Source: Oscillospiraceae bacterium (GTDB lineage Bacteria > Bacillota > Clostridia > UMGS1810). From it: 64,000 bases of DNA. The notes under the pieces were generated by a model. That model saw only the letters and a list, made by a program, of their open reading frames with translations. It did not search any database and had not been told where the DNA came from. Positions 1-64,000 of the stretch are shown here, in pieces. The stretch covers positions 62,001 through 126,000 of the forward strand of contig SVJU01000001.1 of NCBI GenBank assembly GCA_015068825.1. Direction: 5' to 3'. The translations under genes and the position numbers were made by a program. Position 1 is the first letter of the stretch. Every line of letters begins with the position of its first letter.

Positions 1-1506
1 TTAAACTGTATTATCGGTGGTAAAGAAGTAGACTTTAAATATAAAGACTGTCAAAAAGAAATGGATATGGTAAACAAAGCGTTTATCGAAATTATGATAG
101 ACGGTGATGCTAACGGCAGAGGCTTCCAGTATCCAATTCCAACTTACTCAATCACAAGAGATTTTGACTGGTCTGAAACCGAAAACAACAAGCTTTTATT
201 TGAAATGACATCTAAATACGGTACACCGTATTTTTCAAACTATATCAACAGCGATATGGAACCAAGCGATGTAAGAAGTATGTGCTGCAGATTAAGACTT
301 GACTTAAGAGAATTAAGAAAGAAATCAGGCGGTTTCTTTGGTAGCGGTGAAAGCACAGGTTCTGTTGGTGTTGTAACAATCAATATGCCGCGTATTGCAT
401 ACCTTGCAAAAGACGAACAGGATTTTTATGCACGTCTTGATAAATTAATGGATATTTCAGCTCGTTCTTTAAAAGTTAAAAGAACAGTTATTACAAAGCT
501 TTTAGAAGCAGGACTTTATCCATATACAAAAAGATACCTTGGCAGTTTTGACAACCACTTCTCTACAATTGGTCTTGTAGGTATGAACGAAGTTGGTCTT
601 AATGCTAAATGGTTAGGAAATGATTTAACAAGCGAAAAAACACAGGAATTTACAAAAGAAGTGTTAAATCATATGCGTGAAAGATTATCTGACTATCAGG
701 TTGAATATGGCGATTTGTATAACCTTGAAGCTACACCTGCAGAGTCTACCGCATTCCGTCTTGCAAAACACGATGTTAAAAAATATCCTGATATTAAAAC
801 TGCTGCTAAAACAGAAGAAGAAACACCATATTACACAAACAGCTCACATCTTCCTGTTGGATACACAGAAGATATCTTTACAGCACTTGACATTCAGGAT
901 GAATTGCAGACGCTTTACACATCAGGTACTGTTTTCCACGCATTCCTTGGTGAAAAACTTCCTGACTGGAAGGCTGCTGCAAATCTTGTAAGAAAAATTG
1001 CTCATAACTATCGTTTACCATACTATACTTTGTCTCCAACATATTCAGTATGTAAAACACACGGATACATCGCTGGCGAAAAATTTGTTTGCCCAGAGTG
1101 TGGCGCTCCAACAGAGGTTTATAGCCGTATCACAGGTTACTATCGTCCTGTTCAGAACTGGAACGATGGAAAATCTCAGGAATACAAAGACCGTAAGGTT
1201 TATGATATTGAAAATTCCAAGCTTGGAAGAAAAGATGTAACACCTCTTGTAAAAGAAGACGAAATCGTTTGCGATATTAAAGATGCAGCTTATCTTTTTA
1301 CAACTGCAACTTGCCCGAACTGTAAAATAGCTTGTGCAACACTTGATAAAGAAGGCTTTAAATACGAAAAGCTTTTAGCAGACGAAAATGCCGACCTTGC
1401 AACAAAATTCGGTGTAAAGCAAGCTCCTACACTTGTTGTTGTTAAAGACGGTGAGGTAGAAAAATTCAGTGGTGTTTCTGACATCAAAAAAATGCTAAGA
1501 GTATAA
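1..1506 (+). CDS. nrdD: Anaerobic (class III) ribonucleoside-triphosphate reductase with C-terminal redoxin domain, 5'-truncated
   Basis: The frame is open from base 1, so the gene starts upstream; 501 residues are visible. This glycyl-radical enzyme reduces ribonucleotides to deoxyribonucleotides in anaerobes. Seen, numbering from base 1: a CC pair at residues 95-96 in the MCCRLRLD context of the thiyl-radical cysteine; a zinc site CxxH at 351/354 and CxxC at 364/367; the glycyl-radical loop RITGYYRPVQNWN with Gly 379. The TGYYRPVQNWN form resembles the NrdD subgroup reported to use thioredoxin rather than formate. Unusually, about 75 further residues follow, forming a thioredoxin/glutaredoxin-like domain with CPNC at 438-441 and a cis-Pro-like QAPT. 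trxB follows 13 bp downstream. Family is certain. That the fused domain is the direct reductant is inference. Confidence 0.96.
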   Translation, partial: LNCIIGGKEVDFKYKDCQKEMDMVNKAFIEIMIDGDANGRGFQYPIPTYSITRDFDWSETENNKLLFEMTSKYGTPYFSNYINSDMEPSDVRSMCCRLRLDLRELRKKSGGFFGSGESTGSVGVVTINMPRIAYLAKDEQDFYARLDKLMDISARSLKVKRTVITKLLEAGLYPYTKRYLGSFDNHFSTIGLVGMNEVGLNAKWLGNDLTSEKTQEFTKEVLNHMRERLSDYQVEYGDLYNLEATPAESTAFRLAKHDVKKYPDIKTAAKTEEETPYYTNSSHLPVGYTEDIFTALDIQDELQTLYTSGTVFHAFLGEKLPDWKAAANLVRKIAHNYRLPYYTLSPTYSVCKTHGYIAGEKFVCPECGAPTEVYSRITGYYRPVQNWNDGKSQEYKDRKVYDIENSKLGRKDVTPLVKEDEIVCDIKDAAYLFTTATCPNCKIACATLDKEGFKYEKLLADENADLATKFGVKQAPTLVVVKDGEVEKFSGVSDIKKMLRV

Positions 1507-1519
1507 GGATTATAAAAAT

Positions 1520-2425
1520 ATGTATGACATTATAATTGTGGGTGCAGGGCCGGCAGGATTAACCGCTGCCCTGTACGCTCTAAGAGCAAATAAATCGGTT
1601 CTTGCAATAGAAAAAGCTTCTTTTGGCGGACAGATTACATTTTCGCCAAAGGTAGAAAACATACCCGGGTTTATGCCGCTTTCGGGAAATGAATTTGCCG
1701 AAAAAATGGTTGAACAGGTTTTGGCGCTTGGTGCAGAGTTTGAATGCTGTGAGGTTGAAAAAATAATAGACGGTGATGTTAAAAAAGTTGTTACCGACTG
1801 TGGCGAATTTGAAGCCAGAGCAGTTATTATTGCAACAGGTGCAAAGCACAGAATGCTTGGTATTGAAGATGAAGAAAAATTTGTGGGTGAAGGAATTTCG
1901 TTTTGCGCAGTTTGCGACGGAGCTTTTTATAAAGATAAATGCGTTGCAGTAATCGGTGGTGGAAATTCAGCACTTCAGGAAGCAATACTTCTATCTGACC
2001 TTGCAAAAAAGGTGTATGTTGTTCAGAATCTTGACATTCTTACAGGTGAAAAAAAGCTTAGCGACCAGCTTTATGCAAAGAAAAATGTTGAAATAATTTT
2101 AAATTCGGTTGTAAAAGGCATTATAGCATCAAATGAATTTGAAGGAATAAAAATTTTAAATTCAAAAGATAATACCGAAAGCGAAATTAAAGTAGATGGA
2201 ATGTTTGTTGCAATAGGGCTTGTTCCGCAGAATGAACCGTTTGCCGAAATTGTAAATTTAAATGATTACGGATATGTTGTAGCCGACGAAAACTGCGTAA
2301 CCAATGCAAAAGGAATTTTTGTTGCAGGTGATTGCAGAACCAAGAAAATACGTCAGGTTGCAACCGCTGCATCAGATGGTGCAACAGCCGCCCTTGCAGC
2401 TTGTGATTATATTGATAATTTATAA
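1520..2425 (+). CDS. trxB: Thioredoxin-disulfide reductase
   Basis: This 301-residue FAD enzyme passes electrons from NADPH to thioredoxin-type proteins. Visible are the N-terminal FAD motif GAGPAGLTAALYA, the redox CAVC at residues 129-132 followed by DG, the NADPH-binding GGGNSALQEA, and the C-terminal FAD motif GIFVAGDCR followed by RQVATAASDG. Length matches low-molecular-weight TrxB. It starts 13 bp after nrdD with an AAGGAT ribosome site, so the two are co-transcribed. The likely partner is the redoxin domain fused to NrdD immediately upstream. A strong terminator follows. Confidence 0.96.
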   Translation: MYDIIIVGAGPAGLTAALYALRANKSVLAIEKASFGGQITFSPKVENIPGFMPLSGNEFAEKMVEQVLALGAEFECCEVEKIIDGDVKKVVTDCGEFEARAVIIATGAKHRMLGIEDEEKFVGEGISFCAVCDGAFYKDKCVAVIGGGNSALQEAILLSDLAKKVYVVQNLDILTGEKKLSDQLYAKKNVEIILNSVVKGIIASNEFEGIKILNSKDNTESEIKVDGMFVAIGLVPQNEPFAEIVNLNDYGYVVADENCVTNAKGIFVAGDCRTKKIRQVATAASDGATAALAACDYIDNL

Positions 2426-2432
2426 AAAATTA

Positions 2433-2466
2433 ATCCCCGATATATTTTTATATCGGGGATTTTTTT
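2433..2466 (+). terminator. Intrinsic terminator after trxB
   Basis: A perfect 12-bp stem (2433-2444 with 2449-2460, ATCCCCGATATA and its complement) closes a TTTT loop and runs into a T tract. It ends the nrdD-trxB transcript and overlaps the stop of the converging gene at 2465. Confidence 0.92.
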
Positions 2467-2671
2467 ATTTAATGTTATTAGGGCAATCAAGAATAGTACA
2501 TTTTCTGCATTTTTCTTCGTTTATTTCTTGTATAAAACACATCATATAATCACATTCATCGCAGCAACATTCTATTAAATTTTTATTATCATCAAAATGC
2601 TCACCATTTCCTGAACAGTCTTTTCCCATATTTCCAGGAGTAAGTATAATTCCTGTTACATCAATAAGCAT
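2465..2671 (-). CDS. Small Cys-rich conserved-type protein
   Basis: This 68-residue protein of unknown function has an unmistakable ribosome site (AAGGAG, 8 nt before the ATG). It is cysteine-dense: a CCCDEC cluster, another Cys at YMMC, then CRKC and DCP near the C-terminus, nine Cys in all. The N-terminus IDVTGIILTPGN is hydrophobic but has no clear signal peptide. The Cys pattern suggests metal or Fe-S binding, or a small zinc-binding fold, but no motif settles it. It lies directly downstream of a structured leader that ends in an intrinsic terminator, so its expression is probably controlled by attenuation. Real gene: confident. Function: unknown. Confidence 0.85.
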   Translation of the reverse strand: MLIDVTGIILTPGNMGKDCSGNGEHFDDNKNLIECCCDECDYMMCFIQEINEEKCRKCTILDCPNNIK

Positions 2672-2685
2672 GGTTATTTCTCCTT

Positions 2686-2720
2686 AAAATAAAAAATGCG
2701 TCAGCAACAATGCCGACGCA
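2686..2720 (-). terminator. Leader terminator/attenuator before the Cys-rich gene
   Basis: On the minus strand, a 10-position stem with one mismatch (TGCGTCGGCA / TGCTGACGCA) and a TTGT loop is followed by TTTTTTATTTT. It sits between the structured leader and the AAGGAG site of the gene at 2671, the usual place of a transcriptional expression platform. Confidence 0.85.
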
Positions 2721-2841
2721 CGAAAAACGAAGCTTTGTTACTGTTGCGACACAGTCATACCAAATCAGGATATGATAACAAAAGCTTACGCTTTTACCAA
2801 GTGCAAACCTGATCTGGTTAAACTATTAAACTGTGTCGCAA
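2697..2841 (-). ncRNA. Candidate structured leader RNA (riboswitch-like) of the Cys-rich gene
   Basis: Read on the minus strand from the predicted start near 2840, the RNA opens with an 11-bp closing stem P1 (2831-2841 with 2744-2754, TTGCGACACAG and its exact complement). Inside are a 10-bp stem P2 (2808-2817 with 2760-2769, one G-U), an asymmetric internal loop, and a 6-bp stem P3 with a GTAA loop (2780-2795). About 23 nt later comes a terminator. The 3' strand of P1 (2740-2750) can instead pair with the terminator's 3' half (2700-2711) over 11 bp with one bulge, giving a mutually exclusive antiterminator. P1 formed would mean terminator formed, so this looks like an OFF switch. I do not recognise it as a known riboswitch class. 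Confidence 0.72.
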
Positions 2842-2846
2842 TTAAA

Positions 2847-2875
2847 AGTATATCATACATTGAAAATAAGGTCAA
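2847..2875 (-). promoter_or_regulatory. Sigma-A promoter of the structured leader
   Basis: Minus strand TTGACC (2870-2875), 17-bp spacer, TATACT (2847-2852). The expected start near 2840 coincides with the first base pairs of the closing stem, which supports the leader being a defined RNA. Confidence 0.85.
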
Positions 2876-2885
2876 GATTAAAATA

Positions 2886-3032
2886 AAAAGCCTCCCTTGT
2901 GTAAAGGGAGGTGGGTTTGCGTAGCAAACTCGGAGGGATTGTAATTGAATTAAAAAGAAGATTTTATAAAACAATCCCTCAGGCTCGCTTTCGTTCGCCA
3001 GCTCCCTTATGTACTACGGGAGCCTGATTTAT
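2886..3032. repeat. MITE-like palindromic intergenic repeat
   Basis: Two inverted arms of about 53 bp (2890-2942 and 2971-3024) are imperfect complements. Each is itself a pair of hairpins: CTCCC..GGGAG followed by a second small stem, ending in the shared core GAGGGATTGT. No ORF lies inside. This architecture fits a miniature inverted-repeat element. Its outer end (3000-3032, hairpin plus GGAGCCTGATTTAT) recurs at 47091-47124. Confidence 0.7.
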
Positions 3033-3062
3033 GAAAATTTAATGAAAATATTCTCTTGTTTA

Positions 3063-3091
3063 TTGACTTTTAAATGAATAATAATTATAAT
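3063..3091 (+). promoter_or_regulatory. Sigma-A promoter
   Basis: TTGACT (3063-3068), 17-bp spacer, TATAAT (3086-3091). It drives the gene at 3127. Confidence 0.8.
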
Positions 3092-3126
3092 ATTCGTTAT
3101 AATTTGAAAATTGGAGTTAAGTAAAA

Positions 3127-3546
3127 ATGTTCAGAAATTTTCTTCAAAGATATGCTTATAGAATGAGTGTCTTTATGCAAGGCAGATACGGCGTTGATGA
3201 TTTATACAAGGCAATGTTTGCATTATCAATTGTGTTTATTGTTTTGTCGTACTTTCCGCATTTAAGATTTTTCCACTTTTTGTTTCTTTTGACCATTGTT
3301 TTAATGTATGTAAGATTTTTTTCAAGAAATATTTATAAAAGGCAACAAGAAAATATTGCATATCTTAAACTAAAAAACAAAGTAACATCAAGATTTTATT
3401 TATACAAAAGAATGTGGAATGAACGAAAAATAAAAAAGTATTTTAAATGCAAAAAATGCGGTGCTCACTGGAGTGTGCCAAAAGGTGTTGGTAAGGTTGA
3501 GATAACTTGCAAAAACTGCAAAACAAAAATGATAAGAAAAGCATAA
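3127..3546 (+). CDS. Small membrane protein with C-terminal zinc ribbon
   Basis: The 139-residue protein has two adjacent hydrophobic segments (about residues 29-65), a basic middle, and a C-terminal zinc ribbon made of CKKCG and CKNCK separated by about 17 residues. It probably sits in the membrane with the ribbon in the cytoplasm. It has its own promoter (3063-3091), a GGAG ribosome site and its own terminator, so it is monocistronic. I do not know a function; the ribbon may bind nucleic acid or protein. Confidence 0.85.
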   Translation: MFRNFLQRYAYRMSVFMQGRYGVDDLYKAMFALSIVFIVLSYFPHLRFFHFLFLLTIVLMYVRFFSRNIYKRQQENIAYLKLKNKVTSRFYLYKRMWNERKIKKYFKCKKCGAHWSVPKGVGKVEITCKNCKTKMIRKA

Positions 3547-3571
3547 AAACGGCTCAAATGAGCCGTTTTTT
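3546..3571. terminator. Bidirectional terminator
   Basis: AAAACGGCTC-AAAT-GAGCCGTTTT palindrome with T tracts on both sides, lying between the converging genes at 3546 and 3572. Confidence 0.92.
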
Positions 3572-5434
3572 CTATTCTTCTATTAAAATTTCTCCTGCTT
3601 TAAAGGTTTTGCCAAATACTTCTCTGTCTTTTTCATCAAAGTTAACTGTAACGGTTACCCCGTTTGAAAAAGTGGTTTTTTGAACCATACAATCGTCTGT
3701 TAAATAATCAAAGCTTTCCATTGTTTCAAAACCAACATTTTTGGCATGTGCTACTGTTGTATTATAAGATTTTATAATTTTTTCTTTTAATCTTTCCCAG
3801 TCAGATGCTTTAAAGCTGAATATTGGAGCAAGTCCGTAAAGGGCTAAAAATCTGTCACGCGCATCCATTAAAGAAGGGGCACAGTTTGAAGAATCACCCC
3901 AGTACCAGTAAGATGCAACACATCCGTGATAAATAAGCTCCCATAACGGTACTCTGTATTTTGGATTAAGCATATACTGTGTAAAATATTCGGGAATGTT
4001 TTCGCCTTCATAAATGTGTGTCATTCTTCTTCCTGAATCGTGTGCACGATACGGAGTAGGGCTAAGCATACCTTCGTTGTAATGGATTGATTTGGCAACA
4101 TCTTCGCAGCCTATTTCTGTTCCGCAAATCTGGTTTGCATCGGTTACAACACTAAGCAGCTTATTTTTATAATACCACGATGTTCTGTTTGTCATAGGAT
4201 GGTTTTCGTCATAACATTCCATACCAGAAGTGCCTGTTACATCCATAAATGTGCCTTCAATGCCTGTATCTTTGCCTCTTTTTGGAATAATACCATTTGC
4301 TATTTCAATTGCAGCGGCATCGCAAATTCTGTCCTGCGGATAAAAGTTTCCGTCAATACCTTTTAATTCCCAGGCTTTTCTTAAAGTGCCGTCTTTTTCT
4401 CTTACAACAGCTTCTGGCCAGAACGGAACTCGTGCTTTGCAGCGCTCCTGCCTTGTTTTTGGTATCATATCAAAAAGATGGTCGGGAATAACATCGGTGT
4501 AAACATCGTATATTGTTGTAAGATATCCAAGTTTTTTTACTTCGTCAACAAGCTTTGTGTCAATGTTTTCGTTAAAAATACTCCACAAAACATTGTCCAT
4601 TCCGCTTTTTTTCATATCCTTTGCAATTTCAAGCCTTTTTTTCTTTTGCTCATCTGTCGGGATTGAATACGGTGCTTTGTCAGAATATAAAAGATCCATT
4701 GCATCGTCATTCCAAAGCCATACATCACAACTACCTATAAGCTTTTTAACATTTTCAACCTTTTTTGCTTTTTGGGTTAACGGAACAACATATCCTTTTT
4801 CCTCAGCAATTTTTTTGTATGCTTTGCAAAGTGCGGTAACACCGCCTTTATCACCCCATATGTAGCGGATTTCTCGCGCATAAGCAAACATTCCTTTTTC
4901 TGCTTCCCAAAAAATGTCGCATTTAAAAAGTCCATCTTCCCACTCTAAATTAATTGCACCGTCAGAAGATGTTATAAACGCACAAAGAAGCCAGCTTCCA
5001 TCAGGATTTGAAAATCCCATAAAGCCCATGCTAAGATTTGTTCCGCCTGTCATTTTAAGCATAGGTCTTGGACTTATTCTTATTACATCGTCAGCCATAA
5101 ATGATATACCTTCGTAAAACGGAAGATAAATTCTGTGATTGTTTGTGTGCTTGATAGCAGGTGGATACATAAGGTTATTTTCAAGCTTACCTTCTGAATC
5201 AACGGTAAAAGTCAATTCGTTTTCGCCTGTAAACTGATATTTACATTCAAAAGGTTCTTCTTTTTTATTATCTATTAAAGTAAATGAAATTTTGTTTGAT
5301 GTTTCTTTTGTATCAATGATTTTGTAATCAGCACACATTTTGTGCTGATTAAAAATTACTTTGCCGTTCTCAAGGCAAACAGAACCTTCGTTTTCGTTTA
5401 AGGTTAAGGTACAATTATTATTTTTTAATTCCAT
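3572..5434 (-). CDS. Putative glycoside hydrolase (GH101/GH129-like TIM barrel)
   Basis: 620 residues, no signal peptide, so cytoplasmic. The first 200 residues look like a beta-sandwich; the middle resembles the barrel of alpha-N-acetylgalactosaminidase-type enzymes. The segment GTFMDVTGTSGM offers a candidate nucleophile Asp, and GTEIGCEDVAKS about 45 residues on offers a candidate acid/base Glu, the order seen in GH101. This match is from motif spacing only and is moderate. It is the last gene of a five-gene leftward operon with two aldolases, an SDR and a sugar-acid-type dehydratase, which fits release of a sugar that the rest of the operon degrades. It starts 11 bp after the aldolase gene. 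Substrate unknown. Confidence 0.7.
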   Translation of the reverse strand: MELKNNNCTLTLNENEGSVCLENGKVIFNQHKMCADYKIIDTKETSNKISFTLIDNKKEEPFECKYQFTGENELTFTVDSEGKLENNLMYPPAIKHTNNHRIYLPFYEGISFMADDVIRISPRPMLKMTGGTNLSMGFMGFSNPDGSWLLCAFITSSDGAINLEWEDGLFKCDIFWEAEKGMFAYAREIRYIWGDKGGVTALCKAYKKIAEEKGYVVPLTQKAKKVENVKKLIGSCDVWLWNDDAMDLLYSDKAPYSIPTDEQKKKRLEIAKDMKKSGMDNVLWSIFNENIDTKLVDEVKKLGYLTTIYDVYTDVIPDHLFDMIPKTRQERCKARVPFWPEAVVREKDGTLRKAWELKGIDGNFYPQDRICDAAAIEIANGIIPKRGKDTGIEGTFMDVTGTSGMECYDENHPMTNRTSWYYKNKLLSVVTDANQICGTEIGCEDVAKSIHYNEGMLSPTPYRAHDSGRRMTHIYEGENIPEYFTQYMLNPKYRVPLWELIYHGCVASYWYWGDSSNCAPSLMDARDRFLALYGLAPIFSFKASDWERLKEKIIKSYNTTVAHAKNVGFETMESFDYLTDDCMVQKTTFSNGVTVTVNFDEKDREVFGKTFKAGEILIEE

Positions 5435-5445
5435 AATTAATCCTC

Positions 5446-6093
5446 TTATTTTAAATTAGACACATATTTTTTTGCAAGAAGTGTTATTTCGTCAAATTTT
5501 TCTTCGTCAACAAGCTTTTTGTTTACAATGTTTGTTCCTATACCAAAGCCCGAAATTCCTGCTTTTAAATAGTCTGTCATATTGTTTTCGTCAACACCGC
5601 CCACAGCAAGCATTTTTATGTGGGATAAAGGTGCTTTAACAGCTTTTACATAGCCAATTCCAAAGTTTGATACAGGGAATAACTTTACAAAATCTGCACC
5701 ATAAATATGTGCTGACTGAATTTCAGAAGGAGTAAGTGCACCTGGCATAGATACCAAACCAAGCTCAACTGTTTTTTCTATAACTTCTTTGTTTGTATCA
5801 GGAGAAATTATAAATTTACCGCCTGCATTTTTTGTAAGCTCAACCTGTTTTTTTGTTAAAACTGTGCCTGCACCAATATACATTTTTCCTTCAAATTCTT
5901 TTGAAAGTATTTCTATGTTTTTTGCAGTTTCTTCATCGCTAACAGATCCATTTGCGCTGTAAGTGATTTCAAGAAGACGAATTCCGCCGTCATACATAGC
6001 TTTTGCAAGGGGGATAAGCTTTTTGCTTTCTACACCTCTTACTATAACAACAATTTTTTCTTTTTCTATTGCTTCAATAACTTTTTCACGCAT
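5446..6093 (-). CDS. 2-keto-3-deoxy-6-phosphogluconate (KDPG)/KHG-type aldolase
   Basis: 215 residues. Class I aldolase that splits 2-keto-3-deoxy sugar acids (or phosphates) into pyruvate and an aldehyde. The motifs LEITYS (catalytic Glu), GAGTVLT, and FVKLFP with the Schiff-base Lys are all present, as is AVGGV near the C-terminus. I chose the ATG at 6093 because an AAAAAGGTGG site lies just upstream; the longer frame to 6159 has no ribosome site and a non-family N-terminus. It sits between the SDR and glycosidase genes. No sugar kinase is present in the window, so the substrate may be unphosphorylated. Eda family is sure, substrate is not. Confidence 0.9.
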   Translation of the reverse strand: MREKVIEAIEKEKIVVIVRGVESKKLIPLAKAMYDGGIRLLEITYSANGSVSDEETAKNIEILSKEFEGKMYIGAGTVLTKKQVELTKNAGGKFIISPDTNKEVIEKTVELGLVSMPGALTPSEIQSAHIYGADFVKLFPVSNFGIGYVKAVKAPLSHIKMLAVGGVDENNMTDYLKAGISGFGIGTNIVNKKLVDEEKFDEITLLAKKYVSNLK

Positions 6094-6159
6094 ATATACT
6101 GCCACCTTTTTGATTAATTTTATTACACAAATTTTACACTCTTCGTATATAAAAGTCAA

Positions 6160-6930
6160 TTAAAATCCGTATTTTTCTCTTTTATCCGATACTAACAGTG
6201 CGCCGTTGTCAATAACAAGTGTTGCACCTGTGATTGATTTTGCAGAAGGGGAAGAAAGAAAAATTGCTGCATCTGCAACTTCTTCACATTCTGCCCATTT
6301 CTGAAGTGGAACTTTATAAAAAGAATCTTCTTTTTTGCCAAGACGTTCTGCACCTGTATCTGTCCAGCCGGGAGCTATGGTATTTACTCTTATTTTGTAT
6401 TTTGCAAGCTCAATTGCGGCATGCTCTGCAAATTTTCCTGCTGCTATTTTAACAGGCCCGTACACCGATACATTTGCAAAATGCGCAAATGCGTTGTTTG
6501 ATGTAATCATAATAATAGAGCCTTCAATGTTTTTTTCTACCATAATTTTACTAGCTTCCTGTGTGCAGAAGAATGCACCCTTAAAGTCAACATCACACAT
6601 AGAGTCAAACACTTCTTCTGTTGTTTCCAAAAACGGCATTGTAACAGTTAAACCTGCGTTATTTACCAAAACATCAAGTCTGTCTGATACCTTTTTAAAT
6701 TCATTAAACATATTTACAATGTCGGAATATTTGCTAAGGTCGGCTTTAAGCATAAAGCATTTTTGGCCAAGTTTTTCAATTTCGTCTTTTACTTTTTGTG
6801 CACCTTCTATGCTTCCTCTGTATGAAATTGCAACATCATAGCCGTTTTTTGCAAAGGTAATAGCAAGTGCTTTTCCAATGCCTGTGCCGCCGCCTGTAAT
6901 AAATGCTACCTTGTTTTGATTGTTATTCAT
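6160..6930 (-). CDS. Short-chain dehydrogenase/reductase (SDR)
   Basis: 256-residue classical SDR. Cofactor motif TGGGTGIGKA near the N-terminus, NNAG around residue 90, catalytic Ser in MITSNN and YxxxK as YGPVK. The residues favour a sugar or polyol dehydrogenase, a common first or lactone-forming step in non-phosphorylative sugar-acid pathways; that role is inferred from neighbours (dehydratase and two aldolases in the same operon). It starts 26 bp after the upstream aldolase gene with a GGAG-type site. Confidence 0.88.
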   Translation of the reverse strand: MNNNQNKVAFITGGGTGIGKALAITFAKNGYDVAISYRGSIEGAQKVKDEIEKLGQKCFMLKADLSKYSDIVNMFNEFKKVSDRLDVLVNNAGLTVTMPFLETTEEVFDSMCDVDFKGAFFCTQEASKIMVEKNIEGSIIMITSNNAFAHFANVSVYGPVKIAAGKFAEHAAIELAKYKIRVNTIAPGWTDTGAERLGKKEDSFYKVPLQKWAECEEVADAAIFLSSPSAKSITGATLVIDNGALLVSDKREKYGF

Positions 6931-6956
6931 ATTTACATCTCCAATTAATCAAAGAA

Positions 6957-7865
6957 TTACCAGTTATATTTTTTAGCCATTTTGTCATAAAATTCGTCAA
7001 ATAGCTTTTCAAAATAATCATCTGTTGCAAAAGACGGTTTTCTGCAATAGTCGCTTTCGATAATTCCTCTGCGTTTTAAAATTTTCTTTTCAAAATAAAT
7101 AATCTGTTCAACATTTTGTCTTATGTGATTCAGCATAGGAAGAAGCTCATCGTGTGCTTTTATAGCGTCGTCTCTGTTTCCTGATACGTAATTATTGAAT
7201 ATATCAAGATATACATCAAACATTGAACAACCTGGCATTGCACCAATTGCACCTCTGTCCATACATTCAATAAGCTGAAAGCCTGCGTTGCCAACAAAAA
7301 TCTTCATTTTGCCTCCAGTAAGTGTCATAAGATTTGTAACATAAGGACCTGCAGGTTTACATTCAATTTTATAGTAAATCATATTTGGACATTCTTTTTC
7401 AAGCTTTACAAATGTTTCGGGTGGAATTGCAACGCCTGTCTGCTCGGGAGCATACTGTGCCATAACAGGAATTTTAACTGCATCTGCAATAGCTTTCATA
7501 TGGTCGTAAAGCCATTTTGCACCTGGTTTTAAAAAGAATGGCGGAAGTATCATAAGACAGTCTGCACCCATCTTTTCAAAATATTTTGCTCTTTTAACTG
7601 CAACTTCTGTTGAGTGGTCGGTAACCGAAATAATAAGCTTTCCTTTTGCTTCTTTTGTTGCGTTAACGCAAACCTCAACCATTTTTTCTCTTTCTGTATC
7701 GGTAAGCTTATAGTATTCACCAGCAATTCCAAATAGTGTAGTTGCATGGCAACCGCCTTTGATAAGTGCTTTTACAAGATTATCAAGACTTTTATAATCA
7801 ACCTCGCCGTCTTTTGTAAAAGGTGCGGCAATAATAGGGCAAATTCCTTTAATTTCTGTTAACAT
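6957..7865 (-). CDS. Dihydrodipicolinate synthase/N-acetylneuraminate lyase family aldolase
   Basis: 302-residue class I aldolase of the DHDPS/NAL superfamily. The N-terminal ICPIIAAPFTKDGEVDY motif, the Tyr in MAQYAPEQTG and the Schiff-base Lys in IYYKIECKP are visible. Its place inside a sugar-acid operon, beside an IlvD/Edd dehydratase, makes a 2-keto-3-deoxy-sugar-acid aldolase or dehydratase more likely than lysine biosynthesis. A second, unrelated aldolase (5446-6093) lies in the same operon. The start has an AAGGAGGATAAA site. Exact substrate unknown. Confidence 0.9.
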   Translation of the reverse strand: MLTEIKGICPIIAAPFTKDGEVDYKSLDNLVKALIKGGCHATTLFGIAGEYYKLTDTEREKMVEVCVNATKEAKGKLIISVTDHSTEVAVKRAKYFEKMGADCLMILPPFFLKPGAKWLYDHMKAIADAVKIPVMAQYAPEQTGVAIPPETFVKLEKECPNMIYYKIECKPAGPYVTNLMTLTGGKMKIFVGNAGFQLIECMDRGAIGAMPGCSMFDVYLDIFNNYVSGNRDDAIKAHDELLPMLNHIRQNVEQIIYFEKKILKRRGIIESDYCRKPSFATDDYFEKLFDEFYDKMAKKYNW

Positions 7866-7878
7866 ATTTTTATCCTCC

Positions 7879-9576
7879 TTATTCTTCTACATATTGCATA
7901 TATGTAAGGTCACAGCCTTCGTCTGCCTGTGTAACATTGTCAATAAAGTTTTTAACAAATCCTCGTTTGATGTCAGGATGTGTTTTCTTTTTAACATTTT
8001 TCATTCTTTCGTTAAACTCTTCTTCACTTATTTTAAGCTCGATTAAGTTGTTATCAACATCAAGATGAATAATATCGCCATCTTTAACTATTGCAAGAGG
8101 TCCGCCTATTGCACTTTCAGGTGCAACATGAAGAATCTGAGTGCCAAAGCAGCCGCCCGACATTCTTGAGTCGGTAATTCTTACAAAATCTTTAACGCCT
8201 TTTTTGTTAAGCTTTGGCGGAAGAGGCATATAGTTTCCGTTTTCGGGCATTCCCGGTGCGCCAACAGGACCAAAACCGCGAAGTACAATAACTGTATCTT
8301 CTGTCATATCGTTATCATCATCAAGAAGGTATTTCTGACATTCTTCAAGACTTTCAAATACTTTTGCAGGGCCCTGATGTTTTAAAAGGTGAGGACTTGC
8401 TGCACTTCTTTTTATAACTGCGCCTTTTGGTGCAAGGTTTCCGTAAAGCACTGCAATACCGCCTTTTTCATCAAGAGGATTGTCAAGCGGTCTTATGATT
8501 TCGGTATCGTAAGGCATTTCAACATCTTTTAAGTTTTCGCCAACTGTTTTGCCTGTTACAGTTAAACAATCAGTATGAAGTTTTCCTTCAAGCTCTTTCA
8601 TAAGAGCTGCAACACCACCTGCATCGTGGAAGTGTGTTCCAACAGTTCCTGTTCCGTGAGGTTTAACATTTACAACAACCGGTGTATCGTTGCTGATGTT
8701 TTCAAAATCATCAAGTGTTAAATTAATTCCGCCTCTTCTTGCAATGGCAATAAGGTGAATAATAAGATTTGTAGAACCTCCTGCTGCCATTAAAACTCTT
8801 ATAGCATTTTCAATTGATTTTCTGTTTATGATGTCATTACATTTAATATCTTTTTCAACAAGGTCAACAATAGCTCTGCCTGTTTCTTCAGAAATTCTCA
8901 TTTTTTCGGCAGATACGCCAAGACAAGATGCAGAATGTGGAAGAGCAATACCAAGTGCTTCTGCAACTGTTTGCGATGTGTTTGCAGTACCCATAATCGG
9001 GCAGGCACCTGCACTTCCGTAAAGACAGCCTTCGTGTTTTGTCATTTCTTCAAGGCTTATTTCGCCTGAAGTGTAACGATTATATAAATAGAACGAATCT
9101 GTTCCGCAGGCTAATGTTTGTCCGCGGTAGCTTCCTGGTAGCATTGCACCTCCAGGAAGATAAATTGTAGGCTTATTTGCAGATACTGCCGCCATAAGCT
9201 GAGCAGGTACGTTTTTGTCGCAACCGCCGATTAATACAACACCGTCAAAAGGATGACGTTCTATTAATTCTTCGGTAGTGATGGACAAAAGATTTCTGTA
9301 TATAAGGCTTGAAATATCAAAGAAAACTTCGCAGATGGATAAAGTATTAACTTCAAGCGGAAAACCTCCTGCAGCCCATACACCTCTTTTTACAGCTTCT
9401 GCAAGCTGCTTAAAGTGAACATGACCGGGATTTGTTTCTGCCCATGTGTTTATAATACCGATTATAGGTTTTTCAATATCGGCATCTGTATAACCCATTG
9501 ATTTTAAAAGAGCATTTCTTATAAGACCTGTACGGTCGCCTCTTTTTTTCCATGAAGCTGAATAGTTATTCTCCAT
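7879..9576 (-). CDS. IlvD/Edd family dehydratase, probably for a sugar acid
   Basis: 565 residues. Enzymes of this family dehydrate dihydroxy-acids or aldonates using an Fe-S cluster and Mg. Cluster Cys are visible at GGCDK (C119) and GACPIMG (C192). The third site reads NPGHVH (Gly 51) where [2Fe-2S] sugar-acid dehydratases have PCNxH; E. coli-type [4Fe-4S] IlvD also has PGHVH. I start at 9576 because AAAGGTGGG precedes that ATG; the frame to 9615 adds a non-family tail. First gene of the leftward operon, divergent from an AraC regulator. Pathway context favours an aldonate dehydratase; classical dihydroxy-acid dehydratase cannot be excluded. Confidence 0.88.
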   Translation of the reverse strand: MENNYSASWKKRGDRTGLIRNALLKSMGYTDADIEKPIIGIINTWAETNPGHVHFKQLAEAVKRGVWAAGGFPLEVNTLSICEVFFDISSLIYRNLLSITTEELIERHPFDGVVLIGGCDKNVPAQLMAAVSANKPTIYLPGGAMLPGSYRGQTLACGTDSFYLYNRYTSGEISLEEMTKHEGCLYGSAGACPIMGTANTSQTVAEALGIALPHSASCLGVSAEKMRISEETGRAIVDLVEKDIKCNDIINRKSIENAIRVLMAAGGSTNLIIHLIAIARRGGINLTLDDFENISNDTPVVVNVKPHGTGTVGTHFHDAGGVAALMKELEGKLHTDCLTVTGKTVGENLKDVEMPYDTEIIRPLDNPLDEKGGIAVLYGNLAPKGAVIKRSAASPHLLKHQGPAKVFESLEECQKYLLDDDNDMTEDTVIVLRGFGPVGAPGMPENGNYMPLPPKLNKKGVKDFVRITDSRMSGGCFGTQILHVAPESAIGGPLAIVKDGDIIHLDVDNNLIELKISEEEFNERMKNVKKKTHPDIKRGFVKNFIDNVTQADEGCDLTYMQYVEE

Positions 9577-9645
9577 TTTTAACCCACCTTTATAAATTTT
9601 ATTTACCTTTGGCAAAAAAAGATAATATTTTTATTTTCTAATTTA

Positions 9646-9651
9646 ATTATA
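9646..9651 (-). promoter_or_regulatory. Candidate -10 box of the leftward sugar operon
   Basis: Minus strand TATAAT with no good -35 at 16-18 bp. A weak -35 is what an activator-dependent catabolic promoter would show, and the divergent AraC protein is the obvious candidate activator. Confidence 0.4.
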
Positions 9652-9694
9652 GAAAAAAAGCGTAAAAATACTATGAATAAATTTGATTAATATA

Positions 9695-9723
9695 TGGACT
9701 TTTCATACTTTTTGTGTTAATAT
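9695..9723 (+). promoter_or_regulatory. Promoter of the AraC regulator gene
   Basis: TGGACT (9695-9700), 17-bp spacer, TAATAT (9718-9723) with an upstream TG (extended -10). The start near 9730 lies downstream of the longest-frame start codon (9683), which therefore cannot be used. Confidence 0.6.
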
Positions 9724-9742
9724 GGTAAAAAGGGGTGATGTT

Positions 9743-10564
9743 ATGCTTGAAAGTACTAAAGATTATTTTCAAAACACATTCAGTTATCCTGACTGTGAAG
9801 AATTAAATATGTATTATTGCGGAAAAAGAATAGAAACGCCAAACCATTCGTATGGACCTGAAGTGCGTTCGCACTTTCTTCTGGTGCTTGTAAAAGACGG
9901 ATATGGAACATATTTATCTTCAAAAGAAAAAATACGGCTTTCGCCGGGAAAACTAATTGTTATGTTTCCAAATGAAATAATTCATTATGTGGTTGATAAA
10001 AAGTCGCTTTGGTCTATATCGTGGATTGGAGTTTACGGCTCAATGGTATATAACTTTTTTAAAAAAATGGGCATAACAGCACAGAATCCTGTTTTTGATG
10101 TATCAAATCTTGATGCAGTTGCAAATATTTTAGAAGAAATATACCAAAAATCTTTTTCGGAAGAAGAAAATGACAAAATACATATAATAAGTCTTTTATA
10201 CAGATTTTTTGCAGAACTTTTATCAGGAAGTAATAAAAAGAATTCAATGGATTTTGTTGCAAAAACCAAAAACATAATTGAATATAACTACGACCAGAAT
10301 ATAAATGTAAAATCAATTGCAAATGCACTTCATATTAATCCGTGTTATTTATCCCGAAAATTTAAAGAAAGGTATGGAGTTCTTCCAAAAGAATATATTC
10401 TTGATATAAGGCTTGATAATGCAAAAAGAATGCTCAAAAAAACAAATCTTCGTATCAACGAAATTGCTTCTTCAGTAGGCTTTTCGGATTCTTTATATTT
10501 TTCAAGACTTTTTAAGGAAAAAACAGGTATGAATCCCACCGATTATAAAAAGTTTTCTGTATAA
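9743..10564 (+). CDS. AraC-family transcriptional regulator
   Basis: 273 residues: an N-terminal cupin-type ligand-binding domain (about 1-140) and two C-terminal helix-turn-helices, INPCYLSRKFKERYG and VGFSDSLYFSRLFKEKTG, ending in the usual TDYKKF. The ATG at 9743 has an AGGGGTG site and fits the promoter at 9695-9723; the upstream start lies before that promoter. It is divergent from the dehydratase-aldolase operon and about 95 bp before the MDR dehydrogenase gene, so it probably senses the sugar or its acid and activates both. Ligand unknown. Confidence 0.92.
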   Translation: MLESTKDYFQNTFSYPDCEELNMYYCGKRIETPNHSYGPEVRSHFLLVLVKDGYGTYLSSKEKIRLSPGKLIVMFPNEIIHYVVDKKSLWSISWIGVYGSMVYNFFKKMGITAQNPVFDVSNLDAVANILEEIYQKSFSEEENDKIHIISLLYRFFAELLSGSNKKNSMDFVAKTKNIIEYNYDQNINVKSIANALHINPCYLSRKFKERYGVLPKEYILDIRLDNAKRMLKKTNLRINEIASSVGFSDSLYFSRLFKEKTGMNPTDYKKFSV

Positions 10565-10597
10565 TAGAATTGTACTGTTTTTTAGTAGTATAGCACC

Positions 10598-10626
10598 TTG
10601 TTTTAAATTGTTTAAAGAAGTATAAT
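10598..10626 (+). promoter_or_regulatory. Sigma-A promoter of the MDR/Gfo-Idh gene pair
   Basis: TTGTTT (10598-10603), 17-bp spacer, TATAAT (10621-10626). Confidence 0.7.
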
Positions 10627-10659
10627 AAATTATATATGATACAAACAGGAGTGATAAAA

Positions 10660-11682
10660 ATGTCACAAAAACAGATTGTGTTCACAAAGTTAAATACAGC
10701 CGAGCTTTTAGATGTTGATGTAAATCCTTTAAATGACAATATGGTAAGGGTAAAAACATATTTTTCATCAATAAGTTGCGGAACAGAAAAAGCTAATATA
10801 ACCGGTGATTTAAATGTAAATATTGCAGATGCACCTGCAAAAGAAGCTGTTTTTCCAAGAACTTCGGGTTACAGCAGTTCGGGTGTTGTAGTAGAAATCG
10901 GGAAAAATGTTAAAAATTTCAATGTTGGCGACAGGGTTGTAATGTCGTGGAGTCAACATAAAGAATATAATGATATGGTTGAAAACAACCTTGTTAAAAT
11001 TGAAGATGACAACATATCATTTGAAGAAGCTGCTCTTTGTCATATAGGTACATTTCCTATGGCGGCGGTAAGAAAGGTAAAGCTTGAAATAGGCGAGAGT
11101 GCAATGGTTATGGGGCTTGGCATATTAGGTCTTTTTGGTGTAATGTTTGCAAGATGTCAGGGGGCGTATCCTGTTATTGCGGTAGACCCTGTTAAAGAAA
11201 GAAGAGAAAAAGCACTCAAAATGGGAGCAGATTTTGCTTTTGACCCGTTTGATGATGATTTTGTTAAAAAAGTAAAAGATGTAACAGGTGGCGGAGTTAA
11301 TGCAGCAATTGAAGTAACAGGTGTTGGTGCAGGATTAAATCAGTGTCTTGATTGCATGGCACGCTTTGGAAGAGTTTCGCTTTTGGGATGCACAAGAGAT
11401 AAAAACTTTACTGTTGACTATTACAGAAAGGTTCACGGTCCCGGAATATCAATAATCGGTGCACATACACATGCAAGGCCTTCGTTTGAATCGCATCACG
11501 GATATTTTACTCAACAGGATGATATAAAGGCTATTTTAAAGCTTATATCAGGAAAAAGAATAAATCTGAAAGATGTTATAGACGAAACTTATTCTCCCAA
11601 AAATTGCACAAAAGTTTACACGCAGCTTATAAATGACAAGAACTTTCCAAATATTGTTCAGTTCGACTGGTCAGAAATTTAA
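10660..11682 (+). CDS. Medium-chain (zinc-type) alcohol/sugar dehydrogenase
   Basis: 340 residues from the ATG at 10660 (AGGAG 8 nt before; the upstream ATG at 10636 has none). N-terminal GroES-like domain, then a Rossmann domain with MGLGILGLFGVMFA and a VDPVKERREKA stretch. The catalytic-Cys position is present (SCGTEKAN), but the usual GHExxG zinc ligand region reads TSGYSSSGVV, so canonical active-site zinc ligands are missing. It may be a zinc-independent or atypical sugar dehydrogenase. Operonic with the Gfo/Idh gene 12 bp downstream, next to the sugar-acid locus. Confidence 0.85.
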   Translation: MSQKQIVFTKLNTAELLDVDVNPLNDNMVRVKTYFSSISCGTEKANITGDLNVNIADAPAKEAVFPRTSGYSSSGVVVEIGKNVKNFNVGDRVVMSWSQHKEYNDMVENNLVKIEDDNISFEEAALCHIGTFPMAAVRKVKLEIGESAMVMGLGILGLFGVMFARCQGAYPVIAVDPVKERREKALKMGADFAFDPFDDDFVKKVKDVTGGGVNAAIEVTGVGAGLNQCLDCMARFGRVSLLGCTRDKNFTVDYYRKVHGPGISIIGAHTHARPSFESHHGYFTQQDDIKAILKLISGKRINLKDVIDETYSPKNCTKVYTQLINDKNFPNIVQFDWSEI

Positions 11683-11694
11683 GGAGAAATATCT

Positions 11695-12693
11695 ATGAAA
11701 AAAATAAGAATAGGGCATATTGGTACATATCATGACCATAGTTTTGGCAAGCTTGAATGTGTATTAAAATATCCCGACCTTTTTGAAGTTGTGGGTGTTG
11801 TTGCAGAAAGCGAAGAAAGAAAAAACGAGATTTGCAACAAAGGAGTTTACAAAGATGTTAAATTTGTAACTGAAGATGAAATGTTTAATGAGCTTAAGCC
11901 CGATGCAATGCTTGTTGAAGGTTATGAGCTTGACCTTTTAAAGCTTACACAAAAATGTGTTGAAAGAGGAATTCATGTTCATGTGGATAAGCCTGCAGGT
12001 GATGATGTTGCTCATTTTGAAAAGATTTTAAATATTACAAAAGAAAAAAATCTTGTTCTTCAAATGGCATATATGTATCGTTATAATAATGCAATAGGCG
12101 AATGTATGAGACTTTATAAAGAAGGAAAATTGGGCGAAATCACAGGTATTGATGCATATATGTGCACAGAACACTGGCCCGAAAAAAACAAATGGCTTGA
12201 GGCTTTTAAAGGTGGCATAATGTTCTTTTTAGGTTGCCATATGATTGACCTTGTGTATATGTTTGCAGGAAAACCCAATAAAATTCATTCAATAAGACAA
12301 AGAACCAATCTTAACGGGAATAACTCCGAAGACAACTGTGTTGCAGTTTTTGAATATGATAAATTCAGTGCACTTATAAGAATGAATTCAACCGAAGTAA
12401 ACGGCTATGGAAGAAGACAGTTTGTTTTAGCGGGAAGCAAGGGAACGGTAGAAATTAAACCTCTTGAAAATCCAACTATAATGACTGTATCATATACTGA
12501 TATGACACACGCTGAAGGTGCAAGCATATATAAAGATATGAAAGAGAAAGTTGAGCTTGTTCCTCAAAAGGGCAGATATGACGAAATGATGCTCGATTTT
12601 TATGATATGATAGTAAACAACAAAAAGAATCAATTTACACCAGAGTATGAGCTTGAACTTCAGAAAATTATTATGGAAACATGCACAAAATAA
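11695..12693 (+). CDS. Gfo/Idh/MocA-family oxidoreductase
   Basis: 332 residues. NAD(P)-dependent sugar or inositol oxidoreductase family. N-terminal Rossmann motif GHIGTYHDHSFG (atypical, His-rich), the family DKP motif (HVDKPAGDD, usually EKP), and a C-terminal alpha/beta domain with GGIMFFLGCHMIDLVY, where the His-Asp pair forms the usual active-site region. Strong TAAGGAG ribosome site 12 bp after the MDR gene. Likely works on the same sugar as the divergent operon; substrate not readable. Confidence 0.88.
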   Translation: MKKIRIGHIGTYHDHSFGKLECVLKYPDLFEVVGVVAESEERKNEICNKGVYKDVKFVTEDEMFNELKPDAMLVEGYELDLLKLTQKCVERGIHVHVDKPAGDDVAHFEKILNITKEKNLVLQMAYMYRYNNAIGECMRLYKEGKLGEITGIDAYMCTEHWPEKNKWLEAFKGGIMFFLGCHMIDLVYMFAGKPNKIHSIRQRTNLNGNNSEDNCVAVFEYDKFSALIRMNSTEVNGYGRRQFVLAGSKGTVEIKPLENPTIMTVSYTDMTHAEGASIYKDMKEKVELVPQKGRYDEMMLDFYDMIVNNKKNQFTPEYELELQKIIMETCTK

Positions 12694-12697
12694 TTAA

Positions 12698-12727
12698 AAC
12701 CCCGGAATGTAAAAAAATTCCGGGGTT
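12698..12727. terminator. Terminator between converging genes
   Basis: 11-bp stem AACCCCGGAAT (12698-12708) with its exact complement (12717-12727). The T-rich tail is on the minus-strand side (TTTTAATT), so it mainly ends the radC operon; it may also stop the plus-strand transcript. Confidence 0.75.
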
Positions 12728-12733
12728 ACTGTT

Positions 12734-13753
12734 TTATTCAGCAATAAATCCTCTGTCTGCAAGGCTTGTATACGATTTTCCGCTACATATTATATGGTCG
12801 ATTAAAGGTGCACCAATGCTGTTTAAAAGTTTTGAAAGCTGGTTTGAAATGTAAATATCGTTATCAGACGGATGAGCAGAGTTTCCTGTATGATTATGCG
12901 CAACAGCAACAAGATTTGCTTTGTGTTTTATAACTGCTTTTATAACATTTCTTGGATAATATGCAGTTTCGTTTTCTGTTCCTTCGCTTATTGGAACAAC
13001 ATGTTTAAGAGTTCTTTTTGTGTCTAAAATGAGAACAATAAAATTTTCATTTGTCCTTTGAGCAAAATATCTGCAACAAAATTCACCCATAAGGGTTGAA
13101 TTATTGAGCGGCAGATTGTATGAAGGATGAGAACTGATATATGTACATAGCTGATTGCAAAAATTTATTAAACGGGCGCTTTGTTCACCAATACCTTTAA
13201 TTTCTTGCAAATGATGTATATCTGTTTTAAACACATTTTCAAGAGAGCCAAATTCAGATATAAGTTCGTGAGCAATAGGATTTGTATCTTTTTGTTTATT
13301 TAAAAAATACAAAAGCATTTCCAAAACTTCATGTTCTTCAAAGGCATCAAGACCATATCTGTCATAACGCTTCCACATTTTGCTTCTGTGACCTTCATGA
13401 ATGTTTTTTCCATCATCGGACTTTTTTAATTTCTTCTTTGGTTTTGGTGATGACTTTTTTAAACTTTGTTCAACTTTTGGAGGCGCAAAAAAATCGTCAT
13501 TTAAAATATCGTCATAGTTTATATTAAAAGTTATTTCATCTTTTAGCTTTTTTATTGTTTTTGAATCCTGTTTTTCATCCTCAACTGGTTCATCAATAAT
13601 TATCTGAAGTTTATCTGATAAATAATCTTCGTAATTATCGGGAGTATTCATTTTAACGGTTTTGTATCCTCCTCCAAGGCTATCCGGAATAGGAACAAAA
13701 GCAGATTCGCCCGAGTATTTTGTCCCTTCGGGGAATTTCTTTTTTCTTGCCAT
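12734..13753 (-). CDS. radC: RadC-family JAB/MPN-domain protein with long N-terminal extension
   Basis: 339 residues. The C-terminal half is a standard RadC: helix-hairpin-helix region (IKGIGEQSARLI) and a JAB metalloprotease-like motif AHNHTGNSAHPSDND. The first 115 residues are extra compared with the usual 220-230-residue protein and are charged and Lys/Ser/Pro-rich (KKSSPKPKKKLKKS), probably disordered. RadC function is unresolved in general; the old repair role is doubted. It is the last gene of the OLE-oapA-dxs-tlyA operon, 2 bp after tlyA. Confidence 0.93.
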   Translation of the reverse strand: MARKKKFPEGTKYSGESAFVPIPDSLGGGYKTVKMNTPDNYEDYLSDKLQIIIDEPVEDEKQDSKTIKKLKDEITFNINYDDILNDDFFAPPKVEQSLKKSSPKPKKKLKKSDDGKNIHEGHRSKMWKRYDRYGLDAFEEHEVLEMLLYFLNKQKDTNPIAHELISEFGSLENVFKTDIHHLQEIKGIGEQSARLINFCNQLCTYISSHPSYNLPLNNSTLMGEFCCRYFAQRTNENFIVLILDTKRTLKHVVPISEGTENETAYYPRNVIKAVIKHKANLVAVAHNHTGNSAHPSDNDIYISNQLSKLLNSIGAPLIDHIICSGKSYTSLADRGFIAE

Positions 13754-13755
13754 CT

Positions 13756-14568
13756 TTAAAACTCCTTTGAATGAGCATTTTCAACAATTTGTTTTATAAC
13801 TTCATCATTAATTTCAAAAGTGTCAGTTTCTTTTTTTGATAAATACATTAAAAATTCTATATTTCCTTCGGGACCTTTTATTGGCGAAAAATCAAGCCCC
13901 AAAATGCCAAAACCAAATTCTTTTGCTAAATTTAAACAGTTTCTGATTACATTTTCGTGTACCTGTTTGTCTTTTACAACACCTTTTTTGCCAACTTCTT
14001 CTCTTCCCGCTTCAAATTGCGGTTTGATAAGTGCAACAACTTTTCCGTCATCAGACAAAAACGAATATACAACGCCTAAAACAAGCTTAAGAGAAATAAA
14101 CGAAACATCAATAGACGAAAAATCTATTTTGTCTTTTATAAGCTCTAAATCAAGATACCTTACATTTGTTCTTTCAATGTTTACAACTCTTTCGTCTGTT
14201 CTTAATTTCCATGCAAGCTGACCATATCCAACATCAATGCAGTAAACTTTTTTTGCACCGTTTTGAAGCATGCAATCGGTGAAACCGCCTGTTGATGCGC
14301 CAACATCAACACAAATTCTGTCATTTAAATCTATATTAAAAACATCTATTGCTTTTTCAAGTTTAAGACCGCCACGGCTCACATATTTTAAAGTAGAACC
14401 TCTTATTTCAAGCATATCGCCATCCTTTACTTTATCTCCGGCTTTTAATGCTTTTTGCTCATTTACATAAACAATGCCCGCCATAATGTATGCTTTTGCT
14501 TTTTCTCTGCTTTCTGCAAGACCTTTGTTGACAAGCATCACATCAAGTCTTTCACTCAATTTTTTCAC
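13756..14568 (-). CDS. tlyA: TlyA/YqxC family RNA methyltransferase (S4 + FtsJ-like)
   Basis: 270 residues. N-terminal S4 RNA-binding domain (RLDVMLVNKGLAESREKAKAYI) then an FtsJ-type methyltransferase with the SAM motif CVDVGASTGGFTDCML and KPQFEAGREEVGKKGVV. Homologues annotated as haemolysin A are 2'-O-ribose rRNA methyltransferases. The start overlaps the dxs stop by 17 bp, so translation is coupled. The dxs-tlyA order is a common Firmicutes arrangement. Confidence 0.95.
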   Translation of the reverse strand: MKKLSERLDVMLVNKGLAESREKAKAYIMAGIVYVNEQKALKAGDKVKDGDMLEIRGSTLKYVSRGGLKLEKAIDVFNIDLNDRICVDVGASTGGFTDCMLQNGAKKVYCIDVGYGQLAWKLRTDERVVNIERTNVRYLDLELIKDKIDFSSIDVSFISLKLVLGVVYSFLSDDGKVVALIKPQFEAGREEVGKKGVVKDKQVHENVIRNCLNLAKEFGFGILGLDFSPIKGPEGNIEFLMYLSKKETDTFEINDEVIKQIVENAHSKEF

Positions 14569-16399
14569 CTTCCAGTGCTTTTATAATGCCATCTGAAACA
14601 GAATTTTCGTCAAGCTTATATTTTTCAAAAAGTATAGACGGTTTTCCGTGTTCTATAAATTTATCATCCCAGCCAAAACTTAAAACAGGACATTTTATAT
14701 CTGAATTTGTAATAACATAGCTTGCAAAACCGCCGTTTTTAAGGTTATCTTCCAAAAACACCATAAGCTTAACCTTTTTTGAATATTCTTCAATAGTATT
14801 TTTATCAAACGGTTTAACACATCTTACATTTATATGTGCAGCTGATATGTTTTTTTCTTCAAGCTTTTTGATGGCATTTTTTGCAAACTTATTCATTTTA
14901 CCAACTGCAAAAAGTGCAACATCATTACCGTCTTTTATAATTTCAGATTTTTCAAATTCAAAATCGGTATGGTTATCATCAAGTGAAATTGCACCCTTGG
15001 GATAGCGTATTGCAATAGGCCCGTTATGCTCATATATGGCATAATCTATCATCTGCTCAAGCTCTTTTTGCGAGGTGGGAGCTAAAATAGCCATATTTGG
15101 AATATGAGTTAAAAAAGATAAGTCAAAAATTCCCTGATGAGTTTCACCGTCATCACCAACAATGCCTGCTCTGTCAATTAAAAATATAACTTTAAGATTC
15201 TGAAGACAAACATCATGTATAATCTGGTCATAAGCTCTTTGCAAAAATGTTGAATATACGCACACAAACGGAATAAGTCCGCCCTTTGCCATACCGGCAG
15301 CCATTGTAACCATATGTTGTTCGGCAATGCCTACATCAAAAAATCTTTTTGGAAATTTATTTGAAAAATCAACAAGTCCGCACCCTGATGCCATTGCAGC
15401 AGTAAGTGCAACAATTTTATTATTTTCATTAGCCTTTTTTACAAGTATTTTTCCTGCGGCAGCTGAATAATCTATTGTATCTGTATCATCAATTAAAGCT
15501 CTTCTTGATACACCGTGGAATTTTTCAGGATTATTTTCTGCACTTTCATAACCCATTCCTTTTTTTGTAAAGGTGTGTATAAGAACAGGGCCATCAATTT
15601 GTTTGGCACGCTCAAAAACATCGGTAAGGTTTTCTAGGTTGTGACCGTCAATAATTCCAAGATATTTAAAACCTAAATCTTCGAATATAATTCCTGAAAT
15701 AGCGGAGTATTTGAACGCATCTTTAATGGTTGAAACTGCATTTTTTGTTACATTTCCAACCTTTCCCATTTTAGACAAAATATTATTTACATTATCTTTT
15801 GTATTTATATATTTTTTTGTGGTGCGAAGCTTTGATAGATATTCACTCATTCCACCCACATTTTTTTCAATAGACATTTCATTATCGTTAAGTATAACAA
15901 TAAGCTTGTTTTTGCTCGAGCCAGCATCGTTTAAGGCTTCGTAAGCCATACCGCCGCCAAGTGCACCGTCACCTATAAAAGCACACACATTAAAATTATC
16001 ACCCATTAAATCTCTTGCTCTTGCTATACCTAATGCCGCCGAAACAGATGTGCTTGCGTGGCCTGCAACAAATGCATCGCACTTGCTTTCGTTTGGTTTT
16101 GGAAATCCCGAAAGCCCGCCAAACTGACGGATTGTAGAAAACTTATCGTATCTTCCGGTTAAAAGCTTATGCACATAGCTCTGATGTCCTACATCAAAAA
16201 CAATTTTGTCTTTTGGTGAGTCAAAAACAAGGTGATACGCCAAAGTTATTTCTACAACACCTAAATTAGACGCAAGATGACCGCCTGTTTTAAGGACATT
16301 GTCAACCAGCGTCTTTCGTATTTCGTTGCAAAGAGCAGGATATTCTGCTTTATTTAATTTTTTTAAGTCAGAAGGATTTTTTATTTTTTCAAGAAGCAT
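14552..16399 (-). CDS. dxs: 1-deoxy-D-xylulose-5-phosphate synthase
   Basis: 615 residues. First enzyme of the MEP isoprenoid pathway: condenses pyruvate and glyceraldehyde-3-phosphate using thiamine diphosphate. The TPP motif GDGALGGGMAYEALNDAG...NDNEMSI, the N-terminal HLASNLGVVEITLAYH and the C-terminal transketolase signature DVGIAEQHMVTMAAGMA are all present; length is normal. Its ATG follows the oapA stop directly (TAAATG). Position directly after OLE RNA and oapA is the arrangement known for OLE loci. Confidence 0.97.
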   Translation of the reverse strand: MLLEKIKNPSDLKKLNKAEYPALCNEIRKTLVDNVLKTGGHLASNLGVVEITLAYHLVFDSPKDKIVFDVGHQSYVHKLLTGRYDKFSTIRQFGGLSGFPKPNESKCDAFVAGHASTSVSAALGIARARDLMGDNFNVCAFIGDGALGGGMAYEALNDAGSSKNKLIVILNDNEMSIEKNVGGMSEYLSKLRTTKKYINTKDNVNNILSKMGKVGNVTKNAVSTIKDAFKYSAISGIIFEDLGFKYLGIIDGHNLENLTDVFERAKQIDGPVLIHTFTKKGMGYESAENNPEKFHGVSRRALIDDTDTIDYSAAAGKILVKKANENNKIVALTAAMASGCGLVDFSNKFPKRFFDVGIAEQHMVTMAAGMAKGGLIPFVCVYSTFLQRAYDQIIHDVCLQNLKVIFLIDRAGIVGDDGETHQGIFDLSFLTHIPNMAILAPTSQKELEQMIDYAIYEHNGPIAIRYPKGAISLDDNHTDFEFEKSEIIKDGNDVALFAVGKMNKFAKNAIKKLEEKNISAAHINVRCVKPFDKNTIEEYSKKVKLMVFLEDNLKNGGFASYVITNSDIKCPVLSFGWDDKFIEHGKPSILFEKYKLDENSVSDGIIKALEGEKIE

Positions 16400-16984
16400 T
16401 TATCTATCGCTCTTTCTTTTTTTGTCTTTTTTGTTTTTGATACCAAAAGCAAATATTTTTTTAATATAATAAATAGCAATTCCTGCTTTATCAATAATTG
16501 TGTAGCTTTTGTTTATTGCAACACCTTTTCCTGCGGCCTTTCCGCCAACCGTAAGAGCTGCAACAATACCTGCAAGAATAAGGTTTAACATATGCGAGTC
16601 TATTTTTTGGTAGTTTAAAACAACAATTGTAACAATTGCGCCTGCAAGACCGCCCGATACAATACCTACCGTGTCGCCGATTACATCGTTGCAGATGTTT
16701 GAAACCTTTTCGGCGTTTCTTATAAGTGTAATTGATTCTTTTGCACCTTTTATGCCTTTTGCATTCTTTGCGTGAAACGGAGTTTCAGAGGCACTTGTAA
16801 CCGCAATACCTATAATATCAAATAAAATACCAATGAGCACAACTCCTACAAGCACAAAAAAAGCCCACAAAATACTTACATTTTCAATAAGTATGCTTGT
16901 GATTACATTAATTGATATAGATAGTAAAAAGGTGATTATTGTAATTTTAAGAGGCCACAGATTATGGCTTTTTTCTTTCTTCAT
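16400..16984 (-). CDS. oapA: OLE-associated protein A, membrane protein
   Basis: 194 residues with about four membrane segments: two near the N-terminus (about 13-60) and two in the middle to C-terminal part, ending in a very basic tail (KNKKDKKRKSDR). The region FDIIGIAVTSASETPFHA followed by NICNDVIGD resembles DUF21/CNNM-type segments, as described for OapA. OapA brings OLE RNA to the membrane in Bacillus halodurans. The call rests on this profile plus position: it lies 60 bp after a 650-nt structured RNA and directly before dxs. GAGGT ribosome site before the ATG. Confidence 0.86.
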   Translation of the reverse strand: MKKEKSHNLWPLKITIITFLLSISINVITSILIENVSILWAFFVLVGVVLIGILFDIIGIAVTSASETPFHAKNAKGIKGAKESITLIRNAEKVSNICNDVIGDTVGIVSGGLAGAIVTIVVLNYQKIDSHMLNLILAGIVAALTVGGKAAGKGVAINKSYTIIDKAGIAIYYIKKIFAFGIKNKKDKKRKSDR

Positions 16985-17044
16985 TTTAAAAAAATTACCT
17001 CACAGATTTTATCATAAAATGTATAAAACATTAAATTTTAAAAA

Positions 17045-17695
17045 ATAAGTGGTATTATACGAAGTAAAATTTACGGCTTAGGTTCAGTAGGATTTCCCAT
17101 AAGATTACCCCTTCGTCGCCAAAAGGGCAGTTTCCTTTTAAAACCTTATATATTTCGTCACCGAAAATATGACTGAATTGCCACTTAGTCCGCACTGCAA
17201 TCCCTCGTATAACACAGCCTAGGAGATTTCCTCAACAGTCAAATCAACTCTTAGCCTCTTTTGCAAGCACAGTTTCAAACCCTAAAACGATGCATTTATC
17301 TAACGGCCGGTTAGACAAAGCATCTGACGGTTATTCGCATATGTTCACTCAAGGCAGGCTACTCTGCTCACAGCGTATTGCTACCTACACCGCAAAACAG
17401 GTTACATCCTAAACCGTAACCAAAAAACCTTTAGCTAAGGAACCTGAGTGTTTCAAAGGCAAAATCACCCCTGATGAGTCAGGCCCTTTTCTAATTGTCA
17501 CGAGTTTAGGTCTCCACGGAAAAAGGGTCAACGCCCGCATGCCATTGCGGATCGCCCTTAATCCTTAACTCCCAGCATCTGCCCCAGACTGGGCGTAAGA
17601 AGCAAACACAAGGAACTTCATCGATATGCCCTTTAGTGGATTTTTAGGCCCACCTTACAAGCTGACCGATCTGACTAGGATACTGCACCACTTAT
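17045..17695 (-). ncRNA. ole: OLE RNA (ornate large extremophilic RNA)
   Basis: About 650 nt without a significant ORF, visibly richer in GC and structured elements than neighbouring spacers. The predicted ends pair: ATAAGTGGT at the 5' end (17687-17695) with ACCACTTAT at the 3' end (17045-17053), the latter followed by T-rich sequence. Length, the closing helix, a dedicated promoter, and position before oapA and dxs together match the OLE locus described in Bacillus halodurans and other Firmicutes. RNase P and tmRNA were considered: the GAGGAAAGUCC and ACAGAA signatures and a tRNA-like acceptor are absent. Primary-sequence consensus could not be checked here. Confidence 0.87.
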
Positions 17696-17700
17696 AATGT

Positions 17701-17729
17701 ATTTTAACACATTTTTTCAAAAAAGTAAA
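17701..17729 (-). promoter_or_regulatory. Sigma-A promoter of OLE RNA operon
   Basis: Minus strand TTTACT (17724-17729), 17-bp spacer, TAAAAT (17701-17706). The start near 17694 coincides with the 5' arm of the closing helix. Confidence 0.8.
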
Positions 17730-17799
17730 CATTATTTTAATGCAATATACATTTTGTGGAAAAAATAAGTTGCAAGTTTTTTTCAAACAGTTAATTCTA

Positions 17800-17828
17800 T
17801 TTACAAAATATATTTTTTGTGTTAATAT
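17800..17828 (+). promoter_or_regulatory. Extended -10 promoter of the LRR gene
   Basis: TTTACA (17800-17805), 17-bp spacer ending in TGT, TAATAT (17823-17828). Confidence 0.75.
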
Positions 17829-17859
17829 GATTTTATAAATAAAAAAGGAAAAGATTAGT

Positions 17860-19956
17860 ATGAACAAATATATTGAAAATATAAAAATTGAAAAAATCGA
17901 TAACTCTAATGAACGCAAAAATTTCATCTTGCATGTATACCTGTCAAAAGATGTAATAGATGCACCTTTTAAAGTATTAAGAAAACTTTTTGATGACGAT
18001 GACAAAGAAATAAAAGAGATAAACTATAAATCTAAAAAATTATATATTTACATACCTGAAGGGATTGAATGTATAAAAGAAAGCTTGTTTGAAAATGCAT
18101 TTAATGAATATGGTTATGGCGATACTACTGTTATTATTCCAGAAGGTGTGAAAAAAATTGAAAAAAGAGCGTTTTATTATGCAAGATTTCATTCTTTAAA
18201 ACTTCCCGAAAGTTTGGAATACATTGGTGAAGAAGCATTATATACTTACAGCGCTGATAAAATGGAAGGTATTTTAATTTCTAAAAATGTAAAACATATT
18301 GGGCAAAATGTATTTAGCGGGAATATTAAGTTTGACAAGGAAAATAAGAATTTTTTCGATGATGGTGTTGCTGTTTATAATGAATTGGAAAAATCGCTTG
18401 TTTATTTTTATCCTGATGTAAAAAAAGAAGTATATTTGGTTAAAGAAGGAACAGAAAAAATATCTGCATCAGGTATATTCAGAAAAAGCTATTTTATTGA
18501 CGAAATAATAATACCTCAAAGTGTTAAAAAAATTGAAAAATGCTTGTGGAGGTATAATGAATTTAAAAAAGTTACTGTGCAAAACAAAGAAACTCTTATT
18601 AGGGTAGCTGCGTTTGAAGACAATACAAAAATTTTATATCCTGATGGTAAGTATTTTTACATGGGGCACAGCAGTAAATTTTACAAAGAGGAAAATGATA
18701 AAAAATACCATAATTATCAAAATACAAAAGTTACACAAGCAAGAAGAAATGCTATTGAAAAAATAGAAGAAGAAGAAAATTCTTTAAATATTTATTTTTC
18801 AGAAAATATACAAAGCGACGAAGGTATTGTATTCAGGCATCTTTTACAGAATGATTATGATAATGTATCCGAGCAAATAAAAAAACGATATGTAGAGGGG
18901 TATTATCACGATATATATGTATATTTGCCAGATGGCATAAACACTGTAAAACAGCTAATGTTTTCAAATGCATTTGTAAATCAGAAGGACAATAACAAAA
19001 TAAGCAGCAAGGTTCACATTATAATTGGTGAAGGCGTTGAAAAAATTGAAAAATCAGTATTCTGGAATTCAGGAGCCTATTCTGTAAAGCTTCCTCAAAG
19101 CCTTGAAGTTATTGAGAAAAATGCTTTTCACGATACCAGCATTACTCAAAATATAAAAATACCTAAAGGCGTAAGAGTTATTGAAGAGGGCGCTTTTTGT
19201 ATAAACGGAGAAGCAAAAATTCTTGTTGATAAAGATAACCAAACTTTTTATAGCGACGGACATGCTTTGTATAATATAGAAGAAAAAGAGCTTATTTACT
19301 TTTTTGCACATAAGTGGTATAAGGATTATAAAGAGTTTGATGAGGCATATAATTTTAATTACAGGGTGATAAGCGGAACTAAAAAAATACAAATAGGGGC
19401 ATTTGAGGGATTTAGCTACTACGATAGTGATGTGTCTTATGAAGAACGCTTTGGCGTTTTAGAGCTTCCTGAAAGTTTAGAGAAAGTAGAAAGGTGGACT
19501 TTTTACGAGACCGATTTTAAAAAGGTTATTATTAATAATCCTCATGTTATTATAGAAAATTATGCTTTTTTAAACGGTCAGAGAATTGAATTTCCTTATG
19601 ACGGATATCTTATTATAAAAAATTATGATGATGTAAAAATTGATGATGAGTATAAAATTGTTGTAGAGATTTCCGAAGAAGATAAAAATAAATATAACAA
19701 AGTAATATATGATTATGAAGTGCCTGAAGAAAAAGCAGAACCTGAAGAAGTATATCAAGGTGAAGAAACAGAGCTTGATATAGACGAAATTAAAAGAAAG
19801 CTTGAAGAAAATAAAGAAGAAGCACAGGAAAATCAGACAGCTGAAAATCCATTTGATTTTGATGCAGACGAAATATTTAAGGACATAAATTATGATTACA
19901 ATCCGTTTGATTTTAAACCTGTCGATATTGAAGATGATGACGAAGATGATGAGTAA
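17860..19956 (+). CDS. BspA-type leucine-rich repeat protein with internal duplication
   Basis: 698 residues of the BspA-like LRR type (repeats such as VIIPEGVKKIEKRAFYYA and LKLPESLEYIGEEAL). The protein is built of two similar halves: residues about 20-270 and about 300-600 both begin with a strand-rich lead-in, then PEGI or PDGI...FENAF or FSNAF, then IPEGV or GEGVEKIEKxxF and LPxSLExI. The C-terminal 70 residues are very acidic (ends in DIEDDDEDDE). Unlike typical BspA surface proteins there is no signal peptide or membrane anchor, so it is probably cytoplasmic. Monocistronic, between its own promoter and terminator. Function unknown; a protein-interaction scaffold is likely. Confidence 0.88.
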   Translation: MNKYIENIKIEKIDNSNERKNFILHVYLSKDVIDAPFKVLRKLFDDDDKEIKEINYKSKKLYIYIPEGIECIKESLFENAFNEYGYGDTTVIIPEGVKKIEKRAFYYARFHSLKLPESLEYIGEEALYTYSADKMEGILISKNVKHIGQNVFSGNIKFDKENKNFFDDGVAVYNELEKSLVYFYPDVKKEVYLVKEGTEKISASGIFRKSYFIDEIIIPQSVKKIEKCLWRYNEFKKVTVQNKETLIRVAAFEDNTKILYPDGKYFYMGHSSKFYKEENDKKYHNYQNTKVTQARRNAIEKIEEEENSLNIYFSENIQSDEGIVFRHLLQNDYDNVSEQIKKRYVEGYYHDIYVYLPDGINTVKQLMFSNAFVNQKDNNKISSKVHIIIGEGVEKIEKSVFWNSGAYSVKLPQSLEVIEKNAFHDTSITQNIKIPKGVRVIEEGAFCINGEAKILVDKDNQTFYSDGHALYNIEEKELIYFFAHKWYKDYKEFDEAYNFNYRVISGTKKIQIGAFEGFSYYDSDVSYEERFGVLELPESLEKVERWTFYETDFKKVIINNPHVIIENYAFLNGQRIEFPYDGYLIIKNYDDVKIDDEYKIVVEISEEDKNKYNKVIYDYEVPEEKAEPEEVYQGEETELDIDEIKRKLEENKEEAQENQTAENPFDFDADEIFKDINYDYNPFDFKPVDIEDDDEDDE

Positions 19957-19983
19957 AAAAACCACCCGCAAGGGTGGTTTTTT
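19957..19983. terminator. Bidirectional terminator
   Basis: AAAAACCACCC-GCAA-GGGTGGTTTTT palindrome between the converging LRR and deacetylase genes. Confidence 0.92.
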
Positions 19984-19984
19984 A

Positions 19985-20824
19985 TTAATTAACAAAAATA
20001 GTTTCGCCGCTTTTTATAACATATTCTTTATTATCTTTGACAAAGTATATATCCAAATCTGATGGGTTTTTAATAATCTTTGCATCGTTACTTAAAATAA
20101 GCGACTCAAAAGCTTTTATGTAATCGTAAATTTCTATATTTGTTGCGTACCATACATCATTTTTATTAGAAATATACTGTGCAAATTCTTCAATTACATT
20201 CCAGTTGTTATCGGCTTCAAATTCATAGCTGTGTCCCCATAAATAGAACAGGTACGGAGTAGTTTTAACTTCGTCTTCAACAAATTTTTTTGCAAGGCTC
20301 ATAAGGTTTGGATTTTTATGGTGGCAGGTAGCACTAAGTCTTAGCCAGTCTTTTGGAATATCAAATTTTTCAGTTGAACGGACTGCTCTTGAATATGCAA
20401 TATTGCATACTTTTAAAGCATCTACAACCAAATCGTTATAAGTTCCGTAAGGGTATGCCATACCACGAATTATTGTACCAAACATTTGCTCTAAATTTCT
20501 TCTGTCGGAAATAACCTCATCAATTATAACATTTGAAGGAAAGTCTTCAAGGTGCGGATGTGTAAGTGCATGAACTGCAACCTCGTGTCCCGAATTTTTG
20601 TAAAGGTCATAACATTCTTTTTTCGTCATTCTTCTGTGTATCTGACCTTTTGGATATTCATATCCTTCTTCTTTAAAAAGCCCTGAATTTATGTTAAAAG
20701 TACCTTTTAGCCCATATTTATTCATAATTTCAATAAGCTTTATATCCTGCTCAACACCGTCGTCATAGCTAAGGGTTAAAGCCTTTGGTTTAAAATCTTT
20801 AAATCTTAATAGTAATCGTTGCAT
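19985..20824 (-). CDS. Polysaccharide deacetylase (NodB/CE4-like) family protein
   Basis: 279 residues with no signal peptide. Carbohydrate-esterase-4 fold: metal motif 1 TLSYDDGVEQD, motif 2 HALTHPHLED (HxxxH) and motif 3 AYPYGTYN. The family removes N- or O-acetyl groups from polysaccharides or peptidoglycan. Because it seems cytoplasmic, small imported oligosaccharides are the likelier substrate. Divergent from the GH38 mannosidase gene at 21004, which suggests shared glycan breakdown. Confidence 0.88.
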   Translation of the reverse strand: MQRLLLRFKDFKPKALTLSYDDGVEQDIKLIEIMNKYGLKGTFNINSGLFKEEGYEYPKGQIHRRMTKKECYDLYKNSGHEVAVHALTHPHLEDFPSNVIIDEVISDRRNLEQMFGTIIRGMAYPYGTYNDLVVDALKVCNIAYSRAVRSTEKFDIPKDWLRLSATCHHKNPNLMSLAKKFVEDEVKTTPYLFYLWGHSYEFEADNNWNVIEEFAQYISNKNDVWYATNIEIYDYIKAFESLILSNDAKIIKNPSDLDIYFVKDNKEYVIKSGETIFVN

Positions 20825-20936
20825 TTATATCATCTCCGAGTATTTTTTAATAATTGTACTATTATTTTAAAAATATGTCAATACGCTTTAAGATTAAAAT
20901 AGTCAAAAAAGTATTAGTGTTTACAAAAAAGGTATA

Positions 20937-20965
20937 TTGTAAAAAAACAAAAATTAATATATAAT
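20937..20965 (+). promoter_or_regulatory. Sigma-A promoter of the GH38 gene
   Basis: TTGTAA (20937-20942), 17-bp spacer, TATAAT (20960-20965). Confidence 0.7.
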
Positions 20966-21003
20966 ACATCATATAATTGTGTTTCGTAAAAAGGAGATAA
21001 AAT

Positions 21004-23598
21004 ATGGATATATACTACATATCAGGTACACATTGGGACAGAGAATGGTATCAGACATATCAGGGTTTCAGAGTACGCCTTGTAAAAATGATAGATAAAT
21101 TAATTGATGTATTGGAAAAAGAAGACAGCTACGGGATATTTCATTTTGACGGACAGACAATAGTTTTAGAAGATTATCTTGAAATAATGCCCCAAAATAA
21201 AAATAGACTTGCAAAGCTTATTAAAGATGGTAAAATAAAAATCGGCCCGTGGTATTGTATGCCCGATGAATTTTTGGTATCAGGTGAAAGCCTTATTAAA
21301 AATCTTAAAAAGGGTATGGAAATTGCCTCTTCTTATGGTGTTGATGCTTTAAACTGTGGATATATTTGCGATATTTTCGGTCATATTGGTCAGATGCCGC
21401 AGATTTTTAAAAAGCTTGGCATAGATAATGCGGTTATGTGGCGTGGTTTTGGTGATGATAAAATACCAATGTTTTTTGACTGGACATCACCCGATGGCAC
21501 AAGTGTTAAAACCGTAAGATTAAATCCGGATAACGGATATGCGGCATTTACCGTTGATGTTTTAGGCAGAGATGAAGCAAAAATTCCTTATCTTACAGAT
21601 GAAGAATTAAAAAAGAATTTAAAAAGCCATATTGATACCGAAATAAAAAGAGCAAATTTACCTTATCTTTATTTGTCAGATGCATTAGACCATATTTCGT
21701 GTCACGAAAACACAGCACATTATATTGAACTTATAAAAGAATTGTATCCTGATGCAAATGTTTTTCATGTTTGTATGGAAGACTTATTTGAAAAAATAAA
21801 AAACAGTGATGTTCCGGAGCATATTGGCGAAATATATGAGTTTAAAAAAATTAAAGATGGTCCTACAATATATAATACTTTATCATCAAGATACAATATC
21901 AAAAAAAGAAATGATGAGCTTGAGAATTTTATTGAGCTTTGGATATCACCTCTTTATGCACTTGGAAAAACAAAAATGCCAAAAAGCTATCTTGAACTTG
22001 CATATACATTTTTGTTAAGAAATCATCCGCACGATTCTATTTGCGGTTGCAGCACAGACAGGGTGCACGAAAATATGGTTTATCGCTTTAACCAGTGCGA
22101 AGAGATTTTAACCGAAGTTTTTGATTCATTCAGACTTGATGCTACCAATCAGCAAGATGGTTTTGATAAGGTTGTAAGAATTTTTAATCCGCTACCTTAT
22201 GATGATGAAAGATTTGTAGAGGTTGATGTTTGCTTTGAAGAAGATTATCCCAAGTCTTATATGGAAGGAATGGGATATGAAAAAATCAACAGCTTTAAAA
22301 TATTTGACGAAAACGATAACGAGGTTGAATATTCAATTTCAGATATTAATACCGACCGCAACATAAGAGTTGTAGACCAGATATTTAAAAAAGCAGATGT
22401 TTATACCATTTCTTTTAATGTAAAATTAAGAGCAATGGGCGATACCTTCTATAAAATTGTTTCAAATAAAACACCTGTAAGATATTTTGGTGATGATGCT
22501 CATCTTACCAAGAAAGCAGAAAATGAGCATATTAAGGTGTGCGTAAATTATGACGGAAGCATAAATTTATATGATAAAAAAACAGATACCGAATACAATA
22601 ACCTTATTTCGCCAATATCTTGTGCAGAAATAGGGGATGGCTGGATTCATGTTTCGCCTGCATCTGATTTTTGCTCAGCATCAACAACAGCATTTGTTGA
22701 GGTTACAGAATCAAATAGTGTTAAACAAACTTTTAAAATAACACAGACAATGAAGCTTCCAAAAGAGGTAATTAACGATAAAAAAGGATATCACAGAAGT
22801 AAAGAATATGTAAATCTTGATATAGTTAATTTTGTTACAGTTGGCAAAAATGACAGATATGTAACAGTTAAAACAATAGTTAACAACACAGCTAAAGACC
22901 ATCGCTTAAGTCTTGTATTCCCAAGCGGTGTAGCAAATGGCAAATATACCGTAAATCAGGCATTTTCGTTTGTGGAAAGAGAAATTGTTGATTTAAATAA
23001 GTATAAAAACTATTTTGAAAGGCCTACAAAATATATGCAACATAATGGTGTAATTTATACTAAAGAAGAAAATAAAGGTCTTGCTATAATTTCTAAAAAC
23101 GGACTTCACGAAGGCGGATGCGATAAAGACGGAAATCTTGTTTATACGCTTTTCAGGGCATTTTCGAACTTTTGTATGTCAAACGGCGAGATAGAAAGCA
23201 ATGCCTTGGAAGAAATGGTGTTTGAATATGTTATTATGCCACTTGATGAAAAAACAACAAACTCTGATATTCAAAAAAGACAGGATATTCTTCGTGCTGG
23301 TACTAAATATGCCGAGTATAACGGAAAAACAGAAATCGGTAAAACTTATGGAATTAAGTTTTTGGAGGGTGATATTGCATACAGTACATCTTATGTTGCA
23401 AAAAATAATGCAATGGCTGTAAGAGTGTATAACACCGAATCAAAAGAAACAAACGCAAAAATTTTAGTTCCCGAATATGTAAAAGAGGTTAGTAAAACAG
23501 ATTTAAACGATAATGTTATTGAAAAACTTAAATTGGAAGACAGCATTATAAGTTTATCGTTAAAACCAAACGAAATTGTTACTCTTAATTTAAAATAA
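21004..23598 (+). CDS. Alpha-mannosidase-type glycoside hydrolase, family 38
   Basis: 864 residues, no signal peptide, cytoplasmic. GH38 signatures: THWDREWYQ at the N-terminus (zinc ligands His and Asp), the catalytic nucleophile region CDIFGHIGQMPQIF, MWRGFGDD, and HDSICGCSTDRVHENM in the helical domain with a zinc His. C-terminal beta-sandwich domains complete the fold. Enzymes of this type trim mannose or related residues from glycans, including N-glycan or O-mannose fragments. AAAAAGGAGATAAA ribosome site. Divergent from the deacetylase. Strong terminator at its end, so monocistronic. Confidence 0.94.
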   Translation: MDIYYISGTHWDREWYQTYQGFRVRLVKMIDKLIDVLEKEDSYGIFHFDGQTIVLEDYLEIMPQNKNRLAKLIKDGKIKIGPWYCMPDEFLVSGESLIKNLKKGMEIASSYGVDALNCGYICDIFGHIGQMPQIFKKLGIDNAVMWRGFGDDKIPMFFDWTSPDGTSVKTVRLNPDNGYAAFTVDVLGRDEAKIPYLTDEELKKNLKSHIDTEIKRANLPYLYLSDALDHISCHENTAHYIELIKELYPDANVFHVCMEDLFEKIKNSDVPEHIGEIYEFKKIKDGPTIYNTLSSRYNIKKRNDELENFIELWISPLYALGKTKMPKSYLELAYTFLLRNHPHDSICGCSTDRVHENMVYRFNQCEEILTEVFDSFRLDATNQQDGFDKVVRIFNPLPYDDERFVEVDVCFEEDYPKSYMEGMGYEKINSFKIFDENDNEVEYSISDINTDRNIRVVDQIFKKADVYTISFNVKLRAMGDTFYKIVSNKTPVRYFGDDAHLTKKAENEHIKVCVNYDGSINLYDKKTDTEYNNLISPISCAEIGDGWIHVSPASDFCSASTTAFVEVTESNSVKQTFKITQTMKLPKEVINDKKGYHRSKEYVNLDIVNFVTVGKNDRYVTVKTIVNNTAKDHRLSLVFPSGVANGKYTVNQAFSFVEREIVDLNKYKNYFERPTKYMQHNGVIYTKEENKGLAIISKNGLHEGGCDKDGNLVYTLFRAFSNFCMSNGEIESNALEEMVFEYVIMPLDEKTTNSDIQKRQDILRAGTKYAEYNGKTEIGKTYGIKFLEGDIAYSTSYVAKNNAMAVRVYNTESKETNAKILVPEYVKEVSKTDLNDNVIEKLKLEDSIISLSLKPNEIVTLNLK

Positions 23599-23619
23599 TA
23601 AAAGTTGTATTGTCAGACA

Positions 23620-23653
23620 AAAAATGCTCTCGCAATTTTGCGAGAGCATTTTT
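23620..23653. terminator. Bidirectional terminator
   Basis: Long palindrome (AAAAATGCTCTCGCAA and its complement, 2-nt loop) between the converging GH38 and MATE genes. Confidence 0.92.
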
Positions 23654-23663
23654 GCATAATTTT

Positions 23664-25034
23664 TTATTGTGCCATCTTTGCCTGTTTTACAAGTTTTCGT
23701 CTTAAAAGAACGTATGTAACACAGTGGCAGGTTGCGGTTATTGCCTGTGATACTGGATACACAAGCATAAGCGATGCTAATGTTTTGTGTGTTGGAAATA
23801 TGGTGTATATCCACAAAAGTCTTAATCCGCACACACCAACTATTGAAACAATGGCAGGAACAAGAGAATAACCATATCCTCTCATAACACCCGACATTAA
23901 ATCCATAATACAGTTTATAAATGCCAGAGTTACTGTATATTTCATTCTTATAAGAGCAAGGTCGATTACAGTTTTGTCGGTAGTAAAAATTTTTAAAAGT
24001 GGATGCCCGAAAGTTACAAACAATGTGCAAACAATAACTGTGCATAAAAGGCTCATCGAAAGAGCAATCCGGGTAACTTTTTTGCATCTTTCAAGATTGT
24101 TTGCACCAAAGTTCTGGCTTACAAATGTTACTGCCGCCTGACTGAAAGCATTTAAAAGAAAGTATATGTAGTTTTCAAGATTAAGTGCTGCCGATGAAGC
24201 AGAAACAACATCCGAACCAAGCGAGTTTACAGCCGTCTGTATGCACACATTTGAAAACGAGAAAACCATACCCTGAAGTCCTGAGGGAATACCTATTTTT
24301 GCAATTTCTTTAAGTACATCCTTATCCAATCTTAGTTTTTTGATGTCAAGATGTAAAACGCCGTCTTCTTTTGTTAAAAAGTATAAAAGGAGCACAGAAC
24401 TTATTGCGTTTGAAATAACGGTTGCAATGGCAACACCCGCAACACTTAAATTAAGACCAATTACAAAAAACAGGTTCAAAATAACATTTACAACACCCGA
24501 AATTGCAAGACAGAAAAGCGGTCTTTTTGTATCGCCTACACTTCTTAAAATAGCGGCACAAAAGTTGTATAGCATAATAAACGGCATACCCAGAAAATAA
24601 ATTTTTAAATACAGGGTGGATAAGTCAATTATATCATCGGGTGTGCTTACAAGTTTAAGAAGTGGCCGTGCGGCAAAAAAACCTACAAATGCTACAAAAA
24701 ATCCGCTTATAAGTGCAATGGTAACAGCGGTATGTACAGCGTCATTTATGCTCTTTCTGTTTCCCTGACCAATAAAGCGTGCAATTACAACATTTGCACC
24801 TGCTGAAAGACCTATAAAAATATTTATAAGAAGGTTTATAAGTGATGAGTTGCTTCCTACTGCGCCAAGAGCCTGTTTTCCTGCAAATCGTCCTACAACC
24901 GCAATATCGGCAGAATTAAAAAGCTGCTGAAGTATGCTTGTTGCCGCAAGAGGAAGGGCAAATAAAAGTATTTTATCCCAGATGGAGCCTTCTAATATGG
25001 ATGATGTTGTTAAACCGTTTTTGAATTTTCCCAT
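23664..25034 (-). CDS. MATE-family multidrug/Na+ efflux transporter
   Basis: 456 residues with about 12 membrane helices. MATE/NorM signatures include ILLFALPLAATSILQQLFNSAD, VGRFAGKQALGAVG in the first half and a second-half repeat with the QAAVTFVSQNFGANNLERCK motif. Exports drugs or cationic compounds by H+ or Na+ antiport. Its own promoter (25068-25096) and terminator make it monocistronic. Substrate not readable. Confidence 0.93.
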   Translation of the reverse strand: MGKFKNGLTTSSILEGSIWDKILLFALPLAATSILQQLFNSADIAVVGRFAGKQALGAVGSNSSLINLLINIFIGLSAGANVVIARFIGQGNRKSINDAVHTAVTIALISGFFVAFVGFFAARPLLKLVSTPDDIIDLSTLYLKIYFLGMPFIMLYNFCAAILRSVGDTKRPLFCLAISGVVNVILNLFFVIGLNLSVAGVAIATVISNAISSVLLLYFLTKEDGVLHLDIKKLRLDKDVLKEIAKIGIPSGLQGMVFSFSNVCIQTAVNSLGSDVVSASSAALNLENYIYFLLNAFSQAAVTFVSQNFGANNLERCKKVTRIALSMSLLCTVIVCTLFVTFGHPLLKIFTTDKTVIDLALIRMKYTVTLAFINCIMDLMSGVMRGYGYSLVPAIVSIVGVCGLRLLWIYTIFPTHKTLASLMLVYPVSQAITATCHCVTYVLLRRKLVKQAKMAQ

Positions 25035-25067
25035 TTTTATACATCCCTTTTTATAATCATTAATTTC

Positions 25068-25096
25068 ATACTACCACCATAATAAATAAAAGTCAA
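25068..25096 (-). promoter_or_regulatory. Sigma-A promoter of the MATE gene
   Basis: Minus strand TTGACT (25091-25096), 17-bp spacer, TAGTAT (25068-25073). Confidence 0.75.
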
Positions 25097-25107
25097 TCTT
25101 AAAAAGC

Positions 25108-25135
25108 AAAAAGGTCAGTAAAAACTGACCTTTTT
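25108..25135. terminator. Terminator of the arginine operon
   Basis: AAAGGTCAGT-AAAA-ACTGACCTTT stem with flanking A and T tracts, just after the carB-dapF stop. Confidence 0.9.
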
Positions 25136-25142
25136 ATATGTT

Positions 25143-28100
25143 CTAATATTCAAATTTGCCCTGATATACCATAACGGCATTTCCTGTCAATATTACACCA
25201 TTGTCAGAATAGTTTACAATGAGGTCGCCACCGGCAAGCTTTACAGTTATATCGGTGTTTTTATCGCAAAATCCGTTCTCAACTGCGGCAATAACCGCTG
25301 CACATGCACCGGTTCCGCAAGACAGAGTTTCGCCACTTCCGCGTTCCCACACACGCATTCTTATTGTTGTTTTATTAACAACACGAACAAATTCGGTGTT
25401 TATTCTTTCAGGGAAAATGGGTGCATATTCAAAATGTGGACCAACTTTTTCAATGTCTATTGAGTCAATAGAATCGCAAAATACCACACAATGAGGATTC
25501 CCAACTGATACACATGTTACATTGTATTCTTTGTTATCAATTTTAACAGGTGCATTTATCATTGTTTCTTTGTTATACATTGCAGGAATGTTATTAACAT
25601 TAAGCTCGGCTTTTCCCATGTTAACCGATACAGAATTTACCTTTCCGTCACGGATATAAAGCTTTAGTGTATAAACTTTTCCGCCTGATTCTATACTTAA
25701 ATTTTCGCTCCTTACATAATCGTTGTCATAAAGATATTTTGCAACACATCTTATATTGTTACCTGCCATTTTACCTTCGCTTCCGTCTTTATTGAAAGAA
25801 CGCATTTTTGCATCTGCAATGCTTGATTTTTCAATCAGCACAACACCATCTGCGCCAATTGAGTAATGCGGTGTGCAAAGATTCACACAAAGTGACTCAG
25901 GACAGGTAATTGTGTTATCAAAATTTTCAATGAAAATATAATCATTTCCGCAGGAGTGCATTTTGGTAAAATTAATTTTCTGACGCCACATACGCATATC
26001 ATTAATATCAACAAGCTCGGTGTTATGGAAATTAAAGTTTCCTTTAATTATTTTTGCAAGTGCATTTGCGGTATCGAGTGATGTAAAGCATGGGATTGAA
26101 AGCAGCATTGCTTTTCTGTGAAGTGATATAAAATCGCCCATTGTTGCATCTTTAACTGCACCTGTGTAAATAATGTAATTAATTTTTCCGCTTTCCATAA
26201 GGTTTTTGATTTCATCACTTTCGGTTGTATTTTTAACAGATGTAACCTTAATGCCAAGCGATGAAATTGCGTTTGCGGTTCCACTTGTGGCATAAAGAGT
26301 AATACCTAAATCGTAAAACTCTTTTGCAAGTGAAATAACCTCCTGATAATCATTTTCTTCAACGCTTATAAGAACACCGGGTTTGCTGTTTGAATTTTTG
26401 TCAAATATTTTATATCCGGCACTGCAAAGACCTTTGAATAAAGCCTCTTCCATTGTTTTTCCAATGCCAAGAACCTCGCCTGTTGATTTCATTTCAGGTC
26501 CTAAAATTGCATTTGCATCGTTGAGCTTTTCAAAAGAGAATACAGGCACCTTTACCGCATAGTAGGGAGGAGTTCTGTAAAGCAAAGTTCCGTAGCCTAA
26601 AGCATCAAGCTTTTCGCCAAGCATAACCTTTGCAGCAAGGTCTACCATAGGAACATTTGTAACCTTGCTTATGTAAGGAATTGTTCTTGATGCTCTCGGA
26701 TTAACCTCAATTACATAAAGCTCGTTTTCGTATATTAAATACTGAATATTAACAAGTCCCTTTGTGCCAAGTGCCAATGCAAGCTTTTTGCTGCAATTTG
26801 TGATTTTGTCTAAAAACTTATCGCTTAAATTATATGGGGGATAAACAGCAATTGAGTCGCCGCTGTGAACGCCTGCACGCTCGATATGCTCCATAATTCC
26901 CGGAATTAAAACATTTTCACCATCACTTATTACATCAACTTCAAGCTCACAACCGGGCATATATTTATCTACAAGAACGGGGTTATCAATACCGCCTGAT
27001 AAAATGGTATCCATATATTTTTTAGTGGTTTCGTCATTTCTTGAAATTGTCATATTTTGACCACCTATAACATAAGATGGCCTTAAAAGTACGGGATATC
27101 CAAGCTTGTTTGCCGCATCAAGAGCTTCTTCTTTTGTAGAAACACCAACACCCTTTGGTCTTTTTATTCCAAAGCTTTCAAGAAGATTGTCAAATTTATA
27201 TCTGTCTTCGGCAAGGTCAATGCCCTCCCACGACGTACCAAGAATTTTTATGTTGTTATCGTGCAAAAATTTTGTAAGCTTTATAGCAGTCTGACCGCCA
27301 AATGCTACAACAACACCAATAGGTTTTTCTATGTTTATTATACTTAATACATCTTCACTGTTAAGCGGTTCAAAATAAAGTCTGTCAGCTGTGTCATAGT
27401 CGGTTGATACAGTTTCGGGATTGTTGTTTACAATTACAACATCATAACCCATTTTCTGAAGTGTCCATACACAGTGAACGGAGCTATAGTCAAATTCAAT
27501 TCCCTGACCTATTCTTATAGGGCCTGAACCTAAAACCATAATAACATCTTTGCCGCTTCTTTGGTAATTTTTAGAATCGCAAGTGCCATAGTGAGAATAA
27601 AAATAAGGAGTTTTATCTCCAAAAATGCCTTTGCAGGTATCAACTATTTTATAAGATAATTCCTTTGAAAATGTGCATTTTTGTCCGCTTATTCTTTCTA
27701 TTGCATTATCTGTATAGCCAAATTTCTTTCCTTTTTCGTATAAAGCTTTTGTCAGAGTGTTATTTTCAATTTCTTTTTCATAATCGGCAAGATTTTTAAG
27801 TTTTTCCAAAAAGTATTTTGTGATTTTTGTAATAGAATGAATTTTATCTAAGCTTACACCTTTTTTTATTGCCTCGAATATTGTAAATATTCTTCGGTCA
27901 TTCATTTCATAAAGTCGTTCTTCAACATCTATGTCTGAAAGTGGAGCTGCATTTAGTGTGTCAAGCGAAATTTCCGCTCCTCTTACAGCCTTCATAAGTG
28001 CCATCTCAAATGTTGGTGCAATAGCCATAACTTCGCCTGTTGCTTTCATTTGAGTGCCAAGTTTTCTGGATGAGGTTGCAAATTTGTCAAACGGCCATTT

Positions 28101-29174
28101 TGGAAATTTAACAACAATATATTTGCAGTCAGGCTCAAAAGCTTTTGCACTTTCGAGTGTTTTTTCGTTTTTAATTTCGTCAAGGGTATATCCTAAAGAT
28201 AGTTTTGCAGTAACCTTTGCAATAGGGTATCCTGTTGCTTTTGAGGCAAGTGCAGATGAGCGCGAAACCCTTGGGTTAACTTCTATTACCGCATATTCGC
28301 TTGTTTGGGGATTTAAAGCGAACTGAACATTGCAGCCACCAATGATTCCAATATCCGAAACAATGTCAAGTGCAGCTTTTTTCAGCATATTAAACTCTTT
28401 GTCTGATAAAGTAAGAGTTGGTGCAACAACGATAGAGTCGCCTGTATGAATACCTACAGGGTCAAAGTTTTCCATAGGGCATACAGCAACAACATTGCCG
28501 GTTTTATCTCTCATTGTTTCAAATTCAATTTCTTTCCAGCCCGAAATGCATTTTTCAATCAAAACCTGATTGATGGGAGATAAATCAAGACCATTTCTGG
28601 CAATTTCTTTAAGCTCATTTTCGTTGTTTGCAATGCCGCCTCCCGAGCCGCCCAAAGTAAAGGCAGGTCTTACTATTACGGGATACCCGATTTTATTTGC
28701 AATGTCGACAGATTCTTTAAGTGTGTTTGCAATGTCAGACGGAACAATTCCATGTCCGTTTTTCTCCATCGCCTCTTTAAAAAGTTCTCTGTCCTCGGCG
28801 GTGTTGATTGTATTTACATCAGAGCCTAAAAGCCTTACATTATATTTTTCAAGTGTGCCGTCTTTTGCAAGCTGCATTGCTATTGTAAGACCGGTCTGAC
28901 CGCCAAGTGATGCCAAAAGAGAGTCTGGTTTTTCTTTTTCTATAATTCTTCTTACTGTCTGGGCATTTAACGGTTCTAAATAAATTTCGTCAGCAAGGTT
29001 TTTGTCTGTCATAATTGTTGCAGGGTTTGAGTTTACAAGAACAACATTAATACCCTCGTCTTTTAAAACACGGCATGCCTGTGTTCCGGCATAGTCAAAT
29101 TCTGCCGCCTGACCTATTACAATAGGACCTGAACCTATAACAAGAACTTTTTTTATAGAATTATCCTTTGGCAT
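25143..29174 (-). CDS. Carbamoyl-phosphate synthase large subunit fused to a diaminopimelate epimerase domain
   Basis: 1343 residues in one uninterrupted frame. Residues 1 to about 1064 are a full CarB: SGPIVIGQAAEFDYAGTQACR at the start, a second ATP-grasp half beginning GSGPIRIGQGIEFDYSSVH near 550, and an MGS-like end domain. From about 1066 a complete-length DapF follows (NFTKMHSCGNDYIF, GADGVVLIEKS, SGETLSCGTGACAAV). The second catalytic Cys is present (C1286), but the first lies in KMAGNNIRC, with Ala 1137 where DapF usually has MCGNG. No ribosome site exists at the junction. Last gene of the arg operon, with a good GGAGG site. Whether the DapF part is active, altered or regulatory is open. 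Confidence 0.93.
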   Translation of the reverse strand: MPKDNSIKKVLVIGSGPIVIGQAAEFDYAGTQACRVLKDEGINVVLVNSNPATIMTDKNLADEIYLEPLNAQTVRRIIEKEKPDSLLASLGGQTGLTIAMQLAKDGTLEKYNVRLLGSDVNTINTAEDRELFKEAMEKNGHGIVPSDIANTLKESVDIANKIGYPVIVRPAFTLGGSGGGIANNENELKEIARNGLDLSPINQVLIEKCISGWKEIEFETMRDKTGNVVAVCPMENFDPVGIHTGDSIVVAPTLTLSDKEFNMLKKAALDIVSDIGIIGGCNVQFALNPQTSEYAVIEVNPRVSRSSALASKATGYPIAKVTAKLSLGYTLDEIKNEKTLESAKAFEPDCKYIVVKFPKWPFDKFATSSRKLGTQMKATGEVMAIAPTFEMALMKAVRGAEISLDTLNAAPLSDIDVEERLYEMNDRRIFTIFEAIKKGVSLDKIHSITKITKYFLEKLKNLADYEKEIENNTLTKALYEKGKKFGYTDNAIERISGQKCTFSKELSYKIVDTCKGIFGDKTPYFYSHYGTCDSKNYQRSGKDVIMVLGSGPIRIGQGIEFDYSSVHCVWTLQKMGYDVVIVNNNPETVSTDYDTADRLYFEPLNSEDVLSIINIEKPIGVVVAFGGQTAIKLTKFLHDNNIKILGTSWEGIDLAEDRYKFDNLLESFGIKRPKGVGVSTKEEALDAANKLGYPVLLRPSYVIGGQNMTISRNDETTKKYMDTILSGGIDNPVLVDKYMPGCELEVDVISDGENVLIPGIMEHIERAGVHSGDSIAVYPPYNLSDKFLDKITNCSKKLALALGTKGLVNIQYLIYENELYVIEVNPRASRTIPYISKVTNVPMVDLAAKVMLGEKLDALGYGTLLYRTPPYYAVKVPVFSFEKLNDANAILGPEMKSTGEVLGIGKTMEEALFKGLCSAGYKIFDKNSNSKPGVLISVEENDYQEVISLAKEFYDLGITLYATSGTANAISSLGIKVTSVKNTTESDEIKNLMESGKINYIIYTGAVKDATMGDFISLHRKAMLLSIPCFTSLDTANALAKIIKGNFNFHNTELVDINDMRMWRQKINFTKMHSCGNDYIFIENFDNTITCPESLCVNLCTPHYSIGADGVVLIEKSSIADAKMRSFNKDGSEGKMAGNNIRCVAKYLYDNDYVRSENLSIESGGKVYTLKLYIRDGKVNSVSVNMGKAELNVNNIPAMYNKETMINAPVKIDNKEYNVTCVSVGNPHCVVFCDSIDSIDIEKVGPHFEYAPIFPERINTEFVRVVNKTTIRMRVWERGSGETLSCGTGACAAVIAAVENGFCDKNTDITVKLAGGDLIVNYSDNGVILTGNAVMVYQGKFEY

Positions 29175-29198
29175 ATATATATATCCTCCTGATAAAAA

Positions 29199-30182
29199 TT
29201 ATAAAGTAGCCGCCATAACCGCTTTTATTGTGTGCATACGGTTTTCTGCCTCATCAAATACTATTGATTGATTGCTTTCAAACACCTCGTCGGTAACTTC
29301 CATAGCATCAATGCCGTATTTTTCGTAAATTTGTTTGCCAATTGTGGTTTTTAAATCATGGAATGCAGGTAAGCAGTGCATAAAACGGCACTTTTCGCCA
29401 GCGTTATCCATAATTTTTTTGTTCACCTGATATGGCATAAGGTCGTTTATTCTTTCTTTCCATACTTCATCTGCTTCGCCCATAGACACCCATACATCTG
29501 TATAAATTACATCTGCATTTTTGGTTGCTTCCATAGCATTTTCGTTAAATTCCAAAATTGCACCTGTTTCTTTTGCAATTTCCTGACATTGTTTGATTAA
29601 ATCTTCATTGGGGAAGTATTTTTTATTGGTACATGCAACAAAGTGCATCCCCATTTTTGCACAACCAACCATAATAGAGTTACCCATATTATATCTTGCA
29701 TCGCCCATATAAACAAATTTAATACCTTTTAAATAACCAAAATGTTCTTTAACAGTTAAAAAGTCGGCAAGAATCTGTGTTGGATGAAACTCGTTTGTTA
29801 AACCATTCCAAACAGGAACATTAGCATATTTTGCAAGCTCTTCAACAATTTCCTGACCAAAACCTCTGTATTCAATACCGTCAAACATTCTTCCAAGAAC
29901 TCTTGCTGTATCGGCAATACTTTCTTTTTTGCCAATCTGTGAGCCTTGCGGGTCAAGATAAACAGGGTGCATTCCAAGGTCATTTGCCGCTACCTCAAAA
30001 GCACATCTTGTTCTTGTACTTGTTTTTTCAAAAACAAGAGCAATGCTTTTACCTTTACAAATTGTGTGCTCTGTGCCTTCTTTTTTCTTTTTCTTAAAGT
30101 CGGCTGCCAAATCTATAAGATAGTTTATTTCTTCACTTGAAAAATCAAGAAGCTTTAAAAAGCTTTTACCTTTTAAATTCAT
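29199..30182 (-). CDS. argF: Ornithine carbamoyltransferase
   Basis: 327 residues. Converts ornithine and carbamoyl phosphate to citrulline. Carbamoyl-phosphate motif [30 protein letters not shown], and the ornithine-binding HCLPAF are all visible. Its ATG directly follows the argD stop, and the CarB-DapF gene comes 25 bp downstream, so the enzyme sits beside its carbamoyl-phosphate supplier. Confidence 0.97.
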
Positions 30183-31355
30183 TTAATTTTCCTCCTTTAA
30201 TGCATTTTTGATAACATTTATTGCCTCTTTCAAAGTATCAAACGGAATGTTTAGTGCAGGAAGCAGTCTTACCTTGTCTTTTGCAGATAAACATAAAACA
30301 CCGTTTTCAATACATTTTGCAATAACCTCTTTGGCATCTTTTTTTGTTTTTATGCCAATCATAAGCCCCATACCGCTTACACTTTCAACGCCGTCGGCAT
30401 TTTTAAGCTCATTAAATATGTATTCGCTTTTTTCTTTAACTTCGCAAAGAAGCTTATCGTCAATTCTTTCTACAATGCTCATTGCACCTGCGCAGCTTAC
30501 AGGATTTCCACCAAATGTTGAACCGTTATCGCCGTAAGAAAAAATATTTTCAACCTTATTGTCAAGAAGTGTTGCGCCAAGCGGAAGCCCACCGCCAAGT
30601 CCTTTTGCAGTAGATACAACATCGGGTTTTATGTCAAAATTCATATATGAATAAAACTTGCCGCATCTTCCGTTGCCGGTTTGAACTTCGTCAACTATAA
30701 GAATAATATCTTCTTTCTGACAAAAATCATAAATACCTTTTACAAAGGCTTTATCAAGTGCATTAACTCCGCCTTCACCCTGAACACATTCTATCATAAT
30801 AGCGGCTGTTTTGTTTTCATTTGCAAGCTTTATAAGTGCATCAAGGTCGTTTGCTTTTGTGTGAACAAAACCTGGTGTTAAAGGTGTGAAAAGTTTATGA
30901 AAATGGTCCTGACCTGTTGCAGATAAAGTTGTTATTGTTCTTCCGTGAAAACTGTTTTCCAAGGTTATAATAGTTGTATATTGTTCGCCTTTTTGCTCTG
31001 CGGCATATTTTCTTGCAGCTTTAATTGCACATTCGTTTGCTTCTGCACCTGAGTTTGAGAAAAATACCTTTTTCATATCCGATTTTTCGCAAAGCGTTTT
31101 TGCAAGGAGAGCACAAGGCGATGTGTAATAAAGGTTTGATGTGTGCTGAACCTTTGTAAGCTGGTCTGTTACTGCTTTTATCCAGATATCATCACAAATT
31201 CCAAAGCTTGTAACACCAATACCAGAACCCATATCAATATATCTTTTGCCGTTTTCATCGTATAAAACTGAGCCTTTTCCCGATACTATCTCAACATCAA
31301 AACGATTATATGTATTTGCTATATATTCTTTATCAATAAATTTGATATCACTCAT
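30183..31355 (-). CDS. argD: Acetylornithine aminotransferase
   Basis: 390-residue class III PLP aminotransferase, fourth enzyme of arginine synthesis. N-terminal GKGSVLYDENGKRYIDMGSG, PLP region FSNSGAEANECAIKAARK, LIVDEVQTGNGRCG, and the Schiff-base Lys in STAKGLGGGLP. The stop overlaps neither gene but abuts argF and argB by 0 bp on both sides, so the block is tightly translated as an operon. Confidence 0.96.
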   Translation of the reverse strand: MSDIKFIDKEYIANTYNRFDVEIVSGKGSVLYDENGKRYIDMGSGIGVTSFGICDDIWIKAVTDQLTKVQHTSNLYYTSPCALLAKTLCEKSDMKKVFFSNSGAEANECAIKAARKYAAEQKGEQYTTIITLENSFHGRTITTLSATGQDHFHKLFTPLTPGFVHTKANDLDALIKLANENKTAAIMIECVQGEGGVNALDKAFVKGIYDFCQKEDIILIVDEVQTGNGRCGKFYSYMNFDIKPDVVSTAKGLGGGLPLGATLLDNKVENIFSYGDNGSTFGGNPVSCAGAMSIVERIDDKLLCEVKEKSEYIFNELKNADGVESVSGMGLMIGIKTKKDAKEVIAKCIENGVLCLSAKDKVRLLPALNIPFDTLKEAINVIKNALKEEN

Positions 31356-32222
31356 TTATTTATCTCCCATAACCATAGTTCCTGCACCTTCATCGGTGAG
31401 TATTTCCATAAGTATTGAATGAGGAACTCTGCCATCCATAATAATTACCTTGTCAACACCTTTTTCTATTGCTTCAACACAGCAGTCTACTTTTGGTATC
31501 ATACCGCCTGAAATAATGCCTTCTTCTTTAAGCTTGGCCGCATCAGATATAGTTAAATCTGCAATAAGTGTTGAAGGGTCGTCTTTATCTTTTAAAATTC
31601 CTGCAATGTCAGTCATCATAATAAGTCTTTCGGCATTTAATGCACCTGCAATGTATGCAGCTGCAGTATCACCGTTTATGTTGTAGGTGTTTCCTTTTTT
31701 ATCGCATCCTACTGTTGAAATAACAGGAATATATCCTTTTTCAAGAAGGTCGGTAACAGGATCTATGTTGATTTTTGTAATTTTACCTACATAACCTAAT
31801 TTCTCGTTTTTGACTTTTGCTTCAATAAGTCGTCCGTCCATACCTGAAATACCCATTGCTTTTCCGCCCTTCATTTCAAGAAGGTTTACAAGTGTTTTGT
31901 TTACCTTTCCTGCAAGAACCATCTGAACAATATCAACTGTTTCTTTGTCGGTAACTCTTAATCCGTCAACAAATTCGGCTTTTTTGCCAAGTTTTTCCAT
32001 TGTTTCGCTAATTTCTGGCCCGCCACCGTGAACAAGCACAATTTTAACACCAATAAGCCACAAAAGAACAATATCTTCCATAACCTGCTGTTTTAACTGC
32101 TCGTTTATCATTGCATTGCCACCGTATTTTACAACGACAATTTTACCGTTATATCTTTTTATGTAGGGAAGCGCCTGAGTCAGCACCTCTGCTCGTTCTG
32201 CATTTGAAAACTGATTATCCAT
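31356..32222 (-). CDS. argB: Acetylglutamate kinase
   Basis: 288 residues. Phosphorylates N-acetylglutamate. Amino-acid kinase motifs VVKYGGNAMI, LVHGGGPEISE, LRVTDKETVDIVQMVLAGKVNK and the GGMIPKV region are visible. The presence of argJ in the same operon implies the cyclic acetyl-recycling pathway, in which this kinase is usually the arginine-inhibited step. AAAGGAT site before the ATG. Confidence 0.97.
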   Translation of the reverse strand: MDNQFSNAERAEVLTQALPYIKRYNGKIVVVKYGGNAMINEQLKQQVMEDIVLLWLIGVKIVLVHGGGPEISETMEKLGKKAEFVDGLRVTDKETVDIVQMVLAGKVNKTLVNLLEMKGGKAMGISGMDGRLIEAKVKNEKLGYVGKITKINIDPVTDLLEKGYIPVISTVGCDKKGNTYNINGDTAAAYIAGALNAERLIMMTDIAGILKDKDDPSTLIADLTISDAAKLKEEGIISGGMIPKVDCCVEAIEKGVDKVIIMDGRVPHSILMEILTDEGAGTMVMGDK

Positions 32223-32284
32223 TTTAATTTATCCTTTCTTATAATAGCACAATCGGGCAGTCAAAGACCGCCCTTTTTATTTTA

Positions 32285-33499
32285 TCAGGTTCTGTAATCA
32301 CCGTTAATTTTTACATAATCGTATGTTAAGTCGCATCCCCACGCGGTAGAGAAGGCATCACCGTCATTTAAAGATACTAAAATTTCTATTTCTTTTTCCA
32401 AAAGAATTTCTTTTGCTTTTTCTTCCGAAAAATCAACGCCTGCACCGTTTTTACATACTAAAATATCGCCTTTTTTTGAGCGGAAAGAAACATCTATTTT
32501 TTCTACATCCACATCTTCACCGCTATATCCTATTGCACAAAGAACTCGTCCCCAGTTGGCATCTGCACCAAACATTGCGGCTTTTAAAAGGCTTGAGCAA
32601 ATTACGCTTTTTGCAACGCCTTTTGCTGTGTCTTTATTTTTTGCACCGTCTACCTTACATTCCAAAAGCTTTGTTGCACCTTCGCCGTCACCTGCAATCA
32701 TACGGCATAGATGTACTGTTACAGTATTCAAAGCTTTCATAAAGGTATCAAATGCTTCGCCTTCCTGATTAATTTCATTGTTTTGAGCCATACCGTTTGC
32801 AAGAACGGTTACCATATCATTGGTAGATGTATCGCCGTCTATGCTTACCATATTGAATGTATTAGAAATATCACTTGACAATGCTTTTTGAAGAATATCA
32901 GTTGAAATTTTTGCATCGGTTGTAATAAACACAAGCATTGTTGCCATATTCGGATGTATCATACCGCTGCCCTTTGCAATGCCGCCTATATGGCATACTT
33001 TTCCGTCTATTTCAAATTCAACTGCAATCTGTTTGTCAATTGTGTCTGTTGTCATAATTGCTTCTGCAGCAAAATCACTGCCGTTATCCGAAAGACCTTC
33101 GGTTAAAGAAGGAATACCGTTTTTAATTGGGGTGATATCCAGCGTCTGACCGATTACGCCGGTTGATGCAACAACAATATCATCTTTTGAAATGGATAAT
33201 GCGTTTGCACAAAGAGCACTCATTTCTTCCGCAATTTCAATTCCGTTTGCATTGCAGGTATTTGCGTTTCCGCTATTGCAAATGATAGCCTGTGCATATC
33301 CATCTTTAATGTGATTTTTTGTAACAGTCAAAGGAGCGCCTTTAACAAGATTTGTTGTATATACCGCTGCAGCATTAGCTTTTGTTTCACTTACAATAAG
33401 TGCAAGGTCTTTTTTTGTGCGGTTTTTTCTTATTCCGCAGTGTACTCCGTTTGCTTTAAATCCTTTTGCGGCACAAACACCGCCGTCGATAATTTTCAT
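32285..33499 (-). CDS. argJ: Glutamate N-acetyltransferase/amino-acid N-acetyltransferase
   Basis: 404 residues. Bifunctional enzyme that transfers acetyl groups from acetylornithine to glutamate. Self-cleaving N-terminal-nucleophile hydrolase fold; the autoprocessing region GMIHPNMATMLVFITTDA with the conserved Ala-Thr is present at about residue 185. AAAGGAT site. 22 bp after argC. Makes argA and argE unnecessary. Confidence 0.97.
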   Translation of the reverse strand: MKIIDGGVCAAKGFKANGVHCGIRKNRTKKDLALIVSETKANAAAVYTTNLVKGAPLTVTKNHIKDGYAQAIICNSGNANTCNANGIEIAEEMSALCANALSISKDDIVVASTGVIGQTLDITPIKNGIPSLTEGLSDNGSDFAAEAIMTTDTIDKQIAVEFEIDGKVCHIGGIAKGSGMIHPNMATMLVFITTDAKISTDILQKALSSDISNTFNMVSIDGDTSTNDMVTVLANGMAQNNEINQEGEAFDTFMKALNTVTVHLCRMIAGDGEGATKLLECKVDGAKNKDTAKGVAKSVICSSLLKAAMFGADANWGRVLCAIGYSGEDVDVEKIDVSFRSKKGDILVCKNGAGVDFSEEKAKEILLEKEIEILVSLNDGDAFSTAWGCDLTYDYVKINGDYRT

Positions 33500-33521
33500 T
33501 TATATTTTATCCTTTCCAAAA

Positions 33522-34448
33522 TTACTTGATTAAAAGTCCTTCTGTTTCATCGCATCCAAGAAGGATGTTCATATTCTGAATAGCCGCACCCGATGCACCT
33601 TTTCCAAGATTGTCGTATCTTGCAGTAAGAAGAATTCTTTCGTCGTTTCCGTTTACCGAAATTTCCATATCGTCAAAGCCTGAATATGCCGCCGAAGATA
33701 AAAATCCTTCTTCATCACAACCTTCGTTAAAGTGAATAATTTTTCCTGTGTATAACGATTTATAAGTATTTATAATATCTTCTTTTGCAACCTTTATATC
33801 ATTTGCAAAAAGTGTAATGCTAACTTCCATACCACTAAAGAACGGAGCAACAATCGGAGAAAATGCAGGAGCGTTTTTAAGATTAGAAATTTCCTTCATT
33901 TCTTTAAGATGCTTGTGCATTTGCGAAAGACCATATTGTCTTGGAGCCAAAAGAAGAGGATTTTTACTTTCATCTTCATACTCAGTAATCATTTTTTTAC
34001 CACCGCCCGAGTAGCCTGTAATTGAAAAACACGAAAGGAGAGAATCTTTTTTTACAATGTCATTTTCAACAAGGGGATTAATAAGTGCAATAAAACCGCT
34101 TGCGTGGCATCCTGGATTTGCAACAAGACGGGCATTTTTTATTTTTTCTCTCTGCCTATTAAGTTCGGCAAAACCATATACCCAGTCAGGATTTGTTCTG
34201 TGTGCGGTTGATGTATCTATAATACGTGTGTTTTTGTTTTCCAAAAGCCCTACCGCTTCAATTGCAGCTGTATCGGGCAGACACAAAAACACAATATCAG
34301 CACTGTTTATTGCTTCTTTTCTTGCATTTGTATCTTTTCTTAAATCTTCTGGTAATTTTATTAAACTGATATCTTTTCTTTGTGAAAGTCTGTCAAAAAT
34401 TTTAAGCCCTGTTGTGCCTGCACTGCCGTCAATAAATACTGTTGCCAT
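33522..34448 (-). CDS. argC: N-acetyl-gamma-glutamyl-phosphate reductase, type 2
   Basis: 308 residues, the shorter type-2 ArgC. N-terminal cofactor motif VFIDGSAGTTGLKIFDRL, catalytic Cys in VANPGCHASGFIALI, and the C-terminal His-containing GYSGGGKK/YGLSQMHKH regions. I start at 34448 (AAAGGAT site, family N-terminus); the frame to 34547 runs back through the promoter. First gene of the arg operon, with a fully consensus promoter and a candidate ARG box in its leader. Confidence 0.96.
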   Translation of the reverse strand: MATVFIDGSAGTTGLKIFDRLSQRKDISLIKLPEDLRKDTNARKEAINSADIVFLCLPDTAAIEAVGLLENKNTRIIDTSTAHRTNPDWVYGFAELNRQREKIKNARLVANPGCHASGFIALINPLVENDIVKKDSLLSCFSITGYSGGGKKMITEYEDESKNPLLLAPRQYGLSQMHKHLKEMKEISNLKNAPAFSPIVAPFFSGMEVSITLFANDIKVAKEDIINTYKSLYTGKIIHFNEGCDEEGFLSSAAYSGFDDMEISVNGNDERILLTARYDNLGKGASGAAIQNMNILLGCDETEGLLIK

Positions 34449-34476
34449 AATAAAAAATCCTTTCGTATGCAAAAAC

Positions 34477-34494
34477 GATGCATAAAAATTCAAA
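34477..34494. promoter_or_regulatory. Candidate ArgR operator (ARG box)
   Basis: TGCATAAAAATTCA (34479-34492) fits the 14-bp core TGMATwwwwATKCA of ArgR sites exactly. It lies in the argC leader, about 15-30 nt after the predicted start, where a bound repressor would block elongation or initiation. Confidence 0.6.
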
Positions 34495-34514
34495 AAAATA
34501 ACATTTATTTGCAT

Positions 34515-34543
34515 ATTATACACTTTTATGCAAGATATGTCAA
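34515..34543 (-). promoter_or_regulatory. Consensus sigma-A promoter of the arginine operon
   Basis: Minus strand TTGACA (34538-34543), 17-bp spacer, TATAAT (34515-34520): a perfect consensus, as expected for a strong promoter held down by a repressor. Confidence 0.9.
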
Positions 34544-34732
34544 GCAAATTCGATTAATATTTTCACCTTTTTGAACATTTTAACAAAACCGTCATAAAAA
34601 GTGACTTTCCGGTTGATGCATTTGTATATTTATTGCAAAAAAACAAATTGAAAATTGTATTCGATAAAAATAATTTTATGCAAAAAAATGTGCATAAATG
34701 CATAAAAGAAAAATTTACAGTTTGTTAATACA
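34544..34732. other. AT-rich divergent spacer with TGCAT motifs
   Basis: No gene. With the flanking 80 bp it carries eight TGCAT/ATGCA motifs between 34467 and 34703 (34467, 34479, 34510, 34528, 34617, 34678, 34691, 34698). Some may be half-sites of further ArgR boxes; only the one at 34479 has ideal spacing. Confidence 0.4.
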
Positions 34733-34761
34733 TTGACAGAATTAATGTTGTATTATATAAT
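34733..34761 (+). promoter_or_regulatory. Consensus sigma-A promoter of the PucR-ftsEX operon
   Basis: TTGACA (34733-34738), 17-bp spacer, TATAAT (34756-34761), perfect in both boxes. Confidence 0.9.
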
Positions 34762-34868
34762 ATGTATGATAAAATAGAATATTTTTGATGAATTTTGGCA
34801 AAATTGCTTGCAAATTCTTTAAAAAAATATTATTATTAACTTATATATTGAATTTTGGAGTGATGTAT

Positions 34869-35954
34869 GTGAACGCAAGATTTTTCCAACAACTGATCTA
34901 TCAGATGAAGGATGTAATGAACAGACATCTTGGAATGATCACAGACGGCGGTTTTGTTATTGCCAGTAAGGAAGGTTGCATTTCAAACAGCGACTTAAAC
35001 TGTGTGCTTAGCTTTACCGAAGAAAATACCGATACCTTTACATATAACGGTTTTACCTACAAACCTGTTTTAAATATGAATAAGGTTGATTATATAATTT
35101 TTATTCAGGGTGACGATACTCTTGCAAAGAATTATGTAAATATTCTTCAGATAAGCTTTTCAGGAGTAAAATCTTTGTACGACGATAAACATGACAGAAA
35201 GAATTTTATCAAAAATATTATTCTTGATAATATACTTCCCGGAGATGTGTTGGCAAAAGCAGCCGAGCTTCATTTCCCGATTGAAGGAAAAAAAGCTGTT
35301 TATCTTATTAAATCGGATAAGGACACAGATTTTTCTTCATTTGAAATTATCGAAAATATGTTTCCTGATAAACAAAACGATTTTATTATAAGTATTGATC
35401 AGTCATCAATTGTACTTGTAAAGAGTTTTCCTGATGATGCTGAAGATGTTAATTTGGAAGATATTGCAAGTGAAATCCATAGTAATCTTATGTCTGAAAA
35501 TCTTATAAAGGTTACAATTGGTATCGGCACAATGATTGACAATGTAAGAGAAATTGCACGCTCATTCAAGGAAGCAAGAGTTGCACTTGAAGTAGGCAAG
35601 GTGTTTGATAATGAAAAATCTATTATCAGCTATGATAATCTTGGTATAGGAAGACTAATTTACCAGCTTCCTACAACACTTTGTGAGCTTTTCCTTAGCG
35701 AAGTGTTCAAAAAAGGTTCAATTGAAGACCTTGATCAGGAAATTGTGTTTACAATTCAGAAATTCTTTGAAAATAACCTTAATGTTTCGGAAACATCAAG
35801 GCAGCTTTATGTTCACAGAAATACTCTTGTTTACCGTCTTGATAAAATTCAGAAAATTACAGGTCTGGATTTAAGAATTTTTGACGAGGCTATTATATTT
35901 AAAGTAGCGATGATGGTTAACAAATATCTTCAATCCAATGCAATAAGAATTTGA
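34869..35954 (+). CDS. PucR/CdaR-family regulator
   Basis: 361 residues from a GTG at 34869, chosen because GGAG lies 8 nt before it (only 2 nt before the ATG at 34863). The C-terminus is the PucR-type helix-turn-helix: FFENNLNVSETSRQLYVHRNTLVYRLDKIQKITGLDLR. The middle (VTIGIGTMIDNVREIARSFKEARVALEVG) is the GGDEF-like CdaR domain. The N-terminal sensor part is unassigned. First gene before ftsEX, 10 bp from ftsE, so it may regulate or at least be expressed with the division module. Signal unknown. Confidence 0.88.
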   Translation: MNARFFQQLIYQMKDVMNRHLGMITDGGFVIASKEGCISNSDLNCVLSFTEENTDTFTYNGFTYKPVLNMNKVDYIIFIQGDDTLAKNYVNILQISFSGVKSLYDDKHDRKNFIKNIILDNILPGDVLAKAAELHFPIEGKKAVYLIKSDKDTDFSSFEIIENMFPDKQNDFIISIDQSSIVLVKSFPDDAEDVNLEDIASEIHSNLMSENLIKVTIGIGTMIDNVREIARSFKEARVALEVGKVFDNEKSIISYDNLGIGRLIYQLPTTLCELFLSEVFKKGSIEDLDQEIVFTIQKFFENNLNVSETSRQLYVHRNTLVYRLDKIQKITGLDLRIFDEAIIFKVAMMVNKYLQSNAIRI

Positions 35955-35964
35955 GGTGTGAATT

Positions 35965-36651
35965 TTGATATTATTCAGCAATGTGTCAATGACATATGAT
36001 AATGGTGTTAAGGCACTTGAAAATGTAAATTTTTTCATTGACAAGGGTGAATTTGTTTTTCTTGTAGGTTCTTCTGCCGCAGGAAAATCAACAATAATAA
36101 AGCTTATGATGCGTGAGCTTACTCCAACAGACGGAACAATTATTATAAACGAAACAAATACAAGTGTTCTTACACATAAGCAGATTCCGTATTTTAGAAG
36201 AAAAATCGGAGTTGTTTTTCAGGATTTCCGTCTTCTTCCAAACAAAAATGCTTATGATAATGTTGCTTATGCAATGGAAATTGTGGGTGCTTCACGAAAA
36301 GAAATAAGAAAAAATGTTCCAAATGTTTTATCGCTTGTAGGACTTACCGCGAAAGCAAAAATGTTTCCGTCAGAATTATCGGGCGGTGAACAGCAAAGGG
36401 TTGCGCTTGCAAGGGCAATTGTAAATAATCCTTCTGTTCTTATTGCGGACGAGCCTACGGGTAACCTTGACCCTGAAACAACAATGGAAATTATGCAGAT
36501 TTTAGATGATATCAACAAAAGAGGAACAACTGTTGTTATGGCAACACATGCCGAAAAAATTGTTGATATGATGCAAAGAAGAGTTATCGAGGTTGATCAC
36601 GGTTTAATTGCGCGTGACGAGAAAAAAGGCGGTTACAGTTATGTTGATTAG
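35965..36651 (+). CDS. ftsE: Cell-division ABC transporter ATPase FtsE
   Basis: 228 residues, TTG start with a GAGGTG site. Walker A GSSAAGKSTI, signature LSGGEQQRVALARAI and Walker B VLIADEPTGNLDP are present, with the FtsE-typical opening MTYDNGVKALENVNFFI. With FtsX it forms the membrane complex that switches on cell-wall hydrolases. Overlaps ftsX by 11 bp. Confidence 0.97.
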   Translation: MILFSNVSMTYDNGVKALENVNFFIDKGEFVFLVGSSAAGKSTIIKLMMRELTPTDGTIIINETNTSVLTHKQIPYFRRKIGVVFQDFRLLPNKNAYDNVAYAMEIVGASRKEIRKNVPNVLSLVGLTAKAKMFPSELSGGEQQRVALARAIVNNPSVLIADEPTGNLDPETTMEIMQILDDINKRGTTVVMATHAEKIVDMMQRRVIEVDHGLIARDEKKGGYSYVD

Positions 36652-37543
36652 AAATTTAAGAAGAATGCTTCAGGATGCATTTAAATCTATATTTCGCAAC
36701 GGATTTATGTCTGTTGCGTCAATTCTTGTTTCTGTTGCGTGTCTGTTCATTTTTGGTGTGTTTATAATGCTTACCATCAATATGAACTATATGGGCGAGC
36801 AGATAGCCGGACAGTGCCAGATTGAAGTAAATATTGACGAAACAATAACAGATGGTGCCAAAATAGAACAGATAAAAAACGAAATTTCAAAAAATGAATT
36901 TGTGAAAGAAATATCTTTTGTAAGTGGTGAAGAAAGATATGAGGAATACAAAAAAGGAATTCCAAAAGAGCAACAGGAATTTTTTGCAGGTGTTCCGGCA
37001 GATATTATAAGTGATTTGATAAAAGTTACACTTACAGATATATCTCAGACAAAACAGGTTTCAAATTATATTGAAAAAATAGACGGGGTTTCGTGGGTTA
37101 AACGATTTGAAGGCCTTTCTACAACCATTCAGAAGGCAACAAATATTGTAAGAAACATTTCAATATGGATAGTAATAATTTTTGCAATTATAAGTATATT
37201 TATTATATCCAATACAATCAAGCTTACAGTTCATAACAGACGAAAAGAAATTAATATTATGAAATATGTCGGTGCAACCGACTCATTTATAAGAGGACCT
37301 TTTGTAACAGAAGGTATGCTTGTAGGATTTATTGCGGCAATTGTTGCATTTTTCCTTACACAAACTGCATATAACTCAATTCTCGGTCTTATTGGAAATT
37401 CAGCAACATCAACTTCATCAATAGTATCATTTAAATCTTTTGGCGATATGGCTCTTATTGTATCGCTCGGATATCTTATTATTGGTTTGGGTCTTGGTGC
37501 ACTTGGCAGTAGTGTATCAATGAGAAAATATTTGAAGGTGTGA
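36641..37543 (+). CDS. ftsX: Cell-division ABC transporter permease FtsX
   Basis: 300 residues from the ATG at 36641 (AAAGGCGG site; the upstream ATG at 36608 lies inside ftsE and lacks one). Four membrane helices: one near the N-terminus, then a large extracellular loop (about residues 60-165), then three. The loop would bind the hydrolase encoded next. Translation is coupled to ftsE. Confidence 0.96.
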   Translation: MLIRNLRRMLQDAFKSIFRNGFMSVASILVSVACLFIFGVFIMLTINMNYMGEQIAGQCQIEVNIDETITDGAKIEQIKNEISKNEFVKEISFVSGEERYEEYKKGIPKEQQEFFAGVPADIISDLIKVTLTDISQTKQVSNYIEKIDGVSWVKRFEGLSTTIQKATNIVRNISIWIVIIFAIISIFIISNTIKLTVHNRRKEINIMKYVGATDSFIRGPFVTEGMLVGFIAAIVAFFLTQTAYNSILGLIGNSATSTSSIVSFKSFGDMALIVSLGYLIIGLGLGALGSSVSMRKYLKV

Positions 37544-37552
37544 TTTTACTTT

Positions 37553-38680
37553 ATGAAAAAAAGAGTATGGATGAGGGTTTTTGCATGGATTGCACTTATT
37601 GCATTTGTTGTAATTACAGTATTTAGTGCAGTATTTTTAAATGCAATGTCTGTGTATGCAGCAAAATCTTCCAAAGAAATACAAAAAGACATAAATGCAA
37701 CAAAAGATAAACAAAAAGCAACCACAGCTCAAAGACAGGCGCTTGATGCCGAAATCACACGCGTTTCTGAACAAATTCACAAGCTTGAAGGCAAGATTTC
37801 GGAAAATCAGGCCAAGCTTGATGAAACCACAAAAGAGCTTGAAGAAGCTAAAATTAAAAGTCAAGAGCAAAACGACTCTTATATTACAAGAGTAAAATAT
37901 ATGGTTGAAAATGGTTCATCTACATATCTTGAAATGCTTTTGACTTCTGAATCAATTACAGATTTTTTAAATCGTATTGAAATAGTTAAGCTTATTGCAG
38001 AATATGACAAAAATCTTCTGGATACATTAAAAGCAACGGAAGAAAAAATTCAGACTCTTGCAGATGAGCTTGAAGCAACACAAAAAGCACTTGAAAGTGA
38101 TAAAGGTTCGCTTGACTCTCAAAAAAGTGTGCTTAATAAAAAAATTGCCCAGAACGAAAGTTATCAGAAACAGCTTGAGTCTGACCTTGCGGCATATCAA
38201 AAGGCTTATGAAGAAGCTCAAAGGCAAGAAGCAGCAGCCTGGAGCAGTGCACAGGGAAGGGTTTCTAAAAATACAAAATTTGTGGGCGGTAAATTTGGAT
38301 GGCCGTCAGATTCAACCACTTATATAACTTCTTATTACGGCAGAAGAAAACATCCTATTTTAGGTACTGTAAGAGGTCATGGTGGCCTTGATATAGGTGC
38401 TGCTTACGGAACAAATGTTCTTGCAGCAAATGACGGAACTGTTATTGTAGCAGGCTACAATGCAGGCGGATATGGAAACTATGTTATAATTGACCATGGT
38501 GGTGGTTATACTTCTCTTTACGGTCATAACAGTTCACTTTGTGTATCCAGCGGTCAAAAGGTAAAACGCGGTCAGGTAATTGCAAAATGCGGTTCAACAG
38601 GTTTGTCATCAGGCCCGCATATTCATTTTGAAATAAGAATTAACGGTTCAACAGTCGATCCGCTTCCTTATGTTCAATAA
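37553..38680 (+). CDS. FtsEX-linked murein hydrolase (coiled coil + M23 LytM)
   Basis: 375 residues, EnvC/PcsB-like layout. Signal peptide or anchor within the first 37 residues (hydrophobic WIALIAFVVITVFSAVF, then YAA). A long coiled coil (about 38-225, many EQIHKLEGKISENQ-type heptads) is followed by a peptidase M23 domain with a complete zinc site: HGGLD, and GPHIHFE near the end. Such proteins are activated by FtsEX and cut peptidoglycan at division or elongation. Nine bp after ftsX. Intact catalytic motif suggests it is itself an enzyme. Confidence 0.93.
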   Translation: MKKRVWMRVFAWIALIAFVVITVFSAVFLNAMSVYAAKSSKEIQKDINATKDKQKATTAQRQALDAEITRVSEQIHKLEGKISENQAKLDETTKELEEAKIKSQEQNDSYITRVKYMVENGSSTYLEMLLTSESITDFLNRIEIVKLIAEYDKNLLDTLKATEEKIQTLADELEATQKALESDKGSLDSQKSVLNKKIAQNESYQKQLESDLAAYQKAYEEAQRQEAAAWSSAQGRVSKNTKFVGGKFGWPSDSTTYITSYYGRRKHPILGTVRGHGGLDIGAAYGTNVLAANDGTVIVAGYNAGGYGNYVIIDHGGGYTSLYGHNSSLCVSSGQKVKRGQVIAKCGSTGLSSGPHIHFEIRINGSTVDPLPYVQ

Positions 38681-38711
38681 TAAAAAAAGCGGCAAGGAGT
38701 AATATTATTTA

Positions 38712-39893
38712 ATGACTAATAAACAAAAAACCATATATACAGTGCTTATAACAATGGTTGCAACATTTATTGTTTCAACTGTTTTATACCTTTCATTTGG
38801 CACAAATGTTGTGTATTTTATGACACAGAACAAAAATGCATCTGCTCTTAATAAGCTTACAAGAATAGATAATCTTATTGATGAATACTATTATGGCGAA
38901 TACGACAAAGATAAGATGCGCCAGATGGCTTATATGGGTTATATGGCAGGTGTGGGCGATCAGTATACACAATATATTACACCCGAAGAATATGCTTCGT
39001 TTACAGAAATGAGCGAGGGTGAGTATAAGGGAATTGGCATTGAAATTACACAAAACGAAAATGGCATTGTAATTACCGATGTTTTTGAAGGTACTCCTGC
39101 AGAAAAATCAGGGTTTTTAATAGGCGATATTATAACAAAAATAGATGGGGTTGAAACAAAAGATAAAACATCATCAGAAGTTGCTTCACTTGTTAAAAAC
39201 CGCAAAGACGAAAATAATGTTGTAATAGACATTTTAAGAAATGATGTGCCAATTACAATAGATGTTAAATGTGATAACATTGTTACAACAAATGCTTCCT
39301 GGAAAATGATTGGTGATATTTCTTATATAAGAATATCAATGTTTGAAGGTCATTGTTCCGAGCAGCTTAAAGAAGCACTTAGTGCGTCAAAAGATAAAGG
39401 TGCAAAGGGAATAGTTTTTGATGTAAGATCAAATCCCGGTGGTGCGCTTGATATAATTTTAAATTGTGTGGACCAGATATTGGATGAAGGTACTATTCTT
39501 ACAATCAAAGACAAAAAAGGCAATGAGGATGTTTATAAAGCCAAGGATAAAGAAAAAATCGATCTTCCTATGATAATTCTTACAAATGGTTCAACCGCAA
39601 GTGCAGCAGAGGTTTTTGCAAGCTCGCTTCACGATAACGGCAAGGCAAAAATTGTGGGAACAAAAACCTATGGCAAAGGTGTTGTGCAGTCGGTGTTTGA
39701 TTTGGGCGATAATTCTATTGCCAAAATTACCACTGCAAAATATTTTACACCAAACAATGTGTGTATAGATAAAATAGGAATTACACCTGATGAAGTTGTT
39801 GAGCTTAATGAAGAATATAAAAACATTTCAATCAAGCAAATTCCGTTTGACAAAGATACTCAGTTAAATAAGGCACTTGAAATGTTAAAATAA
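38712..39893 (+). CDS. C-terminal processing protease (S41, CtpA family)
   Basis: 393 residues. N-terminal membrane anchor (TVLITMVATFIVSTVLYLSF), PDZ domain (EYKGIGIEIT...GTPAEKSGFLIGDIITKIDG), and S41 protease domain with DVRSNPGGALD, catalytic Ser in NGSTASAAEVFA and Lys in KTYGKGVVQS. Acts outside the membrane. Often follows ftsEX-hydrolase genes in Firmicutes, probably to process or turn over envelope proteins. Terminator directly downstream. Confidence 0.96.
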   Translation: MTNKQKTIYTVLITMVATFIVSTVLYLSFGTNVVYFMTQNKNASALNKLTRIDNLIDEYYYGEYDKDKMRQMAYMGYMAGVGDQYTQYITPEEYASFTEMSEGEYKGIGIEITQNENGIVITDVFEGTPAEKSGFLIGDIITKIDGVETKDKTSSEVASLVKNRKDENNVVIDILRNDVPITIDVKCDNIVTTNASWKMIGDISYIRISMFEGHCSEQLKEALSASKDKGAKGIVFDVRSNPGGALDIILNCVDQILDEGTILTIKDKKGNEDVYKAKDKEKIDLPMIILTNGSTASAAEVFASSLHDNGKAKIVGTKTYGKGVVQSVFDLGDNSIAKITTAKYFTPNNVCIDKIGITPDEVVELNEEYKNISIKQIPFDKDTQLNKALEMLK

Positions 39894-39898
39894 AATCC

Positions 39899-39929
39899 AA
39901 AAGCGGATATGTTACATATCCGCTTTTTT
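39899..39929 (+). terminator. Terminator of the ftsEX-ctpA operon
   Basis: 13-bp stem AAAAGCGGATATG with its complement, TTA loop, then a T tract. Confidence 0.92.
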
Positions 39930-39982
39930 GTATAATAAAAACAAAAATGACAATCTTCTTTATGAAAATTGTCATTTTTAAT

Positions 39983-40057
39983 TGGAGCGGAAGACGAGAT
40001 TCGAACTCGCGACGTTCACCTTGGCAAGGTGACGCTCTACCACTGAGCCACTCCCGC
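39983..40057 (-). tRNA. tRNA-Gly (anticodon GCC)
   Basis: 75 nt with encoded CCA. Acceptor stem GCGGGAG/CTTCCGC pairs fully (one G-U); anticodon arm TCACC-TTGCCAA-GGTGA gives GCC; T arm GCGAG-TTCGAAT-CTCGT (one G-U) is normal. Discriminator base is U. Own promoter at 40111-40139. Confidence 0.97.
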
Positions 40058-40110
40058 AAATGCAATAACAAAATAAGTCAGAATGTAATTTCAACTCATT
40101 GTGCTATTGC

Positions 40111-40139
40111 ATTATACCAATTTTTGTTTTAAAAGTCAA
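40111..40139 (-). promoter_or_regulatory. Sigma-A promoter of tRNA-Gly
   Basis: Minus strand TTGACT (40134-40139), 17-bp spacer, TATAAT (40111-40116). The leader between start and tRNA contains a TGCAATA/TATTGCA inverted repeat. Confidence 0.85.
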
Positions 40140-40157
40140 TAGCTAAATAAAGAAAAA

Positions 40158-40289
40158 TTAGTAATTTTCTTTATTGTTGTTTTTATTCTGGTTGTTATTG
40201 TTTTGATTATTGTTTTTGTTTTGGTTATTATTCTGGTTGTTGTTCTGATTATTATTGTTATTTTTGTTATTGTTGTTATCGAACATCAT
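40158..40289 (-). CDS. Asn/Gln-rich 43-residue microprotein
   Basis: Begins MMFD, then is almost only Asn with interspersed Gln and Lys, ending KENY; 26 or more of 43 residues are Asn. Start at 40289 (or the adjacent ATG at 40286) has a near-perfect AGGAGG site, which is why I call it a gene although the composition is simple. There is no signal peptide. Prion-like or spore-coat-type low-complexity proteins look like this, but no family can be named. Divergent from veg and downstream of the tRNA promoter on the opposite side. Confidence 0.65.
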   Translation of the reverse strand: MMFDNNNNKNNNNNQNNNQNNNQNKNNNQNNNNQNKNNNKENY

Positions 40290-40418
40290 TACCACCTCCT
40301 AAAGTATATTGTGAACAAAAAGCAGTGTTTTATACAAACTAAAAAAATTTTTATCGGAATAAAATTTTTAAAAAATGGTAAAAATAGTAATAAATTATTA
40401 AAAAGGAAGGAGATAAAA

Positions 40419-40655
40419 ATGAGGGTACCTTCTTCTGTTGAAGCAATAAAAGAACATTTTAAAGACAAAAAGGGAAGTCAGATTAAATTTGTTATAAGGC
40501 GTGGAAAAAAGAAATATGTTGTTCAAAATGGTGTGATTTTAGATGTTTATCCAAGTATTTTTACAGTGAAAACAAAAAATTCAAATCTGTCTTTTTCGTA
40601 TATTGACATTCTCACCAAAACAGTGGAGCTTTCTTTTGTAAAGCAGGAGAGTTAA
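40419..40655 (+). CDS. veg: Veg-family protein
   Basis: 78 residues. Matches Bacillus Veg over most of its length: an N-terminal helix, then RRGKKKYVVQNGVILDVYPSIFTVK and SFSYIDILTKTVELSF. Veg stimulates biofilm matrix gene expression in B. subtilis; its molecular action is unclear. GGAAGGAG site. The frame is open much further upstream (to 40203), but that part is the low-complexity opposite strand of the Asn-rich gene and lacks a ribosome site. Confidence 0.92.
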   Translation: MRVPSSVEAIKEHFKDKKGSQIKFVIRRGKKKYVVQNGVILDVYPSIFTVKTKNSNLSFSYIDILTKTVELSFVKQES

Positions 40656-40670
40656 ATCTCCTGCTTTTTT
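40641..40670 (+). terminator. Terminator of veg
   Basis: 10-bp stem AAGCAGGAGA with its complement, loop GTTAAA that includes the veg stop region, then T tract. Confidence 0.9.
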
Positions 40671-40736
40671 TATTGCAAATACCATTTTATTGTTGTATAC
40701 TTTAAGTATAATGTTACTTACTGGAGAATTTTAAAT

Positions 40737-41450
40737 ATGAAACGGATTTTAAGCTTTGCACGCCGTGCAATTGAAGATTACAAAATGATAGACGAGGGCG
40801 ATATGATTGCCGTTGGAGTATCGGGCGGTAAAGATTCATTGGCACTTTTAAATATGTTTAACAATCTTAAAATGTTTTATCCTAAAAAGTTTGATTTTAT
40901 AGGCGTAACACTTGATTTAGGATACAAAGAAAACGATTTTTCTCCTATAGAAAAATGGTGTGAAGAAAAGAATATCAAATACAAGGTTGTTAAAACAAAT
41001 ATAAAAGAGGTTGTTTTTGACATAAGAAAAGAAACTAACCCTTGTTCACTCTGCGCTAAATTAAGAAGTGGTGCAATAAATGGTGCGGCACTTGATTTAG
41101 GATGTAATAAAGTTGCATTGGGACATCATTTTGAAGATGTAATCGAAACATTCTTTTTAAGTCTTTTTTTTGAAGGAAGAATTCATTGCTTTTCACCTGT
41201 TACGCATCTTGACAGAAAAGGAATACATCTTATAAGGCCACTTATTTACACACCTGAGAGTGTTATAAGAGGCGCTGCAACAAGGCTTAATTTTCCTATA
41301 TGCAAAAATCTTTGCCCGGCTGACGGAAATACAAAAAGAGAAGAAATGAAAGAATTTGTAAACAATAAAGCAAAAGAGGACAGGCACTTTAAAGACAGAA
41401 TTTTTAATGCAATTCAGACCTCAGTTGATGGCTGGAAGGATTTAAGATAG
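40737..41450 (+). CDS. TtcA-like PP-loop tRNA thiolation ATPase
   Basis: 237 residues. N-type ATP pyrophosphatase with PP-loop SGGKDS near residue 31 and the CSLC pair of TtcA-type tRNA 2-thiolases near residue 102; KNLCPADGNTKREEMK further on supplies another Cys. TtcA makes 2-thiocytidine in tRNA with a 4Fe-4S cluster. Shorter than E. coli TtcA (about 311). Four bp before the QueG-like gene, so co-transcribed with another tRNA-modification-type Fe-S protein. Confidence 0.88.
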   Translation: MKRILSFARRAIEDYKMIDEGDMIAVGVSGGKDSLALLNMFNNLKMFYPKKFDFIGVTLDLGYKENDFSPIEKWCEEKNIKYKVVKTNIKEVVFDIRKETNPCSLCAKLRSGAINGAALDLGCNKVALGHHFEDVIETFFLSLFFEGRIHCFSPVTHLDRKGIHLIRPLIYTPESVIRGAATRLNFPICKNLCPADGNTKREEMKEFVNNKAKEDRHFKDRIFNAIQTSVDGWKDLR

Positions 41451-41454
41451 TTTT

Positions 41455-42240
41455 ATGGATAATACTTTTGTAATAGAAACTGCAAAAAAAATTGGTATAG
41501 AAAAAATAGGTTTTTGCAGTGCCAAAAAATTTAAAAGTGAATATAAATCTGTTATTGCGGCTTTGTTTTGCTATTATAGTGGTGATGAAGAGGGCGCCAA
41601 CTTATCAAAATACTGCTATGGACTTGATTATCACAAGGTTGTAAAAAATATTCTTGAAAAGCTTGCGAAAAAATTAAATCTTAAAGAATACGAAATTTTT
41701 TGTGACACAGGAAAAAATAATGACAGACTCATTGCGTATGAATCGGGACTTGGTTTTTTTGGATTAAATTCTCTTCTTATTTGCGATGAGTATGGCTCTT
41801 TTTTCTTTATAGGCTATATTTTTTGCAATGAGAATTTTGAATATTCAAATCCTGATACAAGAGAGTGCAAAAAATGCGGTGAATGTATAAAAAAATGTCC
41901 TGCAAATGCAATTTTGGGTGATTTTAAAATAGATGTACCAAAATGCCTTTCTGAAATAACACAGAAAAAAGGTGAACATACAGAAGATGAAAAAAATCTG
42001 ATTATACAAAATAACACTGTTTTTGGATGTGATATTTGTCAGAATGTTTGTCCACATAACCAAAATATTGAGAAAACAAAATTTAAAGAATTTTCGCAAA
42101 ATCTTGTATCTAAGCTTGATTATGACGAAATTTTTTCTATGTCCAATAAAGAATTTATGAATAAATATGGAAACCGTGCTTTTTCATGGCGTGGTAAAAA
42201 AGTACTTGAGCGAAATTTATTGTATATAAATGAAAAATAA
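41455..42240 (+). CDS. Short QueG-like double 4Fe-4S protein
   Basis: 261 residues. Two ferredoxin-type clusters: CKKCGECIKKCP and CDICQNVCPHN. Upstream region with YGLDYH and LGFFGLNSLLI resembles the cobalamin-binding catalytic part of epoxyqueuosine reductase. It lacks the C-terminal HEAT-repeat part, so it is about 120 residues shorter than full QueG. Could be a reduced QueG or a paralogue of different use. Pairs with the TtcA-like gene in one operon. Confidence 0.82.
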   Translation: MDNTFVIETAKKIGIEKIGFCSAKKFKSEYKSVIAALFCYYSGDEEGANLSKYCYGLDYHKVVKNILEKLAKKLNLKEYEIFCDTGKNNDRLIAYESGLGFFGLNSLLICDEYGSFFFIGYIFCNENFEYSNPDTRECKKCGECIKKCPANAILGDFKIDVPKCLSEITQKKGEHTEDEKNLIIQNNTVFGCDICQNVCPHNQNIEKTKFKEFSQNLVSKLDYDEIFSMSNKEFMNKYGNRAFSWRGKKVLERNLLYINEK

Positions 42241-42279
42241 ACAAATAATAATCACAAAAACAAAAAGGTGATTATTTAT

Positions 42280-42693
42280 ATGAAGGTAAGAGATATTATG
42301 TCAAATCCTGCAGTTTCTATAACGGGTGAAGATACCGTTTGCGAGGCTGCAAGAATTATGCAGGCTCATAACATTGGTGTTGTTCCTGTTACAGACGATA
42401 AAAACAAGGTTGAAGGAATTATTACCGACAGAGATATTGTTTTAAGAACAACTTCAACAGGTAAGGATGCCTGCGTGGTAAAGGTTAAAGATGTTATGAC
42501 AACTAATGTTGAGCTTGTATCACCTGATGATGATATTTCAAACATCACACAAAAAATGAAGGATAATAAGATAAGGCGTTTTCCTGTTACTCAGGAGGGT
42601 GAGCTTGTGGGAATGTTATCTTTGGGTGATATTGCATCAAATGCTGAAAATAAAATGGAAATTGCCGATGCAATTAGTGAAATTTCAAGATAA
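42280..42693 (+). CDS. Two-CBS-domain protein
   Basis: 137 residues from the ATG at 42280 (AGGTGA site; the GTG at 42268 lies inside that site). Two CBS domains: MKVRDIMSNPAVSITGEDTVCEAARIM...GIITDRDIV and VKDVMTTNVELVSPDDDI...GMLSLGDIA. Such stand-alone modules bind adenine nucleotides and sense energy state. No partner domain. The AATAATCAC/GTGATTATT inverted repeat just before the start partly covers the ribosome site. Confidence 0.93.
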   Translation: MKVRDIMSNPAVSITGEDTVCEAARIMQAHNIGVVPVTDDKNKVEGIITDRDIVLRTTSTGKDACVVKVKDVMTTNVELVSPDDDISNITQKMKDNKIRRFPVTQEGELVGMLSLGDIASNAENKMEIADAISEISR

Positions 42694-42697
42694 ATAC

Positions 42698-42734
42698 AAA
42701 AAACTGATTTGTTTTAAAACAAATCAGTTTTTTA
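42698..42734 (+). terminator. Terminator after CBS gene
   Basis: Fully palindromic AAAACTGATTTGTTTT and its complement, then TTT. Confidence 0.9.
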
Positions 42735-42762
42735 TTGTGGAATACAGCAAGGCTTAAGGGGT

Positions 42763-42798
42763 CCCGACCGCAATCTTTGATTGCGTTATCGGGTCGGG
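42763..42798. repeat. GC-rich palindromic intergenic element
   Basis: CCCGACC (42763-42769) pairs with GGTCGGG (42792-42798), and inside CGCAAT pairs with ATTGCG. Much richer in GC than its surroundings and without a T tract, so more likely a dispersed repeat than a terminator. No second copy seen in the window. Confidence 0.5.
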
Positions 42799-42805
42799 TT
42801 CTTAT

Positions 42806-43168
42806 TTATTCATTAATATGATTCATTCCCTGACTTATTATTGTGCGAACATGGCTGTCAGCAAGTGAATAAAATATTGATTTTCCTTCGCGGCGGTTTT
42901 TAATAAGCTTGCTCTGCTTTAAAATTTTAAGCTGATGCGATATTGCCGATTGAGTCATATTAAGTGTTTGTGCCAGATCGCAAACGCATACTTCCGCTCC
43001 AAGAAGAACAAACAATATTCTTATTCTTGTTGAATCGCCGAATATTTTAAAAAGCTCTGCAAGGTCATAAAGTTTTTCTTCGTCTGGCATTTTTTCTTTT
43101 ACAATATTTATAAGGTCGGGGTGGATTTGTGTATCATCACATTTTTCAGCATAATAATTCGTGTTCAT
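42806..43168 (-). CDS. ArsR/SmtB-family metal-responsive repressor, CadC-like
   Basis: 120 residues from the ATG at 43168 (AAAGGTG site). Winged helix with recognition helix MTQSAISHQLKILKQ. The metal site EVCVCDL equals the CadC ELCVCD signature for Cd/Pb/Zn sensing in the alpha3N position, and an N-terminal Cys (YYAEKC) is present as in CadC. Last gene of the hma-cadA-sufC-sufB operon, 24 bp after sufB. It probably represses that operon through the site at 47060-47073. Confidence 0.93.
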   Translation of the reverse strand: MNTNYYAEKCDDTQIHPDLINIVKEKMPDEEKLYDLAELFKIFGDSTRIRILFVLLGAEVCVCDLAQTLNMTQSAISHQLKILKQSKLIKNRREGKSIFYSLADSHVRTIISQGMNHINE

Positions 43169-43192
43169 AATTATCACCTTTTGTATAAAAGA

Positions 43193-44113
43193 TTATTTTA
43201 AAAATCCGTTTATTATATGCTCTTCTGCCTCTTGCTCGCTAAGGCCTAATGTCATAAGCTTTGTAAGCTGTTCACCTGCAATTTTGCCAATAGCCGCTTC
43301 GTGAATAAGTGAGGCATCAATGTTGTTTGCCTCAAGTGAAGGAACTGCCACAACTCTTGCATCTCCCATAATAATTGCATCACATTCGGTATGGCCTGTG
43401 CAGCTTGTATTTCCTACAATTTTTGAATTAAAAAGCTGATATGAATTATCTTTTGCAACAGAACGAGAAACAACATCGGCACTTGCATCTTCTCCGTCAA
43501 GCTCAACAACATAATCGCTTATCGCACTTTGTTTTCCGTGTGTCATAAGTCTTTCTCTTACCAAAAGCTTTGCACCTTCTTTAAGCTTTGCAAAAGTTTC
43601 TCTTTTTGTGGAATCAACACCTTTAATCTGCACCATTTCCATTTCAGCTATACTGTCTTCTTCCATATAAATTTCTGTTACCGGATTTAAAATTCTTTTT
43701 CCTTCGCCGCTACCTTCGCCATAGTGCTTTTCTACATATTTGATTTTTGCACCTTTTCCTACAAAAAATCTGTGAATACCATCGTGCTGAGAAGCTTCGC
43801 TGCCGCTGTTGTGAATACCGCAGCCTGCAACGATTACAACATCACTGCCTTCACCAATGTAAAAATCGTTGTAAACAGTTTCTTTAATTCCACTTTGACT
43901 AAGTACAACAGGAATGTGCACACTTTCGTTTTTTGTGTTGGGTTTAATTTTTATATCAATACCGCTGCCATCTTCTTTTGAAATAATATCAATATTTGCA
44001 GTGGTGTTTCTTGCCTCTGATTTTCCGTTTGCACGAATATTGTATGCTCCTGAAGGAACAGAATGAAGGTCGGCAACTTCTGATAAAATTTGTTTTTGAA
44101 TATTGTCTAACAT
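43193..44113 (-). CDS. SufB/SufD-family Fe-S scaffold protein, minimal form
   Basis: 306 residues, the compact SufBD core only, about 180 shorter than typical SufB. The beta-helix end with GNTSCTGHTECD and SLIHEAAIGKIAGEQL is recognisable, containing the Cys and His of the assembly site. Works with the SufC ATPase whose stop overlaps its start (TAATG). Stand-alone SufB-SufC pairs without SufS/SufU nearby correspond to the minimal (SMS-type) Fe-S machinery of anaerobes. Here the pair is inside a Cd/Zn efflux operon. Confidence 0.92.
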   Translation of the reverse strand: MLDNIQKQILSEVADLHSVPSGAYNIRANGKSEARNTTANIDIISKEDGSGIDIKIKPNTKNESVHIPVVLSQSGIKETVYNDFYIGEGSDVVIVAGCGIHNSGSEASQHDGIHRFFVGKGAKIKYVEKHYGEGSGEGKRILNPVTEIYMEEDSIAEMEMVQIKGVDSTKRETFAKLKEGAKLLVRERLMTHGKQSAISDYVVELDGEDASADVVSRSVAKDNSYQLFNSKIVGNTSCTGHTECDAIIMGDARVVAVPSLEANNIDASLIHEAAIGKIAGEQLTKLMTLGLSEQEAEEHIINGFLK

Positions 44114-44850
44114 TAATTTAATCCTCCTTCATGAAATTTGCTGCATAAGTTTTTGTCGGTATTTTTTAGTATTTCAGGAAGAATTTCATCTTTTGTACCA
44201 TGTTTTTTAACTTTACCATCAGCTAAAAGAACAATTTCGTCTGCAATACCAAGAATTCTTTCCTGATGCGAAATTATAAGTATAGTTCCTTTAATATTTT
44301 TCTGCATTTTTTCAAAAACGCCAATAAGATTCTGAAAACTCCAAAGGTCAATTCCCGCTTCAGGCTCGTCAAATACTGAAAGCTGAGTTGATCTTGCAAG
44401 GACAGATGCTATTTCTATTCTTTTTAATTCTCCGCCTGATAAAGATGAGCTTATTTCACGGTTTATATATTCTTTTGCGCACAAACCTACGGCAGAAAGA
44501 TATTCGCATGCCTGCGATACTGTAAGCTCTTTTTTTGCGGCAATTCTCATCAAATCAAGTACATAAATTCCTTTAAAACGAACAGGCTGCTGAAAAGCAA
44601 AGCTTATGCCAAGATTTGCTCTTTCGCTTATAGATTTATCGGTAATATCTTCACCATTAAACAAAATTTTTCCGCTTGTAGGTTTTTCTATTCCCATAAT
44701 AAGCTTTGCAAGTGTAGACTTTCCGCTTCCGTTAGGACCGGTGATAACAATAAACTTACCATCATCAATATTTAAGCTTACATCATCTACAATTGTTTTT
44801 TCTTTTCCGTCGTCATTTACTTTAAAGGACACATTTTTTAGTTCCAACAT
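44113..44850 (-). CDS. sufC: Fe-S assembly ATPase SufC
   Basis: 245 residues from the ATG at 44850 (AAAGGA 9 nt before; the ATG at 44859 has no spacing). ABC ATPase: Walker A GPNGSGKSTLAK, signature LSGGELKRIEIA, Walker B SVFDEPEAGID with the SufC-typical DEPEAGIDLWSF. Forms a complex with the SufB-like protein encoded next and drives Fe-S cluster assembly. Overlap TAATG with the scaffold gene couples translation. Confidence 0.95.
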   Translation of the reverse strand: MLELKNVSFKVNDDGKEKTIVDDVSLNIDDGKFIVITGPNGSGKSTLAKLIMGIEKPTSGKILFNGEDITDKSISERANLGISFAFQQPVRFKGIYVLDLMRIAAKKELTVSQACEYLSAVGLCAKEYINREISSSLSGGELKRIEIASVLARSTQLSVFDEPEAGIDLWSFQNLIGVFEKMQKNIKGTILIISHQERILGIADEIVLLADGKVKKHGTKDEILPEILKNTDKNLCSKFHEGGLN

Positions 44851-44892
44851 AGTATTCATTCCTTTGTATATTAATTATTATTGTAATTGTAT

Positions 44893-46767
44893 TTATAGTT
44901 TTTTTACATAAAGTGTTCTTATTGCATTTAAAACAGCAATTACCATAACACCAACATCAGCAAAAATTGCAAGATTCATATCTGCAATACCCAATGCACC
45001 TAAAATAAGGCAAATTGTTTTGATACCTATAGCAAAATAAATGTTCTGATAAACAATGCGCATACATTTTTTCGAAATTTTAATTGCCTTTGCAATCATT
45101 TTTGGATTATCATTCATAAGAACAACATCAGCAGCTTCAATTGCAGCATCCGAACCAAGCGCACCCATTGCAATTCCAACATCAGCTCGTGAAAGGGAGG
45201 GGGCATCGTTTATGCCGTCGCCCACAAATGCAAGCTTTTCGTGAGATTTTATATTTTCTAAAAGGTCTTCAATTTTTTTAACCTTATCCTGAGGAAGAAG
45301 ATTTGTATAAAATATATCAATATCAAGAAGTTTTGCAACATGATTTCCGTATTTTTCCAAATCTCCTGTAAGCATTACGGTTTTCTTTATACCAATATCC
45401 TTAAGATTTTTTACGGCTTCTTTTGAATCGGGTTTTAATACATCCGAAATAAGAATATATCCCATATATTCATTATTAACTGCAATATAAACCACACTGC
45501 CAAGCTCGGATATGGTTTCAAAGTTAATGTTAAGCTCTTGCATAAGCTTATCATTTCCCACAGCAACAAAAATATTGTTATCTATAACACAGGTTATGCC
45601 TTTTCCGCTTATTTCATTTACATTGCTGACTCTTTTTTTATCAATATCTTTTCCATAAGCTTTTTGTATGCCTTTGCTTATAGGATGATCTGAATAGCTT
45701 TCAGCAAGTGCGGCATATTCAATAAGAGCATCTTTATTTGCTTTAATGCTGCATATTTTACTTACATTAAAGCTTCCTTCGGTCATTGTGCCGGTTTTAT
45801 CAAAAACAACATATTTAACTTTAGATAAAGTTTCTATATAGTTTGAGCCTTTAATAAGAATACCACATGATGATGCGCCGCCGATTCCTGCAAAAAAGCT
45901 TAATGGTACACTTATAACCAATGCACATGGACAGCTTATAACCAAAAATGTAAGTGCGCGCAAAAACCATATATCCCACACAGGAGGATTTGGTGTAAAT
46001 ATCAAATTAAAAACCGGTACAAAAATGGCAAGCATTAAAGCTAAAATGCATACACAAGGTGTGTAAATTCTTGCAAACTTTGAAATAAAGTTTTCGGAGC
46101 GTGATTTTTTTGAACTTGCATTTTCCACCAGATCAAGTATTTTTGATGCAGTGGATTCGTCAAAATTCTTTGTTGTTTTGATTTTTAAAACACCCGAAAT
46201 ATTGATACATCCGCTTAAAACATTGTCACCAATAGTTACATCACGAATGGCGCTTTCTCCTGTTAATGCACTTGTGTTAAGGGAACTTAAACCTTCTTGT
46301 ATTATGCCGTCAATTGGTATTTTTTCGCCAGGTTTTACAATTATGATACTGCCAGTTTCAACCTCATCAGGAGAAACTTTTATAAGATTTTTATTTTCAT
46401 CTTCTATATTTGCCCAATCAGGTCTTATATCCATAAGAGATGAAATATTTTTTCTGCTTTTGCCAACTGCATAGCTTTGAAAAAGTTCGCCAATCTGGTA
46501 AAATAGCATAACAAATGCACCTTCGGTATATTCTCCAAGCAAAAATGCACCAATTGTTGCAACTGCCATAAGAAAATTTTCGTCAAGAAGTTTAGCATTT
46601 AAAACACCTTTTACCGCTTTTATAAGAATATCATATCCTATAATAAGATACGGTATTAAAAATAAAACAAGTTTAATACTGCCATTTAAAGGGGCGAGCA
46701 TTAAAAGTGCAATAAGTAATGATGAAATAATTATTCTGATAAGTACCTTTTTTTGTTTTTTATTCAA
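44893..46767 (-). CDS. cadA: P1B-type heavy-metal-exporting ATPase (Cd/Zn/Pb type)
   Basis: 624 residues. SCPCALVIS metal motif in TM6, phosphorylation site DKTGTMTEG, HP motif YSDHPISKG, hinge GDGINDAPSL, and TM8 MNLAIFADVGVM with the Asp characteristic of the P1B-2 Zn/Cd/Pb group. The usual N-terminal HMA domain is absent and is encoded separately just upstream. Exports the metal across the membrane; substrate assignment agrees with the CadC-like regulator. Confidence 0.95.
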   Translation of the reverse strand: MNKKQKKVLIRIIISSLLIALLMLAPLNGSIKLVLFLIPYLIIGYDILIKAVKGVLNAKLLDENFLMAVATIGAFLLGEYTEGAFVMLFYQIGELFQSYAVGKSRKNISSLMDIRPDWANIEDENKNLIKVSPDEVETGSIIIVKPGEKIPIDGIIQEGLSSLNTSALTGESAIRDVTIGDNVLSGCINISGVLKIKTTKNFDESTASKILDLVENASSKKSRSENFISKFARIYTPCVCILALMLAIFVPVFNLIFTPNPPVWDIWFLRALTFLVISCPCALVISVPLSFFAGIGGASSCGILIKGSNYIETLSKVKYVVFDKTGTMTEGSFNVSKICSIKANKDALIEYAALAESYSDHPISKGIQKAYGKDIDKKRVSNVNEISGKGITCVIDNNIFVAVGNDKLMQELNINFETISELGSVVYIAVNNEYMGYILISDVLKPDSKEAVKNLKDIGIKKTVMLTGDLEKYGNHVAKLLDIDIFYTNLLPQDKVKKIEDLLENIKSHEKLAFVGDGINDAPSLSRADVGIAMGALGSDAAIEAADVVLMNDNPKMIAKAIKISKKCMRIVYQNIYFAIGIKTICLILGALGIADMNLAIFADVGVMVIAVLNAIRTLYVKKL

Positions 46768-46791
46768 TTTAATTGCAACCCCTTTTGCAAA

Positions 46792-47010
46792 TTATAAATA
46801 GATTTCGCAGTCAGATTCAACCTTTTTGCAAGCCTTTAAAACATTTTTCATAACAGTTTCAACATCAGCATTATCTTCAAATTCAACTGTCATTTTTTGT
46901 GTCATAAAGTTTACAACAGCATTTTTTATTCCATCGGTTTTATTTGATGCAACTTCCATTTTATCAGCACAGGAAACACAATCAACTTCAATTTTATATG
47001 TCTTTTTCAT
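46792..47010 (-). CDS. Heavy-metal-associated (HMA) domain protein
   Basis: 72 residues from the ATG at 47010 (AAAGGAG, 9 nt). A single HMA fold with the metal-binding CVSCADK (CxxC). It lies 24 bp before cadA, whose own N-terminal HMA is missing, so it likely serves the pump as a free metal-delivery or regulatory domain. Ends in an acidic, Cys-containing tail (KKVESDCEIYL). Confidence 0.92.
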   Translation of the reverse strand: MKKTYKIEVDCVSCADKMEVASNKTDGIKNAVVNFMTQKMTVEFEDNADVETVMKNVLKACKKVESDCEIYL

Positions 47011-47045
47011 ATATGTCAACTCCTTTCTTGAAAAAAGTTATATTT

Positions 47046-47074
47046 ATTATTTTTTCATTTGAACAAGTATTCAA
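47046..47074 (-). promoter_or_regulatory. Promoter of the metal/Fe-S operon
   Basis: Minus strand TTGAAT (47069-47074), 17-bp spacer, AATAAT (47046-47051). The operator occupies its spacer. Confidence 0.65.
47060..47073. promoter_or_regulatory. Candidate ArsR/CzrA-type operator
   Basis: TGAACAAGTATTCA differs by one base from the CzrA operator core TGAACAAATATTCA. Inside the promoter of the operon that encodes the CadC-like repressor, so probably its binding site. Confidence 0.7.
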
Positions 47075-47090
47075 GTGTTTGATGTTTTTT

Positions 47091-47124
47091 AAGCTCCTTT
47101 TTTAAAAAAAGGAGCCTGATTTAT
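47091..47124. repeat. Partial copy of the palindromic repeat at 2886-3032; feoAB terminator candidate
   Basis: AGCTCC...GGAGC hairpin followed by GGAGCCTGATTTAT, the same module as 3000-3032. It lies just after feoAB (minus strand) and could act as its terminator. Confidence 0.55.
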
Positions 47125-47144
47125 ATTTATATTATATTATAGTT

Positions 47145-49502
47145 TTATATAACTGTCAATATTAAAATTGCTCTTACTACAAGTGCACAAATATATGCAA
47201 TAGTACATTGACCTATAACAATACCAAAAGCCCATTTTGTGCCAAGTTCTCTTTTTATTGCTGCAACTGCCGCAACACATGGAGTATATAAAAGGCAGAA
47301 TACAAGTAAGGACGCAGCTGATACAGGTGATATTATGCCAAGAAGTCCTTCGGTTGAATCAATAAGCACCGATAGGGTAGAAACAACACTTTCCTTTGCC
47401 ATAAAGCCTGCAACAAGTGCAGTAACAATTCTCCAGTCACCAAATCCTAAAGGTTTAAATACCGGTGCAAAAATGCTTGCAAAATATGCTAAAATACTGT
47501 CTTTTGAGTTTGAAACAATGTTGAATTTAAAATCAAATGTGTTAAGGAACCACACAATAATAGATGCTATAAATATAACGGTAAATGCTCTTTGTAAAAA
47601 GTCTTTTGCCTTATCCCACAAAAGATGCAAAACATTTTTTGCGCTCGGCATACGGTAGTTTGGAAGCTCCATAACAAAAGGAACTGCTTCGCCTTTAAAC
47701 ATTGTTCCCTTTGAAAGATATGCGGTAAGTATTCCCACAAGTATTCCTAAAAGGTATAATCCAATCATAATAAATCCTGAATATTTCGGGAAAAATGCGG
47801 CAGTAAAAAATCCGTAAATGGGAAGCTTTGCACTGCAACTCATAAATGGAGTAAGCATAATTGTCATTTTTCTGTCTCTTGCAGAAGGAAGTGTTCTTGC
47901 CGCCATAACACCCGGAACTGTGCATCCAAAGCCGATAAGCATTGGAACTATGCTTCTTCCTGAAAGACCGATTTTTCTAAGCAGTTTATCCATAACGAAT
48001 GCAACTCTTGCCATATATCCGCTGTCTTCTAAAAGCGATAAGAAGAAAAACAGTACAACAATAATCGGAACAAAACTTAAAACGCTTCCTACACCGTTAA
48101 AAATACCGTCAATTATAAGTGAATGAAGTGCTTTGTTTATATTAAACGATAAAAGATAATTATCCACAATTGTTGTAAGTGTGCCTATCGCACCTTCCAA
48201 AGTTTCCTGCAAAATAAGTCCTATAACATTAAAGGTTAAATAAAACACAAGCCCCATAATTATAATAAAAAGCGGAATAGCAGTATATTTGCCTGTAAGG
48301 AATTTGTCTATTTTTTTGCTTCTTATATGTTCTTTGCTTTCTTTTGGCTTAACAACTGTTTTTGCACAAAGCTTTTTAATAAATGAAAAACGCATATCTG
48401 CAACAGCTGCAGCTCTGTCAAGCCCTCTTTCTTCTTCAAGCTGGCAGATAATGTGTTCTATCATTTCTTCTTCGTTTTTAGATAGCTTTAATGCTTGCAT
48501 AATAAGCTCGTCGCCTTCAATAAGCTTTGAAGCGGCAAATCTTACTGGAATATGCATTTTATTTGCGTGGTCTTCTATAAGATGCATAATACTGTGAAGA
48601 CATCTGTGCATAGCGCCTCCGTTTGCATCTTTATCACAAAAATCACATCTTCCTGGTTTTTCCTGATATTTTGCAATATGTATGGCGTGTTTTATAAGCT
48701 CGTCAACACCCTCGTTTTTTGATGCCGAAATTGGCACAACGGGTATTCCAAGCATATCTTCCATTTCGTTAATGTATATTGCTCCGCCATTTCCCTTTAC
48801 CTCGTCCATCATATTAAGTGCGAGCACAACCGGAACGTCAAGCTCCATAAGCTGCATAGTAAGATAAAGATTTCTTTCAATGTTTGTTGCATCAACAATA
48901 TTTATAATGCAATTTGGTTTTTCGTCAAGAATAAAATTCCTTGATACAATCTCTTCACTTGTGTAAGGCGAAAGAGAATAAATACCTGGAAGGTCTGTAA
49001 CGATTGTTTCGGGATGATTTTTTATGATACCGCTTTTTTTGTCAACGGTAACACCCGGAAAATTACCTACATGCTGATTTGCACCTGTAAGCTGATTAAA
49101 AAGAGTTGTTTTTCCGCTGTTCTGATTTCCTGCAAGTGCAAAAGATAAAATAGTATCTTTCGGAAGCGGTTTTTCGTCTTTTTTTGTATGGTACTTTCCT
49201 TCTTCTCCAAGACCTGGATGCTGTGTTTTTACTCTTTTTGTAATTTTATAAGAAATGTTATTTTCTTCATTTTCTTCAAAAACATCACAAATTTCAATAT
49301 TTTTAGCATCTGAAAGTCTTATTGTAAGCTCATAGCCATGAATTCTTATCTCCATAGGGTCGCCCATTGGTGCGTATTTTACAAGAGTAACCTTTGCACC
49401 GGGGATTACACCCATATCAAGAAAATGCTGTCTTAAAACACCTTCTGAGCCTACTTTAGAAATATATGCACTTTGACCTATTTTTAAATCTTTAAGTGTC
49501 AT
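47145..49502 (-). CDS. feoB: FeoA-FeoB fusion ferrous iron transporter
   Basis: 785 residues from the ATG at 49502 (AAAGGA site; the frame to 49520 begins with TTG). Residues 1-75 form FeoA (SH3-like; LKIGQSAYI...GVIPGAKVTLVKYAPMGDP). A linker precedes the G domain with G1 GNQNSGKTTLF, GVTVDKKSG and LPGIYSL; a helical GDI region follows, then about ten membrane segments with two gate motifs. Imports Fe2+. Natural fusion known in several anaerobes. Supplies iron next to Fe-S assembly genes. Confidence 0.96.
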   Translation of the reverse strand: MTLKDLKIGQSAYISKVGSEGVLRQHFLDMGVIPGAKVTLVKYAPMGDPMEIRIHGYELTIRLSDAKNIEICDVFEENEENNISYKITKRVKTQHPGLGEEGKYHTKKDEKPLPKDTILSFALAGNQNSGKTTLFNQLTGANQHVGNFPGVTVDKKSGIIKNHPETIVTDLPGIYSLSPYTSEEIVSRNFILDEKPNCIINIVDATNIERNLYLTMQLMELDVPVVLALNMMDEVKGNGGAIYINEMEDMLGIPVVPISASKNEGVDELIKHAIHIAKYQEKPGRCDFCDKDANGGAMHRCLHSIMHLIEDHANKMHIPVRFAASKLIEGDELIMQALKLSKNEEEMIEHIICQLEEERGLDRAAAVADMRFSFIKKLCAKTVVKPKESKEHIRSKKIDKFLTGKYTAIPLFIIIMGLVFYLTFNVIGLILQETLEGAIGTLTTIVDNYLLSFNINKALHSLIIDGIFNGVGSVLSFVPIIVVLFFFLSLLEDSGYMARVAFVMDKLLRKIGLSGRSIVPMLIGFGCTVPGVMAARTLPSARDRKMTIMLTPFMSCSAKLPIYGFFTAAFFPKYSGFIMIGLYLLGILVGILTAYLSKGTMFKGEAVPFVMELPNYRMPSAKNVLHLLWDKAKDFLQRAFTVIFIASIIVWFLNTFDFKFNIVSNSKDSILAYFASIFAPVFKPLGFGDWRIVTALVAGFMAKESVVSTLSVLIDSTEGLLGIISPVSAASLLVFCLLYTPCVAAVAAIKRELGTKWAFGIVIGQCTIAYICALVVRAILILTVI

Positions 49503-49537
49503 TTTGTATTTTCCTTTCAAGAGTTTGTCAATTAAGT

Positions 49538-49566
49538 ATTATATAAGTAAAAGTGATTTTAGTCAA
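49538..49566 (-). promoter_or_regulatory. Sigma-A promoter of feoAB
   Basis: Minus strand TTGACT (49561-49566), 17-bp spacer, TATAAT (49538-49543). A Fur-like site was not recognised. Confidence 0.85.
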
Positions 49567-49670
49567 CAAAAACCGTCATTATTTTTAGCAAAAATGTTTT
49601 GTTTACGGTTGATTTATATGATAAAAAATGGTAAAATATATCAGTATAATAAAAAAGGAGTGAAAAGGGT

Positions 49671-50246
49671 TTGATTAAACGAACTTTTAAAGACAATATA
49701 AAAACGCTTGCAACACTTTTTTTGACATTCTTTAAAATAGGCGCATTCACCTTTGGCGGAGGTTATGCAATGATTCCTTTTATAGAAAAAGAAACGGTTG
49801 AAAAAAGAGGCTGGATAAAGTCGGAGGATATATTGGATATTGTTGCAATAGCAGAGTCAACACCAGGGCCTATTGCAATTAACAGTGCAACATTTGTAGG
49901 ATATAAAATTGCAGGATTTTTCGGCTCGTTTTTTGCAACACTTGGAATTGTTCTTCCGTCTTTTATAATAATACTTATAATTTCGTATCTTTTAAAATCT
50001 TTTGCCGACATAAAGGCAGTTCAGTATGCGTTTTTCGGCATAAGAGCAGGTGTTTTGGCACTTATTATAAAAGCACTTATTACTATGTATAAAAAATGTC
50101 CCAAAAATAAAGTAGCATATTTTGTTATGCTTTTTTCGTTTTTTATAACTGTTATATTTGATATCAATGTGCTTTATGTAGTTGCATCGTGTGCAGTTAT
50201 AGGACTTTTATCATCAATCTACGCAACAAGGAGGGAGAAGGAATGA
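49671..50246 (+). CDS. CHR (chromate transporter) domain protein, first half
   Basis: 191 residues, TTG start with GGAG 10 nt before. One CHR domain with FFKIGAFTFGGGYAMIPFIEKE near the N-terminus and ESTPGPIAINSATFVGYK; about six membrane segments. Together with the next gene it makes a heterodimeric short-chain CHR system. Stop overlaps the next ATG (ATGA). Ion carried is uncertain; chromate efflux is known for some members. Confidence 0.92.
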   Translation: MIKRTFKDNIKTLATLFLTFFKIGAFTFGGGYAMIPFIEKETVEKRGWIKSEDILDIVAIAESTPGPIAINSATFVGYKIAGFFGSFFATLGIVLPSFIIILIISYLLKSFADIKAVQYAFFGIRAGVLALIIKALITMYKKCPKNKVAYFVMLFSFFITVIFDINVLYVVASCAVIGLLSSIYATRREKE

Positions 50247-50809
50247 TTTATCTTGATTTGTTTTTTACTCTCTTTAAAATAGGGGCATTCACCTTTGGCG
50301 GTGGATATGCAATGCTACCTTTAATTCAAAGCGAGGTTTTAAGAAAAGGCTGGCTTTCTCAAAAACAGATTGTTGATTTTATTGCGGTTTCAGAAAGTAC
50401 ACCGGGGCCTTTTGCGGTAAATATTTCAACCTATGTTGGTTCGGTAAAAGGCGGAATATTAGGTTCGTTTTGCGCAACACTCGGTGTGGTGCTTCCATCT
50501 TTTATAATTATTTTAATTGTGGCAAGATTTTACGAAAAATTTAAAAAAAGTAAAACCGTAGAAGGTGTTATGTCAGGCTTAAAGCCTGCGGTAATAGGTC
50601 TTATTGCATCGGCAGTTATAAGTATTGGAACAACTGTGTTTTTTGCAAACGGATTTTCTCTTTCTGTGTTTTCAACCAAAGAATTTTACATTTCACTTTT
50701 GATATTTGCACTTTCGATTGTATTGGTGCTTAAAAAATTAAATCCTGTTTTTATAATAATTCTATCGGCTACATTGGGTATTTTGACAGGATTTTTGTTT
50801 GGACTATAA
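50243..50809 (+). CDS. CHR (chromate transporter) domain protein, second half
   Basis: 188 residues from the ATG at 50243 overlapping the previous stop (ATGA). Same motif set: FKIGAFTFGGGYAMLPLIQSE and ESTPGPFAVNISTYVG. About six membrane segments. Pair partner of the preceding protein; the two genes are tandem-duplicated CHR modules. Confidence 0.92.
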   Translation: MIYLDLFFTLFKIGAFTFGGGYAMLPLIQSEVLRKGWLSQKQIVDFIAVSESTPGPFAVNISTYVGSVKGGILGSFCATLGVVLPSFIIILIVARFYEKFKKSKTVEGVMSGLKPAVIGLIASAVISIGTTVFFANGFSLSVFSTKEFYISLLIFALSIVLVLKKLNPVFIIILSATLGILTGFLFGL

Positions 50810-50812
50810 AAT

Positions 50813-50845
50813 AAAAGCAGAACAAAAAATTTTTGTTCTGCTTTT
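50813..50845. terminator. Bidirectional terminator
   Basis: AAAAGCAGAACAAAAA palindrome between converging genes at 50809 and 50848. Confidence 0.9.
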
Positions 50846-50847
50846 AA

Positions 50848-51561
50848 TTATTTGTTTGAAATTTTGGTTAAATCTTTTATAACCTCGCTTGCTATAATAA
50901 GCCCTGCAACGCCTGGTACAAATGATGAGCTTCCGGGTGTTTGCCTTTTATTTGTTTCTTCGTCGCTTTTTTTAGGTGTTATAGGATTTTCTTTTGAATA
51001 AACAACCTTTAATTTTTTTATGTTTCTTTTTTTCATTTCGTGGCGCATAACCTTTGCAAGAGGGCATACACTTGTTTTGTAAATATCTGCTACTTCAAGC
51101 ATTAAGGGATTAATTTTGTTACCTGTTCCCATGCAACTTATAACAGGAACATTTTCTTTGTTTGCGCACATTATAATTTCAATTTTTCCTGTAACTGTAT
51201 CTATTGCGTCAACTATATAATCATATTTTGAAAAATCAAACTGATTCGATGTATCAGGCATAAAAAATGTGTTATATACATTTATTTCAAGGTCAGGATT
51301 AATTTCAAGACATCTTTCTTTTGCAATTTCGGTTTTGAATAAATCAACTGTTTTTGTGGTTGCATAAAGCTGGCGGTTTATATTACTAACACTTATTTTG
51401 TCGTTATCAATTAAATCAATTTTTCCTATTCCGCTTCTTACCAGAGCTTCAACAACATAGGAACCTACACCGCCAAGTCCAAACACGGCAACATAAGAAT
51501 TTTTTAATTTTTCGTTTGCTTCTTTTCCAAAAATAAGTTCTTGTCTTGAAAATTTATCCAT
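50848..51561 (-). CDS. tcdA: tRNA threonylcarbamoyladenosine dehydratase (TcdA/CsdL)
   Basis: 237 residues. ThiF/E1-like ATPase fold: GLGGVGSYVVEALVRSG, DNDKISVSNINRQ, DAIDTVTGK, then the TcdA-type YSKENP and PGSSSFVPGVAGLI. Cyclises t6A at tRNA position 37 to ct6A. Monocistronic. Confidence 0.92.
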   Translation of the reverse strand: MDKFSRQELIFGKEANEKLKNSYVAVFGLGGVGSYVVEALVRSGIGKIDLIDNDKISVSNINRQLYATTKTVDLFKTEIAKERCLEINPDLEINVYNTFFMPDTSNQFDFSKYDYIVDAIDTVTGKIEIIMCANKENVPVISCMGTGNKINPLMLEVADIYKTSVCPLAKVMRHEMKKRNIKKLKVVYSKENPITPKKSDEETNKRQTPGSSSFVPGVAGLIIASEVIKDLTKISNK

Positions 51562-51636
51562 ATTTTTTTCTCCTTATAAGTATGTTTTTATTTATACACG
51601 ATATAATTTTTTTTGTCAAGTATGTAGACTTTATGA

Positions 51637-51735
51637 ATAAAATTTGTATTCTTATTTTATCTGATTGCGGAAAAAGGAATAACGGTTTTAAAAGCCGGAG
51701 ATATTCTTGTTATTAACGATAAAAATGCACATTAA
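51637..51735 (+). pseudogene. Remnant of an AraC-type cupin domain
   Basis: An open stretch of about 33 codons ending in TAA, without start or ribosome site, reads ...LIAEKGITVLKAGDILVINDKNAH. This resembles the KNGQAILVNSGELH cupin segment of the neighbouring AraC regulator, but in the opposite orientation. Looks like the tail of a decayed gene. Weak evidence because it is short. Confidence 0.35.
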
Positions 51736-51748
51736 TCAATATATCAAA

Positions 51749-51775
51749 ATCCCCCGAACGTTTTTTTCGGGGGAT
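51749..51775. terminator. Terminator before AraC gene stop
   Basis: ATCCCCCGAA with TTCGGGGGAT stem. On the minus strand it follows the AraC gene at 51780. Confidence 0.8.
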
Positions 51776-51779
51776 TAAT

Positions 51780-52601
51780 TTATTTAGTGCGGTATTTGTA
51801 AGGCGTAATCTTCATATTCTGCTTAAAAATTTTAATAAAGTATGCAACATTGTTAAATCCGCACGCTTCTGATATTTCTAAAATATTTTTGTCTGTTTCT
51901 CTGAGCATTTCCACCGCTTTGTAAATCCTGTAACTGTTTAAATAACTGCTGAATGTTTTTCCTGTGTTTTTCTTGAAAAGACGGATAATGTATGATTTGC
52001 TGAAATTTGCATATGTTGCAACATCATCAAGTAAAAGCTTTTCGGAAAAATTATGGTGTATGTATTGGAGAATATTTGCAAAATTGTCAAAATCGTAAGG
52101 TGTTTTAGATTCTTTAATAGTATAAAGTTTATTTTTATATATAGCTCCGAAAATTTTTATTATCAAGGCTTTCAAAGTGAGTTCAAAACCAAAATGTCTG
52201 TTGAAAAATTCGGAGTATATTTCGTTGAGCAAAGAAATAATTTCCGTTTCGCTTTTATTGGTGTTGCTGTAAATTCGGTTGTATGACAATTTTTTAAAAT
52301 GAAAATGATTAAACTCACTGCCAAAAACAACATATGGATGGAATACAACCGCAAAAAAATGTCCGTCTTTGCCTGAATTGATTGTATGAAGTTCGCCCGA
52401 ATTAACTAAAATGGCTTGACCGTTTTTTAAAATAATGCTTTTTCCATTGATAATACATTCACATTCGCCTTTTGTTATACACAAAAATTCGTATTCGTCA
52501 TGCCAGTGGTACGGAATGTCATTACTTGATTTGTAAACATTCATAGAAAGATTTCCGGTTTTATGATATGCATAGGTTTCTTTCAAACTTATTTTATCCA
52601 T
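51780..52601 (-). CDS. AraC-family transcriptional regulator
   Basis: 273 residues. N-terminal cupin (HWHDEYEFLCITKGECECIING) and C-terminal double HTH (VATYANFSKSYIIRLFKKNTG, ACGFNNVAYFIKIFKQNM). Divergent from GH28 and the isomerase-like gene, so it probably responds to a galacturonide or related sugar and activates them. The C-terminal PYKYR tail is typical. Ligand unknown. Confidence 0.92.
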   Translation of the reverse strand: MDKISLKETYAYHKTGNLSMNVYKSSNDIPYHWHDEYEFLCITKGECECIINGKSIILKNGQAILVNSGELHTINSGKDGHFFAVVFHPYVVFGSEFNHFHFKKLSYNRIYSNTNKSETEIISLLNEIYSEFFNRHFGFELTLKALIIKIFGAIYKNKLYTIKESKTPYDFDNFANILQYIHHNFSEKLLLDDVATYANFSKSYIIRLFKKNTGKTFSSYLNSYRIYKAVEMLRETDKNILEISEACGFNNVAYFIKIFKQNMKITPYKYRTK

Positions 52602-52725
52602 TAAAATTCTCCAAATTGTTCAATATAATTATATTTTTGGCTATTATAGTGTTAGAATAGCATATTTTAATATGATATAGTTATTGTATTATATATTTTG
52701 ATATTTTTCAAGAGGTGAGTTTTAA

Positions 52726-54108
52726 ATGCATGTTGTGATAAATGCAAAAGAATTTGGGCTTAAGAAAAATTCTGATAAATTACAGACAAAGGCAATACAG
52801 GATGCCATTGATTATTGCTATAAAAATGGCGGAGGTGTGGTAGAAATACCCGAGGGAAATTATTTTACAGGGGATATAAGAATAAGAAGCAATATAACAC
52901 TACATTTGCTCAAAGGTGCAAATCTTACAGGCAGCAAAAATCCCCAGGATTACTTTAATTATTTAAACGATAATATTGAACCTCTTAACAAAAATCAGAT
53001 TACGGATGCAGGGTATGTTCATTTATCTACAATTTTGAATGAAAAATCTTACGAAGACGAAAAAAGTGAATACCGCTTTAAGCGTATTGTCGGAAGCAGG
53101 TGGAATAATGCAGTTATTCGTGCTGTGGATGCACAAAACATAAAAATTATTGGCGAAGAAGGTTCGGTAATTGACGGTGCAAACTGCTTTGATGAAATTG
53201 GTGAGGAAGAGTACAGAGGTCCTCATGGCATCACATTTTTTAATTGCACCAATATTGAGCTTAACGGATACACAATAAAAAATGCAGGTAACTGGGCACA
53301 TAACTTGCTTTTTTGCGATAATATAACTGCAGATAATATAACAGTACTTGCGGGGCATGACGGATTTGATGCGTCAGTATGTAATAATTTAAAAATTGTA
53401 AATTCGAAATTTTATACGGGCGATGATTGTATTGCAGGGGTTGGAAATGTAAACACCTATGTATCAGAATGTGTTCTTAATTCAAGCTGCAGTGCAATGC
53501 GTTTTGGAGGAAGTAATGTTTTAGTTGAAAAGTGCGATATTTGCGGGCCCGGAAAGTATTGCTTCAGAGGGAGTATGACAGATGAGGAAAAGCGAAATTC
53601 CAAGCCATCAAAAACCAAAGGTAAAAGAAATAATATGTTAAGTGCGTTTACATATTATGCAGATTACTCCCTTCCTATAAAAGTTCAGCCCGGAAATATT
53701 ATAATATCAGATTGCACAATTAAAATGGCAGACAGATTTTTGCATTATAATTATTCGGGAAATGAAACATGGCAAAAACACAGACCGCTTGAAAGTATTG
53801 AATTTCGCAATATAAAGGCAGAAGGTGTTAAAATGCCTGTTACAGCATATGGAGATGAAAATATTCCTGTTAAGCTTACTTTGAAGGATATTGAAATTAC
53901 TTTAAGAGAAGGTTATGAAAATATTGATTTGATTCACGCCTGCAATTACAGCAGTATTGTTCTTGATAATGTTTCTGTTTCTGGCTTTAAAGGGGAATGT
54001 ATGGTGCGCAAATGGTCAGAAGGAGAAATATTATTCAAAAATGTTAAACCCGACAACATAAATAAGGTAAAAAAAGCAAGTAAGCCTTTTTTTACTGAAG
54101 CAATTTAA
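52726..54108 (+). CDS. Glycoside hydrolase family 28 (polygalacturonase-like)
   Basis: 460 residues, no signal peptide. Right-handed beta-helix; N-terminal DAIDYCYKNGGGVVEIPEGNY lead-in, then GH28-like region with HDGFD and GDDC acidic residues and repeated CNNLKIVNSKF-type coils. It probably removes galacturonic acid-type residues from imported oligosaccharides. AGAGGTGAG site. 28 bp before the isomerase-like gene. Confidence 0.82.
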   Translation: MHVVINAKEFGLKKNSDKLQTKAIQDAIDYCYKNGGGVVEIPEGNYFTGDIRIRSNITLHLLKGANLTGSKNPQDYFNYLNDNIEPLNKNQITDAGYVHLSTILNEKSYEDEKSEYRFKRIVGSRWNNAVIRAVDAQNIKIIGEEGSVIDGANCFDEIGEEEYRGPHGITFFNCTNIELNGYTIKNAGNWAHNLLFCDNITADNITVLAGHDGFDASVCNNLKIVNSKFYTGDDCIAGVGNVNTYVSECVLNSSCSAMRFGGSNVLVEKCDICGPGKYCFRGSMTDEEKRNSKPSKTKGKRNNMLSAFTYYADYSLPIKVQPGNIIISDCTIKMADRFLHYNYSGNETWQKHRPLESIEFRNIKAEGVKMPVTAYGDENIPVKLTLKDIEITLREGYENIDLIHACNYSSIVLDNVSVSGFKGECMVRKWSEGEILFKNVKPDNINKVKKASKPFFTEAI

Positions 54109-54136
54109 AAGTATAAATAAAGAGAGGAAGAAAAAA

Positions 54137-55168
54137 ATGAGCAGATTTAAGTATTCGGTAGGTCCATGGAATGTACACGAAGGAGCGGATGCGTATGGTC
54201 CGGCAACGAGAGAAACCATACCATTTGAAGAAAAAATCAAAAGTTTCAAGCAAATGGGGTTTGATGCAATTCAGTTTCATGATGATGATGCTGTGCCTGA
54301 TATGAATAATATGACACAAGATGAAATTATCGGAGAAGCAAAAAAGGTAAAAGCGCTTTTGGATAAGTATGACTTGAAAGCGGAGTTTGTTGCACCAAGG
54401 CTTTGGATGGATAAACATACAATTGATGGTGGCTTTACTTCCAACAGCAAAGAGGACAGAGAATTTGCTATGTGGAGGGCATTTCGTTCAATAGATATTG
54501 CAAATGCTCTTGGCTGTGATAAAATTGTGCTTTGGCTTGCACGAGAGGGAACTATTTGTTATGAGAGCAAAAGTCCTGTGCAGACAACCAAATGGCTTAT
54601 TGAAGCAATCAACAGAATGCTTGAATATGATAAAAAAATTAAAATTATGATAGAAACAAAACCAAATGAACCCGTTGACAGAAGCGTATGTCCTACATTA
54701 GGACACGCGATGGCGATATCCTCTGCTACCATTGACCCTTCAAGAGTTGGCGGGCTTTTGGAATCTGCACATGCAATGCTTGCAGGTCTTGACCCTGCAA
54801 GTGAAATTGGTTTTGCAATGGCAATGGGAAAACTTTGGGGAGTTCATTTAAATGATCAGAATGGTATGAAATTTGACCAGGATAAAAGCTTTGGTGTAGA
54901 GAACTTACGTACAGCATTCAATCAGATGAAAGTTCTTATGGAAAATGGTTTTGGTAAAAACGGTGAATACATAGGACTTGATGTAAAAGTTATGAGAACT
55001 CAAAAACAGGACGGCAGTTATAAGCATCTTGAAAACAGCTTAAAGATTGCTAAAATGCTGGAAGAAAAAATAATGAAGTTTGATTATGAATTCCAGAAAA
55101 AATGTGTGGAAGAACGTGATTATGAAACACTTGAGATGTATGTTATGGAACTTTTGATGAAAGGATAA
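54137..55168 (+). CDS. Xylose-isomerase-like TIM-barrel sugar isomerase/epimerase
   Basis: 343 residues. TIM barrel with metal-site patterns of the xylose isomerase-like family: VGPWNVHEGADAYG, QFHDDDAVPD, IMIETKPNEP, and HLNDQNGMKFDQD. Close relatives of XylA are longer; this form resembles a shorter clan used for rhamnose-, tagatose- or uronate-type sugars. Same operon as GH28. Substrate unknown. Confidence 0.82.
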   Translation: MSRFKYSVGPWNVHEGADAYGPATRETIPFEEKIKSFKQMGFDAIQFHDDDAVPDMNNMTQDEIIGEAKKVKALLDKYDLKAEFVAPRLWMDKHTIDGGFTSNSKEDREFAMWRAFRSIDIANALGCDKIVLWLAREGTICYESKSPVQTTKWLIEAINRMLEYDKKIKIMIETKPNEPVDRSVCPTLGHAMAISSATIDPSRVGGLLESAHAMLAGLDPASEIGFAMAMGKLWGVHLNDQNGMKFDQDKSFGVENLRTAFNQMKVLMENGFGKNGEYIGLDVKVMRTQKQDGSYKHLENSLKIAKMLEEKIMKFDYEFQKKCVEERDYETLEMYVMELLMKG

Positions 55169-55247
55169 AATCTTATAAAATGCGCCATATCTCTTAAGTG
55201 CAGTAAAAATATATTAGCATAATTTTGCCCATATCAGCATTTTTTTG

Positions 55248-55276
55248 TTGACAAAATAGCTTTGTTAACATATAAT
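55248..55276 (+). promoter_or_regulatory. Sigma-A promoter of glmS
   Basis: TTGACA (55248-55253), 17-bp spacer, TATAAT (55271-55276). An inverted repeat (55224-55240 and 55280-55296, TTTGCCCATA core plus GCAT) flanks it. Confidence 0.9.
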
Positions 55277-55337
55277 ACTATGCGTATGGGCAAATTTATT
55301 TGTTAAGGAGGATAGAAAAACAAAAATCAGATATTAA

Positions 55338-55540
55338 GCGCCAGGACCTTTTATTTTAAAGGTTGACGAGGATAAGGCTTATCGAAATTTTCGGCGGATG
55401 GTCTTACGCTTTGCACGAGCGATAGCAAATTTGAAAAACGCAGAGTAATTTGCGAACAAACAAATTTGCGGTGTTAAAAACCTTTCATATTTGCCCGATG
55501 AAATGTTTGTTTCGCAAAATCGGGATTTTTATGCCCAGAA
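55338..55540 (+). ncRNA. glmS ribozyme
   Basis: Self-cleaving ribozyme activated by glucosamine-6-phosphate. The 5' signature AGCGCC (cleavage expected between A55337 and G55338), the P2 stem CCTTT..AAAGG, TTGACGAGG, GGCTTATCGAAATTTTCGGCGGATG and a P4-like stem (CCCGAT..ATCGGG) all match the class. Lies in the leader of glmS, giving feedback control of amino-sugar synthesis. The 3' limit is approximate. Confidence 0.93.
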
Positions 55541-55628
55541 TACCTATGCTCATTTTTAAGAGGACAGGTATTTTTTGTGTGCTAAAAATCATAATAATTT
55601 TATGAGATAATGAAAGGAAGATTAAATT

Positions 55629-57446
55629 ATGTGCGGTATAGTTGGATATATTGGAAAAAATGAGGCAAAAAATGTATTGATTGATGGTCTTGCAAAGCTT
55701 GAATACAGAGGTTATGATTCTGCGGGAATTTCAGTTCTAAATAACAAAATCACTACGGTAAAAGCAAAAGGTCAGCTTGCAAATCTTGTTAAAAAAAGCA
55801 AAGATTTTAATCTTGAAGGAAATATTGGAATTGGTCATACAAGATGGGCTACACACGGTGAGCCTTCTGATTTAAATTCGCATCCGCATCTTACCGAGAA
55901 TAAAAAAATAAGCGTTGTTCATAATGGAATTATCGAAAATTATGAGGAACTTCGAGAGGAACTTAAAAATAAAGGTAAAAAGTTTGTTTCGCAAACAGAT
56001 ACAGAGGTTGTTCCGCATCTTATTGAAACTTTTTATGAGGGAAATCTTCTTGATGCGGTTATAAAGGCAACAAAAAGAATTGAAGGAAGCTATGCATTAG
56101 GTGTTATATGTGAAGATGAGCCGGATACCGTTGTTGCAGTAAGAAAAGACAGTCCTTTGATTGTTGGTCTTGGTGATGGCGAAAACTTTATTGCATCAGA
56201 TATTCCTGCGATTTTAAAGCACACAAAAGATGTTTATCTTTTGAATGATAAGGAATTTGTTGTTCTTGAAAAAGATAAAGTAACTTTGTTTGATGAAAAT
56301 AAAAATGAAATCAAAAAAGATGTTTATAAAGTTACTTTTGACGATACAGCAGCCCAAAAAGGCGGTTTTGACCATTTTATGCTCAAAGAAATTTACGAGC
56401 AGCCAAAAGCAATTAAAGATACTTTGGCAGGAAGGGTTATACCAAAAGAAAGAATTGTTCTTGATAATATAGACAAAGATGCCTTTCAAAATATTGAAAG
56501 AATATTTATTGTAGCTTGCGGAACTGCATATCATGCAGGTCTTATAGGAAAAAATGCAATTGAAAGATTATCGGGAGTTCCTGTTGATGTTGATATTGCA
56601 TCAGAATTTCGTTACAGAAATCCTATTTTAACAAAAAATACACTTGTAATGGTAATAAGTCAGTCGGGCGAAACTGCCGATACTTTAGCGGCGTTAAGAC
56701 TTTCTAAAGAAAGAGGTTGCAAAACCTTTGCAATTACAAATGTTGTTGGAAGTAGTGTTTCAAGAGAGGCAGATTATGTGCTCTATACACATGCAGGCCC
56801 TGAAATTGCAGTTGCATCAACAAAGGCATATATAACACAGCTTGTTGCCCTTTATACCTTTGCTCTTTATCTTGCACAGGACAGAAATTATATAGAAAGA
56901 GAAAAGATTGAAAGTATCAAAGAAGAGCTTTTAACTTTATCTGACAAGGTTGAAAAGTCACTTGAAAACAGTAAGATTTCAAAAGAAATTGCACAGAAAA
57001 TTCATAAGGAAACCGATATTTTCTATCTTGGCAGAGGTATGGATTATGCGGTTGCTATGGAAGGTTCCTTAAAGCTTAAAGAAATTTCTTATATTCATTC
57101 AGAGCCTTATGCAGGCGGAGAATTAAAACATGGTCCCATTGCTCTTATTGAAAATGGAACAGTTGTGATTTGTCTTAATACAAATAAAGAGCTTAGAGGA
57201 AAAATGGACAGCAATATTAAAGAGGTTGTTACAAGAGGTGCATATATAGTAGGTGTTATTCCCGAAAGCTATACCGATAATCTTGAAACTTACAATACTA
57301 TTATAAGAATACCAGATACCGACCCGATTTTATCACCTGTTGCATCGGTTGTTCCACTTCAGCTTATTGCATATTATGTTGCAATAGAAAAGGATTGTAA
57401 TGTGGATAAACCAAGAAATCTTGCAAAATCGGTTACAGTAGAATAA
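55629..57446 (+). CDS. glmS: Glutamine-fructose-6-phosphate aminotransferase
   Basis: 605 residues. Makes glucosamine-6-phosphate for peptidoglycan. N-terminal Cys2 glutaminase (MCGIVGYIGKNEAKNVLIDGL) and C-terminal two-SIS isomerase with CGTAYHAG, SQSGETADTLAAL and the end NLAKSVTVE. Controlled by the upstream ribozyme. GAAAGGAAG site. Terminator at 57455. Confidence 0.97.
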   Translation: MCGIVGYIGKNEAKNVLIDGLAKLEYRGYDSAGISVLNNKITTVKAKGQLANLVKKSKDFNLEGNIGIGHTRWATHGEPSDLNSHPHLTENKKISVVHNGIIENYEELREELKNKGKKFVSQTDTEVVPHLIETFYEGNLLDAVIKATKRIEGSYALGVICEDEPDTVVAVRKDSPLIVGLGDGENFIASDIPAILKHTKDVYLLNDKEFVVLEKDKVTLFDENKNEIKKDVYKVTFDDTAAQKGGFDHFMLKEIYEQPKAIKDTLAGRVIPKERIVLDNIDKDAFQNIERIFIVACGTAYHAGLIGKNAIERLSGVPVDVDIASEFRYRNPILTKNTLVMVISQSGETADTLAALRLSKERGCKTFAITNVVGSSVSREADYVLYTHAGPEIAVASTKAYITQLVALYTFALYLAQDRNYIEREKIESIKEELLTLSDKVEKSLENSKISKEIAQKIHKETDIFYLGRGMDYAVAMEGSLKLKEISYIHSEPYAGGELKHGPIALIENGTVVICLNTNKELRGKMDSNIKEVVTRGAYIVGVIPESYTDNLETYNTIIRIPDTDPILSPVASVVPLQLIAYYVAIEKDCNVDKPRNLAKSVTVE

Positions 57447-57454
57447 TTTTTATT

Positions 57455-57486
57455 AAAAGCCTTGTTGAAAAACAAGGCTTTTGTTA
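57455..57486 (+). terminator. Terminator of glmS
   Basis: 12-bp stem AAAAGCCTTGTT with complement, GAAA loop, then T-rich tail. Confidence 0.88.
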
Positions 57487-57550
57487 TTTATAAACCAACA
57501 GAATGTGATATAATAACATAAAATTTTACAAAATTTGTTTATTATGCTAA

Positions 57551-57579
57551 TTGAATATAAAAGATTAATATGATATTAT
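57551..57579 (+). promoter_or_regulatory. Sigma-A promoter of the lysine transporter
   Basis: TTGAAT (57551-57556), 17-bp spacer, TATTAT (57574-57579). Confidence 0.75.
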
Positions 57580-57604
57580 ACTTTTGTTAATACCTTTAGA
57601 AAGG

Positions 57605-57782
57605 TATTAGATAGAGGTGCATTAGTTATAAGTAGCATTTGCTTTTTCAGGAAATAAAGCATTTTGCAAAAGGAACTTAATGCCGAAGTAAAAGTTTCTG
57701 CTTTCCTGGTGCAAAGCTTTTGCTGGGACGATACAGAATATGTATCGTACTGTCACTGTTTGATGTGGAGCGCTATCTTATA
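57605..57782 (+). promoter_or_regulatory. Lysine riboswitch (L box)
   Basis: L-box landmarks in order: GATAGAGGTGC at 57610 (P1 5' side), AGGAAATAAAGC, GCCGAAG near 57680, TGCTGGGACGATAC, ACTGTCACTG, and TGTGGAGCGCTATC, where CTATC (57773-57777) closes P1 with GATAG (57610-57614). Lysine binding lowers expression of the downstream transporter. Confidence 0.93.
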
Positions 57783-57807
57783 ATTTTTAATATTATCTTA
57801 AAATATT

Positions 57808-57850
57808 AAAAGCCGTAGGATTGCGATTGCATATCTTGCGGTTTTATTAT
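57808..57850 (+). terminator. Probable riboswitch terminator
   Basis: AAAAGCCG with CGGTTTT forms an imperfect stem (one bulge) with a long inner loop, followed by TTATTATTTTT. Sits between the L box and the gene. Confidence 0.5.
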
Positions 57851-57875
57851 TTTTATATTTTTAGGAGGGTAAGGT

Positions 57876-59636
57876 ATGGCTTACTTTAACAAAATGCGAG
57901 TTTTCGCAATTGCTGTCCTTATGGTAATGGTATTTTGCATAGCAATGCCGTTTGCCACATTTGCTACTGATGAAGCAGTAGATTTAACCGACAGCGCAGC
58001 TGCATCAGAATTTATTGATTCTTATTCAGACAATGTTTCAAATGATGCAAAATTTACAGAAGATTTAAACAAGGCACTTGAAACAAAAAGAAAAGATGTA
58101 AAACCTTATGCAACAATCTGGTCACTTTTGCCACCAATTATTGCAATTGTGCTTGCACTAATCACAAAAGAGGTTTATTCGTCACTGTTTATCGGTATTT
58201 TGTCGGGTGCGCTTTTGTATGCAAACTTTAGCTTTACAGGTACAATAGACCATCTTTTTGTAGACGGCTTTATTACATCAATTGCAGATTCATATAATAT
58301 TGGTATTTTGCTATTCCTTGTTATACTTGGTGCAATTGTGTCACTTATGAATAAATCAGGCGGCTCTGCAGCATTCGGAAGATGGGCACAGACTCATATC
58401 AAATCAAGAGTTGGTGCTCAGCTTGCAACAATTTTACTTGGTGTACTTATTTTTGTTGACGACTACTTTAACTGCTTAACAGTTGGTTCTGTTATGCGTC
58501 CTGTATCAGATAAATTTAAAATTTCGCGTTCAAAGCTTTCTTATCTTATTGATGCAACAGCAGCTCCTATTTGTATTATAGCTCCTGTATCTTCTTGGGC
58601 AGCAGCAGTTGCAGGCTTTGTATCGGAAGAACAAATCGGCGGATTTGAACTTTTCATAAGAGCAATTCCTTACAACTTTTATGCTATTTTAACAATTATT
58701 ATGATGGTTGCAATTGCACTTTTAAGACTTGATTACGGCCCGATGAAAAAACACGAAATCAATGCTGAAAATGGCGACATCTTCTCTGAAGCTGGAAGAG
58801 ATATGATTAAAGAAGTAACCGAAAAAGAAGAAAATAGCAAGGGCATTGTATGGGATCTTGTAGCTCCTGTTGCTGTACTTATTGTTCTTTGTATATTAGG
58901 TCTTATCTATTCAGGCGGATTCTTTACTCCTGATGCTGATGCATATCACAACTTTATAGATGCATTCTCATCTGCAGATGCTTCTGTTGGTTTGGTATTA
59001 GGTTCATTTGGCGGACTTATCTTCTCTGTAATTTACTTTATGGCAAGAAGAGTATTAAAATTTAAAGAGTGTATGGAATCTATCCCCGAAGGCTTTAAAG
59101 CAATGGTTCCTGCGATTATGATTCTTTGCTGTGCATGGACCTTAAAAACAATGACAGATTCACTTGGTGCTAAAATATTTATTGCAGAATTTGTAAGAAC
59201 AAGTGCAAGCGCATTTATTCCGCTACTTCCTGCAATCGTATTCTTAATTGGTGTTGGTTTATCGTTTGCAACAGGAACATCTTGGGGTACATTTGGTATT
59301 CTTATCCCAATCGTTCTTGCTGTATTTGGCGGTTCAATTGACAACGAAATTGCAATCATTGCAATCTCTGCTTGTATGGCAGGTGCTGTTTGCGGTGACC
59401 ACTGCTCACCAATTTCAGATACAACAATTATGGCATCTGCAGGTGCACAGTGTAACCACATAAACCATGTTTCAACTCAGCTTCCTTACGCACTTACAGT
59501 TGCGGGTGTATCATTTGTAGCTTACATAATTGCAGGCTTTGTTAAAAATGTATGGATTTGCCTACCAATTGCAATGGTGCTTATGCTTGCAACACTATTT
59601 GTAATAAAAGCTTTTGTTTCTAAGAAACAGGCATAA
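57876..59636 (+). CDS. lysW: NhaC-family transporter, probable lysine transporter (LysW type)
   Basis: 586 residues with about 11-12 membrane segments; NhaC-type core includes LIFVDDYFNCLTVGSVMRPV, TGTSWGTFGILIPIV and GDHCSPISDTTIMAS. Controlled by a lysine riboswitch, which is the known sign of LysW within this family, so lysine import rather than Na+/H+ exchange is inferred. Unusual N-terminal 80 residues: a signal-peptide-like hydrophobic stretch ending FATFATDEAV, then a polar acidic segment (TDSAAASEFIDSYSDN) before the first core helix. AGGAGGG site. Confidence 0.92.
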   Translation: MAYFNKMRVFAIAVLMVMVFCIAMPFATFATDEAVDLTDSAAASEFIDSYSDNVSNDAKFTEDLNKALETKRKDVKPYATIWSLLPPIIAIVLALITKEVYSSLFIGILSGALLYANFSFTGTIDHLFVDGFITSIADSYNIGILLFLVILGAIVSLMNKSGGSAAFGRWAQTHIKSRVGAQLATILLGVLIFVDDYFNCLTVGSVMRPVSDKFKISRSKLSYLIDATAAPICIIAPVSSWAAAVAGFVSEEQIGGFELFIRAIPYNFYAILTIIMMVAIALLRLDYGPMKKHEINAENGDIFSEAGRDMIKEVTEKEENSKGIVWDLVAPVAVLIVLCILGLIYSGGFFTPDADAYHNFIDAFSSADASVGLVLGSFGGLIFSVIYFMARRVLKFKECMESIPEGFKAMVPAIMILCCAWTLKTMTDSLGAKIFIAEFVRTSASAFIPLLPAIVFLIGVGLSFATGTSWGTFGILIPIVLAVFGGSIDNEIAIIAISACMAGAVCGDHCSPISDTTIMASAGAQCNHINHVSTQLPYALTVAGVSFVAYIIAGFVKNVWICLPIAMVLMLATLFVIKAFVSKKQA

Positions 59637-59651
59637 TATAAAAATAAAATT

Positions 59652-59687
59652 ACTCCCGTCAAAGTTAAACTTCTGGCGGGAGTTTTT
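59652..59687 (+). terminator. Terminator of the lysine transporter gene
   Basis: ACTCCCGTCA..TGGCGGGAGT stem with T tract. Confidence 0.88.
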
Positions 59688-59695
59688 ATATGTGC

Positions 59696-59753
59696 AAAAA
59701 AGCAGAAATATTGACTTTAAACTCGCTTTATGGTATAATATTTCTGCTTTTTT
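59696..59753 (+). promoter_or_regulatory. Promoter flanked by 17-bp perfect inverted repeat
   Basis: Promoter TTGACT (59711-59716), 17-bp spacer, TATAAT (59734-59739). Perfect 17-bp inverted repeat arms (59696-59712 and 59737-59753, AAAAAAGCAGAAATATT and complement) overlap the -35 and -10 edges; T-rich at the 3' end. It might be both promoter and readthrough terminator. Confidence 0.8.
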
Positions 59754-59769
59754 TGAATGGAGGGTTTTT

Positions 59770-61653
59770 ATGCCAATCGAAGCTAATAATGATATTATTG
59801 AAAATAAAGATAAGATAAAAAGCAAAAAATTTGATATAGAAAAATTTTATTTTAGTATAAGCCCTGTAATTGCACTTGTTTTAATGATTATTGTGCAGTT
59901 GCCGTATAATAATATAAAAATAGAAAATATAGGATATTTTCTTGCAAAGTTTGCTGTTTCAGGAGTATTTTTCTGCTCAATTCAATATTTTTTTGCAGCT
60001 CTTTTTTCAAACAGACTTTTGGGATTTTTGCTTACAAATATATCGTTTTTAATATTGTCGGTTGCATCATCTTTAATGATGACTATTACAGGAACCCCGC
60101 TTGTACCTGTTGATTTTGTTATGGCTTCACAGCTTGATGATATTTCAACTTTTATAAATCTTCCCATAAAACCATATCTTGTTTGGGGTGTGGTAATATG
60201 GCTTATTAATATGCTTATTTACACCTTAATGTTTGTTTACTTACGAAGAAAAAAGAAATTCAGTTTTAAAAAATATATTTTAAGATTAGTAGTTTTGTTT
60301 GTTATTGCATCGTTAAACATACATCTTATGTGTTTTAATAAAACATTCAAAAACGATTTTCTTGCATCAATAAAGTGCGAAATATCAGGTTTTGATACGG
60401 CTAGCAATTATATCTCAAACGGCTTTATTCTTACATTTTTTCCTCGTATAGGAGATTTAAGAATAAAGGCTCCATCAGGTTATTCAAAAGAAAGAATAAA
60501 AGAACTTGAAACAATAAGTGAAGTTATGAAGAAGGTTCCTGATAAAATCAGCGAAAAAAAGGTCAATGTAATTGCGATTCAAAGTGAAAGCTGGTGGGAT
60601 CCGACATTATTTGAAAATGTAACTATGTCGGATGACCCTATGAAAAACATAAGAAAATTAGGGAAAGAAAAAAATGGATTTTTTGGTAAAATGGTATCAC
60701 CCTCATTTGGTTGCAATACCTGTATACCAGAATTTGAATTTTTAACTTCCCTTGCAACAAAGCTTCTTCCGGAAGGTGCTTATCCATATAGTCAGTATGT
60801 AAGAAAGCCCGTTTATTCTATTGCAAGAATTTTTAAGGAAAACGGTTATAAAACAAGTGCAATTCATACATATTATAAAAAGTTTTATAACAGAAAAACG
60901 GCGTATCCTTTTATGGGGTTTGATGAACTTATCGGTCAGGAGGACCTTGATAAACCCGTTAAAAAAGGAACTTATATTTCGGATATGTATTTAACAGATG
61001 TAATTATTGATAAGTTTAATCAAAAAGCGGGAAATCCTTTGTTTTTGTATGCCATAAGTATGCAAAATCACGGAAATTATCTTAGCCCAAGATATGAAAC
61101 CTATGATATAGATGTAAACAGCAATGTATTATCAAAGGAGGATTTAAGCGGTTTAAGAGAGGCTGTTCAGGGTGTATATGATATAGATAAATCATTTATG
61201 GCATTAGTTGATTATTTCAGAAAATCAGATGAGCCGACTCTTCTTATTATGTATGGTGACCACCTTCCTTTTCTTGGTATAAACAGCAGTACCTATCGAA
61301 GTGTTGGTTTTATGAAGCACGATTTGCTTGTAAGAAACAAAAATATGTATGAAACACCTTATGTTATTTGGGCAAACTATGACATTTCTGGCTTTGATAT
61401 AAAAGAAAGGGTAGGGGCGCAGTATCTTGGAATTAATGCTGTTAAAATGGCAATGGTAGAAAATCTTCCGTGGCAGTTTGACTTTTTTGATGATTTTTAT
61501 ACAAATCATACTGTATTTGAACGATATAGTGTATGTGATGAAAATGGCGGGTACACAAACGGAAGTGTTGTAACAACAGAGGAGACAGAGGCATATCAGA
61601 TGGTACAGTATGACTGCCTGTTTGGTAAAGAAAATTACGCTGTATCAAAATAA
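59770..61653 (+). CDS. LTA-synthase/phosphoglycerol-transferase-like sulfatase-fold membrane enzyme
   Basis: 627 residues from the ATG at 59770 (GGAGGG site; the frame to 59614 runs through the promoter). Five N-terminal membrane helices, then an extracellular alkaline-phosphatase-like domain: VIAIQSESWWDPTLF, the Thr nucleophile in FGCNTCIPEFEF, SMQNHGNY and MYGDHLPFLG (metal ligands). Like LtaS it would move phosphoglycerol or another phospho-group to a cell-envelope glycan. First of three envelope genes in a row. Exact acceptor unknown. Confidence 0.9.
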   Translation: MPIEANNDIIENKDKIKSKKFDIEKFYFSISPVIALVLMIIVQLPYNNIKIENIGYFLAKFAVSGVFFCSIQYFFAALFSNRLLGFLLTNISFLILSVASSLMMTITGTPLVPVDFVMASQLDDISTFINLPIKPYLVWGVVIWLINMLIYTLMFVYLRRKKKFSFKKYILRLVVLFVIASLNIHLMCFNKTFKNDFLASIKCEISGFDTASNYISNGFILTFFPRIGDLRIKAPSGYSKERIKELETISEVMKKVPDKISEKKVNVIAIQSESWWDPTLFENVTMSDDPMKNIRKLGKEKNGFFGKMVSPSFGCNTCIPEFEFLTSLATKLLPEGAYPYSQYVRKPVYSIARIFKENGYKTSAIHTYYKKFYNRKTAYPFMGFDELIGQEDLDKPVKKGTYISDMYLTDVIIDKFNQKAGNPLFLYAISMQNHGNYLSPRYETYDIDVNSNVLSKEDLSGLREAVQGVYDIDKSFMALVDYFRKSDEPTLLIMYGDHLPFLGINSSTYRSVGFMKHDLLVRNKNMYETPYVIWANYDISGFDIKERVGAQYLGINAVKMAMVENLPWQFDFFDDFYTNHTVFERYSVCDENGGYTNGSVVTTEETEAYQMVQYDCLFGKENYAVSK

Positions 61654-61668
61654 AAAGGAGGATGGATT

Positions 61669-63138
61669 ATGAAGGTTGTAAGAAACACATTTTTATATAT
61701 TTTTATGCTTTTTATTATTGTGATTTTGTGTATGAATGTGTTTAACTTTTATGTAGCTTCATCTTCTTTTAAAGATATTTTTTGTGCAGTTATTTATTTA
61801 TCTTTTGTTTCTTTAATTGTTTTTTATATTTGGAAAACAAAAAATATTGAGGGTAAAAAAAGTCTTATAATTCTTTTATCGTTAATTGTTATGGGATTTA
61901 TAATAAGGCTTTTATATGCGTTTTATGTAAAATGCGAACCAATAAGTGATTATGAAACAATGCGAAGGAGTGCTCTTTATGTTGCAAAAGGCGACTTTTC
62001 ACCATTTGGGCAGCATACATATTTTCACCGTTTTGTGCACATGACAAACTTTACACTTGTTTGTGGATTTTTATTTAAATTATTTGGTACAAACATTTTT
62101 GTTGTAAAACTGGTGAGTATAATAATATCATGTTTGTGCATTTATATTATGTATCTTATTGGTAAAAAGCTTTCTGACGAAAGACTGGGCCTTACAATAA
62201 GTGCAATTTATACATTTTTTATTCCGTCAATTGCGTATACATCGGTATTTACAAGCGAAAATTTTGCAATGCCATTTCTTTTAATGTCACTTTATTTTGT
62301 AATAAGTGCTTATAAAAAAGAAAAGTTAAAAAATACAATTATAGAAATGCTTTTTGCAGGCATATTTCTGGCGTTTGGTTGTCTGTTTCGTGGTGTTGCA
62401 CCGTTCTATTTGTGTGCGTATGTAATAGCAACTCTTACTGTATTTGCAAAAAAAACAAAGCTTTTGGGTGCATTATCGCTTCTTGTTGCGTTTTTTACCA
62501 TGTATAATGCAGTAAGTCTTTCGCTTTACCATACAGGGATAACATCATATAAACTTACAGATGGTGATGTTCCTTTTACAATTTATATGCTTGTAGGATT
62601 TAATTTTGAAACAGGCGGAATGTTTTCGGCAGAGGACCAGGGCATTTATTATGAGGTTAATCAGGACAAAGATAAAATGGCTAAGGTTGTAAAAGAACGG
62701 CTTATAAAAAGGATTAAAGAAAATCCTCATAAAATAATTCCGCTTATGTTTAAAAAGACAAATACAATTTATGGCTATGGAGAGTTTAATTCGGTTTACT
62801 GGTCGTATGACAATAATGGAAATGAAGGTGAAAAACCTAATATAAGCATATTTTACCGAACTGCATCGCTTTATTACATTGCACTTTTGATTTTAACTTT
62901 GTATGGCTTGGTTTTTACAAAGAAAAAATCTTTATACTGCATATTTGCACTTATGATTTTAGGGTTTGAAGCAGGGCTTATGCTTATGGAAGTACAGCCA
63001 AGGTATACATACAGTGTTGCTTATGTTTTTGTGATTTGTGCATCAATGGCAATTTGCGAAATGAAAACAAAGCCTATATCTGAAATAATTAAAAAAAGGC
63101 TTATTAACGGAGGCAAAAAGGATGAAAAAATATCTTAA
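61669..63138 (+). CDS. Polytopic membrane glycosyltransferase (GT39/83-like)
   Basis: 489 residues with about 11-12 membrane segments. After the first helices come an Asp-Glu motif ISDYETM (acidic residue at the active loop, as in PMT/ArnT-like enzymes) and a HTYFHRFVH region; the C-terminal half is hydrophobic and ends in a short cytoplasmic tail. Would use a polyprenyl-phosphate sugar donor outside the membrane. AAAAAGGAGG site. Overlaps the next gene by 17 bp. Acceptor unknown. Confidence 0.82.
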   Translation: MKVVRNTFLYIFMLFIIVILCMNVFNFYVASSSFKDIFCAVIYLSFVSLIVFYIWKTKNIEGKKSLIILLSLIVMGFIIRLLYAFYVKCEPISDYETMRRSALYVAKGDFSPFGQHTYFHRFVHMTNFTLVCGFLFKLFGTNIFVVKLVSIIISCLCIYIMYLIGKKLSDERLGLTISAIYTFFIPSIAYTSVFTSENFAMPFLLMSLYFVISAYKKEKLKNTIIEMLFAGIFLAFGCLFRGVAPFYLCAYVIATLTVFAKKTKLLGALSLLVAFFTMYNAVSLSLYHTGITSYKLTDGDVPFTIYMLVGFNFETGGMFSAEDQGIYYEVNQDKDKMAKVVKERLIKRIKENPHKIIPLMFKKTNTIYGYGEFNSVYWSYDNNGNEGEKPNISIFYRTASLYYIALLILTLYGLVFTKKKSLYCIFALMILGFEAGLMLMEVQPRYTYSVAYVFVICASMAICEMKTKPISEIIKKRLINGGKKDEKIS

Positions 63139-63988
63139 GCTTGCGCGTGTAAAGCATTATATAAAAAATATATTTATACTTCTTCCGCTTTTTTTCGGAC
63201 AAAAACTATTTGATTTGAATTTAATATTAAAAGCGGTTCTTGGTTTTTTTGCATTTGGACTTGTTTCAAGTGTTGTGTATGTTATAAATGATATAAATGA
63301 TGCCGAAAGTGATGCAAAGCATCCCACAAAAAGGTTAAGGCCTGTTGCATCGGGGGCGATAAGTAAGAAAAATGCAATTGTTTTTGCTTGCATACTGGCT
63401 TTTGTTTCAGTTATATGCACATTTTTTGCCTGTGCAGATAATCTTATTTCATCAAGTTTTATAATCGTTTATTTTGTTATAAATGTTTTATATAGCATAA
63501 AGCTTAAAAACTATCCGATTGTGGATGTAACAATTTTAGCATCTGGATTTTTGTTAAGACTTTTATTTGGTGCTGGGATTGCCAATATAGAAATTTCAAG
63601 CTGGCTTTATTTAACGGTTCTTACACTTTCTTTTTATCTTGGACTTGGCAAAAGACGAAATGAACTTTTAAGACAGTCAGATGAAACAAGAAAGGTTTTA
63701 AAATACTACAACTATGAATTTTTGGATAAAACAATGTATATGTTCATGGCAGTAGCGATTGTGTTTTATTCGCTATGGTGCGTTGACCCTATTACAATTG
63801 AGAGGATATCGACTGATAAAATAATATGGAGTGTACCTTTTGTAATAGTTATACTTTTAAGATACAGTTTTATTGTTGAAGGTGATTCTGATGGCGATCC
63901 TGCAGAAGTTATTTTAAAGGATAAACCGCTTTTGCTTTTGGGTCTTTGTTATTTTTTGTTTATCTTATCTTTAATTTATTTGTTATAG
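63122..63988 (+). CDS. UbiA-family prenyltransferase, DPPR-synthase-like
   Basis: 288 residues with about 8-9 membrane segments. UbiA first motif NDINDAESDAKHPTKRLRP (NDxxDxxxD then KxRP) and second, shorter loop GLGKRRNELL. The LARVKHYIKNIFILLPLFFG start and KRRNE loop resemble decaprenyl-phosphate phosphoribosyltransferase (5-phosphoribose to polyprenyl phosphate) rather than quinone-forming UbiA. Its partner glycosyltransferase is directly upstream, supporting a polyprenyl-phospho-sugar route. Gene is complete; the next gene begins beyond the window. Confidence 0.85.
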   Translation: MKKYLKLARVKHYIKNIFILLPLFFGQKLFDLNLILKAVLGFFAFGLVSSVVYVINDINDAESDAKHPTKRLRPVASGAISKKNAIVFACILAFVSVICTFFACADNLISSSFIIVYFVINVLYSIKLKNYPIVDVTILASGFLLRLLFGAGIANIEISSWLYLTVLTLSFYLGLGKRRNELLRQSDETRKVLKYYNYEFLDKTMYMFMAVAIVFYSLWCVDPITIERISTDKIIWSVPFVIVILLRYSFIVEGDSDGDPAEVILKDKPLLLLGLCYFLFILSLIYLL

Positions 63989-64000
63989 TGAGGAAAAAAT

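Follow-up and report, generated by a model that had tools for sequence, protein, structure and literature searches.

A large unnamed family of riboswitch-like candidate conditional terminators in gut-type Clostridia

The leader of a small Cys-rich gene in the window (the whole stretch of DNA analysed here, 64,000 nucleotides from an Oscillospiraceae bacterium) is one member of a large, unnamed family of switch RNAs in gut-type Clostridia. The region is very probably a copy of a family of cis-acting conditional transcription terminators. As far as its predicted structures tell, the family is new and riboswitch-like in design: the first-pass annotation had proposed a leader of an undescribed, riboswitch-like kind whose terminator and antiterminator exclude each other, and comparison of the sequences supports it.

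All parts of the window copy lie on the minus strand. Its promoter consists of a -35 box, TTGACC (2875-2870), and, after a 17-nt spacer, a -10 box, TATACT (2852-2847). This spacing is kept across the family, and in 138 of 165 copies a distance of 5-6 nt separates the end of the -10 box from the first base of the model, in agreement with the annotated consensus promoter that starts the RNA at its closing helix. The conserved RNA spans 2691-2841 and matches the whole of our covariance model R1 with 90 bits. It opens with the closing helix P1, whose 5' strand UUGCGACACAGU (2841-2830) pairs with the 3' strand ACUGUGUCGCAA (2755-2744), as it does across the family; the helix had been recognised from the start, only its length needed correction from 11 to 12 bp. 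Two further interior helices had been announced and are present: P2 (11 bp, 2818-2808 with 2769-2759), seen in the fold and in the family pairing, and a third, apical hairpin. The conserved apical motif GGUAAAAGCGUAAGCUUU occupies 2781-2798. At its first A starts the 5' strand of a pseudoknot that had been overlooked; it joins 2795-2781 with 2736-2723, with pairing and covariation in the family. Its 3' strand, AAAGCUUCGUUUUU (2736-2723), is part of the linker between P1 and the terminator (2722-2743), for which the 5' arm and loop of the terminator are the alternative partner.

The intrinsic terminator was rightly placed ahead of the ribosome site. It has a 10-bp stem, with the 5' arm at 2711-2720 and the 3' arm at 2706-2697, followed by a U6 tract (2696-2691); both arms appear in the fold, and the corresponding family helix is paired in 98.8% of cells. 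The ribosome-binding site AAGGAGA (2685-2679) and an ORF of 68 amino acids, 9 of them Cys (2465-2671, with its ATG at 2671), come next. The fold of the window leader has a z-score of -6.1, and none of 200 shuffles was equally good. Searches of Pfam, NCBIfam and PHROG gave no match for the Cys-rich protein. On the 3' side of its ORF lies a bidirectional terminator-like hairpin (2433-2460, either strand), which the gene has in common with a convergent ORF (1520-2425, plus strand) that by eye resembles the gene of a thioredoxin-reductase-type flavoprotein.

A BLAST search with the window leader against its own genome returned more leaders, alike at their ends and differing in their middles; these further copies had also escaped the first reading. 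A second search, which started from a different copy, gave matches in 22 of 60 relatives. Model R1 was built from 25 copies, the window copy included, and the held-out copies L007, L019, L030, L032, L044 and L045 match it with E-values from 6e-18 to 1e-6. A search with R1 finds 9 copies in the genome of the window. Within the order to which that genome belongs, 15 of 16 genomes carry the RNA, in up to 14 copies, some of them in tandem. For the class Clostridia the RNA was found in at least 76 of 291 sampled genomes, a minimum, as are all counts from this sample, since at most nine candidates were scored per genome. A phylum sample of 299 genomes added none, its only match being in the window's own genome. 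Altogether, 203 copies from 55 genomes were examined.

Tandem groups of two or three copies, with a spacing of about 50-150 nt and standing before one gene or none, occur at L066 (1501-2082), L057 (1501-1885) and L113 (809-1280). Separately, Rfam identifies Gut-1 RNA at L033 (1238-1309, plus strand), within about 150 nt upstream of a family RNA, and at L022 (2211-2287, minus strand), about 570 nt from one.

The helices covary strongly among homologues, a check that the first-pass annotation had asked for. In alignment A3 (92 matches), which was fitted to the nested structure and leans towards it, 94.3% of cells are paired in that structure; double-sided changes number 652, compared to 163 in shuffles, and pairing falls to 35-55% when the partner is slid by 1-3 columns. 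P1 is paired in 97.8% of cells across the family and P2 in 93%, with double-sided changes at all 13 and all 11 pairs, respectively. The pseudoknot, absent from the covariance model used, is formed by the apical motif GGUAAAAAUGCAUGCUC and the linker GGAGCUAUGCAUUUUU, and is paired in 92.7% of cells. Its covariation amounts to 0.238, against 0.167 for shuffled and at most 0.09 for slid partners, and neighbouring pairs show compensatory types such as UA/CG, GC/AU and CG/UA. Five A-U pairs of the pseudoknot (A5/U5) do not covary, so this part of the helix rests on sequence conservation. A run of U lies 5' of the apical motif. From the invariant A5/U5 we would guess that a U.A-U triple is possible in the family RNA; SAM-V has such a triple (PMC6061858).

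For 135 non-redundant copies, duplex energies were calculated for each strand with its own partner and with the partners of other copies. In these swap tests, which control for composition and lineage and differ from a formal phylogenetic test, the own partner was better for P1, the terminator, the pseudoknot, P1-3' with terminator-3' and the linker with terminator-5' (p from 9e-11 to 7e-24, the latter for P1); two negative-control strand pairs stayed flat. With the swaps confined to one genome, so that lineage differences between genomes play no part, P1, the pseudoknot and both antiterminator pairings still favoured the own partner, with p = 1.5e-11 for the linker with the terminator 5' arm and loop. 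The linker therefore covaries with two partners, only one of which it can pair with at a time, and this provides strong evidence, at the level of sequence comparison, for a two-state conditional terminator.

In the window copy, the 5' strand of the antiterminator between P1-3' and terminator-3' (2741-2753) comprises the P1 3' strand and the next bases. It can pair with 2710-2697 over 13 bp with one bulged base, at -16.6 kcal/mol, compared to -18.1 kcal/mol for the terminator alone. This alternative helix was the central element of the first-pass annotation and has proved real: the P1-3' strand of the window copy finds a better partner in its own terminator than in that of any other member (rank 1 of 135). 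The window pseudoknot ranks 28 of 135, and the linker/terminator-5' pairing 19 of 135.

Antiterminator hairpin and terminator are similar in energy in the six copies inspected. Such a balance would also suit a fixed-ratio attenuator, in which the folds partition by kinetics alone and set an expression level with no signal involved; targets sharing no pathway would fit it as well. We find it quite improbable, however, as a conserved pseudoknotted domain of 150-200 nt far exceeds the needs of such a terminator.

We propose instead that each copy works as a conditional terminator, in a cassette made of a sigma-A-type promoter that would start the RNA at P1, a folded domain (P1, P2 and the apical loop), the linker and the terminator, with the gene usually expected about 20 nt behind. 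When the linker is paired with the apical motif in the pseudoknot and P1 is closed, the terminator 5' arm would be free, the terminator would form and transcription would stop. When the linker is paired with the terminator 5' arm, RNA polymerase would read into the gene; in most gene-linked copies this antiterminated state would be helped by pairing of the P1-3' strand with the terminator 3' half. A signal would shift the balance between the two states and, we infer, its binding would turn the gene off. Ligand binding and an OFF sign had both been put forward in the first-pass annotation; the sign would depend on which of the states the signal stabilises. Two features of riboswitches are found in these leaders, namely a conserved structured domain in the 5' leader upstream of a gene and an expression platform with mutually exclusive structures, the linker covarying with both of its partners.

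The placement of the copies points to control of genes. A ribosome-binding site and an ORF follow 126 of the 203 copies (about 62%), the distance from the terminator having a median of 20 nt, compared to 18/199 and 20/199 (about 10%) at two control positions. The Cys-rich protein family follows the RNA in several genera, including 6 of the 12 copies in genome G005. Other downstream proteins comprise DUF6809, AbrB-like and LytTR regulators, a HelD-like protein and many small unknowns, together with secreted proteins of the BspA-like leucine-rich-repeat, SLH, CHAP and copper-amine-oxidase-N types. At L177 (47-2149, minus strand) a family copy stands before the HelD-like protein, of an RNA polymerase recycling motor family; here the match was assigned to the ORF by eye.

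The first-pass annotation had suggested an analysis of homologues before genes for the same Cys-rich protein, and some of these genes do have the RNA: a relative of the Cys-rich protein in L007, from a sheep-rectum Clostridia MAG, carries the family RNA, and 9 of 10 relatives from named genomes (L008-L016) are without it. At L014, where the RNA is absent, the Cys-rich gene instead has a helix-turn-helix-type ORF on its upstream side in divergent orientation (2635-2886, minus strand); by eye, L010, L015 and L016 are arranged similarly.

The genes downstream of the family RNA share no common pathway and give no hint of a ligand. A metal or thiol signal, as could be read from the Cys-rich gene, is weakened by the other copies and is not indicated, because the RNA precedes dozens of unrelated proteins and is missing before nine relatives of the Cys-rich gene. 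The most likely signal, to which we give a little less than an even chance, would be a small molecule or an ion, with the pseudoknotted domain as its site of action; failing that, it would be an RNA, a protein or none. A protein, either an RNA-binding regulator or an antiterminator factor, could set termination from the pseudoknotted domain or the linker. The regulon-like scatter over unrelated genes would agree with this, as would the constraint on the sequence of the A5/U5 stretch and the conserved AAUA that follows P1, but no gene family consistently adjoining the RNA was found to encode such a factor, and we hold a protein signal to be unlikely.

Control of genes does not account for the whole family, because 28 of the 203 copies (about 14%) have no ORF; we call them class B. 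Among the copies sampled, they were found in 14 of 55 genomes. Behind the terminator, mostly 17-60 nt after it, these copies carry the reverse complement of the conserved P1-3'/linker region, and a strong hairpin then follows this tail in 26 of 28. Tail-like motifs are rare in control stretches (2/165). In class B the pseudoknot (p = 6e-8) is preserved, as is the pairing of linker and terminator-5' (p = 7e-6), but no pairing of P1-3' with terminator-3' could be detected (p = 0.35). We reject the idea that these are switch-dead copies, or simply constitutive terminators, because the linker/terminator-5' pairing is retained. Also rejected is a role of the tail as cis partner of its own copy, where the own tail was no better than swapped ones (p = 0.37).

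The tails are complementary to the family generally, at -19.8 kcal/mol compared to -12.3 kcal/mol for shuffled tails; the tail of L051 with the leader of L052, for example, reaches -43 kcal/mol. When eight genomes were ranked by the best target that they offer, 7 of 19 tails had their own genome in first place (p = 0.006). These observations are suggestive only, and the tails may have a role in trans. For some leaders the signal could then be another RNA: the read-through tail of class B would pair with them in trans and block the antiterminator, much as antisense RNAs attenuate the replication genes of plasmids. The antisense tails with their hairpins, their rarity in controls and the preferred own genome speak for this. 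Yet the preference is modest and could be explained by sequence types shared within a genome; mean tail-target energies are alike for own and other genomes (p = 0.91); most leader-bearing genomes lack a class B copy among those sampled; and the tail sits behind a terminator, its transcript being putative. On balance we think such a signal doubtful. A wider form of the idea would be an RNA-only chromosomal network, with gene-linked copies as conditional terminators and class B copies keeping the pseudoknot domain while their read-through tail is antisense to the control strand of same-genome copies; RNA would thus both sense and cross-regulate scattered promoter-RNA-gene cassettes. We take this to be distinctly unlikely. 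The antisense attenuators of pT181 and pIP501 resemble our family in that RNA pairing can free a terminator and in the complementarity of class B tails to the control strand of the leader. They differ in that the family is chromosomal and multicopy with an intrinsic covarying pseudoknot and antiterminator, and its pairing in trans is putative.

Whole cassettes can apparently be dispersed. L198 and L199, in one genome, are 94%-identical cassettes with sharp ends and unrelated flanks on both sides; they have in common the promoter, the RNA, the gene and the hairpin that follows, which suggests that entire cassettes can move or be copied. Together with the scattering of as many as 14 copies over a genome, this pair might suggest that the RNA is a mobile element or a repeat and regulates nothing. 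Divergence is strong among most copies, however, and even those of the same genome usually differ strongly yet retain compensatory pairs; placement before start codons is fixed. A phage or plasmid origin was rejected, with no match in phage or plasmid records and none in viral contigs for a conserved pattern of the RNA. Given the covariation and the gene-proximal placement, a purely mobile element is very improbable. As a separate observation, positions 2890-3000 of the window (AGGGAGC...GGGATTGT...ACAATCCCTC...GGGAGG) look like a dispersed repeat, and stretches similar by eye are seen upstream of L199, downstream of L092 and upstream of L005.

The annotated absence of a known class still stands. 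Rfam 15, scanned with the window and 20 loci, gave no match on the family RNA at the gathering cutoff, and permissive scans gave weak matches only, far below the cutoff. A T-box leader was rejected, as none of these sequences has an Rfam T-box match. Among openly accessible journal papers, searched for riboswitch candidates, for leaders in Clostridia and for the conserved letters, we found none that describes it. Elsewhere in the window, Rfam identifies a full-length OLE RNA (17033-17707, minus strand, 499 bits), a Lysine riboswitch (57604-57783, plus strand) and a glmS ribozyme (55326-55479, plus strand).

Pseudoknotted transcriptional riboswitches (preQ1, SAM-V) are likewise leader RNAs with a folded pseudoknot domain and, where transcriptional, a mutually exclusive terminator and antiterminator. 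In contrast to them, the present family has no Rfam match or known ligand, a promoter of its own for each copy, unrelated target genes and stand-alone copies. The c-di-GMP riboswitches (GEMM-I/II) can be present many times in one genome, ahead of diverse genes that include those of surface proteins. Our family is also multicopy before diverse genes, which we offer as an analogy only, and the Rfam scans revealed no resemblance of it to any model. Type III toxin-antitoxin systems (ToxIN) combine a promoter, a pseudoknot RNA, a terminator and a small gene. Unlike them, the family has one domain of 150-200 nt in place of short tandem repeats, and its downstream genes are not one endoribonuclease family. 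We rejected this assignment on the single long domain and on the lack of a ToxN-like family among the best 25 Pfam and best 25 NCBIfam families listed.

A structured RNA present in about a quarter of the sampled Clostridia genomes, at the least, thus has no Rfam entry. Should it prove to be a switch that senses a ligand, the targets scattered over these genomes would make up an unrecognised regulon in gut bacteria, including small Cys-rich and helical proteins, BspA-like surface proteins, AbrB-like and LytTR regulators and a HelD-like protein. The stand-alone copies, in turn, offer a direct way to ask whether families of leader RNAs regulate one another in bacteria.

Follow-up and report, generated by a model that had tools for sequence, protein, structure and literature searches.

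The window analysed here, 64,000 nucleotides of contig SVJU01000001.1 from an Oscillospiraceae bacterium, harbours an OLE RNA (17033-17707) followed on the same reverse strand by four closely packed genes. The first is oapA (16400-16984), which encodes OapA, a predicted membrane protein of 194 aa with a CNDVIGD motif, and begins 49 nt past the end of the Rfam OLE match. It is followed by dxs (14552-16399), encoding 1-deoxy-D-xylulose-5-phosphate synthase (TIGR00204, 734.7 bits, cut-off 466), by the gene for a tlyA-family rRNA methyltransferase (13756-14568; TIGR00478, 274.9 bits, cut-off 185.8) and by a radC-family gene whose product is extended at the N terminus (12734-13753; PF04002, E=5.5e-29). 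The last base of oapA adjoins the dxs start codon, with a junction of 0 nt, tlyA and dxs overlap by 17 nt, and 2 nt separate tlyA from radC. The operon ends at a bidirectional stem-loop terminator on the same strand (12698-12727), with 11 pairs, six of them G-C, and a T-rich tail.

Promoter and gene neighbourhood

A likely promoter was located at 17701-17729 on the reverse strand, composed of TTTACT (17729-17724), a 17-nt spacer and TAAAAT (17706-17701), the latter preceded by TG. The original prediction had given the RNA a promoter of its own. A pattern scan alone did not bear this out, as the number of sites found was at chance level (24 against 23.5 expected). However, a -10-like hexamer recurs at a similar distance 5' of OLE in most of the relatives inspected, and OLE therefore most likely has its own promoter.

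The gene order was compared with 80 related loci outside the window's order, among which 63 have dxs downstream and 61 have tlyA. The presence of tlyA and radC in the same operon had been put forward as a feature of this lineage; both genes are present and tightly spaced, but OLE loci commonly have tlyA behind dxs, which leaves radC as the one unusual member. radC was found in none of the 80 loci, although four of the contigs are too short to tell and a divergent radC could have escaped detection. In the window's order, radC follows tlyA in all four other testable OLE loci (G008, G010, G011 and G012). The dxs-tlyA arrangement is thus the ordinary setting of OLE and radC is a trait of the window's order. 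Upstream of OLE in G012 are genes which, by reading of their sequences, are ispA-like and xseA-like; in the window a divergent gene stands in place of this pair, and the G012 arrangement would be the older one. A link between OLE and isoprenoid genes had also been anticipated, and dxs does lie beside oapA, but as news the link does not hold, the isoprenoid gene neighbourhood of OLE having already been described (PMC12265935).

Identity and structure of the OLE RNA

The structured RNA of ~650 nt was originally taken to be OLE, and a search with the Rfam model (cmscan) confirmed this. RF01071 matched window positions 17707-17033 on the reverse strand with 499.3 bits (E=1.7e-143), against a curated cut-off of 50 bits, and the match covered model positions 1-616 of 616, the full length. 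The predicted mature RNA, ~17694-17046, falls within the match. In the 2.0-Mb draft genome the same search detected a single copy, and it gave no match in 14 well-known control genomes. The TANB77 and RF39 clades are reported to have shortened OLE variants (PMC11332333); the size and the intact stems of the window copy identify it as full-length OLE rather than a variant of this type. These data show that the RNA is an authentic OLE RNA of the known bacterial type, complete in length, in an uncultured clostridial host.

To assess the structure, 12 OLE copies were aligned, six from the window's order and six from other genomes, and RNAalifold predicted 187 pairs. Double-sided compensatory changes were present in 101 of these, a pair being counted when at least one sequence had both sides changed with pairing kept. 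The helices, which were named from published descriptions as were the loops, were also scored individually against slid and shuffled controls. The original prediction that the ends of the RNA are paired was upheld: 17694-17687 pair with 17053-17046 to form the closing stem P1, in which 93.8% of pairs were standard and six of eight covaried with compensatory changes in relatives, while slid controls gave 26-71%. P3 (17659-17673 with 17236-17251), the helix proposed to span the membrane and for which ~14 pairs are said to be required (PMC12265935), gave 90.4% standard pairs with 11 of 14 covarying, against 34-44% for slid controls. P7, P12, P12.2 and P13 behaved like P1 and P3 in the same test. 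The closing stem and P3 are both unpaired in the Rfam match, and their recovery therefore supports the published OLE model independently of Rfam.

The P4, P5.1 and P6.1 loops were near-identical in sequence across the 12 copies and GGCC is present in the P9 loop of the window copy; these four loops, as named in the literature, are the reported contacts of the RNA dimer. A perfect CCUCCU anti-Shine-Dalgarno match is absent from P6 of the window RNA, where the sequence is CCCUUUUUCC. Such a match has been described for P6 of Halalkalibacterium halodurans OLE, and published mutants that lack it still bind bS21 (PMC12054373).

The P7 arm is enlarged (17404-17509, ~106 nt, from the alignment and the helix test). 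It measured ~106-116 nt in four OLE copies of the order, against 60-69 nt in copies from elsewhere; the length obtained for G001 is unreliable, as the search pattern ended prematurely. One 845-nt copy from the order (G008:C27:123875-124719, L086) has a P7 arm of ~283 nt, far above the other aligned copies. The window copy also lacks a small hairpin of the Rfam consensus (approximately model positions 424-435), which is absent from all six OLE copies of the order. A missing hairpin and an enlarged arm might be taken as signs of a decayed copy that no longer functions, but this is extremely unlikely: standard pairing is kept in 144 of the 155 mapped Rfam pairs, the highly conserved segments are intact by the 12-copy alignment, and the other OLE copies of the order share both peculiarities while their oapA genes are likewise intact.

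OLE heads the transcript and precedes oapA and dxs at short distance. This position would also fit a mainly cis-acting leader that controls these genes in the manner of a riboswitch, rather than a free RNA in a membrane particle. Such a role is very improbable for the window RNA, which is a full OLE with a stem closing its own two ends, and a scan found no terminator hairpin or ribosome-site switch between OLE and oapA. In one related locus (L025) ~1.1 kb separates OLE from the downstream oapA, more than simple leader control would allow, and in H. halodurans OLE acts as a membrane ribonucleoprotein (PMC12265935).

The nearest characterised counterparts are the OLE RNAs of H. halodurans and of the Clostridium species studied by cryo-EM (RF01071). 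The window copy shares with these the full-length model match, the paired ends, the P3 stem, the conserved P4, P5.1, P6.1 and P9 loops, and oapA directly downstream followed by dxs and tlyA. It differs in the larger P7 arm, the loss of one small consensus hairpin, radC at the operon end and the lack of a perfect CCUCCU in P6.

OapA and other partner proteins

The oapA product gave no significant match to Pfam or NCBIfam models, including the CNNM model PF01595, and a profile search against PDB sequences also gave no match. The relation of this protein to CNNM proteins was visible only by fold comparison. An AlphaFold model (pLDDT 89.2) had as its best fold matches the transmembrane domains of archaeal CorB (Z 13.2, 7m1t) and bacterial CorC (Z 11.4), with the next unrelated fold at 8.0; the CNNM-like part corresponds to residues 37-175 in the comparison with 7m1t. 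Foldseek ranked the same CorB and CorC structures first (E near 0.002). The protein is therefore predicted from the model to be a helical membrane protein with a CNNM-like fold. Weak matches to the CNNM Pfam model were seen in 19 of 40 aligned OapA proteins.

Eighty OapA relatives were retrieved from other genomes, all of which (80/80) carry DVIGD, and CNDVIGD was invariant in the 40 aligned sequences. The DxxxD that it contains has been described as distinctive of OapA (PMC11332333). The proposal of an OapA-like membrane protein before dxs was well founded, as its motif, gene order, relatives and predicted fold all identify the protein beside OLE as OapA. Neither of the two outcomes named with the original prediction as refuting it, no OLE model match and no OapA homology, was thus obtained. 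It resembles known OapA in its size (~21 kDa), its helical membrane character, DxxxD, a gene beside ole and the predicted CNNM-like fold, and no feature was found that distinguishes it. In its fold the protein reproduces the kinship with MpfA already published for OapA. Unlike the MpfA, CorC and CorB Mg2+ transporters (CNNM, PF01595), with which it shares this fold, the 194-aa protein has no room for the CBS and CorC_HlyC domains, which it lacks, and it carries DxxxD.

A search of the genome for oapB and oapC had been suggested with the original prediction, and was successful for the former. The KOW Pfam model produced two strong matches, which were apparently L24 and NusG, and OapB was therefore sought through its gene neighbourhood. 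It is encoded between map and infA (L108:5245-5535, reverse strand), with E=5.4e-11 to the solved OapB structure 7k9b. bS21 is also encoded in the genome. The only L7Ae protein found was of the YlxQ type, with no YbxF/OapC. YbxF adjoins rpsL, a universal gene, in G001 and G010, and the rpsL region is missing from the window's assembly, so this result is not informative on a real absence of OapC. No CNNM/MpfA-type transporter was found in the genome.

OLE and MpfA among related genomes

Few bacterial RNAs of unsolved biochemical role are as large as OLE, and one more copy adds little alone. The expected extension of the distribution of OLE is not supported as news: OLE was detected in 69 of 147 sampled genomes of the class, and a GTDB-wide survey reported 2,822 copies across Bacillota (PMC11332333). 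The new details are modest, and comprise the order-wide radC neighbour, the enlarged P7 and the lack of any overlap between OLE/OapA and MpfA in close relatives.

The window's order consists of 16 genomes in one family, and order-level and family-level searches return the same 16. OLE and OapA were found in the same six, CNNM proteins in seven of the ten OLE-free genomes, and OLE/OapA together with MpfA in none of the 16. The three CNNM proteins checked all had the full MpfA domain order of CNNM, CBS and CorC_HlyC. Fisher's test gave p=0.011 for the split between OLE and CNNM, a value to be read with the genera not being independent samples. The three genomes with neither OLE nor CNNM are 71-79% complete. 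MpfA was looked for at the dxs-tlyA-radC site of OLE-free relatives, but the five MpfA contigs retrieved had no oapA, tlyA or radC, and two of the five had only a distant dxs-like match (~37% identity).

An anticorrelation of OLE and MpfA has been published by Fernando and Breaker (PMC11332333). In the class-level sample of 147 genomes, by our own count of strong matches, a CNNM match was present in 38 of the 69 OLE genomes against 75 of the 78 OLE-free genomes (p=1.5e-9), which agrees with the published anticorrelation, with many exceptions. The order is useful in this respect, as its closely related genera carry either OLE and OapA or MpfA, and no tested genome combines them. The proposed substitution of a Mg2+ transporter for an RNA-protein machine is thus testable among near relatives. 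It is unlikely, though conceivable, that within this single-family order OLE/OapA and MpfA genuinely replace each other in function, switching from genus to genus, and that RadC has become a functional partner of the OLE operon in this lineage.

Taken with the operon layout, these data point, with a probability of roughly 0.93, to a locus in which a full-length OLE RNA and OapA, most likely under one promoter with dxs, tlyA and radC, would form a membrane stress particle by analogy with characterised systems. Published work on H. halodurans and the cryo-EM structures describes a membrane particle made of two OLE RNAs and an OapA dimer (PMC12265935, PMC9723947), which helps the cell under four kinds of stress, from Mg2+, cold, alcohol and carbon. 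By the same arrangement, two copies of the window RNA would dimerise through the conserved loops, an OapA dimer would be placed alongside their P3 helices within the membrane, and OapB would dock on the P12.2/P13 region. The RNA would presumably be abundant, and the particle may help the cell to withstand these four stresses, and could do at least part of the job of the MpfA/CorC Mg2+ transporter seen in OLE-free relatives. Any connection with isoprenoid synthesis in this organism is likewise inferred.

In two genomes of Anaerofustis stercorihominis (L017:8001-8555 and L022:7989-8543), OapA with DVIGD is encoded directly before tlyA and nadK-, argR- and recN-like genes. No OLE was found in the 16.5 kb fetched around either gene, and relaxing the threshold in L017 did not change this. 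The RNA may be encoded elsewhere in these genomes or may have been lost; OapA without OLE, if true, would be one of the rare departures from the published rule.

Three further features of the window were recorded. A glmS ribozyme before a glmS-like gene (55326-55479) and a lysine riboswitch before the gene for an NhaC-type Na+/H+ antiporter (57604-57783), both on the forward strand, look ordinary. On the reverse strand, a single 1343-aa frame (25143-29174) joins the large chain of carbamoyl-phosphate synthase to diaminopimelate epimerase, and looks from its sequence like an unusual CarB-DapF fusion.
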